A stretch of DNA of 64,000 nt from Chloracidobacterium validum (GTDB lineage Bacteria; Acidobacteriota; Blastocatellia; Chloracidobacteriales; Chloracidobacteriaceae): positions 806,001-870,000 of the forward strand of contig NZ_CP072649.1 in NCBI RefSeq assembly GCF_018304825.1. Direction: 5' to 3'. The first letter of the stretch is position 1, and each line of letters opens with the position of its first letter. Under the pieces are notes generated by a model. It was not told the DNA's origin, did not search any database, and saw only the letters and a program-made list of their open reading frames with translations. Both the position numbers and the translations under genes were made by a program. This document shows, one piece after another, positions 1 to 64,000 of this stretch.

Positions 1-640
1 CGATGAAGCCGCCGAGCACCGGAATGACCCCCGCAGACAATACCGGGCCGAGGGCCTGGCGCGTCCGCGCGACGGTAGCTTCCCAGCGTGGTCGGGCGCG
101 GCCATAGACCTCGTCCGTCACAATGCAGGTCCGGGCATCCACCGCGCGGCACGCCGTGCCATCCCCGGCAATGACGGCGGCCAGCAGGGTTGCGGCTAAC
201 TGCTCACCGTAAGCGACCACCTCATCCCGCAGCGGTGGAATGGTTCCCGGATAAGCGCGCATGGTTTCGAGCGCCTGGGCCAGGCGTTCACGGGCCGCGT
301 AGAGCGCGTGGACGAAATCGCCGTACGCGGCCCCGCCGGTCAGGCTTTCGGCCACTTCGCTGTAACGGGCGAAGTGCGGTTCGAGACCGTCCAGTGCCGC
401 GGCCGTATCCTGTTCAAGCGCCTGCCGGACGGCCTCCAGGAGGGCGTCGGTCATGCCCGCCATGGCAGAGACCACGACGACCGGCGGGAGTGGCGACCGA
501 GCGGACTGCCGGCGCGCGATGGCCGCGACACGGGCAAAAGCGGCCGTATCTTGTACCGATGTGCCGCCAAACTTCATCACCGTTGGGCGTCGTTCGCCAT
601 CGAACGACGCCGGAGAAACCGAGTTGCTGGTAGGGTTCAT
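1..640 (-). CDS. lysC: Aspartate kinase, N-terminal part (runs off the window)
   Basis: Phosphorylates L-aspartate, the first step toward lysine, threonine and methionine. The reading frame was translated directly: the amino-acid kinase signature KFGGTSVQD lies near residue 22, followed by VVVVSAMAGMTDALL, the usual aspartokinase nucleotide-binding region. The first ATG (640) shares ATGA with the stop of metX, which suggests translational coupling; an internal ATG at 577 sits right before KFGGTS and is an alternative start. The gene is cut by the window edge, so I cannot tell a stand-alone aspartokinase from a fused aspartokinase-homoserine dehydrogenase. Its position after metY and metX fits supply of homoserine for methionine. 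Confidence 0.9.
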   Translation of the reverse strand, partial: MNPTSNSVSPASFDGERRPTVMKFGGTSVQDTAAFARVAAIARRQSARSPLPPVVVVSAMAGMTDALLEAVRQALEQDTAAALDGLEPHFARYSEVAESLTGGAAYGDFVHALYAARERLAQALETMRAYPGTIPPLRDEVVAYGEQLAATLLAAVIAGDGTACRAVDARTCIVTDEVYGRARPRWEATVARTRQALGPVLSAGVIPVLGGFI

Positions 641-1701
641 GAGCGTGTGGGTTCAAGCGCCGCGCGGAGCAGGGGGGTGATGGCGGCGGGTTCGGCCAAA
701 AAGCCATCGTGACCATGGTCGGTGCTAACTTCAGCATACTCAACCGGAACGCCAACCGTGCGCATCCGTTCGGCCAGGGCGCGCACGGCGCTGGCCGGGA
801 AGAGCCAATCCGAAGAAAGCCCAATCAGGTGCACGCGCGCGCGGATGCGCGCCAGTTCGGCAGCGGCCAGATCAAAGGTGTCCATGGCTTTGCTGAGGAT
901 GAGGTAGCTGTTGGCGTCGAACCGCCGGACGAATTTCTCGCCCTGGTGGTCGAGATAGCCGGCGACATCATACCGCGCGGCAAGCGTCATCCGTGGGTCT
1001 TCGCCCGACCGATCTGGGTGACGGCCGAAGCGGTCGTCAAAGAGTGCCGCCGATTTGTAGCTGCACATGGCAATGGCGCGGGCTAGTGCGAGGCCGGCTG
1101 CCGGCTGCGTGGTGTAGTCGCCACCCTGCCACGCCGGGTCCTGCTGAATGGCCCGGCGCTGGAGGTGATTGAGCGCCAGCCCCATGGCCGGCAGTGGCGT
1201 CGCGCCGATGGCACAGCACACATCGAGCGCGTCTGGAAAATCCACGGCCCACCGGAGCGCTTGCATGCCACCGATCGAGCCACCCACGACGGCGGACAGG
1301 CGGGCAATACCCAGTTTTTGCAAAGCCAGGGCCTGCGCCCGCACGATGTCGCCAATCGTGACGAGCGGAAACCGCGCAGCATAGGGGCGACCGGTTCGGG
1401 GATCAATCGTCGGCGGGCCGGTCGAGCCGTAGCAGGAGCCGAGCACGTTGATGCCGACCAGGGCATAGCGCTCCGGATCAAACAGATGCCCTGGGCCGAC
1501 CAGATCGCCCCACCAATCCGCAATACGCGCCGAACCGGTCAAGGCGTGACAGATGAGCATCACGCCACCGGGGGCGCTTTCCGGGTGTCCGTACCAGGCG
1601 CACCGAAGGGTCACTTCCGGTAGTTCACCGCCCGCCTCCAAGCGGAACGGTTGCTCATCGAGCTTCACGTCTTGCTCGAACGTCGGTCTCATGGCAGTCA
1701 T
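637..1701 (-). CDS. metX: Homoserine O-acetyltransferase
   Basis: Alpha/beta-hydrolase-fold enzyme that acylates homoserine before direct sulfhydrylation by MetY. Visible family features are LICHALTGSARIADWW after the first strands, the nucleophile elbow GGSIGGMQALRWA, the acid in GLSSDWLFP and the C-terminal histidine in DHGHDGFL. The open frame extends to a TTG at 1761; I chose the ATG at 1701 (another ATG at 1692) because homology-like sequence starts about there, giving about 354 residues, normal for MetX. It lies 158 bases downstream of metY and overlaps the aspartokinase start by four bases, so the three are probably one operon. Confidence 0.93.
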   Translation of the reverse strand: MTAMRPTFEQDVKLDEQPFRLEAGGELPEVTLRCAWYGHPESAPGGVMLICHALTGSARIADWWGDLVGPGHLFDPERYALVGINVLGSCYGSTGPPTIDPRTGRPYAARFPLVTIGDIVRAQALALQKLGIARLSAVVGGSIGGMQALRWAVDFPDALDVCCAIGATPLPAMGLALNHLQRRAIQQDPAWQGGDYTTQPAAGLALARAIAMCSYKSAALFDDRFGRHPDRSGEDPRMTLAARYDVAGYLDHQGEKFVRRFDANSYLILSKAMDTFDLAAAELARIRARVHLIGLSSDWLFPASAVRALAERMRTVGVPVEYAEVSTDHGHDGFLAEPAAITPLLRAALEPTRS

Positions 1702-1859
1702 CGTGACGTTGGCAGCGCCGGCCGTCTCCGGCAACCGGAGCCAGGCCAGGACAGCCGGCAACGCACCAAAACAATCGCCGGCGCGAGACGCTGAGACGGA
1801 AATTTCTCAGCCCAAACCGTCCGAAAACGAGCGCCCCCACCGACGAAGCTCATGCGGCG

Positions 1860-3212
<1,353 letters not shown>

Positions 3213-3218
3213 TCATAC

Positions 3219-3249
3219 GCCCCGCACGCTTGCCCAAAGCGTGCGGGGC
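3219..3249 (-). terminator. Perfect 13-bp hairpin between riboswitch and metY (possible attenuator)
   Basis: GCCCCGCACGCTT and AAGCGTGCGGGGC form a perfect 13-bp stem around a five-base loop. It lies between the putative SAM aptamer and the metY ribosome-binding site. On the metY strand only a weak T-rich stretch (ACTTTT) follows, several bases downstream, so this is a possible attenuator rather than a textbook terminator. Confidence 0.55.
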
Positions 3250-3266
3250 GTTCACGGTTGAATCCA

Positions 3267-3320
3267 CCGGCGCTTTAGCAGTTTTTAGCGTGGAGCAAGT
3301 TGCCTAAATCGCCACGTCAG
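3267..3320 (-). promoter_or_regulatory. Putative SAM-II-class riboswitch aptamer upstream of metY
   Basis: Read on the minus strand, the metY leader has the order expected of a SAM-II (metA motif) H-type pseudoknot. CGTGG is followed by GATTTA, a loop with GGC and TTGC, the closing strand CCACG, then CTAAA and GCTAAA. The loop GGC can pair with GCC at the 3' end (3269-3271), which would form the pseudoknot. I recognised it by comparison with the remembered SAM-II consensus, not by a covariance search. The target gene, metY, is a classic SAM-riboswitch target. The aptamer ends about 97 bases before the start codon, farther than is usual for this class. Confidence 0.72.
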
Positions 3321-3375
3321 GTTGTCAAATCATCCGTTATGACGGACGAACCATGGATGATAACGGAGACGCCTG

Positions 3376-4578
3376 TCAACCCATTCCCGTGTCGGGGACG
3401 GAATTTTCCGGCGCCGGGGGTTCACAGCGCATCACTGCCGGCAAGGTGATGGTAAAGGCCGTCCCGACGCCTTCGGTGCTCTGGACACTGGCTTGGCCGC
3501 CATGCGCGGCTGTAATCCGTTGGACGATGGCCAGTCCCAGTCCGGTTCCCAACTGGCGGGTACGTTGGCGAGCTTGGTAGTAGGGATTGAAAATGTAAGG
3601 CAAGTCTTTCGCTGGGATACCAGGGCCGGTGTCTTCGACGTGAATGACGACAAACGTTTTGCCGGCGTTGACGCCGGTGCCTTCGACCTGCTCGGCGCGC
3701 AGCGTCACCGTTCCGCCTTCAGGGGTAAACTTGACGGCGTTAGAGAGCAGATTACCAACCGCGCGCAGCATTTTGCTGCGGTCCAACAATAACGTGGGGA
3801 GGTTTGGAGCGCAGACAGTGCGCAGCGTGATCCCCTTGTGCTCGGCGGTGAGCGCAATCTGGGCGGCAGACTCCTCGATGAGTTCCCTCACAGGCACCCA
3901 GGCAAGTTCGAGTGTAGCTCCCCCAGCCTCGGCTTTCGAGAAATCCAGCACCTCATTGACCAGCTTCGTAATGTGTTCGAGCGTTCGGTAGCCGTGCTGA
4001 AAAATCTTGCGCAAGTCGTCGTCCAGGATGCCCATTTCCTCGGCGCGCATTTCCGTCAATTCAAACGCCCCGAAGACGGTCGCCAGTGGAGAGCGAATAT
4101 CGTGAACCAAAACGGCGGTGAACTCCTCGCGCTGGTGGGCGAGTTCCTCCAGTTTCGCCACGGTTTCCTGAAGTTGCGTGGCTTGTTCACGGAGTTGGTG
4201 CTTGAGTTCGTGAATTCGCAGGGCGCTGCGGACGCGCGCCAGGAGTTCCTTGGTTTCACAGGGCTTGACCAGATAGTCATCGGCGCCGGCGTCGAGGCCC
4301 TGGACTCGGTCATCCAGTTCGCCACGGGATGACAACATGATGATTTGGCTGTCGCTGAGTTTGGGATTTGCGCGAATCTGGCGGCAAACTTCCGGGCCAT
4401 CCAGTCCGGGCATGACCCAATCCAGCAGCATCACGCCTGGCAGCAATTCATTGGCCTGGCGCAGGCCGTCCTCGCCATCCGTGGCTTCAATCACGGTAAA
4501 ACCGGCCTTGGTCAGAACTTTCTTGAAAACAAGGCGGAGCGTGGCTTCATCATCTACAATCAGCACGGTACTTGACAT
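3376..4578 (-). CDS. Response regulator-histidine kinase fusion (REC-HisKA-HATPase)
   Basis: Cytoplasmic signalling protein of 400 residues. An N-terminal receiver domain (about 1-120) has the acidic pair in VDDE, phospho-acceptor Asp53 in LLDWVMPG and Lys in LVKPCE. A short coiled coil (about 122-150) follows, then a HisKA domain with His159 in VLVHDIRSPLA. The HATPase domain shows [24 protein letters not shown] and TGLGLAIVQ. The ATG at 4578 is four bases after the plsY stop, so it is probably co-transcribed with plsY. No membrane segment or output domain is present; it likely relays phosphate from another kinase. The input is unknown. Confidence 0.9.
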   Translation of the reverse strand: MSSTVLIVDDEATLRLVFKKVLTKAGFTVIEATDGEDGLRQANELLPGVMLLDWVMPGLDGPEVCRQIRANPKLSDSQIIMLSSRGELDDRVQGLDAGADDYLVKPCETKELLARVRSALRIHELKHQLREQATQLQETVAKLEELAHQREEFTAVLVHDIRSPLATVFGAFELTEMRAEEMGILDDDLRKIFQHGYRTLEHITKLVNEVLDFSKAEAGGATLELAWVPVRELIEESAAQIALTAEHKGITLRTVCAPNLPTLLLDRSKMLRAVGNLLSNAVKFTPEGGTVTLRAEQVEGTGVNAGKTFVVIHVEDTGPGIPAKDLPYIFNPYYQARQRTRQLGTGLGLAIVQRITAAHGGQASVQSTEGVGTAFTITLPAVMRCEPPAPENSVPDTGMG

Positions 4579-4582
4579 AGGC

Positions 4583-5245
4583 TTACGAGTCAGGCGGCGT
4601 TTGCCACCCTGTTTGACGAAAGGTTGACTCCGTTCCGCGATACAATCGCTGCAAGTTGCCGCCATGTCGCGCGATGATGGCCGTTCCGATCGCCACCGCC
4701 CAGATGAGCGACGGCAGCCAGACTTCGCTCGCTCGCCCCAGCCACCATCCATCGCACAGCCAGATGCCGATCGGCAGCACGAGCACGCCGAGCAGTGAAC
4801 CCAGTGAAACGGTGCGCGTCAGGGCAAAGACCAATCCCCACGTCAGCAGCGCCAGGAGCGTCGCCACAGGCGACAGCACCAGAAACACCCCGACGCCGGT
4901 GGCCACGCCTTTGCCGCCCCGCAAGCCGAGATACACCGGGAACATGTGGCCCAGTACGGCGGCGAGCCCGGCCGCGCCCAGCAGGCGCGGGGAGGTCGAA
5001 CCCGACACCCAGGCAGCCACCCACAGCGCGAGGAATCCCTTCAGCACATCGAGCACGTAGGTCAGCAGCCCGGCCGCCAATCCGGCCTTGCGGACGACAT
5101 TCGTCGCGCCAGTGCTTCCCGACCCGGAAGCTCGGACATCCTCGCCGGTCAGAGACTTGGCAATCAAGAAACCACATGGGACGGCGCCGATGAGATAGGC
5201 TAAAGCCAGCGCGGCGGCCCACGACATCCAAGGCAGCATTTCCAT
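4583..5245 (-). CDS. plsY: Glycerol-3-phosphate acyltransferase PlsY
   Basis: Membrane enzyme that transfers acyl from acyl-phosphate to glycerol-3-phosphate, the first step of phospholipid synthesis. The 220-residue protein has about five hydrophobic segments and the PlsY signatures GSGSTGATNVVRKAG and PVYLGLRGGKGVATGVGVF. The ATG at 5245 overlaps the stop of the upstream aldolase gene (TGATG), indicating coupling. The C-terminus (YRGTESTF) is also typical of the family. Confidence 0.95.
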   Translation of the reverse strand: MEMLPWMSWAAALALAYLIGAVPCGFLIAKSLTGEDVRASGSGSTGATNVVRKAGLAAGLLTYVLDVLKGFLALWVAAWVSGSTSPRLLGAAGLAAVLGHMFPVYLGLRGGKGVATGVGVFLVLSPVATLLALLTWGLVFALTRTVSLGSLLGVLVLPIGIWLCDGWWLGRASEVWLPSLIWAVAIGTAIIARHGGNLQRLYRGTESTFRQTGWQTPPDS

Positions 5246-6012
5246 CAGTTGCGATATGAAGCATCCACCCGGTCAAGCTTGCGCAGCAGGCCCGGCCAGA
5301 CCAAATCCGCGCCCAGACCGTGCGTTACCTGCGCCGCTTGCGCACGAATGCCCTGCTGAATGGGTTCGGCAATGGTTATGAGCGGTCGGCCGCCAGACTG
5401 CGCCAGAACCTGAATTCGACAGGCACTTTCGACGACATACATCAGCAGAAACGCCTCGGCGGCCGTCCGCCCTACCGTGAGCAGTCCGTGGTTGCGCAAC
5501 ACGAGGATTTGCTTATCGCCCAAATCGGCAACCAGGCGTGGTTTTTCCTCCTCATTGAGCGCCACGCCCTCGTAGTCGTGATAGCCAAGCGTTGCCAAGG
5601 CGAATAGTGACTGCTGTGAAATCGGCAGTAGCCCGTCGGCCTGGGCCGCAACGGCAATCCCATGCGGCGTGTGCGTATGAAACACGCACCGGGCATCTTC
5701 GCGCGCGGCATGGATGGCACCGTGAATGGTGAAGCCGGCCGGATTGATGCGATAGGGCGTCTCCATCACGATCTGCCCTGTGAGGTCAATCTTGACTAGG
5801 TTCGAGGCCGTGACTTCCTCGAAGAGCAGTCCGTAGGGGTTGATGAGGAAGTGGTGGTCGGCGCCGGGAACGCGCATCGAAATATGCGTAAACACGAGGT
5901 CGTCCCACCCGTGCAACGCGGTCAGGCGATACATCGCGGCTAAATCAACCCGCGCCTGCCACTCTTCAGGCGATACGCGGTCACGGAGACTCACGGGAGC
6001 CGGTGCGGTCAT
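5245..6012 (-). CDS. Class II aldolase/adducin family protein
   Basis: A 255-residue protein of the zinc-dependent class II aldolase (L-fuculose-phosphate aldolase/adducin) fold. Visible are HGWDDLVFTHISMRVPG near the N-terminus, the metal-binding pair in CVFHTHTPHGIAV and a later histidine in LRNHGLLTVG. This adducin-like branch includes proteins with no known aldolase activity, so the substrate cannot be named. The ATG at 6012 is preceded by AAGGAGGA (6021-6028), which lies within the last codons of queF. It is in a chain with queF upstream and plsY downstream. Confidence 0.85.
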   Translation of the reverse strand: MTAPAPVSLRDRVSPEEWQARVDLAAMYRLTALHGWDDLVFTHISMRVPGADHHFLINPYGLLFEEVTASNLVKIDLTGQIVMETPYRINPAGFTIHGAIHAAREDARCVFHTHTPHGIAVAAQADGLLPISQQSLFALATLGYHDYEGVALNEEEKPRLVADLGDKQILVLRNHGLLTVGRTAAEAFLLMYVVESACRIQVLAQSGGRPLITIAEPIQQGIRAQAAQVTHGLGADLVWPGLLRKLDRVDASYRN

Positions 6013-6016
6013 CGGA

Positions 6017-6427
6017 TTACTCCTCCTTGGCTTCAGAACTGATTTGCTTGGCGCGGTAGGTGGCCTCAATGACGGAACTGATACCGCCACGGGGCGTGAA
6101 GTCACCCGTGACGGTACACTCGACCGGCTCACAGGCCGCGACCACGTCCCGCAGAATGCGATTGATGGCATTTTCATAGAAAATTCCAAGCTGCCGGTAC
6201 GCCTGGATATAAAGCTTGAGCGACTTGAGTTCAAGACACCGGTCACGGGGGACGTAGGCAATCGTGACGGTGCCAAAATCCGGCTGCTCCGTGAGCGGAC
6301 ACACGGACGTAAACTCAGGAATGCGAATCGTAATGCGATAGTTCGGAAACTGGTTTTCCCAACATTCGAGCGCCGGGAGCGGCGCGTCCAGGCCCTTTCT
6401 GGCATGTTCGCTGGTATAAGCACCCAT
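6017..6427 (-). CDS. queF: NADPH-dependent preQ0 reductase QueF
   Basis: Reduces 7-cyano-7-deazaguanine to preQ1 in the synthesis of the tRNA base queuosine. The 136-residue size is that of the short unimodular QueF. The signature EFTSVCPLTEQPDFG holds the catalytic Cys43 and Asp50, and the strand LELKSLKLYIQAYRQ follows as in family members. It is the first gene of a minus-strand chain and is divergent from the 3-hydroxyacyl-CoA dehydrogenase gene. No other queuosine gene and no recognisable preQ1 riboswitch lie nearby. Confidence 0.95.
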   Translation of the reverse strand: MGAYTSEHARKGLDAPLPALECWENQFPNYRITIRIPEFTSVCPLTEQPDFGTVTIAYVPRDRCLELKSLKLYIQAYRQLGIFYENAINRILRDVVAACEPVECTVTGDFTPRGGISSVIEATYRAKQISSEAKEE

Positions 6428-6546
6428 GAACGGTCAACCCTCTTTCACCAAAAATCTTTGCTACTTTAGCAGTCAAGCGTTGGCCTGTTATTGCCTTTTT
6501 ACCGCGCGCGTTCCCACATCTCCTAAATGAAAGGAATCATCCTGAT

Positions 6547-7440
6547 ATGACAGAACTCCGCAAAATTGGCGTCGTTGGCTGTGGCACCATGGGCGCCGGC
6601 ATTGCGCAAACCATCATTCAGAGCGGGTTTGAAACCGTTGTCGTGGAGACGGACGACGACCGGCTCCAACGTGGATTCACCACGATTGTTTCATCGCTTT
6701 CGAGACTCGTCGAAAAAGGGCTGATCTCGGAAGAAGCCAAAGACCTAGCACAGCAGCGCCTGCGCGGGACGACCGAGCTTTCCGCGCTGGCGGAGTGCGA
6801 CCTCGTGATTGAAGCCATTGTGGAGGAACTCTCCGCCAAGCATGAGTTGTTCCGTCAGTTGGACGGCCTGTGCCGTCCAGAGACGATGTTTGCCAGCAAC
6901 ACGTCGTCGCTCTCGATTACCCAGATGGCCAGCGTCGTTGCTACCAGCCGGCAGGCACGTTTTGTCGGCTTGCACTTTTTCAACCCCGTTCCACGCATGG
7001 CGCTTGTCGAAGTTGTCCGGTCGTTCCTGACAGACCCGGCGATCATCGAGCAGGTCACAGAGTTTGTGAAAGCCATTGGGAAGACACCGGTTCAGGCAAC
7101 CGACCAAACCGGCTTTATCGTCAACCGTCTGCTCGTGCCTTATTCACTTGATGCGATTCGCGCCCTGGAAGAAGGAGTTGGTTCGATTGCCGATATTGAC
7201 CAGGCCATGAAGCTGGGCGCGGGACACCCGATGGGACCGCTCATGCTCAACGATTTGGTTGGCCTGGATGTCCTGCTCAACGTCGCCAACACGATGTACG
7301 ACGCCTTCCGGGAACGCCGGTTCGCGCCGCCGCCGCTGCTGGTGCGCATGGTGGCGGCCGGGTGGCTAGGACGCAAAACCGGGCGTGGCTTTTACGACTA
7401 CAGCGATCCGAAGCAACCCAAGCCAATGACGCTTCAGTAA
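6547..7440 (+). CDS. 3-hydroxybutyryl-CoA dehydrogenase
   Basis: NAD(P)-dependent 3-hydroxyacyl-CoA dehydrogenase, 297 residues. The N-terminal Rossmann fingerprint is GVVGCGTMGAGIAQ. The catalytic region is FVGLHFFNPVPRMALVEVV, and TGFIVNRLLVPY begins the C-terminal helical domain. The end GWLGRKTGRGFYDY is typical of the stand-alone Hbd/PaaH/FadB2 type. Substrate chain length cannot be told from sequence. It starts a plus-strand run with a DUF2103-like gene and ligA. A thiolase and a dienoyl-CoA reductase elsewhere in the window fit fatty-acid or acyl-CoA turnover, but they are not linked to it. Confidence 0.92.
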   Translation: MTELRKIGVVGCGTMGAGIAQTIIQSGFETVVVETDDDRLQRGFTTIVSSLSRLVEKGLISEEAKDLAQQRLRGTTELSALAECDLVIEAIVEELSAKHELFRQLDGLCRPETMFASNTSSLSITQMASVVATSRQARFVGLHFFNPVPRMALVEVVRSFLTDPAIIEQVTEFVKAIGKTPVQATDQTGFIVNRLLVPYSLDAIRALEEGVGSIADIDQAMKLGAGHPMGPLMLNDLVGLDVLLNVANTMYDAFRERRFAPPPLLVRMVAAGWLGRKTGRGFYDYSDPKQPKPMTLQ

Positions 7441-7455
7441 ATGGCGCTTCAGTAG
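7426..7455 (+). repeat. 15-bp tandem duplication across the stop codon of the hydroxyacyl-CoA dehydrogenase gene
   Basis: ATGACGCTTCAGTAA (7426-7440) is followed directly by ATGGCGCTTCAGTAG (7441-7455), 13 of 15 bases identical. The second copy repeats the last four codons plus a stop and adds no in-frame product. Confidence 0.85.
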
Positions 7456-7485
7456 TTGTGTTCTCGATACTGGTGGAGGCGCGTC

Positions 7486-7797
7486 ATGGCGAAGAAGAAA
7501 CCTTCTGAAACAGCCCCAGGGCGCCTGGTGTGGAATCACTCGACCCACATTCCGGGCCTCATCCCGGTGCTGACGCGCCTATGTAATGTCCCCGGTGTCA
7601 AGACGGTGACGCCGGGCCGCCTGGCACAGGCCAAGGGACGCCCCACGCCGCTGACCATCCGCGTTACCGTCCCGATTGTCGGCGGCTTCAAGCTCCAGGC
7701 CCGTTCCAGCGGAAGCGTTCAGGAAATTTTCGTCGTTACGTCGCTGACCGAAAGCGCCCTACAACAGGCCATTGACCAACTTCTGGCCGATACATAA
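7486..7797 (+). CDS. DUF2103-like protein
   Basis: A 103-residue protein whose opening (RLVWNHSTHIPGLIPVL) and middle (VTVPIVGGFKLQARSSGSVQEIF) resemble the DUF2103 family, known mainly as a conserved, probably metal-binding protein of unknown role. The family name is from memory of the motif. The ATG at 7486 has GGAGG seven bases upstream; the open frame extends to 7456 without a comparable site. It lies between a hydroxyacyl-CoA dehydrogenase and ligA, which gives no functional hint. Confidence 0.7.
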   Translation: MAKKKPSETAPGRLVWNHSTHIPGLIPVLTRLCNVPGVKTVTPGRLAQAKGRPTPLTIRVTVPIVGGFKLQARSSGSVQEIFVVTSLTESALQQAIDQLLADT

Positions 7798-9879
<2,082 letters not shown>

Positions 9880-10039
9880 AGCCGGCTTCGGCGCGCGGCC
9901 ACAGCCGGAACCGACCGGCCCGGCGAATAACCTTTGGAAAGCCGGTTTTTGAGCGATCGGTAACCGGCGTGAGATCATCGGCACATCAAGGAAAGAAGTC
10001 GGTGCGTCGAGGCAATCAGACTGTACCCGGTAAGCCCTG
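9880..10039 (+). other. Intergenic region between ligA and the restriction-modification genes
   Basis: 160 bases with GC-rich inverted repeats (such as GAAGCCGGCTTC just after the ligA stop) but no T-run to make a clear terminator. It marks the passage from about 62% GC to the AT-richer island. No direct repeat or attachment site is evident. Confidence 0.4.
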
Positions 10040-10903
10040 ATGAAAAGTCCTTTACGATACCCCGGCGGTAAATCACGCGCGCTTCACCAGATGAAATTTC
10101 TCCTGCCGCAAGCGTTTGAAGAGTACCGAGAGCCTTTCGTCGGCGGTGGATCGTTCTTTATCTACCTACGTCAGGCTTATCCACAACTGCGGATGTGGAT
10201 CAACGACCTAAACCCTGAGTTGTACTATTTCTGGAAACATGCTCAAGCTGATTCGGAAACATTGGCAAGCGAGATTCTCAAGATAAAATCCAAAAGAAAG
10301 AATGGGCAGGCACTATTCGATGAGCTGACGCGCATGGATGTTAGCGCCCTATCCGAGTTTGAAAGAGCGGTTCGTTTTTTCGTTCTGAATCGGATTACTT
10401 TCTCAGGTGTCGTTGAATCCGGTGGATACTCGAAATTGGCTTTCACTGCGAGGTTTACAGAATCTTCAATCAGGCGTGTTGCCCAAATTGGGAAACTGTT
10501 GGAAGGCATCAAGATCACCAATTCAGACTACCGTGAACTTTTACTGGATGGTGGAAAGGAAGTGTTCACGTTCCTTGATCCACCTTACTTCAAGGCGACC
10601 AAATCGAGATTGTATGGGAAAAAAGGCATTTTACATACTGGATTCAGTCACGACGAATTTTCCGTCGAAATGAGAGCCTGCAAGCATTCCTGGCTCATCA
10701 CTTACGACGACTCGCCAGAAATCAGGAATAACTTTAGCTTTGCAAATATCTACGATTGGCAACTGCAATACGGCATGAACAACTACAAGCAAGGCAGAGC
10801 AGAAAAAGGAAGCGAGCTTTTCATTGCCAATTATACGCTCCATGTCAAGCGTAAGGCCGAGAGCACCGAAGGGGAAAAATTTGAGCAACTTGCATTGATT
10901 TAG
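10040..10903 (+). CDS. D12-class DNA adenine N6-methyltransferase (Dam/DpnM-like)
   Basis: Methylates adenine in a short DNA target. The 287-residue protein has the D12-class features. These are RYPGGKSRAL at the N-terminus, the AdoMet motif EPFVGGGSFF (31-40), WINDLNPELY, NRITFSGVVESGGYSK in the middle, and the catalytic DPPY at 180-183. It is followed by a probable endonuclease and a second methylase. The target sequence cannot be read from this; Dam-like enzymes often recognise GATC, but related ones in restriction systems do not always. Base composition (about 45-48% GC) differs sharply from the neighbours, which suggests horizontal acquisition. Confidence 0.93.
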   Translation: MKSPLRYPGGKSRALHQMKFLLPQAFEEYREPFVGGGSFFIYLRQAYPQLRMWINDLNPELYYFWKHAQADSETLASEILKIKSKRKNGQALFDELTRMDVSALSEFERAVRFFVLNRITFSGVVESGGYSKLAFTARFTESSIRRVAQIGKLLEGIKITNSDYRELLLDGGKEVFTFLDPPYFKATKSRLYGKKGILHTGFSHDEFSVEMRACKHSWLITYDDSPEIRNNFSFANIYDWQLQYGMNNYKQGRAEKGSELFIANYTLHVKRKAESTEGEKFEQLALI

Positions 10904-11049
10904 TCCATTAAAGCAAAAAGCGAGCTGATGAGACACGTGCTAGGTATTTGAGGTTCCTGGGCTTTTTCGGGCCTAGTCCTGTCTTTGAAGTTTTTTCTAC
11001 TCCGAGCATTGTCCAAACCCGCTTGGGCCGAGGTAGCGTAACGGAACCA

Positions 11050-11697
11050 ATGAAATCAAAGTTGACACTTGAAATTCTCAAGACAGAAGCGCAAGTGTTT
11101 GCCGGCAAGGCACATGGCGCTCCATCGTTATATGGGGTTACTGACGGGAAAGCGATTGGTACATACGTTGAGCATCAGTTCCGGTCTCACCTCCGCGAAA
11201 AATACGACTTTCAGGAAGGAAGCTCTGCTAGTGGCATAGATTTCCCAGAACTCGAAGTTGACATGAAGGTAACAAGCATAAGGCAACCACAATCGTCATG
11301 TCCCTTCAAATCTGCTCGGCAGAAGATTTATGGACTAGGCTATTCTTTGCTTGTGTTCTTATACGAGAAGACAGATGAGCCACAAACACCTATGGGAAAC
11401 TTGAATATCTTGCACACACTTTTCGTCAGCAAAGAGCGAACGGCAGACTTTCAGACCACCACAGGTCTCCGTCAAATCCTCGAAAACAAGGGTAACCAGG
11501 ATGACATCTTGGCGTTCATTGAAGAACGCAGGCTTCCGGTAGATGAGATTGAGGCATCGGCACTAGCCCGCGAAATTCTTACCACCCCCCCTGAGATCGG
11601 TTATCTTACCATCTCGAATGCCCTGCAATGGAGACTTCAATATAGCCGAGTCATCGAGAGGGCCGGTTCGGCTGCGGGGGTTGAAAGACTAAAATAG
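11050..11697 (+). CDS. Probable type II restriction endonuclease, PD-(D/E)XK fold
   Basis: A 215-residue protein. GIDFPELEVDMKVTS holds Asp64, Asp71 and Lys73 in the arrangement of a PD-(D/E)XK nuclease active site, and RQPQSSCPFKSARQKIYGLGYSL follows. I recall similar stretches in type II restriction enzymes but cannot name a characterised one. Its place between two adenine methylases strongly supports the role. The ATG at 11050 is chosen over an upstream TTG. The stop is immediately followed by the next gene (TAGTGATG). AT-rich like its neighbours. Confidence 0.8.
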   Translation: MKSKLTLEILKTEAQVFAGKAHGAPSLYGVTDGKAIGTYVEHQFRSHLREKYDFQEGSSASGIDFPELEVDMKVTSIRQPQSSCPFKSARQKIYGLGYSLLVFLYEKTDEPQTPMGNLNILHTLFVSKERTADFQTTTGLRQILENKGNQDDILAFIEERRLPVDEIEASALAREILTTPPEIGYLTISNALQWRLQYSRVIERAGSAAGVERLK

Positions 11698-11699
11698 TG

Positions 11700-13310
11700 A
11701 TGCGTGATCAGAAACAACGCAAAGCCGAATTCGGGGATTTTCAAACGCCCATCAGATTGGCCAGGGCAATTTGCTCCCTCATCGCCCGGATTGGTTTTCA
11801 TCCAGTTTCAATTCTTGAGCCAACTTGTGGAACAGGTTCATTCCTCGAAGCATCGTTAGAAACATTCCCAAGTGTGCGGCACGCGGTCGGCTTCGATATT
11901 AATCCGCAATACGTGGCGCAAGCGCGACAGGCTATTGCACACAGACGGCTGGGCGCATCGGTTGAAGTTCGCCAGTCTGATTTCTTCCTTACGAATTGGT
12001 CCGAGATCGGTGAAGCTTTACCTGAACCTATCCTTATCATAGGCAATCCGCCTTGGATAACGAATTCAGCATTGGGTATTTTGAATAGCAACAATGTTCC
12101 GACGAAATCAAACCTCGACAATTTCCGCGGGATTGACGCGCTCACTGGTAGGAGCAATTTCGACATTTCCGAATGGATGATTAGGCGGAACATCGAATGG
12201 CTCAACGGTAGAAATGGCTTACTCGCCATGCTTTGCAAAACAGCAGTAGCGCGTAAAGTTCTTTTATACGCCTGGCAAAAGAGGGTATGCCTTGAGTCAA
12301 CATCGATTTATGTCATTGATGCCCAGGAATACTTTGGGGCTTCAGTTGATGCCTGCCTTCTGTTGGTCCGAAGCAATCCGACCAACCGCCATGAGGAACG
12401 TAAGACATGTCCTGTTTTTCGTTCCATCTATGCGCAACAGGCCGATAGTGTGTTTGGTTTTGAAGATGGAATGCTCGTTGCCGATGTCAAGGCATACCTG
12501 ACCTGGAAAGACCTTGCCGGGGCCGGCTTCAAGGGCTGGCGGTCAGGCATCAAGCATGATTGCAGCAAGGTCTTCGAGCTGCGGGTTGAACAAGGAGACT
12601 TTGTTAACGGCTTCGGGAACTTTGTTGAGCTTGAACCCCAAGTATGCTTTCCCTTGCTAAAAAGCTCTGATCTCGCTGCCCAGGCTAGGAAGCCGTCTCG
12701 GTATATGGTTGTGCCACAGCGGACCATGCGTGATGACGTTAGCCGTCTCAAGTTAGATGCTCCCAAGACGTGGCAATACCTTACCGAACACGCATATCTT
12801 TTGGACAAACGGAAGAGTTCAATATACAGAAACCGTCCGCGATTTTCGATCTTTGGTGTTGGACCCTATTCATTTGCTCCATGGAAAATTGCTATCTCCG
12901 GTTTATACAAGAAACTTGAATTCGTCCAGGTGTCACCTTTTCAGGGAAGCCCGGTGGTTCTTGACGACACCTGTTATTTCCTCCCCTGTCAGTCGGAAGA
13001 AGCGTGCAATCTATTGTACGAATTGGTTACCTCCGCCCCTGCCAAGGCGTTTTGGTCAGCCTTGATTTTTTGGGATGCAAAGCGGCCGATTAGCGCGCAA
13101 CTTCTCAATCTGCTCGATCTCAGGGCTCTTGCCCGACGCTTGGGAAAAGAGCGTGAAAGTGCGCAAATACTTACAGAATGGCAACTTTTACAATACCCGG
13201 AGCGAGCTTCTCAGCGCCTCCTTTTCAGGGAAGAGACCACCGAGGATGAGGGTGAGTTGGGCACGAATGAAACTGAAACTGCCGGCCACCCAACCGGCGC
13301 TCTCACCTGA
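11700..13310 (+). CDS. DNA adenine N6-methyltransferase, Eco57I/TaqI-like (NPPW)
   Basis: A 536-residue gamma-type adenine methylase. It opens with AEFGDFQTP, then AdoMet motif I ILEPTCGTGSFLEAS (38-52), GFDINPQYV and catalytic motif IV IIGNPPWI (113-120). The long C-terminal half, with VVPQRTMRDD and other conserved-looking stretches, would hold the target-recognition domain. It begins right at the stop of the endonuclease gene, so the pair is translationally linked. No nuclease motif is evident in this protein, so it is probably a methylase only. Confidence 0.87.
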   Translation: MRDQKQRKAEFGDFQTPIRLARAICSLIARIGFHPVSILEPTCGTGSFLEASLETFPSVRHAVGFDINPQYVAQARQAIAHRRLGASVEVRQSDFFLTNWSEIGEALPEPILIIGNPPWITNSALGILNSNNVPTKSNLDNFRGIDALTGRSNFDISEWMIRRNIEWLNGRNGLLAMLCKTAVARKVLLYAWQKRVCLESTSIYVIDAQEYFGASVDACLLLVRSNPTNRHEERKTCPVFRSIYAQQADSVFGFEDGMLVADVKAYLTWKDLAGAGFKGWRSGIKHDCSKVFELRVEQGDFVNGFGNFVELEPQVCFPLLKSSDLAAQARKPSRYMVVPQRTMRDDVSRLKLDAPKTWQYLTEHAYLLDKRKSSIYRNRPRFSIFGVGPYSFAPWKIAISGLYKKLEFVQVSPFQGSPVVLDDTCYFLPCQSEEACNLLYELVTSAPAKAFWSALIFWDAKRPISAQLLNLLDLRALARRLGKERESAQILTEWQLLQYPERASQRLLFREETTEDEGELGTNETETAGHPTGALT

Positions 13311-13600
13311 AACGTCGCTCCGTGGCGCGGGTAAACCCTGTCGTTTGGAGTAGGATGCCAAGTCTGAGTGCGCGCATACCCTGCTTGTCTGGCGAGTTCG
13401 CGCGCCGGTGTGAGCGGACGGGTTATTGCCCTAGCACACTTGTGGCGCGCCGATAGCCTACGCTCGAACCTTGCCAGTGACCGGCGAAGCCACCGGTTCG
13501 ACGCGCCAGTATCACCCCAAGCCACTGCGCCGGTGCCATCAACGGCTTGGCGAATGCCGTCCGCGTAGGTAAAGTCACCATCTCAGAGGTTTTTCTAGCC
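13311..13600. other. 290-base intergenic region after the restriction-modification island
   Basis: GC rises back to the genome level here. I see no gene, tRNA or clear terminator. AGAGG at about 13586, upstream of the next ATG, may be its ribosome-binding site. Confidence 0.35.
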
Positions 13601-15223
13601 ATGCTGAAGATTTTACCTGGGATGTGGTGGACAGCCGTCATCATTCTGCTGCTGTTCAACGTGGCGGCAATGCCGTGGATAAGGATGCAGCGCGTTAGCG
13701 CGGACGACGCCCCACCGCGCGCGGCGCCACCCGAAACAGCCGAGCCAAGCTATCCCGACCTCGCTGCCAATGATGAGCCGCTGCCGCGGGTCAACGGGCC
13801 GCGCGTGGTCGGAGCCACCCCAGGGCGGGAGTTCATCTATCGTATTCCGGCAACCGGCGCGCCGCCGCTGACCTACACGGTGACGGACCTGCCGGCCGGA
13901 CTGACCTTCGACGCCACAACCGGCATCATCCGCGGCAAGCTAGAGAAAGCCGGCACAACGTCGGTGGCCGTCACCGTCCGCAACCGCCAGGGCACGGCTC
14001 GGGCGACGCTGCGGATTGTGGCCGGGAACAACAAACTGGCCCTGACACCACCTATGGGCTGGAATTCCTGGAACGTCTGGGGAACGAAGGTCTCAGACGA
14101 AAAAATCCGCGCGGCCGCTGAAGCCCTGGAGCGCACCGGACTGGCCGCCTGTGGATATCGCTATGTTTGCGTTGATGATGGCTGGCAGGGACGACGCACT
14201 CCGGACGGCGCCATGCAACCCAATGAGCGCTTCCCGGATATGAAGGCGCTGGGCGATGCCTTGCATGCCAAGGGATTCCTGTTCGGCATGTACACGTCGC
14301 CAGGGCCATTTACCTGCGGGCGCTACGTCGGGAGCTGGCGCCATGAGGAAGCCGATGCCCAACTGTACGCTCGGTGGGGCGTGGATTACCTCAAGCACGA
14401 CTGGTGCTCGTACGAAGGCATTGCACGCCAGAAAACGCCGGAGGCGCTCCAGCAGCCCTACGCTGTCATGCGCGCAGCACTCGATAAAACCGACCGCGAT
14501 ATGATTTATGCCATCTGTCAATATGGCCTGGGCGAGGTCTGGACCTGGGCCCGGACACCAACGGTCGGCGGCAACCTCTGGCGCACAACCGGCGACATCG
14601 AAGACACCTGGGAGAGCGTTTCCAGCATTGGCTTTCGGCATTCGCCCCTGGCCGGATTTGCCGGGCCGGGAGGGTGGAACGACCCGGACATGCTCGTAGT
14701 CGGCGTCGTGGGCTGGGGCGAGCAAACGCGCCGGACGCGCCTGACGCCAGATGAACAGATCACGCACATGACGTTGTGGGCGCTACTGGCTGCGCCCCTC
14801 ATGCTCGGCTGTGACTTGACCCAACTGGACGAGTTTACGCGCCGTCTGCTGACCAATCCTGAAGTCATCGCCATTGACCAGGATGAGCTGGGCCGGGCGG
14901 CGACGCGACGCGACGCGGCCAACGATGGCACGGAAGTCTGGGCGCGGCCGCTGGCCGACGGATGTCTGGCGGTTGGGTTGTTCAACCGTGGCGACGCCAT
15001 GCAGACGGTGACCGCCTACTGGAAAGACCTTGGGATTCGCGGCCGCCGGACGGTCCGGGATGTCTGGCAGCGCCGGGACGTAGGCTCATTTGACGAGCGG
15101 TTTGCGGCGCTGATTCCGCCGCACGGGGCGCGGCTGATTGTGGTTGGGGCCAGTCGTCCGGTACGCCCGCAACCCGTTAAGCCGGCCAAGGTTGTCTCGC
15201 CGCCGAGTCCCGGACTACGATAG
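13601..15223 (+). CDS. Secreted or membrane-anchored GH27-type alpha-galactosidase-like enzyme with a putative Ig domain
   Basis: A 540-residue glycoside hydrolase. A hydrophobic segment (about 9-25) gives export or anchoring. A putative-Ig (cadherin-like) domain at about 65-145 contains YTVTDLPAGLTFDATTGIIRG. The GH27/GH36 barrel starts with LTPPMGWNSWNVWG and has VDDGWQGRRTPDG. The nucleophile aspartate is probably in DYLKHDWC, and GGWNDPDMLVVG follows; the C-terminal beta domain is present. Family GH27 hydrolyses alpha-galactosides or alpha-N-acetylgalactosaminides; which one is unclear. Start chosen at the ATG at 13601; an upstream TTG at 13547 is weaker. No transporter or regulator for the sugar is adjacent. 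Confidence 0.9.
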   Translation: MLKILPGMWWTAVIILLLFNVAAMPWIRMQRVSADDAPPRAAPPETAEPSYPDLAANDEPLPRVNGPRVVGATPGREFIYRIPATGAPPLTYTVTDLPAGLTFDATTGIIRGKLEKAGTTSVAVTVRNRQGTARATLRIVAGNNKLALTPPMGWNSWNVWGTKVSDEKIRAAAEALERTGLAACGYRYVCVDDGWQGRRTPDGAMQPNERFPDMKALGDALHAKGFLFGMYTSPGPFTCGRYVGSWRHEEADAQLYARWGVDYLKHDWCSYEGIARQKTPEALQQPYAVMRAALDKTDRDMIYAICQYGLGEVWTWARTPTVGGNLWRTTGDIEDTWESVSSIGFRHSPLAGFAGPGGWNDPDMLVVGVVGWGEQTRRTRLTPDEQITHMTLWALLAAPLMLGCDLTQLDEFTRRLLTNPEVIAIDQDELGRAATRRDAANDGTEVWARPLADGCLAVGLFNRGDAMQTVTAYWKDLGIRGRRTVRDVWQRRDVGSFDERFAALIPPHGARLIVVGASRPVRPQPVKPAKVVSPPSPGLR

Positions 15224-15300
15224 GCAGCCGCAGCCGGTCTGCCGAACCGAACGCCAAACTTCCCTGCGGCGGCTCACTTCAGGCCGCCTCGTCATCGCCA

Positions 15301-15729
15301 ATGCGTGAAGCTTGCTTTCATTTGGCATTTCCCGCGACCGACCTCGATGCAACACGCCGGTTTTATGTTGAAGGGCTAGGTTGCAGGCTGGGACGGTCGT
15401 CAAACCGCGCACTGATCCTTGATTTCTTTGGGCATCAACTCGTCGCCCATCTGGTTAGTGAGCCACCCCCGCCGCAATCCGGGATTTATCCGCGACACTT
15501 TGGGATGGTCTTTGCTAACGAAGCGGACTGGCAGTCCCTAGCAGCTCGGGCGGAAGCCCAGGGGCTTCGGTTTCGCCAGTTGCCACGGACTCGCTTCGTT
15601 GGCGAGCCGACCGAACACCGGACGTTCTTCCTTGAAGACCCCTCCGGCAATCTTCTCGAATTCAAGCACTACACCCGTGCGGAAGCGGTGTTTGGCTGTG
15701 CCGACCTCACCGGAATCGGCGACACCTGA
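15301..15729 (+). CDS. VOC (glyoxalase/dioxygenase) superfamily protein
   Basis: A 142-residue protein with two half-repeats typical of the vicinal-oxygen-chelate fold. The first has HLAFPATDLDATRRFYVEGLGC, and the second ends in TFFLEDPSGNLLEFKHY. The candidate metal ligands are the His near residue 8, the His in PRHFGMVF and the Glu in LLEFKHY. Such proteins range from glyoxalases to antibiotic-resistance proteins, so the substrate is not known. It lies 25 bases before the S9 peptidase gene. Confidence 0.85.
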   Translation: MREACFHLAFPATDLDATRRFYVEGLGCRLGRSSNRALILDFFGHQLVAHLVSEPPPPQSGIYPRHFGMVFANEADWQSLAARAEAQGLRFRQLPRTRFVGEPTEHRTFFLEDPSGNLLEFKHYTRAEAVFGCADLTGIGDT

Positions 15730-15753
15730 CCCGCCAATTTGGACTGACTGCCT

Positions 15754-18249
15754 ATGCTTTTCCAACCATCATCGCCCTGCCGTTGGCGGCTGCTTGGCCG
15801 TCTCTGTTTAGCTGCCTGGCTACTGGGGAGTCTCCCCACGGCAGCCCCGGCTCAGACGCCCTACCGAACCCCGCCCAAAGCCATTGCCGACTTGGTGGAC
15901 GCTCCGTTGCCACCGGTGGCGCTGACCAGTCCACGGCGCACTTGGTTGTTGCTGGCCGACCGTCCTGCCCTCCCACCCATTGCCGAAGTCGCGCAACCGG
16001 AACTTCGGTTGGGTGGCATCCGCTTCAATCCACGCACCACCGGCCCAAGCCAGCCGGCCTATCTGACCGGACTGACGCTTCTGCGCCTCGGCGATGGAAC
16101 GAAACGTCCGGTGACGGGTTTGCCTAGCCCGGCGCGATTGGGTGACCTCAGTTGGTCGCCAGACGAACGCTCCGTCGCCTTTACCCACACGACGAGCGAC
16201 CGGGTCGAACTGTGGCTGCTCGATGTCGAAAAAGCTGCCGCGCGGCGCGTTGGCAACCTCCAACTCAACGCGATCTTCGGCCGGCCGTTCGTCTGGCTTC
16301 CCAACAGCCAGGGGCTGCTGTGCCGGACGGTTCCGCCCAAACGGGGCACGCCACCCGCCCCACCGGCGGCGCCAGACGGCCCCATCGTGCAGGAAAATCG
16401 CGGACGGGCAACGGCAGCACGCACCTTTCAGGACCTGCTCCGCAACCCATACGACGAAGCCCTGTTTGATTACTACCTGACCGCGCAGCTCGTCCAGGTC
16501 GGCTTGAATGGGCAGGCGAGGAACCTTGGCGAACCGGCGCTGTTCCAAAGCGCGCTTCCATCCCCGAATGGACAGTACGTCCTGGCGCAGATGCTGCACC
16601 GCCCCTATTCCTACACCTTGCCGGCTGCCTACTTCCCCCTGCGCATTGAGGTCTGGGACAGTAGCGGCAAGGTCGTGCGCGAGATTGCCGACCTGCCCTT
16701 GCGGGACGATATTCCGACGAGCTTTGACGCAACGGCCAAAGGACCGCGCGGCATCCAGTGGCGCAGTGACGCGCCGGCCACCCTGGCCTGGGTCGAAGCC
16801 CAGGATGGCGGCAACCCGGCGGTCGCGGCTGATATTCGTGACCGGCTCTTTTTCCTGGCCGCGCCGTTCAGCGGCGAACCGACGCCCTCGGTCGGCTTTG
16901 CCTACCGGTTTGGCGGCATTCAGTGGGGCACCGGGCAGCTTGCCCTCGCCTATGAAAGCTGGCGCAAGACGCGCTTGCGACGGACCTGGCGCTTTCAGCC
17001 CGATGCGCCGGATGTAGCGCCGACGCTCATCCATGAACGCTCCTCCGAAGACCGCTACGCCGACCCTGGCAACGTTCTGACCCAGGCGGCAGCCGATGGG
17101 ACGGTCCGGCTGCTTTCCCCTGACAACGGCAAAACGCTCTATCTGGTCGGCGAAGGGGCATCCCCCGAAGGCGACCGGCCGTTTTTGGATCGCTTCGAGG
17201 TCAGCACGGGACAGACCACCCGGCTCTGGCGCTCAGAAGCCCCCTACTATGAAAGCCCGGTGGCGCTGCTCGATCCCGAAGCCAAACGAGTTCTGTTGAC
17301 GCGCGAATCGCCGACCGAGCCACCGAACTACTTCATCCGCGACATGGCGACGGGCAAGCTGACGGCGCTAACAGACTTTCCCCATCCGACGCCACAGTTG
17401 GTCGGTATTCAAAAAGAGCAGATTCGCTACAAACGTGCCGACGGCGTTGATTTGACCGGCACACTCTACCTGCCACCCGGCTACGATCCGAAACGGGACG
17501 GGCCGCTGCCGTTGATGCTGTGGGCGTATCCGCAGGAATTCGTCAGCGCGGCCGCCGCTGGACAGGTGCAGGGTTCGCCGTACCGTTTCACGCGGGTGAG
17601 CTACTGGGGGCCGTTGTTTTTGTTGACGCAGGGGTACGCCGTACTGGATGACCCGTCATTTCCAATCATCGGCGAGGGCGGACGCGAACCGAACGACACC
17701 TACATCGAACAACTCGTAGCTTCGGCCAAGGCCGCCATTGACGAGTGCGCCCGGCGCGGCGTCGCCGATCCCAATCGCGTTGCGGTGGGGGGCCATTCCT
17801 ATGGAGCGTTTATGACGGCCAACCTGCTGGCTCATTCCCGGCTTTTCCGGGCCGGGATAGCGCGCAGCGGCGCTTACAACCGGACGCTCACCCCGTTTGG
17901 CTTTCAGGCTGAGGAGCGCACCTATTGGCAGGCCCGTGAGATTTACCAGCGCATGTCGCCTTTCAACTACGCCGATCAGATTCGCTCGCCGCTACTACTC
18001 ATTCACGGCGAAGCAGATGACAACTCCGGCACCTTTCCGATTCAGAGCGAACGGCTTTTTCAGGCGGTGAAAGGACTGGGCGGCACGGTTCGGCTCGTCA
18101 TGCTGCCGCACGAACGCCATGGCTACCGGGCGCGGGAGTCCATTCTGCACATGCTCTGGGAGACGCACACTTGGCTGGAGGAACATGTCAAGCAGGCAAA
18201 ACCACTGGAGGCCGAAACGTCGCCGGGCAACGCCCAGCCGGGCCGGTGA
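15754..18249 (+). CDS. Exported S9 family serine peptidase (glutamyl-endopeptidase-like)
   Basis: An 831-residue prolyl-oligopeptidase-family enzyme. A signal peptide (about 1-33, ending PTAAPAQ) is followed by a beta-propeller of about 500 residues that limits substrate size. The alpha/beta-hydrolase domain has nucleophile Ser682 in GGHSYGAFMTANLLAHS, an acid in IHGEADDNSG and His in HERHGY. The GHSYGAFMTANLLAH form resembles the plant and bacterial glutamyl endopeptidases (S9D), so cleavage after Glu is possible but not certain. It is followed after 38 bases by an alpha/beta hydrolase gene. Confidence 0.92.
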   Translation: MLFQPSSPCRWRLLGRLCLAAWLLGSLPTAAPAQTPYRTPPKAIADLVDAPLPPVALTSPRRTWLLLADRPALPPIAEVAQPELRLGGIRFNPRTTGPSQPAYLTGLTLLRLGDGTKRPVTGLPSPARLGDLSWSPDERSVAFTHTTSDRVELWLLDVEKAAARRVGNLQLNAIFGRPFVWLPNSQGLLCRTVPPKRGTPPAPPAAPDGPIVQENRGRATAARTFQDLLRNPYDEALFDYYLTAQLVQVGLNGQARNLGEPALFQSALPSPNGQYVLAQMLHRPYSYTLPAAYFPLRIEVWDSSGKVVREIADLPLRDDIPTSFDATAKGPRGIQWRSDAPATLAWVEAQDGGNPAVAADIRDRLFFLAAPFSGEPTPSVGFAYRFGGIQWGTGQLALAYESWRKTRLRRTWRFQPDAPDVAPTLIHERSSEDRYADPGNVLTQAAADGTVRLLSPDNGKTLYLVGEGASPEGDRPFLDRFEVSTGQTTRLWRSEAPYYESPVALLDPEAKRVLLTRESPTEPPNYFIRDMATGKLTALTDFPHPTPQLVGIQKEQIRYKRADGVDLTGTLYLPPGYDPKRDGPLPLMLWAYPQEFVSAAAAGQVQGSPYRFTRVSYWGPLFLLTQGYAVLDDPSFPIIGEGGREPNDTYIEQLVASAKAAIDECARRGVADPNRVAVGGHSYGAFMTANLLAHSRLFRAGIARSGAYNRTLTPFGFQAEERTYWQAREIYQRMSPFNYADQIRSPLLLIHGEADDNSGTFPIQSERLFQAVKGLGGTVRLVMLPHERHGYRARESILHMLWETHTWLEEHVKQAKPLEAETSPGNAQPGR

Positions 18250-18287
18250 GAGACCGGCCGCTTGGAGCAAACAGGAAGCACGCTCTC

Positions 18288-19166
18288 ATGAATCCATCAT
18301 CGCATTACTTCCATTCGCACCGGCTCAAACTGCATTACTGGGATTACGGTGGCAGCACCGATCGTCCCCCGCTGCTGCTCGTTCACGGCACGCAGGATCA
18401 TGCCCGGAGTTGGGACGATGTCGCGCGTCATTTCCACAGCAGCTACCACGTCTATGCGCTCGACCTGCGCGGCCACGGCGACAGCGCCTGGGTGGAGGGC
18501 GCAATGTATGCCTTCCCTGAGTTCATGCTTGATTTGGTTGCCTTTGGGAGCGTGGTTCAGCGTTTTCCGGCGGCAGTCGTCGGGCACTCACTGGGTGGCG
18601 TTGTCGCCATGCACTATGCCGCCGCCTTCCCCGAGCGCGTATCGGCCGTCGTCAACATCGAAGGCTGGGGGCCGCCGCCATCGGTGAAAACCAAGACCTA
18701 CACCGAACGGTTGCGCGTCTGGGCGGAACGGGTGCTGGCGGCCGAAACGCGAACGCCCCGGCGCTACGCTTCGATTGCCGAGGCAACCGCCCGCATGAAA
18801 GAAGCCAACCCACACCTGACCGACGCCATGGCCGAACACCTGACGCGCTACGGCACCAATCGCACGGCCGATGGCAGCCTCATCTGGAAGTTCGATCCTT
18901 ACCTACGCAACCTGCCCCCACTCGGACTCCCTACGGAGCTGGCCAAGGAACTCTTTGCCGCCGTCCGGTGTCCGGTGCTCTGTGTCCGTGGGGCAAGTAG
19001 CTGGGCGGCCAGCCTGGCCCAAAGCCCACAACTCCAGATGGTCGAGCGGATGCAGTACGTCGAAATCCCGGATGCCGGCCACTGGGTTCACCACGACCAG
19101 TTTGAAAGTGTGGTCGAGGCCATCGGCCGCTTTCTGTCCGAGGCCGTATCGCAGGCGGCTGCCTGA
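18288..19166 (+). CDS. Alpha/beta hydrolase
   Basis: A 292-residue cytoplasmic alpha/beta hydrolase. The oxyanion-hole strand is LLLVHGTQDHARSWD, DLRGHGDS follows, the nucleophile is in VVGHSLGGVVAMHYA and the catalytic histidine is in GHWVHHDQ near the end. The profile resembles esterases, haloperoxidase-like or C-C hydrolases; the substrate is unknown. The ATG at 18288 has AGGA nine bases upstream. It is probably co-transcribed with the S9 peptidase gene. Confidence 0.88.
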   Translation: MNPSSHYFHSHRLKLHYWDYGGSTDRPPLLLVHGTQDHARSWDDVARHFHSSYHVYALDLRGHGDSAWVEGAMYAFPEFMLDLVAFGSVVQRFPAAVVGHSLGGVVAMHYAAAFPERVSAVVNIEGWGPPPSVKTKTYTERLRVWAERVLAAETRTPRRYASIAEATARMKEANPHLTDAMAEHLTRYGTNRTADGSLIWKFDPYLRNLPPLGLPTELAKELFAAVRCPVLCVRGASSWAASLAQSPQLQMVERMQYVEIPDAGHWVHHDQFESVVEAIGRFLSEAVSQAAA

Positions 19167-19173
19167 TAACGAC

Positions 19174-20070
19174 CTAGGTGGGATGGTCACCGCGTGCGGT
19201 GGATGTTCCCTCTCGCTGGGCAGTCGCCGACTTTTTGGGCCGCAACGCTTCGGAAAGCGCCCGAAATTGGTCGGGCGGGAGCTGGGTCAAAAGGTTGAAT
19301 GACTGCCCCATCAACCACTCACCACCATCCATCGTGATGCATTCGCCATTGATGTAGCTGGCCGCATCGCTGACGAGGTACGCGGCCAGGTTGGCCAGTT
19401 CCGCCGGTTCGCCAAACCGTCCGGTCGGATTGCGACGCTTCCCTTCCTCTTCCATGCCCGGCAACATCAACCGTGACCAAGCGCCTTCGGTCGGAAACGG
19501 ACCCGGCGCAATCGCATTCAGGCGAATCCGGTAGCGTCCCCATTCAACCGCCAACGAGCGCGTCATGGCCAAGACGCCAGCTTTGGCGCAGACCGATGGG
19601 ACGACGTAGGCGGCGCCGGTCCAGGCATAGGTGGCGACGATGTTGAGCACACAGCCGCCTATGCCCTGGGCAATCAAATGCTTGCCGACGGCCGCCGTGC
19701 AATGGAACGTGCCGTTGAGGACGATTCCCACGACGGCATTGAAGGCGTTTGGTGAAAGTGTCTCAGTAAGCGCCAGGAAGTTGCCGGCGGCGTTGTTGAC
19801 CAGGACGTTGATCGTACCGAAGCGAGACAGCACGTCATCCACGGCGGCATTGACGCGGGCGGCATCGCGCACATCGGCCGTGACGGCGATGGCTTCTCCC
19901 CCTTGGGCTTCGATGGACTGCACAACCTCGTTCAGCGGCTCCGGCCGGCGGCCCAAAACGGCAAGGCGGGCTCCAAGCTCGGCGAACCGCAGGGCCATGG
20001 CGCGTCCCAAGCCGGTTCCGCCACCCGTTACGAGGATCGTCTTGCCGGACAGTAGGTTTGTGTCAAACAT
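19174..20070 (-). CDS. SDR oxidoreductase, 2,4-dienoyl-CoA reductase-like
   Basis: Short-chain dehydrogenase of 298 residues. The cofactor site is TILVTGGGTGLGRAMALRF and the NNAAGNF motif follows. The substrate region IVATYAWTGAAYVVPSVCAKAGV, then SLAVEWG, APGPFPTEGAWSRL and the closing YINGECITMDGGEWL, closely recall mitochondrial 2,4-dienoyl-CoA reductase (DECR), which shares NNAAGNF and the same unusual active-site spacing. The likely role is reduction of dienoyl-CoA in unsaturated fatty-acid degradation. The C-terminal tail (about 30 residues) is low-complexity. It lies downstream of an aldehyde dehydrogenase gene. Confidence 0.86.
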   Translation of the reverse strand: MFDTNLLSGKTILVTGGGTGLGRAMALRFAELGARLAVLGRRPEPLNEVVQSIEAQGGEAIAVTADVRDAARVNAAVDDVLSRFGTINVLVNNAAGNFLALTETLSPNAFNAVVGIVLNGTFHCTAAVGKHLIAQGIGGCVLNIVATYAWTGAAYVVPSVCAKAGVLAMTRSLAVEWGRYRIRLNAIAPGPFPTEGAWSRLMLPGMEEEGKRRNPTGRFGEPAELANLAAYLVSDAASYINGECITMDGGEWLMGQSFNLLTQLPPDQFRALSEALRPKKSATAQREGTSTARGDHPT

Positions 20071-20197
20071 CGTCTTCTCGAGCTGACAACTGCGTTTCCA
20101 CGCCAGATGGAAAGCGGGGCAAAGCCCTTCCGGGTCTGCCCCAACGTTTTCAGTCGGTGGCCCGGCTTCCGGTTGACCCAGAGCCAGCCACACAGGG

Positions 20198-21697
20198 TTA
20201 CAGCTTGATGCACACGGATTTCGTCTGCGTGTAGGCGTCAAGCACGGCGCCGCCCATTTCGCGTCCCCACCCCGACTGCTTGTAGCCGCCGAACGGAAGC
20301 GCCGCGTCAAAGACGTTGTAGCAGTTGATCCACACCGTGCCGGCCTTGATTTCGGCCGCCAGCGCATGCGCCTTGCTGATGTCGCGCGTCCAGATACCGG
20401 CTCCGAGTCCGTAAACCGTATTGTTGGCGCGGGCGCTCACTTCGCGGATGTCTGAAAACTTCATTGCCGTTACAACCGGCCCGAAGATTTCCTCTTGAAC
20501 GACCTTCATGTCATCGGTGACGTCCGTGAGCACGGTTGGCGCCACAAAATAGCCCTTGTCACCGACGCGATGGCCACCGGCAACCGCCTTCGCCCCATCT
20601 TTCTCACCGGACTCAAGGTAGCCAGTCACCCGTCTGAGCTGGGTTTCTGACACCAGCGGACCCATCTGAGTTGCCGGGTCGAAGCCTTCGCCGACGCGAA
20701 TGCGCTTGGCAATTTCGCCGACGCCGGCCACGACCTCGTCATAGATGTCATCCTCGACAAAGAGCCGCGAACCAGCCACGCAGCACTGGCCATGATTGAA
20801 GAAAATGGCATTGGCCGCGCCTTCAATCGCAGCCGACAGATCGGCATCCTTGAAGACGACGTTGGGCGATTTACCGCCCAGCTCAAGGGTGACTTTCTTG
20901 AGATTGCCGGCCGCCGCCTTCACAATCAACTTGCCGACCTCGGTTGAGCCGGTGAAGGCGACTTTGTCCACATCAGGATGCGCCGAAAGCGCCGCGCCGG
21001 CCGTTTCTCCATAACCCGGCACGATGTTGACGACGCCTGGCGGGAAACCGGCTTCCAGGATGAGTTCGCCCAGGCGCAGCGCCGAAAGTGGCGTTTCCTC
21101 GGCCGGCTTGAGGACGACCGTGCACCCGGCCGCCAGCGCCGGACCCAACTTCCAGGCTGCCATCAGGAGTGGGAAATTCCATGGGATGATCTGTCCAACG
21201 ACGCCAACCGGCTCACGCAGGGTATAGGCCAGGTAGGTGCCACCGGGCACGGAAAGCGGAATCGTCTCACCTTCAATTTTGGTGGCCCACCCAGCCATGT
21301 AACGGAACAAATCCACTGCCAGCGGCACGTCGGCGACCCGCGATACCGTCAACGGCTTGCCATTGTCGAGCGTTTCGAGTTGGGCGAACTCTTCTAGGTG
21401 CTGCTCAACCAAGTCGGCGAGCTTCCAGATCAACCGCCCGCGCTCGGAAGGCGTCATGCGGCGCCACGGCCCTTCATCAAACGCGCGCCGCGCAGCCTTG
21501 ACCGCCAAGTCAATATCCTCGGCGTTGCCTTCGGCCACGTGGGCAATGACTTCTCCGTTGGCCGGGTTATACACTTTGAAAACCTGCCCGCGTTTGGCTT
21601 CGACCCACTGTCCATCAATCAGCATGTGGCGTGTTTTTTCGACAAATGACTTAACTTCAGGCGCGACTTCATACATCGCGGTCGCCGGTGCACTCAT
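20198..21697 (-). CDS. Aldehyde dehydrogenase (NAD(P)+)
   Basis: A 499-residue ALDH-family enzyme oxidising an aldehyde to its acid. Visible features are the N-terminal INGQWV-like [12 protein letters not shown] and the cofactor region [27 protein letters not shown] and the general base Glu in [12 protein letters not shown] follow. The catalytic Cys is in [15 protein letters not shown], and the C-terminal signature [15 protein letters not shown] is complete. It resembles the betaine/retinal-type ALDH group; the substrate is not determinable. It lies 127 bases upstream of the dienoyl-CoA reductase-like gene, perhaps one unit. Confidence 0.95.
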
Positions 21698-21987
21698 ACG
21701 CGAAACTCCTTGATCGTTGACTTTAGGGGGATGATTGGAGGTTGGAACAAAACAGGGTACGCAATCTTACACTTCTTTGGTGAAATTGCAAACGCGCGAA
21801 GCGAGGTGACACGGGCTCCCATGACGCACTGCGGCCTAGAACCGCGGACCGCGTCATGGACTGGCCGGCCGCGCCACGACGGAAGCGTGGCCGAACCAGC
21901 CTGACCGGTCGGGAGCCTAAGCCAGCCAAGGCCGGCGGTTATGCGCTGCGGAACCCAGCGCACTTGGTGATGGCGGCTTTGCCGCGC
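21698..21987 (-). other. 290-base region upstream of the aldehyde dehydrogenase gene
   Basis: No gene seen. It holds a near-palindrome CCTGACCGGTCGGG (about 21898-21911). A 7-bp hairpin TGCGCTG/CAGCGCA (21942-21962) sits downstream of the neighbouring hypothetical gene, without a T-run. Either could be regulatory or a terminator remnant; unproven. Confidence 0.35.
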
Positions 21988-22788
21988 CTAGCCGCACTTC
22001 GGCAGGCGCTGCGGTACTTCGGCGACGTACTCGACCAAATCACACAGGAGGCTGACGGAGCGGGCGGTATTTTCCCGGGTGAGGTAATTCCACAAGCCAA
22101 GTCCCACGCCCCCCAGTACCCCCTCGAAAATGAGGCCGGGGATGGCCGTGTCCGTTTCCTCATCCTTGACATCCACACTATAGTGCAGTTGAGCGTTGAG
22201 CAGATCTCCCCGGTATCGAACCGTGATGGTCAACGAAACCCGGCCGTGCCTCCCCCTGTATTGCCTGAAGCTAGGCTCAAACATCCGCTCACTTGCCGCA
22301 AAACGCCGAGCGAACGCAGCTTTTACCTGCCGTCCCAGGGTATCAAGTCTGACCGGCACGAGGTCGGACATATCCCTTGCCAGGGGCGTCGGCACCTGCA
22401 TCGCCAACCCCGTGATGCCCCGCGCTTGAAACCAAGCTGGCAGCCCACCAAGCTTGGCACTTTTCTGAAGACCGGCGAGTAGCTTCACGCCGGTGTAGCG
22501 GATTCCGCCAGTCACGTTCTGAAAGGCCGTTGCCTGCTTGAATCGCTCGTTCGTTGCAGGCAGCATCGCCTTCCGCGAGAACTTGTGGGCAGACCAGTCA
22601 GCCAGAATGGCGATCAAATCCGACTGTTCACCGGCGTTCAAGGTTGCGAAGTGATCCAGAAACCGGATCACCCGTGTGTCCGGGATGCGCTTCAGGCGTG
22701 GAAACCCCGCACCCTGTTCGGCAGCGAATTCGTTGCGAATCCACTCGACCAGCAGCTCATGCGAGTCGGTCACTTGGTCTGTACGCAT
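21988..22788 (-). CDS. Protein of unknown function downstream of the CbbQ-type ATPase
   Basis: I do not recognise this 266-residue protein. It has no signal peptide or clear membrane span; one glycine-rich hydrophobic stretch (IPGLIFEGVLGGVGLGLWNYL) lies near the C-terminus. The middle is basic (KAAFARRFAASERMF) and is followed by alternating strands (VSLTITVRYRGDLLNAQLHYSVDV). It has no VWA domain, unlike the usual NorD/CbbO partners of CbbQ. It sits 93 bases after the ATPase gene on the same strand, so a shared role is possible. The start is the ATG at 22788. Confidence 0.7.
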   Translation of the reverse strand: MRTDQVTDSHELLVEWIRNEFAAEQGAGFPRLKRIPDTRVIRFLDHFATLNAGEQSDLIAILADWSAHKFSRKAMLPATNERFKQATAFQNVTGGIRYTGVKLLAGLQKSAKLGGLPAWFQARGITGLAMQVPTPLARDMSDLVPVRLDTLGRQVKAAFARRFAASERMFEPSFRQYRGRHGRVSLTITVRYRGDLLNAQLHYSVDVKDEETDTAIPGLIFEGVLGGVGLGLWNYLTRENTARSVSLLCDLVEYVAEVPQRLPKCG

Positions 22789-22881
22789 ACCGCCAGCTTC
22801 TCCTGATAAACAGACGTGGGTTCCCGTTTGACGGCAGGGCCCTGGGCCGCAGCGGCCGATTCGGAACGGGTCACCTGTCCC

Positions 22882-23691
22882 CTACATCACGGTCGTGATG
22901 ATTTCCTGAATGCTGCGCTGAAGGTCATGGTCGTCCGTGATTGGATTGACGATGGCCACCTGACAAGCGCTCACCGGCGCGATACCGCCCCGGATGAGCT
23001 GCGCGGCATAGACCAACAACCGCGTCGAGACGCCTTCTTCCAGGCCGTGGCCACGGAGGTTGCGCACCTTTTGCCCGATCGTTACCAAGTCACGGGCCGT
23101 TGCTTCGTCCACCTGCCCTTCCCGGGCCACGATGGCCACCTCGGTTTCAAACGGCGGATAGTCGAACTCAATGGCCACGAAACGCTGCCGTGTGGACTGT
23201 TTCAGGTCTTTGAGCACGCTCTGGTAGCCGGGATTGTACGAAATGACGAACTGAAACTCATCCGGGGCCTCGATGACGATACGGCGCTTCTCGACCGGCA
23301 GCATGCGTCGGTCATCCGTCAGGGGGTGAATCAGCACGAGGGTGTCTTTGCGCGCTTCAACGACTTCATCCAGGTAACACATTGCCCCGTGCTTGACGGC
23401 CAGGGTCAGGGGTCCATCGTGCCAAACCGTTTCTTCACCTTCGAGCAGATAGCGCCCGACCAAATCCGTCGCCGACAGGTCTTCGTGACAGGCAACCGTC
23501 ACCAGGGGCCGCTTGAGCCGCCACGCCATGTGTTCGACGAAGCGCGTTTTGCCGCAGCCGGTCGGTCCCTTCAGCATCACCGGCAGCTTGGCCTGGTAGG
23601 CTGCCGTAAACAACTCGACTTCATTGCCAACCGGCAGATAGAAGGGTTCTTTTTCAAGGATGTAGTTCTCGATGGCGCGTTCCGTGAGCAT
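22882..23691 (-). CDS. CbbQ/NirQ/NorQ-type MoxR AAA+ ATPase
   Basis: A 269-residue AAA+ ATPase. Walker A is [13 protein letters not shown], Walker B with the sensor region is [12 protein letters not shown], and arginine-rich helices follow. The start [11 protein letters not shown] and the helix [17 protein letters not shown] are hallmarks of CbbQ, NirQ and NorQ. These activate Rubisco or assemble nitric-oxide reductase together with a VWA-domain partner. No Rubisco, nor gene or VWA partner is in the window, so its client is unknown. The next gene downstream encodes an unrecognised protein. Confidence 0.9.
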
Positions 23692-23871
23692 GCTTCCAAG
23701 CGTACCTTCGACAAGCGTTTTCGTCGCTGACCACGCGACAATGCAGCGAGTTTTTCATAGCTGGCCACGAGCGTCCACCGGCCGCCGTAGGTCGCCGGCG
23801 CTTGACAAGCGCCACCGTATCGGGCATCCGTCGCGCCGGCGATAAGCTGATTCTCAAGTGAGTTTGGTTCT

Positions 23872-25722
23872 ATGACCTGTGTTCCTCGTTTTGACGTTTT
23901 GTGTGGCTACGTTGTTTATTGCCGGACGCGGCGCTACCTGTATCGCGGCTGCCTCTGGCTGGTCGCCGTTGGCTTGACCTCGCTGCTTGCCCTGGCCGAA
24001 CCAACGGTGAACTACCGGGTCACGATCGGGGCGGCTGGCGACAGTGAAGCCGGCATCGAGATGACGATCCGCGGCCTCGACACCCGCGCTACGGTGGATG
24101 TCGCCCTGCCCGCCTGGACGCCCGGTTCATATGAAATTCTCAACCATGCCAAGTATTTGTTCGACCTGACCGCCCGGCGCGCCGATGGTCAGCCGCTGGT
24201 GCTCCGGCGGCTCGACAAACAAACCTGGCGCGTCAACTGCGCCGGACAATCAACGCTTGTGTTGCGTTATCGCCTCTTGTGCGAGCGGCAAAGCGTGGAC
24301 TCAAACTGGCTCGGTGAGGGCTATGGGCAGCTTGCCGGAGCGGCAACGTTTCTCTATGTGACGGATGGCCGCCGGTGGCCGGCGACACTTTCCTTCAGTC
24401 TGCCCAAGGACTGGCAGGTTGCCACGCCCCTGGCCAAAGGGGCTGAAAACAGCTACGTGGCGGGAAGCTATGACGCGCTGATTGACGCGCCACTTGCCGT
24501 TGGCAAATTGACGCGACTCGATTTTTCAGTTCGCAATACGCCGATTGCCGTCGTGCTGACGCGCCCGGTGAAAGACCCAACCGGACTGCAAAAGACCATC
24601 ACCACCATCGTCGAAACCTATGCCGACCTGATGGGTGGGTTGCCGTTCAAGCAGTACATGTTCCAGTACCTGCCCTTTGAAGACACGGACGACGACGAAG
24701 AACGCCTCGAAGGCCTGGAACACGCCGACGGGACGCTGATCAACTACGCGCCCGAAACGCTGCTTGACAACCCACGGGCCAAGAATGTTCTCGTCGTGAC
24801 GGCGCACGAGCTGTTCCATGCCTGGAACGTCAAGCGGCTCCGGCCGCGCGAGTTTGCCGACTACACGCTTGACCGCGAGCTATACACCCCGCAACTGTGG
24901 TTTGCCGAAGGCGTCACTGAATACTATGCCTGGCGCGGGCTGCGGCGTGCCGGACTGATTTCGGCCAACGACTTCGACGAAGCCGTTCGCGCCGCGCTCA
25001 CGTATTTGGCCAACAACCCCACCACGAAGCAGGTAAGCCTGGCCGAGGCATCGGTCGCCACCTGGCTGACCGGCACGAGCAGCTTTGAAGACATTCCACT
25101 CGATTACTACCGCAAAGGCTTTATTGTCGGGCTGCTGCTCGACATCGAGTTGCGTGCCCGGACGGACAACGCCCGTGGACTCGATGACCTCATGCGCCGC
25201 CTATGGCAGGACTTCCCGCCGGACGGTCCAGGCTACCGCCCGGCCGATTTGGTCGCCGCGGCCAATGACCTGAGCGGCACGGATATGAGCGATTTTTTTC
25301 AGCGGTTCGTGGAGGGCGTGGACGAACTGCCCCTCGAAACAACGCTATCCCGCGCCGGTTTGGCCATGCTTGTCGAACCCCTTACTGAATTGGATTTCGG
25401 CTTTGAGCTGGAGGAGACTCCGGCCGGATTGGAAATTGCCGAAATTGATCCCGACTCACCGGCCGGCGAGTCCGAGCTGGAAGAAGGTGACTTGGTGCGC
25501 ACCATCGCCGGCAAGCCGGTGCGCCGCGAAGCCGATGTCGAAGCCATTCTGGCGACCTTGCGCCCGAACACACCGGTCAAGGTGACCGTTCTGCGTGAAA
25601 AGCGTTCCATCACGGTCACCGTTATCCCGGAGGTGATAACGACGCTCGATGTCGCGGTCGGCCCGGTGCCGAACCCGACGCCGGCGCAGAAGTCCATCCG
25701 GGTGGCGCTCCGGGGGGAATAG
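23872..25722 (+). CDS. M61 family metallopeptidase with PDZ domain
   Basis: A 616-residue peptidase related to glycyl aminopeptidase. An N-terminal hydrophobic segment (about 24-42) suggests export. The N-terminal beta domain contains LPAWTPGSYEI. The zinc motif HELFH lies in VVTAHELFHAWNVKRLRP (near residue 312), and the third ligand is probably Glu in WFAEGVTEYYAW. A C-terminal PDZ-like domain (about 505-595) has EIDPDSPAGESELEEGD. Family M61 enzymes remove small N-terminal residues; the exact substrate is unknown. It is convergent with the next gene, one base apart. Confidence 0.92.
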   Translation: MTCVPRFDVLCGYVVYCRTRRYLYRGCLWLVAVGLTSLLALAEPTVNYRVTIGAAGDSEAGIEMTIRGLDTRATVDVALPAWTPGSYEILNHAKYLFDLTARRADGQPLVLRRLDKQTWRVNCAGQSTLVLRYRLLCERQSVDSNWLGEGYGQLAGAATFLYVTDGRRWPATLSFSLPKDWQVATPLAKGAENSYVAGSYDALIDAPLAVGKLTRLDFSVRNTPIAVVLTRPVKDPTGLQKTITTIVETYADLMGGLPFKQYMFQYLPFEDTDDDEERLEGLEHADGTLINYAPETLLDNPRAKNVLVVTAHELFHAWNVKRLRPREFADYTLDRELYTPQLWFAEGVTEYYAWRGLRRAGLISANDFDEAVRAALTYLANNPTTKQVSLAEASVATWLTGTSSFEDIPLDYYRKGFIVGLLLDIELRARTDNARGLDDLMRRLWQDFPPDGPGYRPADLVAAANDLSGTDMSDFFQRFVEGVDELPLETTLSRAGLAMLVEPLTELDFGFELEETPAGLEIAEIDPDSPAGESELEEGDLVRTIAGKPVRREADVEAILATLRPNTPVKVTVLREKRSITVTVIPEVITTLDVAVGPVPNPTPAQKSIRVALRGE

Positions 25723-27393
25723 TCACGGGCGGAAGGCTTCCTCACAATGCCGAATGTCGGCGGCCGTCAGCGGTGGATCGCGTGGCAGAATGGTGGCGCG
25801 GCCGTCCCGAATGGCGACATTCGGACGAAAACACTCCAGATACCCCGGCGGAGGGCTGCGAAAATGCGCCATGAGATCGCCGGTTGCCCGCGTGTTGCGC
25901 GCTACGACGTAATCATTCAAGCCGTGTTCGTCAATCACGTTGACGTGCGGCAGAACCCACGCCATGACCCCGACGGACGTCTGCGTCACCACCGGATAGT
26001 GGTCGTCCTTGAGCTTTTCACCAACGTCCCGCGCCGGAAGCACCTGAAGGAGGAAAAGGTGAAAAACCTTGTGTTCCTGGTGCCGCATGCACACCGCATG
26101 ATCAATCAGCCAAAACTGCAATCGGTCATACCAGCGGAAGTAAGCCAGCGCCACGTCCGGCAGCGGCAGCCGTCGGGCCAAGACGTCGGCTACGGCAACT
26201 TTCATGTAACTCGTTTCCTCGCGGCTCATCCGATCCTTTGTCGTCGCCCAGTGCGTCCAGGGGATGACCAGTGACGCCCCGATAAACAGGGTTAGAAAGG
26301 CAGCGGCCGGGATCAGCCTTGCTTCCAGGGCGTTCAGCATCCACACGGCGGTGATGAAGATGAGCGGGATGAGCTGGCTATAGACGCGATATTCAAAGTG
26401 ATCGCCGCCGATGACAAAGGTGTAATACGCCACTTGCGCCCCGACGCTCACTCCGATCACCAGCAACCCCACGGCCGCTTCCAGACGCGCCGCATCCTGG
26501 CGAAGCCAGGCCCAGGTCTGGCGCCACCGGCGCACCCCAACCCACAGCACCGCCAGCGCCAGCGCCAACCAAAACCACAGGGCGTACTCGATGACGAACG
26601 ACAGTGCGTAGCGCGCACCACTCGTCACCCACAACCAGCGGGGATCGGACTTGGCATAGTGCGTGTTCGGAAGCCATTCGCCATAAAATGACTTGCGCCA
26701 GAGCAAATGCGCCGGAATCACCAGCAGCGGCGCGACGGCCAGCCAGTCAACCACGCGCCACGTTCGCTTACGAAACCAGGCGTCGGCGGCAAAAAGTGCG
26801 CCGGATGCCATGGCAAACAGCAAGCCGTCGGGGCGCGTCAGATAGACGAGTGCGGCCAGCGTGGCGGTCACCGCCAGGCGCGCGGCCGTGTGACGCGGCA
26901 GCCATACCCAGGCCAGCATCCAGGCCAACAACAGCGCATTGAACATGGCGGTTTCCAGGCCGGAACTCGTCCAGGCCAGAAACGTCCGATTGCTCAGCAT
27001 GCCAATGAAAACGGCGGCCAGCAGAACCCAGCGTCCAGGCGCGAGCCGGGCGCTGAACGGCATGTGCCACACCACCAAGCCGGTCAACACCAGCGTCAGC
27101 GCGGCAAAGCCCAGGGTCAAGTAGTTGGCTGCCGCCGGCGGGTCGTAGCCGGTGACCTTCCACACCGCCGTCAGCACAACCACCCACAACAAACTGGTGT
27201 AGCCCTCGACCGGGCGGAACGGCGCCGGATTCCAGACCAGGCCATGGCCCAGCCGCCAGTTGCTCACATAGCGAAAGGCAATGTAAGCGTCATCCGTCAG
27301 AAACCAAAACGCCCGCCAACCAACCACGAGCGTCACCAAGCCGGCAAGAAAGAGAAATCCGGCAACCAAGCCACGTTGTTTTTGCTCAGCCAT
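25723..27393 (-). CDS. Polytopic membrane protein, GT-C glycosyltransferase-like
   Basis: A 556-residue protein with about ten hydrophobic segments. Near the N-terminus, FLTDDAYIAFRYVSNWRLGHGLVWN has the acidic DD motif in a first periplasmic loop that marks GT-C glycosyltransferases. EGYTSLLW follows, as in a family that includes AftB-like arabinofuranosyltransferases. The soluble C-terminal part is about 150 residues. The donor is likely a lipid-linked sugar, but this is inference. The ATG at 27393 is preferred to a GTG at 27429. A terminator of the upstream gene lies just before it. Confidence 0.75.
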   Translation of the reverse strand: MAEQKQRGLVAGFLFLAGLVTLVVGWRAFWFLTDDAYIAFRYVSNWRLGHGLVWNPAPFRPVEGYTSLLWVVVLTAVWKVTGYDPPAAANYLTLGFAALTLVLTGLVVWHMPFSARLAPGRWVLLAAVFIGMLSNRTFLAWTSSGLETAMFNALLLAWMLAWVWLPRHTAARLAVTATLAALVYLTRPDGLLFAMASGALFAADAWFRKRTWRVVDWLAVAPLLVIPAHLLWRKSFYGEWLPNTHYAKSDPRWLWVTSGARYALSFVIEYALWFWLALALAVLWVGVRRWRQTWAWLRQDAARLEAAVGLLVIGVSVGAQVAYYTFVIGGDHFEYRVYSQLIPLIFITAVWMLNALEARLIPAAAFLTLFIGASLVIPWTHWATTKDRMSREETSYMKVAVADVLARRLPLPDVALAYFRWYDRLQFWLIDHAVCMRHQEHKVFHLFLLQVLPARDVGEKLKDDHYPVVTQTSVGVMAWVLPHVNVIDEHGLNDYVVARNTRATGDLMAHFRSPPPGYLECFRPNVAIRDGRATILPRDPPLTAADIRHCEEAFRP

Positions 27394-27454
27394 GCCATGC
27401 GGCAACCACCAGAGGCGGCCGCGCTCCACAAGAAAAATACGTTACAGAAAAATA

Positions 27455-27482
27455 CCCCGTGCAGCGTAGGGGCTGCACGGGG
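27455..27482 (-). terminator. Rho-independent terminator of the TonB-dependent receptor gene
   Basis: On the minus strand CCCCGTGCAGC and GCTGCACGGGG form a perfect 11-bp stem around a six-base loop and are followed by TATTTTTCTG. It starts 26 bases past the receptor stop codon. Confidence 0.88.
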
Positions 27483-27508
27483 CCGCGTCAAAGGCAATCA
27501 AGATGACG

Positions 27509-30500
27509 CTAGAAAGAGTAGCGCAGAGCAAACACGATGCGCCGGTTGCCGCCATCCGTTCCCCACTGGTTGAGGAACGCGGCAGAAGTCCGAACCGCGA
27601 TGGGTACGCCAAAGTTGCGGGTGTTGGTCATGTTGAAGAAGTCCACGCGAAGCTGGATATTGTGGCCTTCGACGATGCGCGTGTTCTTGGCCACGCTCAG
27701 GTCAATGTTGCCGATGCCATCGGCGCGGAGCGTGTTACGTCCCAAGTCGCCGACTCGCTGCCCTGGACGCAGTGGCGCGAACAAGCTCGCCCCACCGGCG
27801 CGGAGGATTTCGGCTACCGTGAGACGGCTCAAATTCCGCGTCGTATTGAGGTTCGGACGAATCGGGTCGCCCACCAGCCCGTTGATGCCGGCCAGCGATT
27901 GAAGCGGATCCGAGCCATTCAGCACCGTGAACGGCGCACCGCTCTGGAATGTGATGAAGCTGGACGTTTGCCAGCCACCCAGCAACCGGCCAACCGCACC
28001 CTGCTGATCACGGAAGAACGGCAGTTCGTACACGAAGTTGCCCGTCAGTCGGTGCGTCCGGTCATAGCTTGACACAGCGCGATCCGCCCGCCGGTTGAAC
28101 GAATCCTGCGGAATGGCAATTTCGCCCGTCGAGGGATTGAAGATTTCCGATGCCTCGTCAATGAACTTGCTCCACGTGTAATGGACACCCGCGCTGAAGT
28201 TGCGGCTCAGGCGCTTGTCCACGCTGATTTGGAGCGAGTGGTAAATGGACGAGGCGGCGTTGGCGCGCGAACGCACGGTGCCACGGGTCGGATCAATACG
28301 CACGTTTGGGTCGGTAGCCGTCGGTGGCGTCGTCCGCGGACGGTTGGGATTGGCGTCAATCGTCTGGAACAGCGCCGTTCCCTTCGTGCCCACGTAACCG
28401 ACGCGCAACACGACGTCGCGCGACAGCTCACGCTGTACTTCCAGGCTGTACTGGTCTGCGTAGGGCGACCGGAAATCCGGCTCGACGATAGTTGCGGCCA
28501 ACAGACGCGGGTTGCCAGTGAAGGGCTGAACGGTCTGCAAGGCAGTAAACGATCCGGTCGAGGGCAATGTCACCGTCGCCGCAAAGGGCGAGGCCGTGCC
28601 GACGTTGAGCGCAATGTTGAGGAACGAGGCGTCGAACGTCCGGGCATAACCGCCACGCACCACCAGCTTATCGCCGCCGGTAATCGCGCCCCAGACGCCA
28701 CCGGCTTCCGTGCGTGGATTCCAGTTGAAACCAAAACGGGGCTGGAAGTTGTTCATGTCACGCCCCGGACGCTCCTGAAGGCGGAAGTTGGGATCGTTGC
28801 CATTTGCCGCCACGATCCGGTCATTCAGGCGATAGAGGTCCTCGAGCGCATTGCCTGGGGTTTCATAGCGCAAACCATAGGTGATGGTGAAGTTCGGCCG
28901 AATCCGCCACTCATCCTGCCAGAAGGCGAAGACATCCGTGAACTTGTAGTACTGAATCGCCTGGCCCCCACGCAACGGCAGGTTGATCTGGGCAATCTGC
29001 GACCGATCGTCCACGAAGTCTTGCAACGTGTTGTATTGCAGGCGTCCACGAATCGTCGGAAAGAAGAAGCTCCGCACGTCACGGTTGGTGATGTCCACGC
29101 CAAACTTCATCGTGTGATTCCCGAACGTGTAGGTCATCACATCTTGGAACTGGTACGTGTTGTTCGTGCGCGATTGCGGCAAGTTCACAGCCAGCCCAAT
29201 GGCGGTTCGGCTGGCGGCGGAGTTGAAGCCGAGCAATCCAAGCGACTGGATTTCAATCGAGGGGATTTCCTGGGACGAGGGATCATCGGCATTGGTCACC
29301 GAGTTGAACCGGTTGTAGGCCATCCGGTATTCGTTGATCCAACGGGGTGAAAAGACATGCGTCCAGGTCAGGTTGAGCGCCTGCTGGCGGCCCACGACCC
29401 GGGTGGTCAGGCCAGGCGGCGTGACCTGACCACTGCCCGACGAAATCTGATCGTTGAACAAGAAACTTCCAGAAATCCGGTTGCGGTCGTCAAACTGGTG
29501 GTCAATGCGGGTGGACCACTGCCAGTTGTCAAACTTCTGCGAAGCCGACCCCGTGAGCGACCCAAGTGGAACGGTAAAGGTCTGCGTGCCAATGGTGAAG
29601 CTCTGGCTCTGTCCAATCGGCGCCTGCGCGGCTGGCAGAAAGCGAAGCAGCGCCGCCACCTGGGGACGATTTCCGGCCGCCGACTGGAGCACTTGGCGAC
29701 CGGCTTCCGTTGGCGCGCCGTTGAGCGTAAAGCCTGAACCGAGCGCCCGGTCGGTCCACCGCTGGAGCGTGCCGAAGAAGAAGGTCTTGTTACGCCAGAT
29801 CGGTCCGCCTAATGAGCCGCCAATCCGATTCTCAACCCGGAAAGGGGCTTCTGTCCGCCCGGCTCGCTTGTCCAGGTTGCTGCGCGCATTGAGCGCGTTG
29901 TTGTTGTTGAACCAGAACAGCGACCCGTGAAACTCATTCGACCCGCTCTTCGTCACCATGTTGACCACCGAACCACTGTTGCGCCCGAACTCCGGCGCAA
30001 ACTGGCTCGTGATGATGCGCACTTCCTGGATCAGGTCCGGGTTGTTGAGCGGCTGCTGGACCCCGGCCACGCTCGGATCGTTGAGGTCCTGCCCGTCCAC
30101 CATGAAATTGTTGGAACGGACGCGCCCACCGTTGGACGAAAAGCTGATGCCGTTCGCAAACCCGGTTTGCCCCGACCCCAACTGGCTGACCCCCGGAACG
30201 GAAAGCAGGATATTGTAAACATTGCCATTCGTTGCGATGGGCAAGTTCATCAGGCGTTGCGAATCAAACCGGGTGCTTACTTCCGAGTTGGCAGTGTTGA
30301 GAATTGAGGCGTCGCCCGTCACCGTTACGATTTCCTGGGTCGCGGCCACCTTCAACCCGACTTCCACCACGGCCACTTGGTTGACCAGCAACTCAATCCC
30401 CTGCTGGATGTACTTTGCTTGCCCAGCCGCTTCAACCGTCAGCTCATAGCTTCCGATGGGCAGACTGCTGAATCGAAAACGCCCTTCGCCATCGGTTTGG

Positions 30501-30682
30501 GTGGTCCGGCTCAGTCCCGTGCGTAGATTGCGAACGGTCACTGCGGCATTGCCAACCACGGCCTTTGATTCGTCCAACACCGTTCCGGCAATTGTCCCGG
30601 TGTCGAGCTGGGCGTAGCCAACCATTGCCAACCCCAGTACCAAGACAACAACCGCCGTCAGACGGCTTATCCAGTTTGTCAT
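27509..30682 (-). CDS. Oar-like TonB-dependent receptor with carboxypeptidase-regulatory-like domain
   Basis: A 1057-residue outer-membrane protein. A signal peptide (about 1-25, ending MVGYAQ) is followed by a carboxypeptidase-regulatory-like domain (GTIAGTVLDESKAVVGNAAVTVRN). The plug domain contains NFMVDGQDLNDPSVAGVQQP and SGSVVNMVTKSGSNEFHG. A long barrel ends in FALRYSF with the terminal Phe typical of barrels. This type is greatly expanded in Acidobacteria and probably takes up large substrates; the ligand is unknown. The ATG at 30682 follows GGGAGGAG at 30691-30698. A strong terminator lies downstream. No adjacent TonB or ExbBD genes. Confidence 0.93.
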   Translation of the reverse strand: MTNWISRLTAVVVLVLGLAMVGYAQLDTGTIAGTVLDESKAVVGNAAVTVRNLRTGLSRTTQTDGEGRFRFSSLPIGSYELTVEAAGQAKYIQQGIELLVNQVAVVEVGLKVAATQEIVTVTGDASILNTANSEVSTRFDSQRLMNLPIATNGNVYNILLSVPGVSQLGSGQTGFANGISFSSNGGRVRSNNFMVDGQDLNDPSVAGVQQPLNNPDLIQEVRIITSQFAPEFGRNSGSVVNMVTKSGSNEFHGSLFWFNNNNALNARSNLDKRAGRTEAPFRVENRIGGSLGGPIWRNKTFFFGTLQRWTDRALGSGFTLNGAPTEAGRQVLQSAAGNRPQVAALLRFLPAAQAPIGQSQSFTIGTQTFTVPLGSLTGSASQKFDNWQWSTRIDHQFDDRNRISGSFLFNDQISSGSGQVTPPGLTTRVVGRQQALNLTWTHVFSPRWINEYRMAYNRFNSVTNADDPSSQEIPSIEIQSLGLLGFNSAASRTAIGLAVNLPQSRTNNTYQFQDVMTYTFGNHTMKFGVDITNRDVRSFFFPTIRGRLQYNTLQDFVDDRSQIAQINLPLRGGQAIQYYKFTDVFAFWQDEWRIRPNFTITYGLRYETPGNALEDLYRLNDRIVAANGNDPNFRLQERPGRDMNNFQPRFGFNWNPRTEAGGVWGAITGGDKLVVRGGYARTFDASFLNIALNVGTASPFAATVTLPSTGSFTALQTVQPFTGNPRLLAATIVEPDFRSPYADQYSLEVQRELSRDVVLRVGYVGTKGTALFQTIDANPNRPRTTPPTATDPNVRIDPTRGTVRSRANAASSIYHSLQISVDKRLSRNFSAGVHYTWSKFIDEASEIFNPSTGEIAIPQDSFNRRADRAVSSYDRTHRLTGNFVYELPFFRDQQGAVGRLLGGWQTSSFITFQSGAPFTVLNGSDPLQSLAGINGLVGDPIRPNLNTTRNLSRLTVAEILRAGGASLFAPLRPGQRVGDLGRNTLRADGIGNIDLSVAKNTRIVEGHNIQLRVDFFNMTNTRNFGVPIAVRTSAAFLNQWGTDGGNRRIVFALRYSF

Positions 30683-30981
30683 AAGACATGCTCCTCCCTG
30701 CTTCGCAGAACCAACCAGATTGCCTGCGTCGAACTGCCGATATTTATTTTTGGACATATTTGAGCAACTTTGATGCCAGATTCTCGTGCCCGGCGGGGCT
30801 GGGAGCGCCAAACCGCCGAGCGTCCAGCTCAGAGGAGGTAAGTCTTTTGAAAAGCCTAATTTGCTCTGAACGAGCGAGAGCTGCCGGCCAACTGTCCGCG
30901 CCATCGGGCGACCAGTCTGCCCGGACGGCATGCAAAGTTTTTGAAACGGCATCCAAAAACTTGGTTTTTTGTGCGCGCCGC
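30683..30981 (-). other. 299-base leader of the TonB-dependent receptor gene
   Basis: An AT-rich patch (about 30740-30775) lies 60-95 bases before the receptor start and probably holds its promoter; I cannot place -35 and -10 boxes confidently. Nothing else is recognised. Confidence 0.35.
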
Positions 30982-31926
30982 CTACTCAACCCAAACGCAC
31001 AGACTGGCCGCCGGAAACGGCTTTCCCTTGAGTCCACGCTGGACGAAAATCATTGTGGTGTAAACGCCTGGTTCGCGCTTGGGAAACGTTAGGTCAAATT
31101 TGAAGCGTCCACTGGAACCAAGGTCAATTTCACCCGTTGTACCATCTGTGTACTGTGACCCGTCACCAAGCTTGGGTTTGAGCAAGCGAAACTTTTCCGG
31201 CAAGGTGTAAGCTTTCGACTGCCACAGTTGGTCAAGTGTCATCGGGCGGGGCAACGGCTCGTGGTGCACCATGGCGCTGTAGAAAAGCATTTCCGCCGGG
31301 TTGACGACCTGGCCGACCACGGACAGACGGTCGCCTGGTCGGGCCCTTGTCGGAAGTGGTTCAACGTGGACGTAGCGACTCAGAAACTCCTGCGCCATGC
31401 GCAGCTCTTTCCCAACCACGGCGAAGCCTAACCCAAGGTGCGTGTGCTCCGGGTTGAGGATGGTGCGGCGATGTCCATCGTTGGGTGGTGTTTCATCGTG
31501 CATGGACTGATGCAGTTGGAGTAGTTCTGCTTTGATGCTGTCCAGTGTTGCGCGTGGCGACAGCCCGGACAGCATGGAAACATTTTCGGCCGAGTAGTCC
31601 GTTCCACCGCGTAACCCATAGCGCATGTAAGGTTTCCAGCCATCCCGATTCCAGTGACTCAGGTAGTTGTACTCCGCCATGTCGCGCGCATGGGCTTCAG
31701 CGACTTGGTTAGCCAACTCATCCAGTGCGACTGGCGGCGCGCCAACCCGCTCACGCTGAGCATTGATGACCGCCAGTAACTCATGGCGGAGAAAGTCAAC
31801 GTCCAGTGTCGCCTGGCCGGACTTCTGGACAAACGGCCGGGCCGCAACCGGACCAAGTCCCGCCGGGGCAACCAAGCTGGATAACCCCAGCCAGCCAATC
31901 AACGCACAAACGAGTATCCGGTGCAT
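30982..31926 (-). CDS. Secreted CAP/SCP domain protein
   Basis: A 314-residue exported protein with a signal peptide (about 1-29). A CAP domain (about 45-165) begins RHELLAVINAQRERVGAPPVALDELANQVAEAHARDM and has HWNRDGWKPYMR. The GHRRTILNPEHTHLGLGFA signature supplies one of the two canonical CAP histidines; the other is probably in SHW. The C-terminal 140 residues are beta-rich with no family I recognise. CAP proteins occur as secreted proteins of mostly unknown function. It is read toward the receptor gene, 299 bases away, and is divergent from the amidohydrolase. Confidence 0.88.
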   Translation of the reverse strand: MHRILVCALIGWLGLSSLVAPAGLGPVAARPFVQKSGQATLDVDFLRHELLAVINAQRERVGAPPVALDELANQVAEAHARDMAEYNYLSHWNRDGWKPYMRYGLRGGTDYSAENVSMLSGLSPRATLDSIKAELLQLHQSMHDETPPNDGHRRTILNPEHTHLGLGFAVVGKELRMAQEFLSRYVHVEPLPTRARPGDRLSVVGQVVNPAEMLFYSAMVHHEPLPRPMTLDQLWQSKAYTLPEKFRLLKPKLGDGSQYTDGTTGEIDLGSSGRFKFDLTFPKREPGVYTTMIFVQRGLKGKPFPAASLCVWVE

Positions 31927-32078
31927 ATTAGGTCGCCTTTCGCCACAGTTTCACGACGTGCGCACACCACAAGTAAAAAACCATCGCCTCAAGCTTTCCG
32001 GCAAAGCATGATTTTCAAGCGCCTTCGTCAAGATTACCATTGTGTTATTGCTCTGTGGAATTTCATGATCTAAGACCC

Positions 32079-33335
32079 ATGCCAGACGCGGCAACCGTTT
32101 CATCAGCTCACCATCGTCTTTTTGACTCGTCCACGAACCGCGACCGGGTTGTGGGCGAACTTGTGACCAAGCTTCAGGCGCGACTGCTTGCCACCCGTCG
32201 CGACCTACACCAACACCCGGAGCTATCCAACCGCGAAGTTCGCACGGCACGGTTTCTAATACACCGGTTGCAGGAGCTCGGCGGATTTGACATTCGCACC
32301 AATGTAGCGCACCACGGGATTGTCGCGACCCTGACCGGCCAGCGGCCTGGCAAGGTGGTCGGTATCCGGGCCGACATGGATGCCCTACCCATTGATGAAC
32401 CAGCCGGACTGCCGTTTGCTTCAACTGTGCCAGGCGTGATGCACGCCTGTGGACACGACGTGCACATGACAGTTGCCCTTGGGACGGCCGAAGTGCTGGC
32501 GCAGCTGCGCCAGCACTTCGCCGGCACAGTGCGCTTCTTCTTCCAGCCGGCCGAAGAAGGCCCGCCGCCCGGCGAAGAAGGCGGAGCAAAGCTCATGATT
32601 GCGGAAGGCGTCCTGGCAACCTTACGCCCTGATGCCATGTTTGCGCTGCACTGTTACCCGCCCCTTGCAGCCGGACAACTCGGCTACAACGAAGGCGTCA
32701 TGATGTCGAGTTGTGATCGCTTTACCATTGCCATCCGGGGCAAGATGGCGCATGGGGCTTATCCACACCGGGGCGTGGACGCCATCGTGGTCGCCTCGAC
32801 GGTCGTGATGTTGCTGCAAACCATTCGCAGCCGGATGATTGATGCCCAGCAGCCGATGGTCTTGACCGTCGGGAAAATGAAGGGCGGCCGGCGCTACAAC
32901 ATCGTGGCGGACGAGGTCGTGCTGGAAGGCACGGTGCGGGCCTTTGACGAAACGGTACGAGCCGAAACCGAGCATCTTATTCACCAGATCGTCTCGAATG
33001 CCGTTGCCGGCAGCGGAGCGGCCTGCGACATTCGCTACGAACGCCTTGTCCCGCCGCTGGTCAACAACCAGGCACTGGTGGAGCGCATGTTACCAACCCT
33101 CCGGCGCGTGGTTGGCGATGAACAGGTTATCCATCACGCGCCGCGCATGGGGGCGGAGGACTTTGCCTACTTTGCCCGCGAAGTGCCGGCCATGTTTTTC
33201 TCACTTGGGGTTTCAAACCAAGCTGCCGGTGTTGGCGGCGACATCCACACGCCCCAGTTCGCTGTGGATGAAGCCTGTATTGCCACCGGCGTCCGAGCCA
33301 TGACGGCACTGGCGCTTGATTTTTTGGCAACCTAA
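32079..33335 (+). CDS. M20 family amidohydrolase (N-acyl-amino-acid/hippurate hydrolase type)
   Basis: A 418-residue metal-dependent amidohydrolase. RRDLHQHPELSNREVRT is the family opening. Metal ligands are in GIRADMDALPI, HACGHDVHMT and the EEG region FQPAEEGPPPGEEGGAK. The dimerisation lid contains AHGAYPHRGVDAI, and HHAPRMGAEDFAYF gives the late Glu-Asp. The likely reaction is deacylation of an N-acyl amino acid such as hippurate; substrate unproven. The ATG at 32079 is chosen over a TTG at 32040. It is divergent from the CAP gene. Confidence 0.92.
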   Translation: MPDAATVSSAHHRLFDSSTNRDRVVGELVTKLQARLLATRRDLHQHPELSNREVRTARFLIHRLQELGGFDIRTNVAHHGIVATLTGQRPGKVVGIRADMDALPIDEPAGLPFASTVPGVMHACGHDVHMTVALGTAEVLAQLRQHFAGTVRFFFQPAEEGPPPGEEGGAKLMIAEGVLATLRPDAMFALHCYPPLAAGQLGYNEGVMMSSCDRFTIAIRGKMAHGAYPHRGVDAIVVASTVVMLLQTIRSRMIDAQQPMVLTVGKMKGGRRYNIVADEVVLEGTVRAFDETVRAETEHLIHQIVSNAVAGSGAACDIRYERLVPPLVNNQALVERMLPTLRRVVGDEQVIHHAPRMGAEDFAYFAREVPAMFFSLGVSNQAAGVGGDIHTPQFAVDEACIATGVRAMTALALDFLAT

Positions 33336-33431
33336 CCCAAGCCGTATGTCGGCAGTGGCCGGAATGCCGACCGCCGCGCCCCGACCTGGATTCGGCACCC
33401 GACAACGGGCGGCAACCACGAGGTGACAGCC

Positions 33432-33767
33432 ATGAACATGCAGTTTTGGGAAGCTACCTTTCCAAAAGCCGAAGCCCTGGCCGTAGCCGGACTTGAGCCT
33501 TATGCCTTTACGTTGCTGTCACGGTGGAAGCAGGCCCTACAGGACGGGTTTGCGTTACCGTTTCTGGACAAAAAAACGATGCCGGCCCGCGAGGCACTCG
33601 AAGAACGTGGATTCCTGATCATCGGTTCCGTCGGGTCACTCGTCGTCGGCATGAATCACCTGGTCATCGTCGCCGTCGGCAGCGTCGAGCGTTCTGATAC
33701 GTACTGGAGCGTCAACGTCACGCCGCTTTTCCCGGAAGAATTCCACCCACCCGCCTATCCGCAATAG
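33432..33767 (+). CDS. Small protein of unknown function
   Basis: I do not recognise this 111-residue protein. It begins MNMQFWEATFPKAEALAVAGLEPYAF and has a regular alpha-then-beta look with a hydrophobic strand SLVVGMNHLVIVAVGSVE. The ATG at 33432 has AGGTGA about seven bases upstream, and codon use matches the genome. It follows the amidohydrolase gene by 96 bases and may share its transcript. Confidence 0.6.
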   Translation: MNMQFWEATFPKAEALAVAGLEPYAFTLLSRWKQALQDGFALPFLDKKTMPAREALEERGFLIIGSVGSLVVGMNHLVIVAVGSVERSDTYWSVNVTPLFPEEFHPPAYPQ

Positions 33768-33952
33768 TGCACCAAGGGGCGACATGACACCGGCTGAACA
33801 CGTACGCCGTCGCCGGAAAGCCCCACCGCCAGAGCAATGTGTCATAGCCAGCCAACCGCGGGTTGTAGCCTGGCGCACATGGCTATCATGGTATGGTTTC
33901 AGTGTCCCCACGAAAGCGGACGTTGGCATAGCTTGCCTGGGAGAACACACGC

Positions 33953-34147
33953 ATGTACTGGCTCATCAGTTTCCTGCTCTTGCTATACCTTGGCGTTGGT
34001 ATCTACACGCTCGTACAAGCGCTCAAAATGCGAGCAACCCCGGCCGCAGCCGTGCTTGCCGGACTGGCCTGGCCGTTATTTTGGCTGGTTGGGAAGCAAG
34101 AAAAAGAGCGGCGACTTGGTAGTGGGCGGGGGGGCTACCTTCCCTAA
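33953..34147 (+). CDS. Small single-span membrane protein
   Basis: A 64-residue hydrophobic protein: one segment at about 2-24 (WLISFLLLLYLGVGIYTLV) and a second, weaker one at about 30-47 (AAAVLAGLAWPLFWLVG), ending in a basic tail (KQEKERR). GGGAGAA precedes the ATG by about nine bases. The family is not recognised, and the short length makes the call tentative. Confidence 0.55.
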   Translation: MYWLISFLLLLYLGVGIYTLVQALKMRATPAAAVLAGLAWPLFWLVGKQEKERRLGSGRGGYLP

Positions 34148-34291
34148 CCCTAATCCCGCTGCGTCATCCACTGCGGCGTCGCGGCCGGCGCTGGTTGGCC
34201 GCTGGACGGGAAACACATTCACGCTTTGGTCCTCATCGTGTATGCTTCCCACAACCTACTTACCCTCCTTGCGTTTACGGAGACGTCTCAC

Positions 34292-34579
34292 ATGAGTTCA
34301 ATCGAAGGCAATTTCTCAAATCTCCCACTGTCGGAAAAAATCTTTCATCTTCACCAAATTGGTGTTGAAACGACGCTTTCCGTACTCAAATTCATTCCCG
34401 GTTTGCCGTTCAAGGGAATTGACGCCATCGGCGAGCTGACGGCGCTGCCCGTTTCCGCCATGCGCGGCATCATGGCCGGGCTATCAGGAACACCGGCCAG
34501 CACGGAGTCCCCCGCGCCATCTGCTAAGAGCAGCACGAGCGAAGAGCCGAAGCGAATCGTTCTCACGACAAAATCGTAA
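34292..34579 (+). CDS. Small protein of unknown function
   Basis: A 95-residue protein starting MSSIEGNFSNLPLSEKIFHLHQ, with a helical N-terminal two thirds (ETTLSVLKFIPGLPFKGIDAIG) and a Ser/Pro/Thr-rich tail. The ATG at 34292 has GGAGA about nine bases upstream; the open frame extends to 34226 but with poor context. I do not recognise a family. Confidence 0.55.
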   Translation: MSSIEGNFSNLPLSEKIFHLHQIGVETTLSVLKFIPGLPFKGIDAIGELTALPVSAMRGIMAGLSGTPASTESPAPSAKSSTSEEPKRIVLTTKS

Positions 34580-34931
34580 GCCACGGCGCCGTGCCACCGA
34601 GAAAGGCGCTTGGCGTGCGCCCGAACGGTTGCCTTTGACCTGTCATCAGGTAGTTGGTATCGGCGGTCGGCGCATCCAACGCCCGGCTGTCCAAGGCCAC
34701 TCAAGTGGGAAGCGTCCATCGTGAAGCTTGGGGGGCGGTGTCCCTTTTTTTCAGGTATGCTCTCGTAGCCCCTGGGCTTCAACCCTGTGGTGAGTGGGCT
34801 TTGTTGTCTGACCGGGTGCTTGGTATCGGGTGTCTTCGGGAAGGCACGTTGACACCGTTTGCTTTAATTCAGTAAACAAACGTTAGGTTGAAAAACCACT
34901 TTAAAACCCAGTAGGTGAGGCGTAGTAGGTC
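34580..34931 (+). other. 352-base region upstream of the Fe-S carrier gene
   Basis: No protein gene, tRNA or SRP-type RNA is recognised. The last 80 bases are AT-rich and probably hold the promoter of the following gene. The upper part is GC-rich with no clear long hairpin. Confidence 0.35.
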
Positions 34932-35267
34932 ATGATCGTTCTGACATCCAAAGCAGTCGAAGAGGTCAAGAAGTTTATGGCGGCTGAAAGTATTGGCGCG
35001 GAAGGCGGGCTACGTGTTCGGGTCATGCCGGGCGGCTGCTCAGGTTTTCAGTATGGACTCGATGTTGAAGATGCGCCCCGCGAGGACGACGAAATCATTC
35101 TTCGCGATGAAAACGGCGGGATTCGCGTTTTCGTCGATCCATTCAGCGGTCAATACCTTGAAGGTGTGGAAATCGACTATGTGTCCAGCGTGATGGGTTC
35201 AGGCTTTACGTTCAAAAACCCGACCGCAACCGGCTCCTGCGGCTGCGGCACGTCATTCACCGTTTGA
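34932..35267 (+). CDS. A-type iron-sulfur cluster carrier (ErpA/IscA family)
   Basis: Delivers Fe-S clusters to apoproteins. The 111-residue sequence has the three conserved cysteines: one in PGGCSGFQYGLD (near 36) and two in SCGCGTSFTV at the C-terminus. The family core VFVDPFSGQYLEGVEIDYV is intact. It could be ErpA, IscA or SufA; the genes around it give no help because no isc or suf genes are near. Monocistronic, ending in a bidirectional terminator. Confidence 0.93.
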   Translation: MIVLTSKAVEEVKKFMAAESIGAEGGLRVRVMPGGCSGFQYGLDVEDAPREDDEIILRDENGGIRVFVDPFSGQYLEGVEIDYVSSVMGSGFTFKNPTATGSCGCGTSFTV

Positions 35268-35415
35268 CCTTCGCCTTGATCTTCATGGTTGGACATAGTC
35301 CTAGTCAGACGGCGCGCCGTCCAAGCTGGAGACCGTTACAGTTCCCTCGCTGAATGCTTCGGCGAACGCCGGTTTCCAGGCCCGGCGGCAGGCATATCCA
35401 CCAAAAAACTCCACC

Positions 35416-35457
35416 GAAGAAAAAACACCGGAAGATTCCTTCCGGTGTTTTTTCTTC
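35416..35457. terminator. Bidirectional terminator, perfect 19-bp inverted repeat
   Basis: GAAGAAAAAACACCGGAAG and its complement surround an ATTC loop. The GC core is flanked by A6 and T6, so it works on both strands. It sits between the Fe-S carrier gene and the convergent TerB-like gene. Confidence 0.92.
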
Positions 35458-35496
35458 AAACCCGCGTTTACTGCCCTGAAACCAAACAGGCCGCAG

Positions 35497-35991
35497 CTAC
35501 AGCTTCGAGATGATTTCAGCGCCACGCCGCTCAACGGCAATGCTATCGAGCGTCCACTGGATGAAATCGCGGGCGGCGTCTGTATTGAGACCGAACAGAC
35601 TGGCCACTTCGACGAGCTTCAATCGCTCCACATCAGCCAAATGCCCATCAGATAACGCCACCTCGACACAAGTTTGATACAGGGCGCGTCGCAAGAGCGG
35701 ATCGGTCACGGGTTGAATCACCTTCTCTATTGGGGAGGGTCCGGCAAGCTCCGCCTCGATGGCGGACCTAACGTCTTCGTCAAGAATTGAAAGCCCAGTT
35801 TGACGAACCAACCCATAGAGCATCGCCTTCTCAGACTCAGTTACCTTGCCATCGGCAGCCACGATATTGGCGACCCCACGGACAAAGGCCAGCAGTTGCG
35901 GGCGAGGAAAGCCTGAAAACGGGAGGTCGTCGGTTGGCGCGTCAGGCAGCGGTGCATCGAGCACATTAGCTTCGCTCACGTTGTCTTCCAT
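35497..35991 (-). CDS. TerB-like (tellurite-resistance fold) protein
   Basis: A 164-residue acidic, mostly helical protein. The repeated pattern VAADGKVTESEKAMLYGLV and EVALSDGHLADVERLKLVEVASLFGL resembles the metal-binding TerB domain. The function is probably linked to the kinase gene upstream. The open frame reaches 36141, where ATG overlaps the kinase stop (ATGA), so a 214-residue form translated by coupling is possible. I prefer the ATG at 35991 because the extra N-terminus has an unprotein-like composition, but this is undecided. Confidence 0.75.
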   Translation of the reverse strand: MEDNVSEANVLDAPLPDAPTDDLPFSGFPRPQLLAFVRGVANIVAADGKVTESEKAMLYGLVRQTGLSILDEDVRSAIEAELAGPSPIEKVIQPVTDPLLRRALYQTCVEVALSDGHLADVERLKLVEVASLFGLNTDAARDFIQWTLDSIAVERRGAEIISKL

Positions 35992-36137
35992 GACGTGGAA
36001 AGTCCCCTTAGATGTATTAAAAGTGCGGTGTTCGGAGCACCCAGGCAAGTCCGTTACACGATACTTGGCCAATACCCGTGAAACAAGCTGTTTTGTACCC
36101 AGCATCGCCCACTTCGGGAGGCAGACGCCGAGACGCC

Positions 36138-37991
36138 TCATGGGTTGAGGCGGTCGCGCAAAGCGGCTTCTGCCTGACGGGTGTCACGCCAAGCCTGTTC
36201 CAGCAACATCTGATCGCGCGCAAGGTCTTCCCGCTCCGACTCAGCAAATCGTTCACGGGGCTGAGACATGTCAAAGTCGGTCCGTGCAAAAGCATTGCCT
36301 AGGTTTCGCACCGACACGCCGTAGTTGTGCAAGGCATCTCGCAGCTGGCGATAGCGGTCGGCAAGGACTCGGTGCTCGGTCGCACAGGGTTCAGGCGCAG
36401 TCAGGGCTGACCAAGTCGTGGTCATTTGGGCAACTTGGTTCTCGGCAACTTCCACGGCACGGCGGCGGCTTTCGATGGTCACCGGGTTGAGCTGCACGGC
36501 ATTGCGCAGGTCTCGCAATAAGGGATCACCACCGCTGTCTGGCACAATTTCACGCATCGCTTGCCGGACTTGGCTTGTCGTTTGGTCAAAACGTTCCCGG
36601 TAAGCCGAGGAGACCACTGGCTTCCCACCGGTCTGGCTTGTGTCATCGCGGCGGTCAGAGGCGGTGTGCGCGCCATTTGCAGCGTCTGGCGTTGCCGCAG
36701 CACGGAAGGCCGCCCAATACACCCCCCCGCCAATCATTGCCACTGCCACCAGTACCAATAGAGCCCCGGCCCAAACGGGGATGCCCAGCCGTGGGGATGA
36801 AGCAGTCGCCGGGACATCCCCCGGTTGCCGGTTGAATACCTGGGACGCCGTTTCTGGTTGGGAGCGCTGACCGAGCGGCGGACGTCCCACTTCACCGGAT
36901 GGCGAGCCGGGCGGCGGCAACGTCGCCGGCAGCTCAGTTGGACGCTTCAGCGAGACTTGAGCTGCTGTGATATTCCCCGTCAACTCAGGCGGCAGCGGCG
37001 ACGCCGTTGCGGGGTTCGCCGGTGGGAGCGTGCCAGACGCGGACTCGAGGACACTGGCGATGAGATCGGTTCCGCTTCCCAAGAGCGGCAGGCTGCTCTC
37101 TCCAACCACTGTCCCCCGGCAGGCCGCTCGAAAGCCCGCTAGAAAGTCAAGTGCCGTGGCCGGCCGCCCCGACGGTTGTTTGGCCAAGGCGCCCAGGACA
37201 AAGGCTTCGATTGACTCGGCTAACTCCGGCGCATGAGTGCGCAGGGGGGGCGGGGGCGCGGTGAGGTGCAGTGAGACAATTTCGCCAATCGTCTTGCCTT
37301 GGAAGGGCAACACGCCGGCCAGCATGCGGTACAGAATGACAGCCAAGCTGTAGAGGTCCGCGCGCGCGTCAATGTCACCGCCATGGACAAACTGCTCTGG
37401 CGAGGCGTAGAGGGGTGTCCCAATTGCCTGGCTAACCTTGCCAACCCCTTCATCAAGCGACTTGGCAATCCCAAAGTCGAGAATTTTGACCTGTTCCGTC
37501 ACCTGCCCGGCGCCGATCAGGGCAATGTTGGCCGGCTTGAGGTCGCGGTGAACCAGTCCAGACTGGTGGGCGTAGTGGAGGGCGTCGCAGATTTGTCCCA
37601 GCAAGCTATCAATCCGGTTGAGCGGAAAACGCTTACTTCGCTGGAGTTCATCTTCAAGGGTGGGACACTCCAGCAACTCCATGGCCATGAAGGGCGTGCC
37701 GTCGGGCAGCGTGTCGGCGTCGGTCACGGAAATGATGTTGGGATGGGTCAGTCCACCGGAGATTTTGGCCTCGCGGTGAAAGGCCTCGGCAATCGTCGCG
37801 TCTGAGGCCGCCACATCGGGCTTGAGCACCTTGAGCGCCAACTTGCGGTTGATGCCGGTGTGGTGCGCCAAGTACACGACGCCCATGCCGCCAATGCCAA
37901 GCACGGCGTCCAAGCGATACTTGCCACTAATGACAGTTCCGACCAAATGATACGGGTCAGGCAGGTTCTGACGGCGTGGGTTGGACATCAT
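36138..37991 (-). CDS. Membrane-anchored Ser/Thr protein kinase (PknB type)
   Basis: A 617-residue Hanks-type kinase. The catalytic domain (about 20-285) has the glycine loop LGIGGMGVVYLA, Lys in LALKVLKPD, HRDLKPANIAL, DFGIAKS and the APE-like YASPEQF. A Pro/Ser-rich juxtamembrane linker follows. One membrane span (VWAGALLVLVAVAMIGGGVYW) lies at about 425-447, and a helical extracytoplasmic C-terminal domain of about 160 residues is of unknown fold. Start at MMSNP, 37991 or 37988. The stop overlaps the long form of the TerB-like gene. Confidence 0.93.
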   Translation of the reverse strand: MMSNPRRQNLPDPYHLVGTVISGKYRLDAVLGIGGMGVVYLAHHTGINRKLALKVLKPDVAASDATIAEAFHREAKISGGLTHPNIISVTDADTLPDGTPFMAMELLECPTLEDELQRSKRFPLNRIDSLLGQICDALHYAHQSGLVHRDLKPANIALIGAGQVTEQVKILDFGIAKSLDEGVGKVSQAIGTPLYASPEQFVHGGDIDARADLYSLAVILYRMLAGVLPFQGKTIGEIVSLHLTAPPPPLRTHAPELAESIEAFVLGALAKQPSGRPATALDFLAGFRAACRGTVVGESSLPLLGSGTDLIASVLESASGTLPPANPATASPLPPELTGNITAAQVSLKRPTELPATLPPPGSPSGEVGRPPLGQRSQPETASQVFNRQPGDVPATASSPRLGIPVWAGALLVLVAVAMIGGGVYWAAFRAAATPDAANGAHTASDRRDDTSQTGGKPVVSSAYRERFDQTTSQVRQAMREIVPDSGGDPLLRDLRNAVQLNPVTIESRRRAVEVAENQVAQMTTTWSALTAPEPCATEHRVLADRYRQLRDALHNYGVSVRNLGNAFARTDFDMSQPRERFAESEREDLARDQMLLEQAWRDTRQAEAALRDRLNP

Positions 37992-38054
37992 TCCCTCGCA
38001 AGCGTGCCTGGCGGGTAGGCGTCAGAACCCATCGGCCGCCCGCCGCGGAGAAAC

Positions 38055-39422
38055 TCACAATGGAAAGCGGAAAATCTTGGTGGCTTTGGCGTCCGTGAAC
38101 TGGATTTCCCGAATACCGGTGCTCCTCAAAAGTGGCAAGTTACCGCCTTCACTGACGGATAAGGCGCGATACAACTGCTCAGCACTCGTTTGGTCAACTA
38201 GGTCGTGCGAGATGCGCAGCACGCTTTGGTCGTCGCCGACCAGTTCGATGCGCGCGCCAGCCCGGCCGAGTTGTTCGCTCATAACCTTTACCATTGAGAG
38301 CCGGATGCGCTCTAGTGAGACAGTCCGCGGAATATCGTTTCGCCAGCGGGGACCAAGCTCTCTGACACGCGCGCTGTCCCGCGCCGTCAGCATCTCCGTT
38401 TTGTGCTTGTAGTCGTAATCAATATCAACGTCGGCAATCCCGCGGGCAACAATCTGCAAATTGAGAAGCGCCCCATCGGGCAGGAAAGCATAGACCAAGA
38501 GCCGTCCATCTCGGTCGCGGTGGTCGCGGTAGGCATTGGCTGGGTCGTACTCGAAACGCAGGCGTTTGCCCTGCACCAGCTTGACGACTTCGATGCGCGC
38601 TGGTTCACCAGTTTTTCCAGTGCTGTTCTGAACACCAATCAGCGCCACTTGACCGAGCGTCGGCACATCCAGCACGGCGCAACTTTCGACCCGAACGTTG
38701 CCATACGTCGCTTTGGCGTCCAGAACTGGCGCCGATAGCGTTCCCTCGCGCGATGGAACATTCTCCACCCTTGGGCTTGACACCGAATCCACGGGACGCC
38801 CGCTCGCTGCGCTGTCAGGTTCGTCGAGGTCATCAGGTGGGGTAAAGGCCGGCTCCTCGTAGGGGCGACCTTCCCGCTTGGCAATTGCTTCCGGTGATTC
38901 AGTCGCCTGCGCCCAGACACCTATCTTCGCCATGCGGGCTTGGTACTCAGCTGCCAGGAGGAGGTTTTTTGTCCGCACGTCAATGAAGTGCTGGCTGAAG
39001 AAGAACGCATCCCCATCACGGATGACCTCCGCATTGAGCAGCTTCCGGGACGGTAGCAGGTAAATATACGACAGTTGTCGTCCGTACTTGTCACGATGCT
39101 TGATGTCCTGATTCTGATTTTCGAGCCAGACTTCGACTGTCTTCCCCAAAACAAGCTGCCGCACACGCTCGCGGGCCTGGTCGGCCGCCGGACCGGAGGA
39201 CGGCGCTAGGATGCCTATCAAGCGCACAATCGTACCGTCCTGCAAAACAACGGTGTCACCCGTCAAAGCGCGCTTGATCGTGGTGACCTTGGTCGAGGCG
39301 TTCGTCGTCACCTGAGCGGCAACTGGCGCTGGCAAGATCCACCCCAGCGCCAGCCCGACCACGGCCCCAAAGACTTGAATCGCTGACTTGGTTTGGCTTG
39401 AGACCCAAAACTTCGACATCAT
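38055..39422 (-). CDS. Exported protein with two nuclease-like (SNase) domains
   Basis: A 455-residue protein with a signal peptide (about 1-34, ending PVAAQ). A staphylococcal-nuclease-like domain (about 45-172) has RALTGDTVVLQDGTIVRLIGI, HRDKYGRQLSYIYL and the NAEVIRDG region. A linker follows (about 175-250). A second, more diverged SNase-like domain (about 250-350) has RDHRDRDGRLLVYAFLPDG and VARGIADVDIDYDY. The C-terminal 100 residues are of unknown fold. Some of the catalytic Arg/Glu pattern is recognisable in the first copy only, so activity is possible but unproven. Confidence 0.82.
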   Translation of the reverse strand: MMSKFWVSSQTKSAIQVFGAVVGLALGWILPAPVAAQVTTNASTKVTTIKRALTGDTVVLQDGTIVRLIGILAPSSGPAADQARERVRQLVLGKTVEVWLENQNQDIKHRDKYGRQLSYIYLLPSRKLLNAEVIRDGDAFFFSQHFIDVRTKNLLLAAEYQARMAKIGVWAQATESPEAIAKREGRPYEEPAFTPPDDLDEPDSAASGRPVDSVSSPRVENVPSREGTLSAPVLDAKATYGNVRVESCAVLDVPTLGQVALIGVQNSTGKTGEPARIEVVKLVQGKRLRFEYDPANAYRDHRDRDGRLLVYAFLPDGALLNLQIVARGIADVDIDYDYKHKTEMLTARDSARVRELGPRWRNDIPRTVSLERIRLSMVKVMSEQLGRAGARIELVGDDQSVLRISHDLVDQTSAEQLYRALSVSEGGNLPLLRSTGIREIQFTDAKATKIFRFPL

Positions 39423-39509
39423 GCAAGACCTCACGTGAGAAAACGGGATACCACCACCGCCACGCCGCGACCTCGAAACGGCGCAAGACAAGAGATGGGT
39501 CAGGGGCGA

Positions 39510-40262
39510 TTATCGCGGGCCATAGGCATGAAAGAGCCGTGGCACATACAGGTCAAGCATCCGCCGCCACCAGGGCCAATCATGGTTGACATCATGTCCC
39601 CAGAGATCGAGCGAATGCGGAATGCCGCGACTGTAAAGGACACGCGACAGGTCGCGCGACCGCTCCGGAGCTTCATAAGCGCCCTGCCCCGAAATGATGT
39701 GAATATCGGTTTGATGGCGCAGGAGTGGAAGGAAGTAATCGTCGTTCAGGTGTTGCAAGTACTCAATTGGGTTATTGAAGTACACGTCATCGTTGTGGAA
39801 TCCATCACACCAGGGGCGAATGTCATACGATCCCGACATGGCAATGAGGGTGTCAAAGCTGCCAGGGTTACGAAACACGGAGTTCGCGGCATGGTAAGCG
39901 CCAAAACTGGCACCCGTCGCCGCAATCTTGATCGGCGAGCCACCGCAGTCGCTCCGAATAAAGGGGCACACCTCGTGCGAGATGTAGTTACTGTAGGCCA
40001 TCTGCCGAGCCGCCCGTTGGGCTGGATGGAGATGCTCGTTCATCCAGCTTTCACGGTTGATACTGTTGATGGAGTAGATTTTGACAATGCCGGCATCGAG
40101 GTACGGACGGAGCACGTCAACGACTAAGAAACGCTCGTACTCCTCAAAATCGGCCGCGGCCGTCGGGAACATCAGCAGCGGCTTGCCATAGTGGCCATAA
40201 ACGGCAATGGGCATCTCTACGCCGAGATGTGGGCTAAACCAACGGTGAACTTGTTTGCGCAC
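39510..40262 (-). CDS. Putative esterase (EstA/Esterase D-like)
   Basis: A 250-residue protein of the putative esterase family. The N-terminal MPIAVYGHYGKPLLMFPTAAADFEEYER fits the oxyanion-hole strand. The nucleophile is in AATGASFGAYHAANS (GASFG), and the probable histidine is in WGHDVNHDWPWWRR near the end. This small family is annotated as esterase, but characterised substrates are few. It stands alone between the nuclease-like gene and the response regulator. Confidence 0.82.
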   Translation of the reverse strand: MRKQVHRWFSPHLGVEMPIAVYGHYGKPLLMFPTAAADFEEYERFLVVDVLRPYLDAGIVKIYSINSINRESWMNEHLHPAQRAARQMAYSNYISHEVCPFIRSDCGGSPIKIAATGASFGAYHAANSVFRNPGSFDTLIAMSGSYDIRPWCDGFHNDDVYFNNPIEYLQHLNDDYFLPLLRHQTDIHIISGQGAYEAPERSRDLSRVLYSRGIPHSLDLWGHDVNHDWPWWRRMLDLYVPRLFHAYGPR

Positions 40263-40364
40263 AGGGGTACATATCTCCAGAGGAAAATCGTGATATGAAC
40301 TTGACTTGCGCGCGACGATAGCATGGATTCTGATACCGTGCGCAGCCTGTTTTTAGCCTCAGGC

Positions 40365-41897
40365 TCAGCCATCCAGGGAGGAGCGTTGTTCTGGAAGGGG
40401 GCCCGCCGGCAACGGAACGAGCAACCCCTCACGGCGCAACTCAACAACCAGGGTGAGCGCTTCCAAGTCGTTCTCCAATGCGTGCAAACACTCGCCAAAC
40501 GAACGGCGTCCGTCAAACAGTGACTTGAGAAAGCTGACCTCGGCTGCAAATTCATCCGGCACCTTGAGCAGCGCAAAGGCTTCGCCGAAAATGTAGGGAC
40601 GGTTGAGATCCGGCTCGGATTCGAGCAGCGACTGGGTTTCGTCATAGCGCCGGACGGCTTCGAGCAGGAGTTGTTGCGTTGAGAGTCGAATCCGTGCCGG
40701 ACGCTCCACGGTCGTGCTCCGAAAGGAAAAATCACCCCGCAACCAACGAATGACGATATAGGCCACCCGCTCGCCATCACAGGTGTCAATCTCGGCGTCC
40801 AGGATTTGCCCTTCACGAAGGTAGAAAGTCGCTTCCCGCCCCTCGGAGCTTACCTTGAGCACCCCGGTCTTCCGCCCGGCTTCGATGATCTGCAAGATTT
40901 CCGGGAAGGAAACCTCATGTAACTTGCCCCGGAAGTCGGCGTTTGGCTGCAAGCGGCGGAGTAGGTTTTTGACCCGGAATGTCAGTTCCGCCGCGCTGAA
41001 CGGCTTCACCCAGTAGTCTTCAACGCCGCGCTCGAAGGCCGCCAGGCGCTCTTCCTGCTGCCCACGGGAGGACAGACACACGAACGGTACATCCTTGAGT
41101 ACTGGATGGCGGCGCGTCCAATCAAAAAACTGCCGCCCATCCATGCGCGGCATCAGTAAATCGCAAATGATGAGCGACGGCCGATACTGAAGCGCCACGT
41201 CCTGGGCTTGCTCACCGTCCGCCGCCGTGACCACCGCGCATCCCAATCGGCGCAGGCACAGGGTGAGAACCTCACAGGTCCCCGGCTCGTCATCCACGAC
41301 CAGGATTGTTTGATCGGGAAACTGCTCACGCCGGTCTGAAACAAATGACCGCTCGCCTGGCTCATCGAGCCACGTTCCCCGTGCCCCCTGGGCCCACTCA
41401 CGCCGGTTGATGTTGACCAGATCAACCAGCTCCTTGCGGTACTTCGGATCATGTTCGCCCAACTTGGGCAAGCCTTCGATGTAACCACGGGCCGCTGCCA
41501 GCTCATCATGGGCGACGAGCATCTCGACCACTTGGTAGGCGCGCTCAAAGGCATCCGCGTAACGCCTCAGCCGGATCATCAAGTCAACCATCAAGCGCAG
41601 CAAGCGCAGGCGTTCGTCACTGGTGGCAAGGCGCTCGGCCCGGCGGAAATAGGCCAACGCGGTCTCGCTATTGCCTTGCGTCTGATAGATTTCCCCGATC
41701 CGGCACAGCAAGTCCACGGCGCGTCGCCCCTGGCCGGCGTTCTGGTAGGCATCGCTCAACTGCTGCATGAGGAAGATGTCTTCCGGGGCAGCCACCAGCT
41801 TTCGCTCCAGCTCCTCAATGTCATGCCGCTGGCGCATATCCTCGATCATGCCAACGACTTGTTCACGCATTGAGCGAACTTTGTCGAACAAACCCAT
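40365..41897 (-). CDS. Response regulator with TPR-like N-terminus and PATAN (DUF4388) domain
   Basis: A 510-residue cytoplasmic protein. Residues 30-165 are TPR-like helices (SDAYQNAGQGRRAVDLLCRIGEIYQTQGNSETALAYF). A receiver domain (about 195-320) has VDDEP, Asp246 in ICDLLMPRMDG and Lys in YWVKPFSAAEL. A PATAN/DUF4388 domain (about 325-440) contains FPEILQIIEAGRKTGVLKVSSEGREATFYLREGQILDAE. PATAN proteins often work in motility, development or gliding systems. The C-terminal 70 residues are helical. The input kinase is not known. Confidence 0.87.
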   Translation of the reverse strand: MGLFDKVRSMREQVVGMIEDMRQRHDIEELERKLVAAPEDIFLMQQLSDAYQNAGQGRRAVDLLCRIGEIYQTQGNSETALAYFRRAERLATSDERLRLLRLMVDLMIRLRRYADAFERAYQVVEMLVAHDELAAARGYIEGLPKLGEHDPKYRKELVDLVNINRREWAQGARGTWLDEPGERSFVSDRREQFPDQTILVVDDEPGTCEVLTLCLRRLGCAVVTAADGEQAQDVALQYRPSLIICDLLMPRMDGRQFFDWTRRHPVLKDVPFVCLSSRGQQEERLAAFERGVEDYWVKPFSAAELTFRVKNLLRRLQPNADFRGKLHEVSFPEILQIIEAGRKTGVLKVSSEGREATFYLREGQILDAEIDTCDGERVAYIVIRWLRGDFSFRSTTVERPARIRLSTQQLLLEAVRRYDETQSLLESEPDLNRPYIFGEAFALLKVPDEFAAEVSFLKSLFDGRRSFGECLHALENDLEALTLVVELRREGLLVPLPAGPLPEQRSSLDG

Positions 41898-42077
41898 GCC
41901 TGAGTGCTCCAAAGGGTTTACTGTTTTCACTTCGTGCAGCTTATCACAAACCCGTCGCCGGGCGCTTAGGGGCCAACCGAGCGCCAACGACCACCCGGCA
42001 CGGCTTACAGCCGCCCGACATGTTGCAATGGACATCCCATTCCGGCATCATCCAACAACTGAAAGCGTAACGAACTT

Positions 42078-42458
42078 ATGACACCAACCAACGCAACCGA
42101 ATATCGTCCAGCACTGGAGCACGACGTGCGCCCGTGGGGACAATACACTGTTCTCGATGCTGGGGCCGGCTACAAGGTCAAGCGCATCGAGGTGCTACCT
42201 GGCAAACGGATGAGCTACCAAAAGCATGCCCGGCGCCACGAGCACTGGATCGTGGTGCAAGGCTGCGCGCAGGTCACGCTCGACGGCATCGAGCGGCAGG
42301 TCCCGGTGGGCGCGGCGGTTGACGTGCCGGTGGGCGCGGCCCACCGGATTGCCAACCCCGGTGCGGACCTCCTCGTGCTCATTGAAATCCAGCGCGGCGA
42401 CTACCTGGGCGAAGATGACATCACCCGCCTCGCCGATGACTACGGGCGCGTTGTCTGA
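42078..42458 (+). CDS. Cupin-type protein, mannose-6-phosphate isomerase-like
   Basis: A 126-residue single cupin domain. VRPWGQYTVLDAGAGYKVKRIEVLPGKRMSYQKHARRHEHWIVVQG has the cupin-1 histidines (KHARRHEHW) that bind metal. AHRIANPGADLLVLIEIQRGDYLGEDDI is like the C-terminal domain of bifunctional type II phosphomannose isomerase/GDP-mannose pyrophosphorylase. The nucleotidyltransferase part is absent, so it may be an isomerase alone or a sugar-binding cupin. Its last 19 bases overlap the convergent pncB. Confidence 0.83.
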   Translation: MTPTNATEYRPALEHDVRPWGQYTVLDAGAGYKVKRIEVLPGKRMSYQKHARRHEHWIVVQGCAQVTLDGIERQVPVGAAVDVPVGAAHRIANPGADLLVLIEIQRGDYLGEDDITRLADDYGRVV

Positions 42459-43930
42459 CCGTTGCTGCCACGCGCTTGTAAGACGAGTTGCATCTTCAGG
42501 TCGTAGAGCGACTGCTCCAGTCCAACCGGGTAGATATGTGGATTGACGAACCGCTTCAGTCCCGGCGACAACCGCGCCAGGCTGGACTGGGCCCGGTGAC
42601 GGCTGGCATCCAGCGGCGGTGGCTCATACACGCGAACGCCCTGGCGAAACACCGGGACGAGCAAATCTTCATAGGTAGCTTCTGGCGGAATGCGCTTCCG
42701 ACGAGTTGGATCAAGGGGATCAATCACAACGCATCCCGACCCCAGATTTGAGCGCACGTCATAAATGGCGTCGGCCACCAGCTCGCCGTCCACGCTGTAG
42801 CGGCGCACTTGGTGAATGCCCGGCGTCGAAATCTTGACGGCTTGCTCAGAAAGCTTGATGCAGTAGCGCCAGTCGTCCGCGCCCCGGTCGCGCAGCGCCG
42901 TCAACTTGTAAACGCCCCCCAATGTTGGCTGGTCGTAGCCGGTCACGAGCTTTGTGCCCACGCCCCAGACGTTGATGCACGCGCCCTGCTGCTTGAGGCT
43001 GTTGATGATGGTTTCGTCCAGGTCATTGCTGGCCACAATCATCGCGTCGGGAAAGCCGGCGGCGTCAAGCAACTTGCGCGCCTCGATGCTCAAGTAGGCC
43101 AGGTCGCCGGAATCCAGCCGAATCCCGACCATTTCGTGGCCCTGCTCCCGCAACCAGTGGCCAACTTCGATGGCGCGGCGCACGCCCTCCAGGGTGTCGT
43201 AGGTATCCACCAGAAACACGCAGTTGTTGGGCAGGGTCTCAGCATAGGTTCGGAAAGCCTCCCGCTCGTCATCGAACGACATCACCCAACTATGGGCGTG
43301 CGTTCCGCGCACCGGGATGCCGTACACCTTGCCGGCCAAGACATTCGACGTTGCCACGCAGCCCCCGACATAGGCTGCGCGGCTGGCTGATAAACCACCA
43401 TCGGGTCCCTGCGCCCGTCGCAACCCAAACTCGATCACCGGCTCACCCTGCGCCGCGATACAAATCCGGGCGGCTTTGGTGGCGATGAGGGTTTGAAAGT
43501 TGATGATGTTGAGAATGATGGTTTCCAGAAGTTGGGCCTGCACGAGCGGGCCTGTTACCCGCACCAGAGGCTCAAACGGAAAGACAATGGTGCCTTCGGG
43601 AATGGCATCAATATCGCAGGTCAGGCGAAAGTCGCGCAGGGTGGCGAGGAAATCCGCGTCAAAGAGCGCCTGCCCGTCTTGCCCGGTGAGCGTTGCCAGA
43701 TAGTCCACATCGCTGTCGTCAAATCTAGCCTGGGTGAGCACATCCATGAGCGTCTGGAGACCGCACGCCACGGTGAAGCCGCCATCGAACGGGTGACGGC
43801 GGAAAAACATCTGGAAGACGGCTTCCTTTTCACCGCGCCCCGACTTCCAGTAAGCTTGCGCCATGGTGAGTTGATAGAGGTCCGTCAGCAGCAGCGACAG
43901 CATTGGTTGTGTGGTGGGCATGGCATCCAA
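42440..43930 (-). CDS. pncB: Nicotinate phosphoribosyltransferase
   Basis: Converts nicotinate and PRPP to nicotinate mononucleotide in NAD salvage. The 496-residue sequence opens LLTDLYQLTMAQAYWKSG, a family mark, then has VFQMFFRRHPFDGGFTVACGL. Later HSWVMSFDDEREAF, GIRLDSGDLAYLS and the WGVGTKLVTGYDQPTLGGVYKL region form the PRPP site. Alternative start ATG at 43921. It converges on the cupin gene with a 19-base overlap. Confidence 0.95.
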   Translation of the reverse strand: MDAMPTTQPMLSLLLTDLYQLTMAQAYWKSGRGEKEAVFQMFFRRHPFDGGFTVACGLQTLMDVLTQARFDDSDVDYLATLTGQDGQALFDADFLATLRDFRLTCDIDAIPEGTIVFPFEPLVRVTGPLVQAQLLETIILNIINFQTLIATKAARICIAAQGEPVIEFGLRRAQGPDGGLSASRAAYVGGCVATSNVLAGKVYGIPVRGTHAHSWVMSFDDEREAFRTYAETLPNNCVFLVDTYDTLEGVRRAIEVGHWLREQGHEMVGIRLDSGDLAYLSIEARKLLDAAGFPDAMIVASNDLDETIINSLKQQGACINVWGVGTKLVTGYDQPTLGGVYKLTALRDRGADDWRYCIKLSEQAVKISTPGIHQVRRYSVDGELVADAIYDVRSNLGSGCVVIDPLDPTRRKRIPPEATYEDLLVPVFRQGVRVYEPPPLDASRHRAQSSLARLSPGLKRFVNPHIYPVGLEQSLYDLKMQLVLQARGSNGQTTRP

Positions 43931-44032
43931 ACTCCATCTGTTGCGGGGGTGTCATGCCCCGCTGGGGCAAGGGATGGTAACTGTTTCGCGTTAGCGCCGA
44001 TTTCGCAAGTCTTTCTCTCCTGGAGTGCGCCT

Positions 44033-44527
44033 ATGTTTCCCAAACCCATCCAACCACAGCCAGGACAGGAATCCGTCTGGGATTACCCGCGGCCACCGCG
44101 TCTGGAGCAAACGGCGAAACGGTTGCGCGTCGTCTTCGCCGGACAAACGATTGCCGAGACAACACGCGGCTGGCGGGTGCTCGAAACCAGCCATCCGCCG
44201 GTGTATTACTTTCCACCGGCCGACATCGTCCCCGACACCGTCGTTCCCAGCCAGCGAACGTCGTACTGCGAATGGAAGGGAGCGGCCCGGTACTACACCG
44301 TGCGGGTGGGGCAGCACGTGGCGCCGGACGCCGCCTGGGGCTATCCGCAGCCGACCGCGCCCTTCGCGCCACTGGCCGGACACATTGCCTTCTATGCCCG
44401 CGCCATGGACGCCTGCTTCGTGGACGACGAACAAGTCGTCCCCCAGCCGGGTGACTTCTACGGCGGCTGGATTACGAAAGACATCGTTGGGCCGTTCAAG
44501 GGCGTTCCCGGCTCGTGGGGCTGGTAG
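44033..44527 (+). CDS. DUF427 family protein
   Basis: A 164-residue protein matching the DUF427 beta-tent family. It has DYPRPPRLEQTAKRLRVVFAGQTIAETTRGWRVLETSHPPVYYFPPAD, then CEWKGAARYYTV and PTAPFAPLAGHIAFYARAMDACFVDDE near the end. Function in the family is unknown. GGAG lies eight bases before the ATG at 44033. It begins 12 bases before the FliR/SctT gene and probably shares its transcript. Confidence 0.88.
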   Translation: MFPKPIQPQPGQESVWDYPRPPRLEQTAKRLRVVFAGQTIAETTRGWRVLETSHPPVYYFPPADIVPDTVVPSQRTSYCEWKGAARYYTVRVGQHVAPDAAWGYPQPTAPFAPLAGHIAFYARAMDACFVDDEQVVPQPGDFYGGWITKDIVGPFKGVPGSWGW

Positions 44528-44539
44528 CGACTGGCCGCT

Positions 44540-45382
44540 ATGACCGACCCGGTTGGCTTCATTGACGCACTGCTGCGCTTGCTCGATGTGCAGGTTTCCG
44601 TCCAGGCCCTGCTCGTCCTGGGTGGACTCGTCTTTGCTCGGATGCTGTCATTCGTGACGGTTGTCCCCTTTTTTGGCGGGCAGAGCGTGCCCAACCAAGT
44701 CAAGGTTGCCGAAGCCGTCGCCTTTGTGTTGCTGATCGTTCCCGGACTGAGCGCTAGCACACCGGAGCTGGCCGTCCGGGGTGGCGCGTTTGGGTTTGCC
44801 CTGCTCGTCATCAAGGAAGTCGCCGTTGGTTTTACGCTGGGGTTCGTTGCCTCGCTGGTGTTTGAGGCCATTCAGGTCGCCGGACGGATCATTGACGCGC
44901 AACGGGGCGCGATGATGGGCGAAATGCTCAACCCGATGCTTCAGGAGCAGGTGTCCGAACTGGGCCAGTTCAAGCTCCAGGTCGCAGTGGTGATTTTTCT
45001 CGCCCTTGGGGCGCACCGGCTGGTGATTGAAGCGCTGTTTCGGAGCTTTGAGCTGGTGCCTGTGACGGACTTTCCAAACCTTGGCGTCGGCATCTCACCG
45101 GCGCTTGGCAGCGTTATCGTGCTTACCGGTGAGATACTCACCCTGGGCGTTCGGTTGTCGGCCCCGGCCATGGCGGCACTCCTGCTGACGGATGTTTTTT
45201 TCGGATTGATTAATCGCGTTGCCCCCCAGTTCAACGTATTCTTCCTGAGCATGCCGGTCAAAATGGCGCTGGGCATCTTTATTGTGATGCTGGCGCTTCC
45301 AATTTACGCTGAACAGTACCAGGCAGCTTTCAAGGAAGCGCTCCAGGCGTTTGAAGTGCTGATGCGGCAGCTTGCGCCGTAG
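44540..45382 (+). CDS. FliR/SctT family type III export membrane protein
   Basis: A 280-residue polytopic protein with about six hydrophobic segments that matches the export-gate component FliR (flagella) or SctT (type III secretion). Typical features are [28 protein letters not shown] near the N-terminus, [31 protein letters not shown] in the middle and [21 protein letters not shown] near the end. No other flagellar or injectisome gene is in the window, which is unusual because these genes usually cluster. It lies between DUF427 and a hybrid kinase. Confidence 0.88.
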
Positions 45383-45443
45383 TTCTGGGTTCGCTTCGTC
45401 CCCAACCACCAACTATTCGTTCTCCTGTCGTAGCAAGTGCCTT

Positions 45444-47846
45444 ATGCCCTCCACTCCATCGTCTTGGACGCCCGACACCGTTGCCATCGAGCGCGACCTT
45501 GCGTTGGTCAAGCGGCTGCGCTGGTCGTACGTGGTCGTGTTGGTCACCCTGGCGGCCTTGACCATTGGGGGGCAGTTTGCCGTGCAAAATTTCATTGCCG
45601 AGCAACGGGACGACGCCCGCACCATCAACGTGGCCGGCCGGCAGCGCATGCGCAGCCAGCGGCTCACCAAATGCCTGCTGGCCTGGCAGTTTGCGCCTGA
45701 TGCCGCAGAACGCCAGGCCTACTTGTCCGAACTGCGCGGGACGTTGTCGCAATGGGAAGCCGCGCACCGGGGGCTGTGGGAAGGCAAAGCCGAGGGAGGG
45801 TTGAGCGTTACCCACACCCCAGCCACGCGGGCTGCCCTGGCGGCAACCCTGCCGCATTTCAACGCCATGGCCGGCACGTTGCGGCAGATCCTGGCGACGA
45901 CCGACGCCACCGGCGCGGTACGCCCGCCTTCGGCCGAGCAAATCCAAACGGTCCTAGAGCATCAAGCGCAGTTTCTCGCCGCCATGGAAAAGGTTGTTGA
46001 CCAGCTTGAAATCGAGGCCAATCAGCGCCGCCTGCAACTCCAGGGGTTTGGCTGGGCCTGGCTGGTCGTTGTCCTTGGTATCTTCAGCTTGGAAGGCATC
46101 TTCATCGTGCGGCGGTCACTGGCGCAAACCACGGCCGTCATCCGGGAGATTTCGCTGGCTCGTGACCGCCTGGCCGGACTCAACCAGCGCCTGGAACGAG
46201 CCCGCGACCAGGCCCAGGCGGCCGCCCGCGCGAAGTCAGCCTTTCTGGCCAACATGAGCCATGAGATTCGCACGCCGATGAACGGCATCATCGGCATGTC
46301 CAACCTGCTGGCCAGCACGCCACTTTCAACCGAGCAAAGCGAGTATCTCGAAACCATTCGGTCGAGCGCCCAGAGCTTGCTCACCATCATCAACGACATT
46401 CTCGATTTCTCGAAAATCGAGGCCGGTGCGCTCCAGATTGAGTACCTGCCCTTTGATTTGCGGGAGTGCATCGAAAGCACCCTGGACATGATTGCCGAGC
46501 CGGCCGGACGCAAGCGCCTGGACGTAGCCTATCTCATCGAGGACCACGTTCCACCCACTCTCATCAGCGATCCAACGCGCTTGCGACAGATTCTGCTCAA
46601 CCTATTGAGCAATGCGGTCAAGTTCACCGAACGCGGCGAGATCGTCATCACCGTCAGCGCCGAGCCGCTCAATGACCAAACCAGCCTTCCGGAAGAGGGT
46701 GCCCGCGAACGACGCCAGTATGAGTTACGGTTTGACGTGCGCGACACGGGCATCGGCATTCCACCCGAAGCTCAGGAGCGGGTCTTTCGTGAATTCGAGC
46801 AAGCCACAGAAGCCACCGCGCGGACCTACGGCGGCACCGGGCTGGGGCTCGCCATTTCCAAGCGCCTGGTGGAAATGCTGGGCGGCCGGATTTGGTTTGA
46901 AAGCGAAGTCGGTCTCGGCACGACGTTTCACTTCACCGTGCAGTGCGAGGCTTCACCAAGCCAGCCGCGCGTGTACGTCCGGGGGTCGCTGCCTGCGGTT
47001 GAAGGCAAAATCGTTCTTGCTGTGGATGACAACGCGACCAACCGGCGAGTTTTGGAGTCCCAGCTTCGCGCCTGGCACGCAACGCCCATCCTGGCTTCTT
47101 CGGCGGAAGAAGCCATGCGTTGCCTACGGGGCGGAATGAAGGTGGATGTGCTCATTCTCGATGTCCACCTCCCCGGCATGGACGGCCCAGCGCTGGCCAG
47201 GGAGATTCGCAAGCAACCGGCTTATGCCCAACTACCGATTCTTTTCTTTGGCTCCACCATGGAGGAGCCTATCAAGGCCCAGATCGAGGCGGTCGCGCCG
47301 GCCGCGCTTCTGACCAAGCCGATCAAGCTGACGAGCTTTCGGCGACACCTGGAGGAGTTACTGGCCAAGCGAACCGAAGAACCTTCGACCACCACCAAAC
47401 CACAGTTCGACAAGACGCTTGGGCAGCGGCATCCGCTGCGCATCCTCATTGCCGAGGACAATGCCGTGAACCGCAAACTGGCCCTGAAGATGCTCGAGAA
47501 ACTGGGCTACCAGGCTGACACGGCCACCGACGGCACCGAGACGGTAGAGGCCGTGCTCGATGCCGTCACCTGTGAAAAACCTTACGACCTCGTGCTTCTG
47601 GACTTGCACATGCCGGCCAAAGATGGCCTTGAAGCCTTGCGGGAGATTCAACAGCGCTTGCCGGCAACTCACCAGCCACGGTTCGTCGCGCTCACGGCCG
47701 CCGCTTTACCGGAGGAACGGCAGGCCGCGCTCGCTGCCGGCGTGGACGACTACCTATGCAAGCCGTTTACGGTCAATGAGCTAGTGACGGCCCTCGAAGC
47801 GACCCAACCCCTTACCCGGCGCACCACGGAGCAACAATCGGCATGA
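45444..47846 (+). CDS. Hybrid histidine kinase with PilJ-type sensor and two receiver domains
   Basis: An 800-residue membrane sensor. Two spans (about 31-50 and 200-220) flank a PilJ/NarX-like four-helix periplasmic domain with [17 protein letters not shown] coiled coil leads to HisKA with His273 in [12 protein letters not shown]. The HATPase domain has [23 protein letters not shown] and GTGLGLAIS. Two receivers follow: the first with Asp573 in [12 protein letters not shown], the second with Asp720 in [11 protein letters not shown] and Lys in LCKPF. The ATG at 45444 follows the export gene by 61 bases. Its stop overlaps the next ATG (ATGA). Confidence 0.93.
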
Positions 47847-48475
47847 CCCACGCTCGCCCAGTCGCAGTCTTCAACCCGGTCTTTGCCCAGCGCGTGCTTC
47901 TGGTCAACGGCTTGCTACCGCTCGTGCTGTGTAGTTGGGACGGGGTGACCGGCGGGCTTGGCGCGAATCCGCTGGAGTTCATCCTGCGGTTGACCGGGAT
48001 GCTGGCGCTGGTTTTCCTGACGCTGACGCTTATGGTCACGCCGCTTGTGGCGTGGTTCGGACCGGCCTGGCTCATCAAACTACGCCGGACGCTTGGGTTA
48101 TTTGCATTTTTTTACGGTGGCTTGCATTTGTTCAGCTATGTCTGGTTCGACAAGGTGTTTGACTTGGTCGCCGTGGGCGTGGATGTGCTCCGGCGGCCGT
48201 TCATCTTGTTTGGGATGCTGGCTTTTCTGGTGATGCTGCCGCTGGCCGCAACATCCACGAATGGCATGATCAAGCGTCTGGGCGCGCGGCGCTGGAAACA
48301 ACTGCACCGCTTGACGTATGTCGCCGCGGTTGCCGGGGCCGTTCATTTCTACCTGTTCGTCAAAGCCGACACGACCGTGCCGACGGCCTTTGCGGCTGTC
48401 ATTGGTTTCCTGCTGGTCTATCGCTGGATGAGCGCCCAGTCGGTCACGACGCTGGGACTCGATGCGAAACGTTAG
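47843..48475 (+). CDS. MsrQ/YedZ-like haem-binding membrane protein
   Basis: A 210-residue protein with about six hydrophobic segments, of the ferric-reductase-like transmembrane family. [22 protein letters not shown] and [24 protein letters not shown] carry the conserved histidines that bind b-haem in MsrQ. MsrQ feeds electrons to the periplasmic methionine-sulfoxide reductase MsrP, but no msrP is adjacent, so the partner is unknown. Coupled by ATGA overlap to the hybrid kinase. Confidence 0.85.
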
Positions 48476-48502
48476 GCAGCGGCCAATGCTCGACTGAATA
48501 AC

Positions 48503-48519
48503 TTGAAAATAGTTTTCAA
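48503..48519 (+). promoter_or_regulatory. Fur-box-like palindrome upstream of feoA
   Basis: TTGAAAATAGTTTTCAA is a perfect 7-3-7 palindrome 70 bases before the first feoA. Its core TGAAAATAGTTTTCA differs from the 7-1-7 Fur consensus TGATAATNATTATCA at a few positions. The downstream iron genes make Fur control likely; another metal regulator is possible. Confidence 0.62.
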
Positions 48520-48588
48520 TTCACTTACGGTTTGCGTTCGTGGCCAAGTTGGCCTACGTCATGCTACCGGTTGAAGTGTCTTGATTTC

Positions 48589-48864
48589 ATGAAACGCTGG
48601 TTGAGTGCTTTACGTCCGACGTCCGCGGCCGCCGCAAATGATCGTTCCTTGACCCTGGCCGATGTTGCCGCCGGTGAGCGGGTGCGGGTGTGTCGCGTGG
48701 CAGATATGGATGGCGCTGACATCTTGCGCGAGCGGGGACTTTGCGAAGCCTCCGAAGTGCGGGTGATTACGGCGGGCGACCCACTGGTGTGCGCCGTGCT
48801 CGGTGCGCGGATGACGCTCAATCGCCATACGGCGCGCGGCGTGCTGGTGGAGCGACTGCCATGA
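48589..48864 (+). CDS. feoA: FeoA domain protein (first of two)
   Basis: A 91-residue SH3-like FeoA protein with ADVAAGERVRVCRVADMDGADILRERGLCEASEVRV and AVLGARMTLNRHTARGVLVERLP. It assists the ferrous-iron transporter FeoB. The ATG at 48589 is followed by a stop that overlaps the second feoA (ATGA). A Fur-box-like palindrome lies upstream. Confidence 0.88.
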   Translation: MKRWLSALRPTSAAAANDRSLTLADVAAGERVRVCRVADMDGADILRERGLCEASEVRVITAGDPLVCAVLGARMTLNRHTARGVLVERLP

Positions 48865-49085
48865 CGCTTGACACACTGGACATCGGCGCGGCAGCGCGGG
48901 TGGAGCGGGTTCGCGGCGGACGCACCGTCGCGCAGCGTCTCCAGGAAATGGGACTGACCACCGGTGTCACCGTCAAAGTCATTCGCGTTGCCCCACTCGG
49001 CGATCCGCTGGAAATCGAGCTGCGGGGCTACCGGCTGTCATTACGCAAGGACGAAGCCGCCGCCGTCGAAGTTTCCCTGCCGTGA
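48861..49085 (+). CDS. feoA: FeoA domain protein (second of two)
   Basis: A 74-residue FeoA protein with DIGAAARVERVRGGRTVAQRLQEMGLTTGVTVKVIRVAPLGDPLEIELRGYRLSLRKDEAAAVEV, the full family pattern, closer to the canonical FeoA than the first copy. Its ATG overlaps the stop of the first feoA and its stop overlaps feoB, so all three are translated together. Confidence 0.93.
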   Translation: MTLDTLDIGAAARVERVRGGRTVAQRLQEMGLTTGVTVKVIRVAPLGDPLEIELRGYRLSLRKDEAAAVEVSLP

Positions 49086-51292
49086 GGGGGCCTGTGAGTG
49101 AACGTCATCCTCCGCGCCGGCTGGCGCTGGTCGGCAATCCCAACTGCGGCAAGACGACCCTGTTCAACGCCCTTACCGGACTCCGTCAGAAGGTCGGCAA
49201 CTACCCCGGCGTCACCGTCGAGAAAAAGGAAGGACGGTTCACGGTCGGCCATCAGGACATCGTCGTCATTGACCTGCCGGGTATCTACAGCCTCGCGGCG
49301 CGTTCACTCGACGAGCAGATTACCCGCGATGTCATCCTGGGGCGACAGGCGGACACCCCACCTCCCGAAGCCCTGCTGGCGATTGTTGACGCCAGCAATC
49401 TGGAGCGCAACCTCTACTTGGTGACGCAGGTGATGGAGCTTGGGCGTCCGGTCTGGCTGGCGCTCAACATGATGGATGTCGCCGACGCCAAGGGGCTGAC
49501 CTTCGACCTGGACCGGCTGTCTCAAAGCCTAGGCGTGCCGGTCGTGCCGATTGTGGCAAGCCAGGGGACGGGGTTGGACACCCTCCGGCAGCGCCTGGCC
49601 GGGCCACTGCCGGACGTGCCGGCGCGGCAGTGGCGCTTGCCACAGGTGATTGAGGCGGAAGTGGCGGCGCTGACCGATCTGCTTCGCGCCAACCAGTGGA
49701 CGGAAAGTGTCGCGGCCGAAGGCGAAGCCATTCGGCTGCTGCTCAATGATGTCGCGGAAGACGAACCCTTGCCGCCGCCGATTCGAGGCGCGGTCGAGGC
49801 GGCCCGCGCCCGACTGGAAGCCATGGGCATCGAGTGGTGGGCGGCTGAAGCGGAAGGGCGCTACGGCTGGATTCAAACCGTCTGCCAAGCGGCAATTCAC
49901 CAGCCGGCGGCGTTTCAGCGCACGACGAGCGACCGCATTGACGCGGTAGTGACCCATCGCTGGTGGGGGCCGGCGCTTTTTGCCGGGTTGATGCTGTTTG
50001 TGTTTCAGAGCATCTTCACTTGGGCGCAGGTTCCGATGGACGCCATTGACCGGGGCGTGAGCCAACTGGCCACCATCGCCCGTCAAGTCCTACCGGACGG
50101 AGAACTGACCGACCTCATCGCGGATGGCATTCTGGCCGGCGTCGGGGCGGTCGTGACCTTCGTGCCGCAGATTCTCATTTTGACCTTCTTCATTGCCTTG
50201 TTGGAAGACACCGGTTACATGGCGCGGGCGGCGTTCATCATGGACCGTCTGATGCGCCGGGTTGGGTTGAGTGGCAAATCCTTCATTCCCCTGCTGGGTT
50301 CCTTTGCCTGCGCCATTCCGGGGATCATGGCGACCCGAACGATTGAAAACGCCAAGGACCGCCTGGCGACCATCTTGATTGCACCGTTGATGAGCTGTAG
50401 CGCGCGGCTGCCGGTTTACGCGCTGATGATCGGCGCGTTTTTCCCGGCCGAACAGCGGCTGTGGGGCATCGTTTCAACGGCCGGTGTGATGCTGTTTGCC
50501 ATGTACGCGCTGGGCATCGTCGCGGCCCTGACCGTTGGGTGGTTGTTCAAAAAGACGCTGATCCGCGGCGCGTCACCGCCACTCATCATGGAGCTGCCGC
50601 CATACCGCGTTCCCTCGCTCCGAACGGTGCTGCTGACGACCGGCTCGGCTGCCGGGCAGTTTCTCTACCGCGCCGGAACGGTCATTTTGGCCATCTCGAT
50701 TGTGCTGTGGTTTCTGGCGACCTACCCGAAACAGGTCGCGTTGAGCCGCGACTACGCCGCCGAACGGGCGGCAGCGGCGGCTGCCGTCCAGGCCGGACAA
50801 CTGTCAGAAGCCGAGGCAGCCGAACGCCAACAAAGGCTTGAAGCGCTCGAGAAAGCCGAGCGGCGCGAGAAAAGCTTCATCGGACGAGCCGGCCAACTCA
50901 TCGAGCCGGTGCTTGCCCCACTTGGGTTCAACTGGAAAATCGGAGTCGGGATCATCTCCGCCTTTGCCGCACGCGAGGTTTTCGTCGGCGCGCTGGCCAT
51001 TGTGTACGGCATCGGCGATGAAGAAGACGCTTCCGGCAACCGAGCGCTCCATGCGGCACTCCAGGCGGATCGCCATCCCGACGGCCGGCCGGTCTTTTCG
51101 CCGTTGGTTGCGGTCTCGGTCATGGTGTTTTTCGTGTTGGCGATGCAATGCATGTCCACGCTGGCAGTTGCCCGGCGGGAGACAAACAGTTGGCGGTGGC
51201 CAGCGGTCATGTTTGCCTATATGACCACGCTGGCCTACTTCGGCAGCTTGCTGGTCTATCAGGGTGGACGGTGGTTGGGCTTCGGGAACTGA
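49082..51292 (+). CDS. feoB: Ferrous iron transport protein FeoB
   Basis: The inner-membrane Fe2+ transporter with a GTPase domain. In 736 residues: G1 LVGNPNCGKTTLFNALTG, G3 DLPGIYSL, G4 NMMD. The gate-region membrane domain contains FITFFIALLEDTGYMARAAFIMDR and SFIPLLGSFACAIPGIMATRTI, and a later gate segment has APLGFNWKIGVGIISAFAAREVFVG. The start is uncertain: GTG at 49082 overlaps the feoA stop, while GTG at 49094 has GAGGGGG just upstream. The feoA-feoA-feoB order and overlaps make one iron-uptake operon. Confidence 0.95.
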   Translation: MRGPVSERHPPRRLALVGNPNCGKTTLFNALTGLRQKVGNYPGVTVEKKEGRFTVGHQDIVVIDLPGIYSLAARSLDEQITRDVILGRQADTPPPEALLAIVDASNLERNLYLVTQVMELGRPVWLALNMMDVADAKGLTFDLDRLSQSLGVPVVPIVASQGTGLDTLRQRLAGPLPDVPARQWRLPQVIEAEVAALTDLLRANQWTESVAAEGEAIRLLLNDVAEDEPLPPPIRGAVEAARARLEAMGIEWWAAEAEGRYGWIQTVCQAAIHQPAAFQRTTSDRIDAVVTHRWWGPALFAGLMLFVFQSIFTWAQVPMDAIDRGVSQLATIARQVLPDGELTDLIADGILAGVGAVVTFVPQILILTFFIALLEDTGYMARAAFIMDRLMRRVGLSGKSFIPLLGSFACAIPGIMATRTIENAKDRLATILIAPLMSCSARLPVYALMIGAFFPAEQRLWGIVSTAGVMLFAMYALGIVAALTVGWLFKKTLIRGASPPLIMELPPYRVPSLRTVLLTTGSAAGQFLYRAGTVILAISIVLWFLATYPKQVALSRDYAAERAAAAAAVQAGQLSEAEAAERQQRLEALEKAERREKSFIGRAGQLIEPVLAPLGFNWKIGVGIISAFAAREVFVGALAIVYGIGDEEDASGNRALHAALQADRHPDGRPVFSPLVAVSVMVFFVLAMQCMSTLAVARRETNSWRWPAVMFAYMTTLAYFGSLLVYQGGRWLGFGN

Positions 51293-51302
51293 GCGCCTGC
51301 CC

Positions 51303-53624
51303 TCACCGACCGTCGGCGACAGGCGGTCGCCACTGCCGTAGGCGCAAGGCATTGGCGAGAACGAATAAACTCGATAACCCCATGGCGGCACCGGCAACCA
51401 TCGGCGAAAGCAAAACGCCAAACACCGGATAAAGCGCGCCGGCGGCAACCGGTATGAGCGCCACGTTGTAGGCAAACGCCCAAAATAGATTCTGCCGAAT
51501 GTTGCGCATGGTCGCCCGGGCCAGTCCGATCAGCTTGGAAACACCAGCCGGGTCGCCGGCCATGAGCACGACATCGGCCGTCTCGATGGCAATATCCGCA
51601 CCCGCACCAAGCGCAATCCCGACATCGGCAACGGCCAGCGCCGGAGCATCGTTGATCCCATCCCCCACAAAGGCGACGCGGCCACGTGACTGAAAGGCGC
51701 GCACGGCCTCAGCCTTGTCCGTTGGTCGCGCTTCGGCGATGACCTCCGTGATCCCTACAGCGTCCGCGACGGACTGCGCCGTATCCCGATGGTCTCCGGT
51801 CACCATGGCCACCTCGACGCCTTGGGCGCGCAGCCGCGCAACGGCCGCAGCGGCCGTCGGCTTCACCGCATCGGCGACGGCCGCCACGGCAACCAGCTTC
51901 CGGTCAAGGGCAATGTAGATTGGAGTCTTCCCCGCGCGCGCCAATGCCTCCACGGTAGCCGTTGCCGGCCCGAGCGCGATGTCCAACGACGCCATCAACC
52001 GCGCCGTTCCGACGGCCAAGGCCTGCCCGGCAACCGTCGCCGTCACCCCGTAGCCGGGCAGCGCCCGGAAGTCGTCCACTTCCGGCAGTGTTGCCCCGCA
52101 CGCTTCGGCGGCCGCCACCATTGCTTGCGCAATCGGATGCTCGGAGCGCCGTTCCACGGCCGCGACCCAACCCAGCAGAGCCGTTTCGGACAGTCCGGGT
52201 GGCAGCGCCACGGGGAGCAAATCGGTCACGACCGGTCGGCCAAGGGTGAGCGTGCCGGTTTTGTCAAAGACCACGACGCGCACCGCCTCCAGGGTTTGAA
52301 GGGCGCTCCCCGTGCGGAAGAGCATCCCCAGTTGCGCCGCCTTACCCGCGCTCACCAGAATCGAAGTCGGCGTGGCCAACCCCATCGCGCAGGGGCAGGC
52401 AATGATCAGCACCGCGACGGCATTGACCAAAGCCAAGTCAAGTGACACCAACCAGAGCCAGCCGCCAAAGGTCAGTCCCGCCACAACCAGCACCACCGGG
52501 ACAAACCAACTCACCACCCGATCGGCTACATCCTGGATGGGTGGCTTGACGCCCTGGGCAGCGTGAACCATTCGGACGATACCTTGCAGGACGGTTTCCC
52601 CGCCGACCCGCTCGGCCTGCAACGTCAGGCTGCCCTGTCCGTTGACCGTCCCACCGATGACTTCATCCCCGACCGATTTCGTCACCGGCAACGGTTCGCC
52701 CGTCAGCATGGATTCATCCACGAATGACGCCCCCTCGACCACCCGCCCATCCACGGGGATGCGTTCCCCAGGCCGCACCAAGACCTGGTCGCCCGGACGG
52801 ATCGCCGCAATCGGCACGTCAAAGGTCTGCGCATGACGAACGATCCGGGCCGTCTTCGGCTGCAAATCGAGCAACTGACGAAGCGCTTGGCTCGTTTGCC
52901 CCTTGGCGCGCGCCTCAAAGTATTTGCCGAGCAGCACCAGCGCGATAACCGTCGCCGACGCTTCGTAGTAAAGGTGTGTCGTTCCGGCGGGAAACGCCGT
53001 CGGGAACCAGGTCACGGCGGTCGAATAACCATAGGCAGCCGTCGTGCCGAGCATGACTAGGCTATTCATATCCGGCGACCAGGCGCGCGCGGCCGCCCAC
53101 CCCTTCCGGTAAAAGCGCCACCCTGGCCCAAACTGTGTCAGCGTGGCCAGAACAAACGACATCCACCTCCAAACGGCTTCATCCACCACCTGCCTCAACC
53201 CGTGATGCAGCCCTGGAATCAGCATCGGGACCATCTCGAAGACGACGAGCGGAAACGCCAACAGTCCGGCCACGAGAGCCTGCCGACCGAGCGACTGGCG
53301 TTCCCGGAGCACTGGGTCAGATGCCGCTCCATCAGCCGCCACCGTGGCAAGCGGGACAACCTCATAGCCAGCGTTGGCAATGGCGGCGCGGAGCGCTTCC
53401 AGGGTGGTCGTCTCCGGGCGGAAGGTCACGACCGCCTGCTCGGTAGCCAGGCTGACGGCCACGCGCTTGACGCCGTCAATCCGGCGCAATACCCGCTCGA
53501 TACGACCCGCGCAGGCCGCGCAGGTCATGCCACCCACGCCGATGACTTCCGTGACCTCAGACGGCGGGACGACCGGCGGTGACGAAACCGGCGCAACCAG
53601 TGTCGTGGGCATGGTTTTTTGCAT
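51303..53624 (-). CDS. copA: Copper-translocating P-type ATPase
   Basis: P1B-type ATPase of 773 residues that exports Cu+. A heavy-metal domain at the N-terminus has [13 protein letters not shown]. The metal channel has [13 protein letters not shown], the phosphorylation site is DKTGTLTLG, the ATP-binding HP motif is SEHPIAQAM, and TGDHRDTAQ and [11 protein letters not shown] follow. The ATPase stands downstream of a copper chaperone gene on the same strand, nine bases apart, which supports copper rather than another metal. Confidence 0.94.
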
Positions 53625-53632
53625 CGGAGCGC

Positions 53633-53833
53633 CTACACCGGCTCGAAGCCAGCTTCCTCGATGGCCGCGGCAAGGCGCGCGCGCGGCACCGTGTCTGGCG
53701 CATAGGCAACCGTCGCTCGCCCGACTTCGACCTGCCGCACCTCAACGTCGGGAAGCGCCCGCAGCGCGGCTTCAACCGCGCGGACGCAATGACCGCAGCT
53801 CATGCCTTTGATTTCAATGACTTCTTCGCGCAT
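53633..53833 (-). CDS. copZ: Copper chaperone, heavy-metal-associated domain
   Basis: A 66-residue single HMA domain. [37 protein letters not shown] shows the MSCGHC metal site and the ferredoxin-like fold. It should pass Cu+ to the ATPase whose gene follows at once. Divergent from the thioredoxin/NHL gene; no CueR or CsoR regulator is in the window. Confidence 0.93.
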
Positions 53834-53894
53834 CGCGCTTCCTCCATTAGGCTTATGTCATTCAGACTTGTCAGACACGCGCCGACACAGCACC

Positions 53895-55928
53895 ATGCGC
53901 GGCATGAAACGTCTCTGGCCTATATGTTTTATCACGCTTCTGGTTCTTGCCGGGCTGATGTTACCTGCCACATCACCGACGGCCACTTCACGGCTCATGG
54001 CACCACGCTCGACCTTGCAGATGGGACCCATTCGCGCGCCGGAACTGGAAGGCGGCGTGGGCTGGCTCAACGTTCCTGGCCCATTGTCATTAGCCGGACT
54101 CCGGGGCAAGGTTGTCCTGCTCGACTTCTGGACCTACTGCTGCATCAACTGCATGCATGTCATCCCCGACTTGAAGGCCCTGGAAGCCAAGTATCCCAAC
54201 GAGCTGGTGGTCATTGGTGTTCACTCGGCCAAATTCACCAATGAGAAAGACACCAGCAGCATTCGACAAGCCATTGCGCGCTACGACATTCAGCATCCAG
54301 TCGTCAATGATGCCAACTTCGCCATCTGGAACGCCTACGCCGTTCGGGCCTGGCCAACCCTCGTCCTGATTTCACCCGATGGCTACGTAGCGAATCGCTA
54401 TTCAGGCGAAGGCCACCGCGAAGAACTCGACCGCGACATCGCGGCGCTCATTGCCGAAGCCAAACGCAAGGGGACGCTCAAGCCCTCATCCCTTGAAATC
54501 GCACTGGAACTTTCCAAAGAAACTGACAAACCACTCCGCTTTCCGGGTAAGGTTCACGCCGATGCCGCCAACCAGCGACTTTTCATTGCCGATAGCAACC
54601 ATCACCGCATCGTCATGACCGGCTTTGACGGAACGGTGCTGGACACCATTGGGTCCGGCGCGCCCGGCACGCGCAACGGGCCATTCGATTTCGCCGAGTT
54701 CCGCTATCCCCAGGGCATGGCGCTCGACGGGGACTTCCTCTACGTTGCCGACACCGGCAACCACCTCATTCGGCGGGTTAACCTCAAGTCCAAAGCGGTC
54801 GAAACCGTTGCCGGAACAGGCAAGAACGAACGCAGTAGCCAGATGGGACCGGGGTTGACCATCGGGCTGAGTTCGCCCTGGGACCTCGTTATCCATGGGC
54901 GGACGATGTTCATTGCCATGGCGGGCGCGCACCAGATTTGGCAATACAACCTCGATACCGGCATGGTCGGCTGGTACGCCGGAACCGGGGCAGAGGGACG
55001 CCGGGACGGTACGCTCGACACCGCCCTGTTCGCCCAACCTTCCGGCCTTGCCACGGACGGCAAGCGCCTCTACGTCGCCGACAGTGAAATCAGCGCCATT
55101 CGAGCCATTGACCTGGCCGACGGCAATGTGACGACCCTGGCCGGCGGCGATTTGTTTGACTTCGGTGACGCGAACGGCAAGGGCGAAAACGCTCGTTTTC
55201 AGCATCCGCTGGCCGTCGCCGTCGCCGACCGCAAGCTGTACGTGGCCGACACCTACAACCACAAGCTCCGCACCATTGACCTGCGGACCCGCTTTGTCTC
55301 GAATCTCATCGGCAGTGGCAAGCCAGGCCTGCAAAATGACATCCCGGCATTCTTTCACGAGCCGAGTGGTCTTGCCTATGCCGGCGGCAAACTGTTCGTT
55401 GCCGACACCAACAACCATGTCGTGCGGGTCGTGGAATTCGAGCCAACCCGCGTGAGCACGTTTCCGACCGACAAGCTCAACGCGCCGACGCCGGTCAAAC
55501 GCAAGGCGGATGCCCTTCCCAACGAGGAACAAATCGGCGTCCCGGCCCAACGCCTGACGCCGGGCAGCGGCGAGATCGTGGTGGATATCCAGTTGCCGCC
55601 CGGCTTCAAGTATGCGCCGTCCGCCGAACAGCGTTACTTCGTCAGCGTCGAAGCCGGGACGGAAGGGTTTAGCGTCCCGGCAAAATCCCTGGATGTCACC
55701 TCGGACAAGCTGCGGTTTCCGGTCAAAATTCCATATACCGTCACGCCCGATGGCATGGGCGCGTTTGATGTCGTCGTCTCAGTAACCTACTGCAAGGAAG
55801 GCAACGAAGGGTTCTGTTCCGTGGCAACCTACCGTTTCCACGTGCCGTTCATCGGACGGGCCAAAGGCGGAAGCAAGAACCTGATTCTGCAGAAACGCAT
55901 CCCCACACCGGCTCCGCCAACCCCATAG
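53895..55928 (+). CDS. Exported thioredoxin-like/NHL-repeat protein (NHLRC2-like)
   Basis: A 677-residue protein. A signal or anchor segment (about 4-25) is followed by a thioredoxin-like domain (about 55-200) with WTYCCINCMHVIPDL, a C-C-x-x-C site typical of NHLRC2. A beta-propeller of NHL repeats (about 210-520) contains FPGKVHADAANQRLFIADSNHHRIV, GDFLYVADTGNHLIRRV and LYVADTYNHKLRT. A C-terminal beta-rich domain follows (about 545-640). The role is unknown; the disulfide-like site suggests thiol-redox action in the periplasm. Alternative start ATG at 53904. Divergent from the copper genes. Confidence 0.87.
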   Translation: MRGMKRLWPICFITLLVLAGLMLPATSPTATSRLMAPRSTLQMGPIRAPELEGGVGWLNVPGPLSLAGLRGKVVLLDFWTYCCINCMHVIPDLKALEAKYPNELVVIGVHSAKFTNEKDTSSIRQAIARYDIQHPVVNDANFAIWNAYAVRAWPTLVLISPDGYVANRYSGEGHREELDRDIAALIAEAKRKGTLKPSSLEIALELSKETDKPLRFPGKVHADAANQRLFIADSNHHRIVMTGFDGTVLDTIGSGAPGTRNGPFDFAEFRYPQGMALDGDFLYVADTGNHLIRRVNLKSKAVETVAGTGKNERSSQMGPGLTIGLSSPWDLVIHGRTMFIAMAGAHQIWQYNLDTGMVGWYAGTGAEGRRDGTLDTALFAQPSGLATDGKRLYVADSEISAIRAIDLADGNVTTLAGGDLFDFGDANGKGENARFQHPLAVAVADRKLYVADTYNHKLRTIDLRTRFVSNLIGSGKPGLQNDIPAFFHEPSGLAYAGGKLFVADTNNHVVRVVEFEPTRVSTFPTDKLNAPTPVKRKADALPNEEQIGVPAQRLTPGSGEIVVDIQLPPGFKYAPSAEQRYFVSVEAGTEGFSVPAKSLDVTSDKLRFPVKIPYTVTPDGMGAFDVVVSVTYCKEGNEGFCSVATYRFHVPFIGRAKGGSKNLILQKRIPTPAPPTP

Positions 55929-55938
55929 GACTTCAACC

Positions 55939-56835
55939 ATGACCTCACGACCGTTCACACTCGGCCTGGTGCAGATGCGGTGTGTGGCCGACCGCACGGA
56001 AAACCTCGACCGCGCCGCGCATTTCATCCGGGAAGCCGCGCAGCAAGGGGCGCAGGTCATCTGCCTGCCTGAACTTTTCCAGTCGCCTTACTTTTGCCAG
56101 CGTGAAGACACGGCGTTATTCGACCGCGCCGAACCGCTCGACGACAGCCCCTCGCTGCACGCCATGCAGGCCGTTGCGCGAGCAACCAAAACCTACGTTA
56201 TCACGCCGTTTTTTGAGCGCCGGGCGGCCGGTCTCTACCACAACAGCGTAGCGCTGGTGGACGACCACGGCGAGCTGCGCGGTTTGTATCGCAAGATGCA
56301 CATCCCCGACGATCCGGCCTACTACGAGAAGTTTTACTTCACACCGGGCGACCTGGGGTTTGTCGCCTTCGATACGCCCTACGGACGCATCGCGTCGCTC
56401 ATCTGCTGGGATCAGTGGTTTCCCGAAGGGGCGCGGCTGGCCGCGCTCCGCGGCGCAACCGTGCTGTTCTACCCAACCGCCATCGGTTGGCATCCGTATG
56501 AAAAGGAAACGCATGGCGCGGCCCAGCGCGACGCCTGGCGGACGGTGCAACGGGGTCACGCCATTGCCAATGGGCTGTATGTGGCAGCCGTCAACCGCAT
56601 CGGCTTTGAACCTTCCCCGATTGACGATCAGGGGGGATTGGAGTTTTGGGGCAGTTCGTTTGTCGCCGACCCACAGGGCATCCTCATTGCCGAGGCGCCA
56701 ACCGACACGGAAACGGTCCTGCTGGCGGAAGTCACGCCGGCGCGGCTCGAGGATGTGCGGCGCAACTGGCCCTTCCTGCGCGACCGACGCATTGACGCCT
56801 ACGATGGGCTGACCCGCCGCTTCCTGGACACCTGA
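55939..56835 (+). CDS. aguB: N-carbamoylputrescine amidase
   Basis: Nitrilase-superfamily enzyme that makes putrescine from N-carbamoylputrescine. The 298 residues carry the triad: Glu in CLPELFQSPYFCQ, Lys in YRKMHIPDDPAYYEKFYFTPG and Cys in SLICWDQWFPEGARL. PTAIGWHPYEKETHG is a strong family mark. Ten bases after the NHL gene. The partner enzyme aguA lies about 2.1 kb downstream, separated by a signalling gene. Confidence 0.94.
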   Translation: MTSRPFTLGLVQMRCVADRTENLDRAAHFIREAAQQGAQVICLPELFQSPYFCQREDTALFDRAEPLDDSPSLHAMQAVARATKTYVITPFFERRAAGLYHNSVALVDDHGELRGLYRKMHIPDDPAYYEKFYFTPGDLGFVAFDTPYGRIASLICWDQWFPEGARLAALRGATVLFYPTAIGWHPYEKETHGAAQRDAWRTVQRGHAIANGLYVAAVNRIGFEPSPIDDQGGLEFWGSSFVADPQGILIAEAPTDTETVLLAEVTPARLEDVRRNWPFLRDRRIDAYDGLTRRFLDT

Positions 56836-56847
56836 GTCTCCCTGCCG

Positions 56848-59010
56848 ATGACTGGCACAAGCTGTTTCTCGCGTATCTGGCTTGGTCTGCTGCTTGTCTG
56901 GCTTCTCGGGATGCCGGGGTTGGGACAACCCTCTCCCACCGCTGGGTCGCCCAACCTAGACCAACCGATAACACTTTACACGTGGAAGTACCGGTCTGGT
57001 GACGATCCGGCCTGGGCCGCCCCAGGTCTGAACGACACGGATTGGTTGCCACTCAACCTCGCGCCAGGTCCGACATTTTCCGGTGGGCCCCGGCTGGGTG
57101 TGGGTTGGTATCGAACCGAAGTGTCCGTGGCCGACCTCTACCGACCTGGCGTTCGGGTCAATCACGTCCTGGGCAGTTGCGCGTATGAGGTGTATGTCAA
57201 CGGGGTGCGGGTCGGTCAGTTCGGTGAAGTCACGCCTCGCCCACGCTTCCCCCCTGGGCGTTTTCACCTGCCGATGGCCATTCCGGCAGAGGCCCTGCGC
57301 CCGGACGGACATCTGGTGGTGGCGATTCGAGCGCAGGAGCAAGCCACGACACTCGGCAATGACCTGGCGTTTCTCGGCGCGCAGGTGGGGACATACGATT
57401 ACTTGGCCGGCCAGGTCTTCCAAGCCCGCGCAGAAGCCACGCAGCGGGACATCTTCCGCATCAGCTTTGTCTTTGCTTTTGCCTTTTTCGCCCTTTACCA
57501 CTTATATCTTTATGCCAGCTTTACCGTTTTCCAAAAAAACAGAAAAGAACGGACTGAGTACCTTTGGCTGGCCCTGATTGCCCTTGGCTACGCGGTCAAC
57601 TCGTTCTCAATCTCGCACACCCTCACGGACAATACCTCTATCCAGACCTACCGCTTGATCAATGCGATTAGCGTTCACTTTCAACTCATCTGTGGCGCTG
57701 AGTTCATTTACAGCTTTTTGAAACGACCCGTGCCGAAGTGGGTAAGGGGCCACCAGATAAGTCAAATTATTTGCCTTGTCGGCACAATCGCATTTCCTGA
57801 CCAGTTGCTATTGCCCGTCATGAACGAGGCTATTTTCTCGGTTTCCGTACTATCCCTGGTTGCCCCCGTTACCGTTCACATCGTGCACGCTGCCTACAGG
57901 GGAGTTTCCGAAGCCAGAGCGCTTCGGATGAGTATCAGCCTGATTCTGATCGCTGAGTGTATCCAAGTTGCGCAGATCGCCCTCCGTTCCTCAGAACTCA
58001 GCGAGTCCGTGATGACGCGCTGGCTTTTTTACCCCGTCTTCAGGTACGCCGTGGACTTCAGCTTCGGCATCTTTCTGCTCTCCATGGCCGTGAACGTTGC
58101 CCGGCGCTATCGAAACGAAATCGAAAGCATCAACCGGAACCTGGAACAAACAGTCGCTGAACGCACAACCCAAGTCCGTTACCAGCGGGATGAACTTGAG
58201 CGCAAAAACCAAGATATCGAGGATAGCCTGCGCTACGCCCAAACCATGCAGCAGGCGATTTTGCCGACACTCGGCGACTTGCAGTCCGCTTTTGCCGAAG
58301 CTTTTGTTTTGTGGAAATCACGTGACATCGTTTCGGGCGACTTCTACTGGTTTCACAAAACTGAAACCGGCGGCTTGCTGGCCGTTGCCGACTGCACCGG
58401 GCATGGCGTTCCAGGAGCGTTTATGTCCTTCATCGGCAATGACCTCCTGAACCAAATCGTCATCGAGCGCGGGATTGCCGACCCGGCGCGCATCCTGACC
58501 GAGCTGGACCAGGGCGTGCGACGCATCCTCAAGCAAGGTCACGCGCAGTCCGTCGGACTTGATGACGGGATGGATGTCGGCATCTGCCGTTTTGACGCCG
58601 GCAGCGTCACCTTTGCCGGCGCGCGCCGACCGCTGTATGTCGTAGCTGATGGCGAAGTGACCACGCATGCCGGAGCCCGGCATCCTATTGGCGGACGCTT
58701 GCGCAAGGCACGGGAGTTTGAAAACGTCGCTATTCCGGTTGCGCCCCAGGCGATGCTGTACTTGACGACGGATGGTTTTGCCGACCAGCCAGATGCTGGC
58801 GGCCGGCGCTTCAAAACCCATGCGCTGCTGAGATGCTTGCAGGACATCGCTCCCCGGCCGGCAACGGAACAACAGGCGCGGCTCGAAGCGGCGCTCGCTG
58901 CCCACGCCGGCGCGACGCCCCAACGCGATGACATAACAGTTGTGGGCGTGCGCCTTGATCCACACCGGCTTGACCGCCTAAATGGAGGTGCTGACCGTGT
59001 ACGTCTTTGA
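56848..59010 (+). CDS. 7TM sensor with SpoIIE-type (PP2C-like) phosphatase
   Basis: A 720-residue membrane phosphatase. A signal segment (about 8-26) and an N-terminal beta-rich galactose-binding-like domain (about 50-185) come first, with SCAYEVYVNGVRVGQFGEVTPRPRF. Seven hydrophobic segments follow (about 205-420). A coiled coil (about 430-470, NRNLEQTVAERTTQVRYQRDELERK) leads to a SpoIIE domain (about 475-705). This has KSRDIVSGDFYWF, LLAVADCTGHGVPGAFMSFIGNDLL and DDGMDVGICRF, with metal aspartates in each. It likely dephosphorylates a serine-phosphorylated anti-sigma-antagonist; no such partner is adjacent. It sits between aguB and aguA, 12 bases after aguB. Confidence 0.9.
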   Translation: MTGTSCFSRIWLGLLLVWLLGMPGLGQPSPTAGSPNLDQPITLYTWKYRSGDDPAWAAPGLNDTDWLPLNLAPGPTFSGGPRLGVGWYRTEVSVADLYRPGVRVNHVLGSCAYEVYVNGVRVGQFGEVTPRPRFPPGRFHLPMAIPAEALRPDGHLVVAIRAQEQATTLGNDLAFLGAQVGTYDYLAGQVFQARAEATQRDIFRISFVFAFAFFALYHLYLYASFTVFQKNRKERTEYLWLALIALGYAVNSFSISHTLTDNTSIQTYRLINAISVHFQLICGAEFIYSFLKRPVPKWVRGHQISQIICLVGTIAFPDQLLLPVMNEAIFSVSVLSLVAPVTVHIVHAAYRGVSEARALRMSISLILIAECIQVAQIALRSSELSESVMTRWLFYPVFRYAVDFSFGIFLLSMAVNVARRYRNEIESINRNLEQTVAERTTQVRYQRDELERKNQDIEDSLRYAQTMQQAILPTLGDLQSAFAEAFVLWKSRDIVSGDFYWFHKTETGGLLAVADCTGHGVPGAFMSFIGNDLLNQIVIERGIADPARILTELDQGVRRILKQGHAQSVGLDDGMDVGICRFDAGSVTFAGARRPLYVVADGEVTTHAGARHPIGGRLRKAREFENVAIPVAPQAMLYLTTDGFADQPDAGGRRFKTHALLRCLQDIAPRPATEQQARLEAALAAHAGATPQRDDITVVGVRLDPHRLDRLNGGADRVRL

Positions 59011-60103
59011 CGCCATGCCGGCCACGCTCGGTTTTCGTCATCCGGCCGAGTGGGAGCCGCAACAAGCAACTTGGCTGGCCTTCCCGCACAACCGGTCTGA
59101 CTACCCCGGCAAGTTGCGCCTGGTTCAGTGGGCTTACGGCGAGATCATCCGCAAGCTATCAGCGCACCAAACCGTCAACGTGGTCGTTTCTGATGCCACG
59201 CCGGACACGCGCCTGCTGATGCTCCTGAAGCGCGTCGGCGCATGTGTCGAGCGCGTCCGTTGCTTTCACTTCCCCACCAACCGGGGTTGGCTGCGGGATG
59301 CCGGGCCGATTTTTGTCGCCCGCGACCAGGATGGACGCCGCGACCTGGCACTTTGCAAGTTTCGTTTCAACGCCTGGGCCAAATATCCTGATTTCCACCG
59401 GGATGACGAGTTGGCGCTCCGCGTGGCGAAAACACTCAACCTTCCGGTCTTCGTTCCGCACGTCCAGGGTAAGCCCTTCGTGCTGGAAGGCGGGGCAGTG
59501 GATGTCAACGGACAGGGCGTGGTCATGACGACCGAAGAGTGCCTACTCGACAACGAGACGCAGCCGCGGAATCCGCACTTGTCACGGGCCGAGGTGGAAG
59601 CCGCGCTCCACGCCACGCTTGGGGTGTCAACCATCTGGTGGCTTGGGAAAGGCATTGCCGGCGACGATACGCATGGCCACGTGGATGACCTGGCGCGGTT
59701 TGTCAATCCCACAACGCTCGTCCTGTGCGACGAGTCAGACCCTAGCGACGCCAACTACGCGGCGCTCAAGGAAAACCACGAACGCGCGCAAGACTTCCGC
59801 TTGCCGGACGGCTCGCGCCCGGAGGTCATTCGCCTGCCCATGCCGCGGGCGCTGACCTTCGATGGGCAGCGGTTGCCGGCTAGTTACGCTAACTTTTACA
59901 TTGCAAATGGGATTGTCCTCGTTCCGACCTTCAACGACCCCAACGACCGCGTGGCGCTGGGGACGTTGAGCGAGTGCTTCCCCGACCGCGAGGTGTGTGG
60001 CATTCACGCCGTGGACTTGGTTTGGGGACTGGGCACCCTGCACTGTCTGACGCATGAACAACCGGCGGGCATGCCGGCCGGCGCGCCGGCCAAGCCGGAG
60101 TGA
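58997..60103 (+). CDS. aguA: Agmatine deiminase
   Basis: Converts agmatine to N-carbamoylputrescine. Features of the peptidyl-arginine-deiminase family in about 368 residues are LGFRHPAEWEPQQATWLAFPHN near the N-terminus, NRGWLRDAGPIFV, FVLEGGAVDVNGQGVVMTTEECLL, the His in DDTHGHVDDLARF and the nucleophile Cys in GTLHCLTHEQPAG at the end. The start is unclear. GTG at 58997 has GGAGGTG six bases upstream and overlaps the previous stop. An ATG at 58982 and an ATG at 59015 are alternatives. Confidence 0.93.
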   Translation: MYVFDAMPATLGFRHPAEWEPQQATWLAFPHNRSDYPGKLRLVQWAYGEIIRKLSAHQTVNVVVSDATPDTRLLMLLKRVGACVERVRCFHFPTNRGWLRDAGPIFVARDQDGRRDLALCKFRFNAWAKYPDFHRDDELALRVAKTLNLPVFVPHVQGKPFVLEGGAVDVNGQGVVMTTEECLLDNETQPRNPHLSRAEVEAALHATLGVSTIWWLGKGIAGDDTHGHVDDLARFVNPTTLVLCDESDPSDANYAALKENHERAQDFRLPDGSRPEVIRLPMPRALTFDGQRLPASYANFYIANGIVLVPTFNDPNDRVALGTLSECFPDREVCGIHAVDLVWGLGTLHCLTHEQPAGMPAGAPAKPE

Positions 60104-60180
60104 GTTTCCGAGCCGGCGCAAATCAAGTATGGTTGAGTGACTGGGTTGGTTGAGCACAGTGACCCGCCGGCGTCGGCGAA

Positions 60181-60222
60181 ACGAGGCGTCAGATACGAGG
60201 AGTCAGGTACGAGGAGTCAGGT
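60181..60222 (+). repeat. Three 14-base tandem repeats before the hydrolase start
   Basis: ACGAGGCGTCAGAT (60181), ACGAGGAGTCAGGT (60195) and ACGAGGAGTCAGGT (60209); the last two are identical. Each carries GAGG and the last two GAGGAG, a Shine-Dalgarno-like string, 14 to 28 bases before the ATG at 60231. Confidence 0.8.
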
Positions 60223-60230
60223 ACGTAACT

Positions 60231-61247
60231 ATGGCAAGTTGGCAGGCGGCTGCGCTCTCGCGCGTCATCGCCCTTCAAATCAAGCGCAAGCCAACGTCGC
60301 GCGCCGATGAAGCCCACATCGTACGCCAAGCGCGCCAAAAGCTGGGACACATGCCGGGCTATGTGCTGCCGCCGATCCCCGACGGGTTGCACATTCGCCC
60401 CGTCGCCTTTGCCACCCTGGATGGCGATGCCGCGCGCGGGGAGTGGTTGACCTGGAAAACGGACTACCCAACGGCGACGGTGCTTTATGTGCACGGTGGT
60501 GGCTACGTCACGTGCTCGCCGCAGACGCATCGTCCGATTACGGTGACGCTTGCCACGCTACTGCGTGGACGGGTCTTCGCGCTGGACTACCGCCTGGCGC
60601 CCGAGCACCGCTTTCCAGCCGCGCTTGACGACGCAGTAGCGGCTTACCGCTGGCTGGTGGAAACCCAGGGGGTGTCACCCAACCGGCTCATCATCGCCGG
60701 GGACTCGGCTGGTGGCGGCCTTACCGTTTCAACGCTGGTTCGACTGCGTGAGTTGGGCGTGCCGCTGCCGGCCGGGGCAGTGCTTTATTCGCCCTGGACC
60801 GACCTGGCCGGCACGGGCGACACGCTCGAAACGAATACTGAGCGCGACGTGATGTTTTACGGCGCGGGCATCCGGCTGGCGGGACGCATCTATGCCGGGG
60901 ACACGCCCCCCGACCATCCATTGGTATCACCACTCTACGCCGACCTGCGCGGACTGCCTCCACTGCTCGTTTTTGCCAGTTCAAGTGAAGTCCTGCTGGA
61001 TGATGCCCGCCGGCTAGCCACGCGCGCGGGCGAGGCCGGCGTTTCTGTCGCCCTCCACATTGAAGCCGACCTGCCGCATGTGTGGCCACTCTTTTGCCGT
61101 CTCATCCCAGAGGGTCGGCGAACGCTGGCTCAAACCGCGGCCTTTGTGCGGCGTGTCATTAATCAAGTCCCACCCCCCGCATCCCTGTGGTCAGAGTCCT
61201 GTCATGACAACCGCATCGCTTCGCGCGCTATTGTCGCATCTCATTGA
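60231..61247 (+). CDS. Alpha/beta hydrolase of the hormone-sensitive lipase family
   Basis: A 338-residue esterase. The HSL oxyanion motif is YVHGGGYVTCSP, DYRLAPEHRFPAAL follows, and the nucleophile is in IIAGDSAGGGLTVS. The Asp and His are probably in SSSEVLLDDARR and the later DLPHVWPL. The C-terminal tail of about 25 residues reads into the next gene, overlapping it by 44 bases, which is long and may be a read-through. The start follows three tandem repeats. Confidence 0.88.
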   Translation: MASWQAAALSRVIALQIKRKPTSRADEAHIVRQARQKLGHMPGYVLPPIPDGLHIRPVAFATLDGDAARGEWLTWKTDYPTATVLYVHGGGYVTCSPQTHRPITVTLATLLRGRVFALDYRLAPEHRFPAALDDAVAAYRWLVETQGVSPNRLIIAGDSAGGGLTVSTLVRLRELGVPLPAGAVLYSPWTDLAGTGDTLETNTERDVMFYGAGIRLAGRIYAGDTPPDHPLVSPLYADLRGLPPLLVFASSSEVLLDDARRLATRAGEAGVSVALHIEADLPHVWPLFCRLIPEGRRTLAQTAAFVRRVINQVPPPASLWSESCHDNRIASRAIVASH

Positions 61248-62043
61248 TTACGCCGGACTTTTTCCGCCCGCCGCGGTTGATTTGCCAACGGCGATCAAGA
61301 ACTACCAGCGTGACCGCGCAACCGGCGACGCCTGGATGCTCGGCGCGTTCGTCTTGCCAATCAGCCGAGCCAGGGACGTTCCGGCGACCCTGGCTGACAC
61401 GGCGGCGTCACTGCCATTGAGCTTGTTGGTCGGCCCCGATGATCTGCCGCCGCCTGACCTTCAGGTGGTTTCGGTCGAAGCCAAGACCAACGATCCGGCC
61501 GTTGTCCGGCAACTGGTCGAGCGGTGGCAACCGGCCATGGTCTTCATTGAACTCAACCCGGCCGATGAACGCGAGGTGATGTGGGCCACCCTGCGCGAAC
61601 TCGGTGCAGGAGCCAAAATTCGCACCGGCGGCGTCACGGCCGACGCCTTTCCCGCGCCGGAAACGGTTGTGAACTTCATCGTGCGGGCAGCCGACTGGCG
61701 CGTGCCGTTCAAGGCCACAGCCGGGTTGCACCATCCCATACGCGCTGTTCACCGACTGACCTATGACATCCACAGTCCGCAGGGGGTGATGCACGGCTTT
61801 TTGAATGTCTTTCTGGCAGCCGCCTTCGCCTGGCACGGCATGTCGCCGGATAACGTCGAGCGCGTGCTGGCCGAAGAAGACGTAGCCAACTTTCAGTTTA
61901 CCGACGCTGGCGTAAGCTGGCACTGTCAAACCTTGACTACTGAGGCCATTCGAGCCGCGCGGCGGGAGTTCTGTCGCTCGTATGGCTCCTGCTCCTTCGA
62001 TGAGCCACGCGCCGACCTCCGCGCGCTGGGTCTTTTGCGCTAA
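61204..62043 (+). CDS. Conserved protein of unknown function
   Basis: A 279-residue protein. Distinct stretches are LLSHLIDYAGLFPPAAVDLPTAI at the N-terminus, KIRTGGVTADAFPAPETVVNFI and FKATAGLHHPIRAVH in the middle, and MHGFLNVFLAAAFAWHGMS later. I recall similar unnamed proteins in other bacteria; no function is established. Alternating strands and helices ending in KIRTGG and KATAG would suit a TIM-barrel enzyme, which is only inference. It overlaps the preceding hydrolase gene by 44 bases. Confidence 0.8.
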   Translation: MTTASLRALLSHLIDYAGLFPPAAVDLPTAIKNYQRDRATGDAWMLGAFVLPISRARDVPATLADTAASLPLSLLVGPDDLPPPDLQVVSVEAKTNDPAVVRQLVERWQPAMVFIELNPADEREVMWATLRELGAGAKIRTGGVTADAFPAPETVVNFIVRAADWRVPFKATAGLHHPIRAVHRLTYDIHSPQGVMHGFLNVFLAAAFAWHGMSPDNVERVLAEEDVANFQFTDAGVSWHCQTLTTEAIRAARREFCRSYGSCSFDEPRADLRALGLLR

Positions 62044-62063
62044 ACCATTGCGCGCGCTGCCCT

Positions 62064-63332
62064 ATGCTTGACCTTCGCCCAATGATGACCGCCGCCAAAG
62101 CCGCCAGCCGCCAAGCAGCGGTGCTTGACACTGCGGTGAAAAACCAGGCGCTCCTGGCCCTGGCCAACGCCATCGGGGCCCGTCGCGCCGAACTACAGGC
62201 AGCGAACGCGGAAGATTTGGCCGCCGCCGAACGGGCCGGACTGCCCGCCCCGCTGCGCGACCGGCTCGCGCTGACCGATTCAGTTTTGGCCGCGATGGTG
62301 GACGGGCTGCGTGACATTGCGGCGCAGCCGGACCCCGTTGGCGAAATCGGCGAACTCCGGCGCCGCCCAAACGGCCTGTTGGTCGGACGCATGCGCATCC
62401 CGCTGGGCGTCGTGGCCATCATTTACGAATCTCGTCCAAACGTGACGGTGGATGCGGCGGCGCTCTGCCTCAAGGCCGGGAATGCCGTTGTCTTGCGCGG
62501 CGGCTCCGAAGCCTTCCACTCCAACCAGGCGCTGGGACGGCTCATGGGCGAAGTCTTGGAACGGCTGGGACTGCCACCGGCGCTTGTGACGGTGATTCCA
62601 ACGCCCGACCGCGCCGTGATGGCCGAACTGCTGAAGCTCGACGACCTCGTTGATCTGGTCATCCCACGCGGAGGCAAGGAACTCATCCGGTTTGTGGCCG
62701 AACACTCGCGCATTCCGGTCATCAAGCACTTCGAGGGCGTGTGCCATACCTACCTCGACGCCAGCGCCGATCCGGAGGTGGCCGTTCCGGTTGTCGTCAA
62801 CGCCAAGGCGCAGCGGCCGGCAACGTGCAACGCCACCGAAACCCTGCTCATTCATGCGGCGGCCGTGGAAACCTGCCTGGTGCCGGTCATCCAGGCGCTC
62901 CTGGCGGCAGCCGTTGAGATTCGCGCCTGTGAACGCACGCGCCAGGCCTTGCGCGCGCACGGCGTGACGGCCGAGCGCATCGTTCCGGCCCAGGCTTCGG
63001 ACTTCGGCTGTGAGTTTCTGGACCACATTCTGGCCGTCAAGGTCGTTGACGACTATGCGGCCGCCGTGGCGCATATCCAGACCTACGGTTCCAGCCACAC
63101 CGAAGCCATCGTCACCCGCGATCATGCCACGGCCATGCGCTTCATTCGTGACATTGGCTCATCAACCGTCATCGTCAACGCCTCGACACGCTTTGCCGAC
63201 GGACAACAGCTTGGTCTCGGCGCCGAAATTGGCATCAGCACGACCAAGCTCCATGCCTTCGGCCCAATGGGGGCGCGGGAACTCACAACCCAGAAGTTTG
63301 TCGTTTTTGGCGAAGGGCAGACACGTACTTGA
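62064..63332 (+). CDS. proA: Gamma-glutamyl phosphate reductase
   Basis: Second enzyme of proline synthesis, reducing gamma-glutamyl phosphate with NADPH. The 422 residues contain IPLGVVAIIYESRPNVTVDAAALCLKAGNAVVLRGGSEA. VIPRGGKELIRFV and FEGVCHTYLDASAD follow. The catalytic Cys is in AQRPATCNATETLL, near residue 255, and the typical end GSSTVIVNASTRFADG is present. No proB is in the window. Confidence 0.96.
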   Translation: MLDLRPMMTAAKAASRQAAVLDTAVKNQALLALANAIGARRAELQAANAEDLAAAERAGLPAPLRDRLALTDSVLAAMVDGLRDIAAQPDPVGEIGELRRRPNGLLVGRMRIPLGVVAIIYESRPNVTVDAAALCLKAGNAVVLRGGSEAFHSNQALGRLMGEVLERLGLPPALVTVIPTPDRAVMAELLKLDDLVDLVIPRGGKELIRFVAEHSRIPVIKHFEGVCHTYLDASADPEVAVPVVVNAKAQRPATCNATETLLIHAAAVETCLVPVIQALLAAAVEIRACERTRQALRAHGVTAERIVPAQASDFGCEFLDHILAVKVVDDYAAAVAHIQTYGSSHTEAIVTRDHATAMRFIRDIGSSTVIVNASTRFADGQQLGLGAEIGISTTKLHAFGPMGARELTTQKFVVFGEGQTRT

Positions 63333-63426
63333 TGGACTGGGAGGCATGCCCAGTTTCGTGCGCTTTCGGGCTTGGTGTACGATGCCCCAGACTTGGCTAT
63401 TCTAACCACAACAAGAGGTTGTTTTG

Positions 63427-64000
63427 ATGACGCGCGACGCCTTCATTTTCGATGCGATTCGCACACCGCGCGGGCGCGGCAAAGCGTCCGGGGCGCTGTA
63501 TGAGGTCAAGCCCATTGACCTAGTGACCCAGCTCCTGCGCGAGCTGCAACGGCGGCATGGCTTCAACACCAGTGAAGTTGACGACATCATTCTCGGTTGC
63601 GTAACGCCCATCGGCGACCAGGGGGCCAACCTTGCCAAGACGGCGGCGCTCTACGCCGGCTATGCCGAAACGGTTGCCGGACAACAAATCAATCGCTTCT
63701 GCGCCTCTGGACTGGAAGCCGTCAATCATGCCGCCATGCGGGTGCGGTCCGGGTGGGAAGACCTGGTGATCGGTGGCGGCGTGGAGTCCATGAGCCGGGT
63801 TCCCATGGGTTCGGACGGCGGGGCAATGATGCTGGACCCACAGGTGAGCGCTAGGCTGCGCTTCGTGCCCCAGGGCATCGGCGCCGACCTGATTGCAACC
63901 CTGGAAAACTTTTCACGTGAGGACGTGGACGCCTACGCGCTACGCTCGCACCAGCGCGCGGCCCGGGCCACGGCAGACGGCTACTTCCGGCGCTCGCTCG
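63427..64000 (+). CDS. Acetyl-CoA acetyltransferase (thiolase), N-terminal part
   Basis: Condenses or cleaves acyl-CoA. The visible 191 residues start [12 protein letters not shown] and contain the acylated Cys in [16 protein letters not shown] and the family stretch [15 protein letters not shown]. The gene is cut by the window end. The Cys context fits degradative or biosynthetic thiolases alike. GAGG precedes the ATG at 63427. Upstream neighbour is proA. Confidence 0.93.

Follow-up and report, generated by a model that had tools for sequence, protein, structure and literature searches.

The metY leader of Chloracidobacterium contains a real, diverged SAM-II riboswitch, as judged from sequence comparison, and most likely acts as a transcriptional OFF switch in which a terminator and an antiterminator would mediate feedback repression by SAM, the presumed ligand of the aptamer. 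SAM-II aptamers, SAM-II terminators and tandem SAM-II arrangements are already known; what is new here is the clade, the sub-threshold form of the aptamer and the register of the antiterminator.

The host genome consists of two replicons of 2.66 and 1.00 Mb, and the leader lies in a window of 64,000 nucleotides, i.e., the whole stretch of DNA analyzed here. On the minus strand of this window, NCBIfam matches bear out the metY-metX-aspartokinase operon proposed in the initial annotation: metY (1860–3170; O-acetylhomoserine sulfhydrylase, TIGR01326, 682 bits for a cut-off of 495), metX (637–1761; homoserine O-acetyltransferase, PRK00175, 372 bits for a cut-off of 331), whose listed start is a TTG and whose true start may lie further downstream, and the N-terminal part of an aspartokinase (2–640; partial matches) that continues past the window edge. 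Read from 3318 on the same strand, the leader runs GACGTGGCGATTTAGGCAACTTGCTCCACGCTAAAAACTGCTAAAGCGCCGGTGG and then enters a hairpin at 3251–3217, so that the order of elements is aptamer, hairpin, weak U-run, Shine-Dalgarno sequence and the metY ATG at 3170. The Shine-Dalgarno sequence, GGGAGG (3180–3185), is located downstream of the hairpin and not in the aptamer. Directly upstream of the leader, on the same strand, is a histidine-kinase gene (4752–3376) with its stop codon at 3378–3376. About 50 nt on the 5′ side of the aptamer (3330–3379, minus strand) are strongly conserved within the genus and comprise a TTGACA that overlaps the kinase stop codon, CTCCGTTATC, the palindrome TCCGTCATAACGGA, and TTGACAACC adjoining P1. 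This block is possibly an unusual promoter or operator; a promoter scan found no sigma-70 promoter 5′ of the aptamer, and the conserved upstream palindrome TCCGTCATAACGG was rejected as a regulon operator, as it is not enriched genome-wide, where it has 15 matches and the reversed control has 27. Elsewhere in the window, three consecutive plus-strand genes (10040–13310) look like a restriction-modification operon; they encode a D12-class adenine methyltransferase, a protein of 249 aa that has no Pfam match and a methyltransferase-like protein of 537 aa.

When 1 kb was searched against all of Rfam, the SAM-II model RF00521 matched the metY leader with 23.1 bits (E = 0.0095), and since this score is below the gathering cut-off of 36, a gathering-threshold Rfam scan of the window lists nothing. 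The leader can be read as a diverged member of the family because this cut-off is a curation threshold and no structural feature. No other site in the 3.66-Mb genome matches RF00521 as well. A clade model was rebuilt with the window's own family left out to prevent circularity, and it scores the leader at 67.1 bits, with a genome-wide E-value of 1.2e-12, the next genomic match reaching 17.7 bits. The SAM-II class assigned in the initial annotation from motifs alone is thereby upheld, as is the acidobacterial host. The covariance check against RF00521 that it had proposed gave a divided answer, i.e., a score below the cut-off at the best-matching site of the genome, and is equivocal without the relatives because RF00521 alone stays below its cut-off. 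Among 39 relatives, RF00521 exceeds its cut-off in 11 and gives some match (E up to 0.5) in 34, and the aptamer is present in all six congeners, hence in seven genomes of the genus. Other families were considered and rejected: the SAM-II long loop model RF01726 matches more weakly (19.3 bits, E = 0.75, cut-off 44), and the SAM-V and SAM/SAH models, also put forward in the initial annotation, give no covariance-model match up to E = 5 here. The clade model finds no second SAM-II copy in the host genome, including at its own metH-type gene (C1:422453) and at its best thrC relative (C1:2306553), and no SAM-I (RF00162) match in this genome comes close to the cut-off of that model.

The model match spans 3260–3318 on the minus strand, and the complete set of SAM-II core elements is found within 3316–3267. 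These are the 5-bp P1 stem CGTGG/CCACG (3316–3312 with 3293–3289), L1 with GATTTA (3310–3305), the two pocket cores TTGC (3298–3295) and GCTAAA (3279–3274), and the 3-bp pseudoknot P2a, GGC/GCC (3304–3302 with 3271–3269). The motifs CGTGG, GATTTA, CCACG and GCTAAA thus occur in the order originally described (3316–3274), and the loop-tail pairing of GGC with GCC, then only suspected, is P2a and shows both-side changes in relatives. In a sequence-based alignment of 44 distinct aptamers, GTGG, TTGC, CCAC and CTAAA are invariant. P1 is paired in 99.5% of cells, its outermost pair varying between CG, AU and UG, and P2a, which has only 3 bp, is paired in 87.9% of cells; two of its three pairs have changed on both sides (variants AGC/GCT, AAC/GTT and GAC/GTC). 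The window has all the bases of P2b and all those that form the SAM-pocket triples seen in the crystal structure (G8-C23-G42, U11-U21-A45 and U12-U20-A46; PMC3764141), and none of them varies in the alignment; being invariant, the P2b pairs are uninformative on pairing either way. One further candidate, pair 30–42 of alignment A1, was discarded as an extra aptamer pair, since it fails in eight sequences, mostly with an inserted base, which is probably a register effect.

The hairpin that follows the aptamer (3217–3251, minus strand), identified by scan, folding and compensatory changes, has 15 pairs, 11 of them G-C, around the 5-nt loop TGGGC, with a predicted stability of -30.7 kcal/mol. The initial annotation had recognized it as a perfect 13-bp hairpin, which was right as to its existence and too short as to its length, and had placed it about 100 bases from the start codon; its end lies 47 nt from the metY ATG, and the figure of about 100 holds for the gap between aptamer and ATG. 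Across the genus and its sister genus, the stem is 96.9% paired and 5 of 12 pairs show compensatory changes, which is well beyond what slid controls give and indicates that the hairpin is under selection. Of 134 related leaders, 113 have such a hairpin, with -10 kcal/mol or better and a start no more than 60 nt from the aptamer, and in 109 of the 113 five or more T lie around the end of the stem. In the window, the U-run ATGACTTTTG (3207–3216, minus strand) is short and begins about 5 nt past the stem. The corresponding tails are TTGCTTTTTG in two congeners and TTTTGCTTTTG in the sister genus, i.e., the U-run is weak in Chloracidobacterium and canonical at the same place in relatives. Because of this difference from the sister genus, it appears to have been eroded or displaced in the genus, and its weakness leaves some doubt on termination there. 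The host's own terminators, taken as a genome-wide yardstick for U-runs, yielded only nine qualifying sites, which were mixed and too few to conclude from. Altogether, the hairpin is most likely the terminator of the SAM-II switch.

The connection between aptamer and terminator is provided by a putative antiterminator whose 5′ strand, CUAAAGCG(C)CGG (3267–3278, minus strand), overlaps both the GCUAAA of the ligand pocket and the 3′ strand of P2a, and whose 3′ strand is contained in the 5′ arm and loop of the hairpin. Specifically, CUAAAGCG (3278–3271) can pair with CGCUUUGG (3241–3234) and CGG (3269–3267) with CCG (3246–3244). As its strands are shared with GCUAAA/P2a and with the terminator arm, this pairing can coexist neither with the ligand-bound aptamer nor with the terminator. 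For transcripts cut at the terminator loop, the minimum free energy structure consists of P1 plus the antiterminator in the window, in three congeners and in the sister genus. Taken by itself, the window's contiguous 8-bp match falls short of significance when compared with shuffled sequences (p = 0.07). In the genus plus its sister genus, 97.7% of antiterminator cells are paired, with a mismatch in two congeners, and in the sister genus one antiterminator pair has changed in step with the terminator pair that overlaps it (columns 10, 50 and 63 of alignment A3, from C, G, C to A, U, A). The apex motif UUU[AG]G occurs in 65% of 81 SAM-II terminators versus 13% of 77 other hairpin-plus-T-run sites at the same loci, a rough control in that the background includes a few antisense or aptamer-derived hairpins. 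Aptamers pair better with their own terminators than with swapped ones (p = 1e-4, in a test that ignores shared ancestry), and in 38 of 56 unique cases the base following GCUAAA fits its partner at the apex, as compared with a mean of 23.9 and a maximum of 36 over 10,000 permutations that likewise ignore phylogeny.

The aptamer, the hairpin, their conservation and compensatory changes, the pairing potential of the antiterminator, its class-wide enrichment and its covariation were computed directly, and they lead to the following model, in which switching itself, as well as termination at a hairpin with so weak a U-run, is presumed. The nascent leader would fold P1 first. As long as SAM is absent, the aptamer would leave its 3′ strand (CUAAAGCGCCGG) free to pair with the 5′ arm and loop of the terminator, and the resulting antiterminator, in which CUAAAGCG and then CGG lie on CGCUUUGG and CCG, would prevent nucleation of the terminator, letting the polymerase continue into metY-metX-aspartokinase. 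With SAM, GCUAAA and the 3′ strand of P2a would be held in the ligand-bound pseudoknot, and locking this strand would allow the 15-bp terminator to form and turn the operon off, so that methionine synthesis would be repressed by its end product. Because the antiterminator duplex (-16.5 kcal/mol) is far weaker than the finished terminator, switching would need kinetic control, presumably with the antiterminator covering the bases from which the hairpin nucleates. Transcription attenuation, as suggested in the initial annotation, is supported by the class-wide terminator hairpins and the enrichment and covariation of the antiterminator, and the alternative given there, a two-part device, gives way to one ordinary riboswitch composed of aptamer plus terminator. 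A broader version of the model, for which the chances seem about even, is that acidobacterial SAM-II switches throughout the class have a distinct expression platform, in which the SAM-contacting GCUAAA itself serves as the antiterminator strand and prevents hairpin nucleation by pairing with the terminator apex, ligand binding and antitermination competing kinetically for the same nucleotides.

The same leader could be explained by a genuine SAM-II aptamer next to a hairpin that it does not switch, the hairpin being a constitutive attenuator, an mRNA-stability element or a roadblock, and SAM acting elsewhere, e.g., on Rho or RNA stability. The displaced, weak U-run of the genus and the far greater stability of the terminator relative to the antiterminator would fit this explanation, as would the metA SAM-II leader of S. 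meliloti, whose riboswitch was not predicted to control the terminator there (PMC9373788). However, it is unlikely in view of the class-wide, covarying pairing between the aptamer 3′ strand and the terminator apex, and of the canonical U-runs that relatives carry at the same place. Masking of the ribosome-binding site upon SAM binding, the way in which the Sargasso Sea metX riboswitch works and the best understood of the SAM-II mechanisms (PMC9373788, PMC10907184), is highly improbable here, as the only good Shine-Dalgarno sequence (3185–3180) lies about 80 nt past P2a, behind the 15-bp hairpin and wholly outside the pseudoknot. Equally improbable is that the hairpin merely terminates the histidine-kinase gene, which does end directly 5′ on the same strand, and is unrelated to the aptamer, since the hairpin pairs with the aptamer and trails it in relatives regardless of the target gene. 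Finally, chance resemblance without any riboswitch, to which the sub-threshold RF00521 score and the weak matches (E up to 10) in 14 of 14 control genomes might point, is refuted for practical purposes by the leave-family-out score and the genomic uniqueness of the match, and also faces conservation in seven genomes of the genus and a class-wide family of such aptamers 5′ of methionine genes. The preferred reading is the SAM-responsive terminator-antiterminator switch.

The aptamer is one of a larger group present in nearly a whole class: the clade model is positive in 54 of 396 Acidobacteriota genomes. Chloracidobacterium is placed in the class Blastocatellia by the NCBI taxonomy, and in the relatives' clade, to which this class name is applied by inference, 44 genomes are positive and only three listed genomes lack a match. 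The other ten positives, many of them weakly scored, are spread thinly over about 350 genomes of other classes, to which unlisted genomes were assigned from the ordering of the table. Downstream of 134 leaders are 69 metH-type genes (the representative tested is a bifunctional homocysteine S-methyltransferase/methylenetetrahydrofolate reductase), 28 metY and 20 thrC, with rarer cases of two DinB-like genes, two NirA-like reductases and single genes including metX, aspartokinase (lysC) and metK, the last with a weak aptamer match; the names DinB-like, metX, aspartokinase and metK were here read from the sequence alone. The targets metY, metH-type, metX, lysC and thrC fit a SAM-II switch. At L093 and L139 the aptamer precedes the nitrite/sulfite-reductase-like (NirA family) gene, which suggests SAM control of sulfur assimilation. 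A metH-type subgroup of aptamers (L009–L014, L017 and most metH-type leaders) often replaces the GATTTA of L1 by GAGTTA and has GG/GA inserted 5′ of the P1 3′ strand. Nine loci carry two aptamers 116–161 nt apart, mostly each with its own terminator and nearly all at thrC (L015, L016, L018, L020, L022, L023, L026 and L031), the ninth being L019, where the chosen ORF resembles a short-chain dehydrogenase.

Corbino et al. 2005 (PMC1273637) described SAM-II from alphaproteobacteria, from a small number of other proteobacteria and from the Bacteroides group, and the parts of the literature compared name alpha-, beta- and gamma-proteobacteria and Bacteroidetes, with Acidobacteriota not named among the hosts. 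A text search for SAM-II and Acidobacteria, thin in its coverage of subscription papers, returned no paper on the subject; above-threshold acidobacterial members should already figure in Rfam-based annotation. The present results point to widespread methionine regulation by SAM-II within one class of Acidobacteriota, outside the host groups named in the literature compared. They also imply that much of the SAM-II in this class is overlooked at standard Rfam cut-offs, including in a probably phototrophic genus. The clade-wide extent and the antiterminator model, which gives a concrete, mutable scheme for coupling SAM-II to a terminator where the main papers on transcriptional SAM-II offer, in the parts consulted, little detail, are the aspects worth following.

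Like RF00521 SAM_alpha, typified by the Agrobacterium metA element, the window's aptamer combines P1, a U-rich L1, the UUGC/GCUAAA pocket and the P2 pseudoknot, and it is located 5′ of methionine genes with a terminator downstream. It differs in a P2a of only 3 bp, shorter loops, a score 13 bits under the Rfam cut-off, an acidobacterial host and an antiterminator that extends into GCUAAA itself. The fold of the long loop family RF01726 is the same, with a weaker match. The initial annotation took a terminator in place of ribosome-site masking as a departure from the usual; putative terminators do, however, follow many SAM-II aptamers (PMC1273637 and PMC2258182). In S. meliloti metZ, SAM-II is likewise followed by a Rho-independent terminator in a predicted OFF switch before a homocysteine-synthesis gene, and there, unlike here, the mechanism is based on Northern blots and reporters (PMC9373788). 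The 44 tandem SAM-II pairs listed in PMC9481103 resemble the relatives' nine loci in having two complete SAM-II plus terminator units, whereas the window has a single one. Lastly, pairing between aptamer and terminator is also present in 74 alphaproteobacterial leaders, where it is centered on the P2a 3′ strand and the following bases: taking the G of GCUAAA as 0, it occupies positions 7–13 in alphaproteobacteria versus 1–9 in Acidobacteriota, and the latter range therefore includes GCUAAA. Judging from these positions, the alphaproteobacterial and acidobacterial platforms appear to share a common design with a shifted register.
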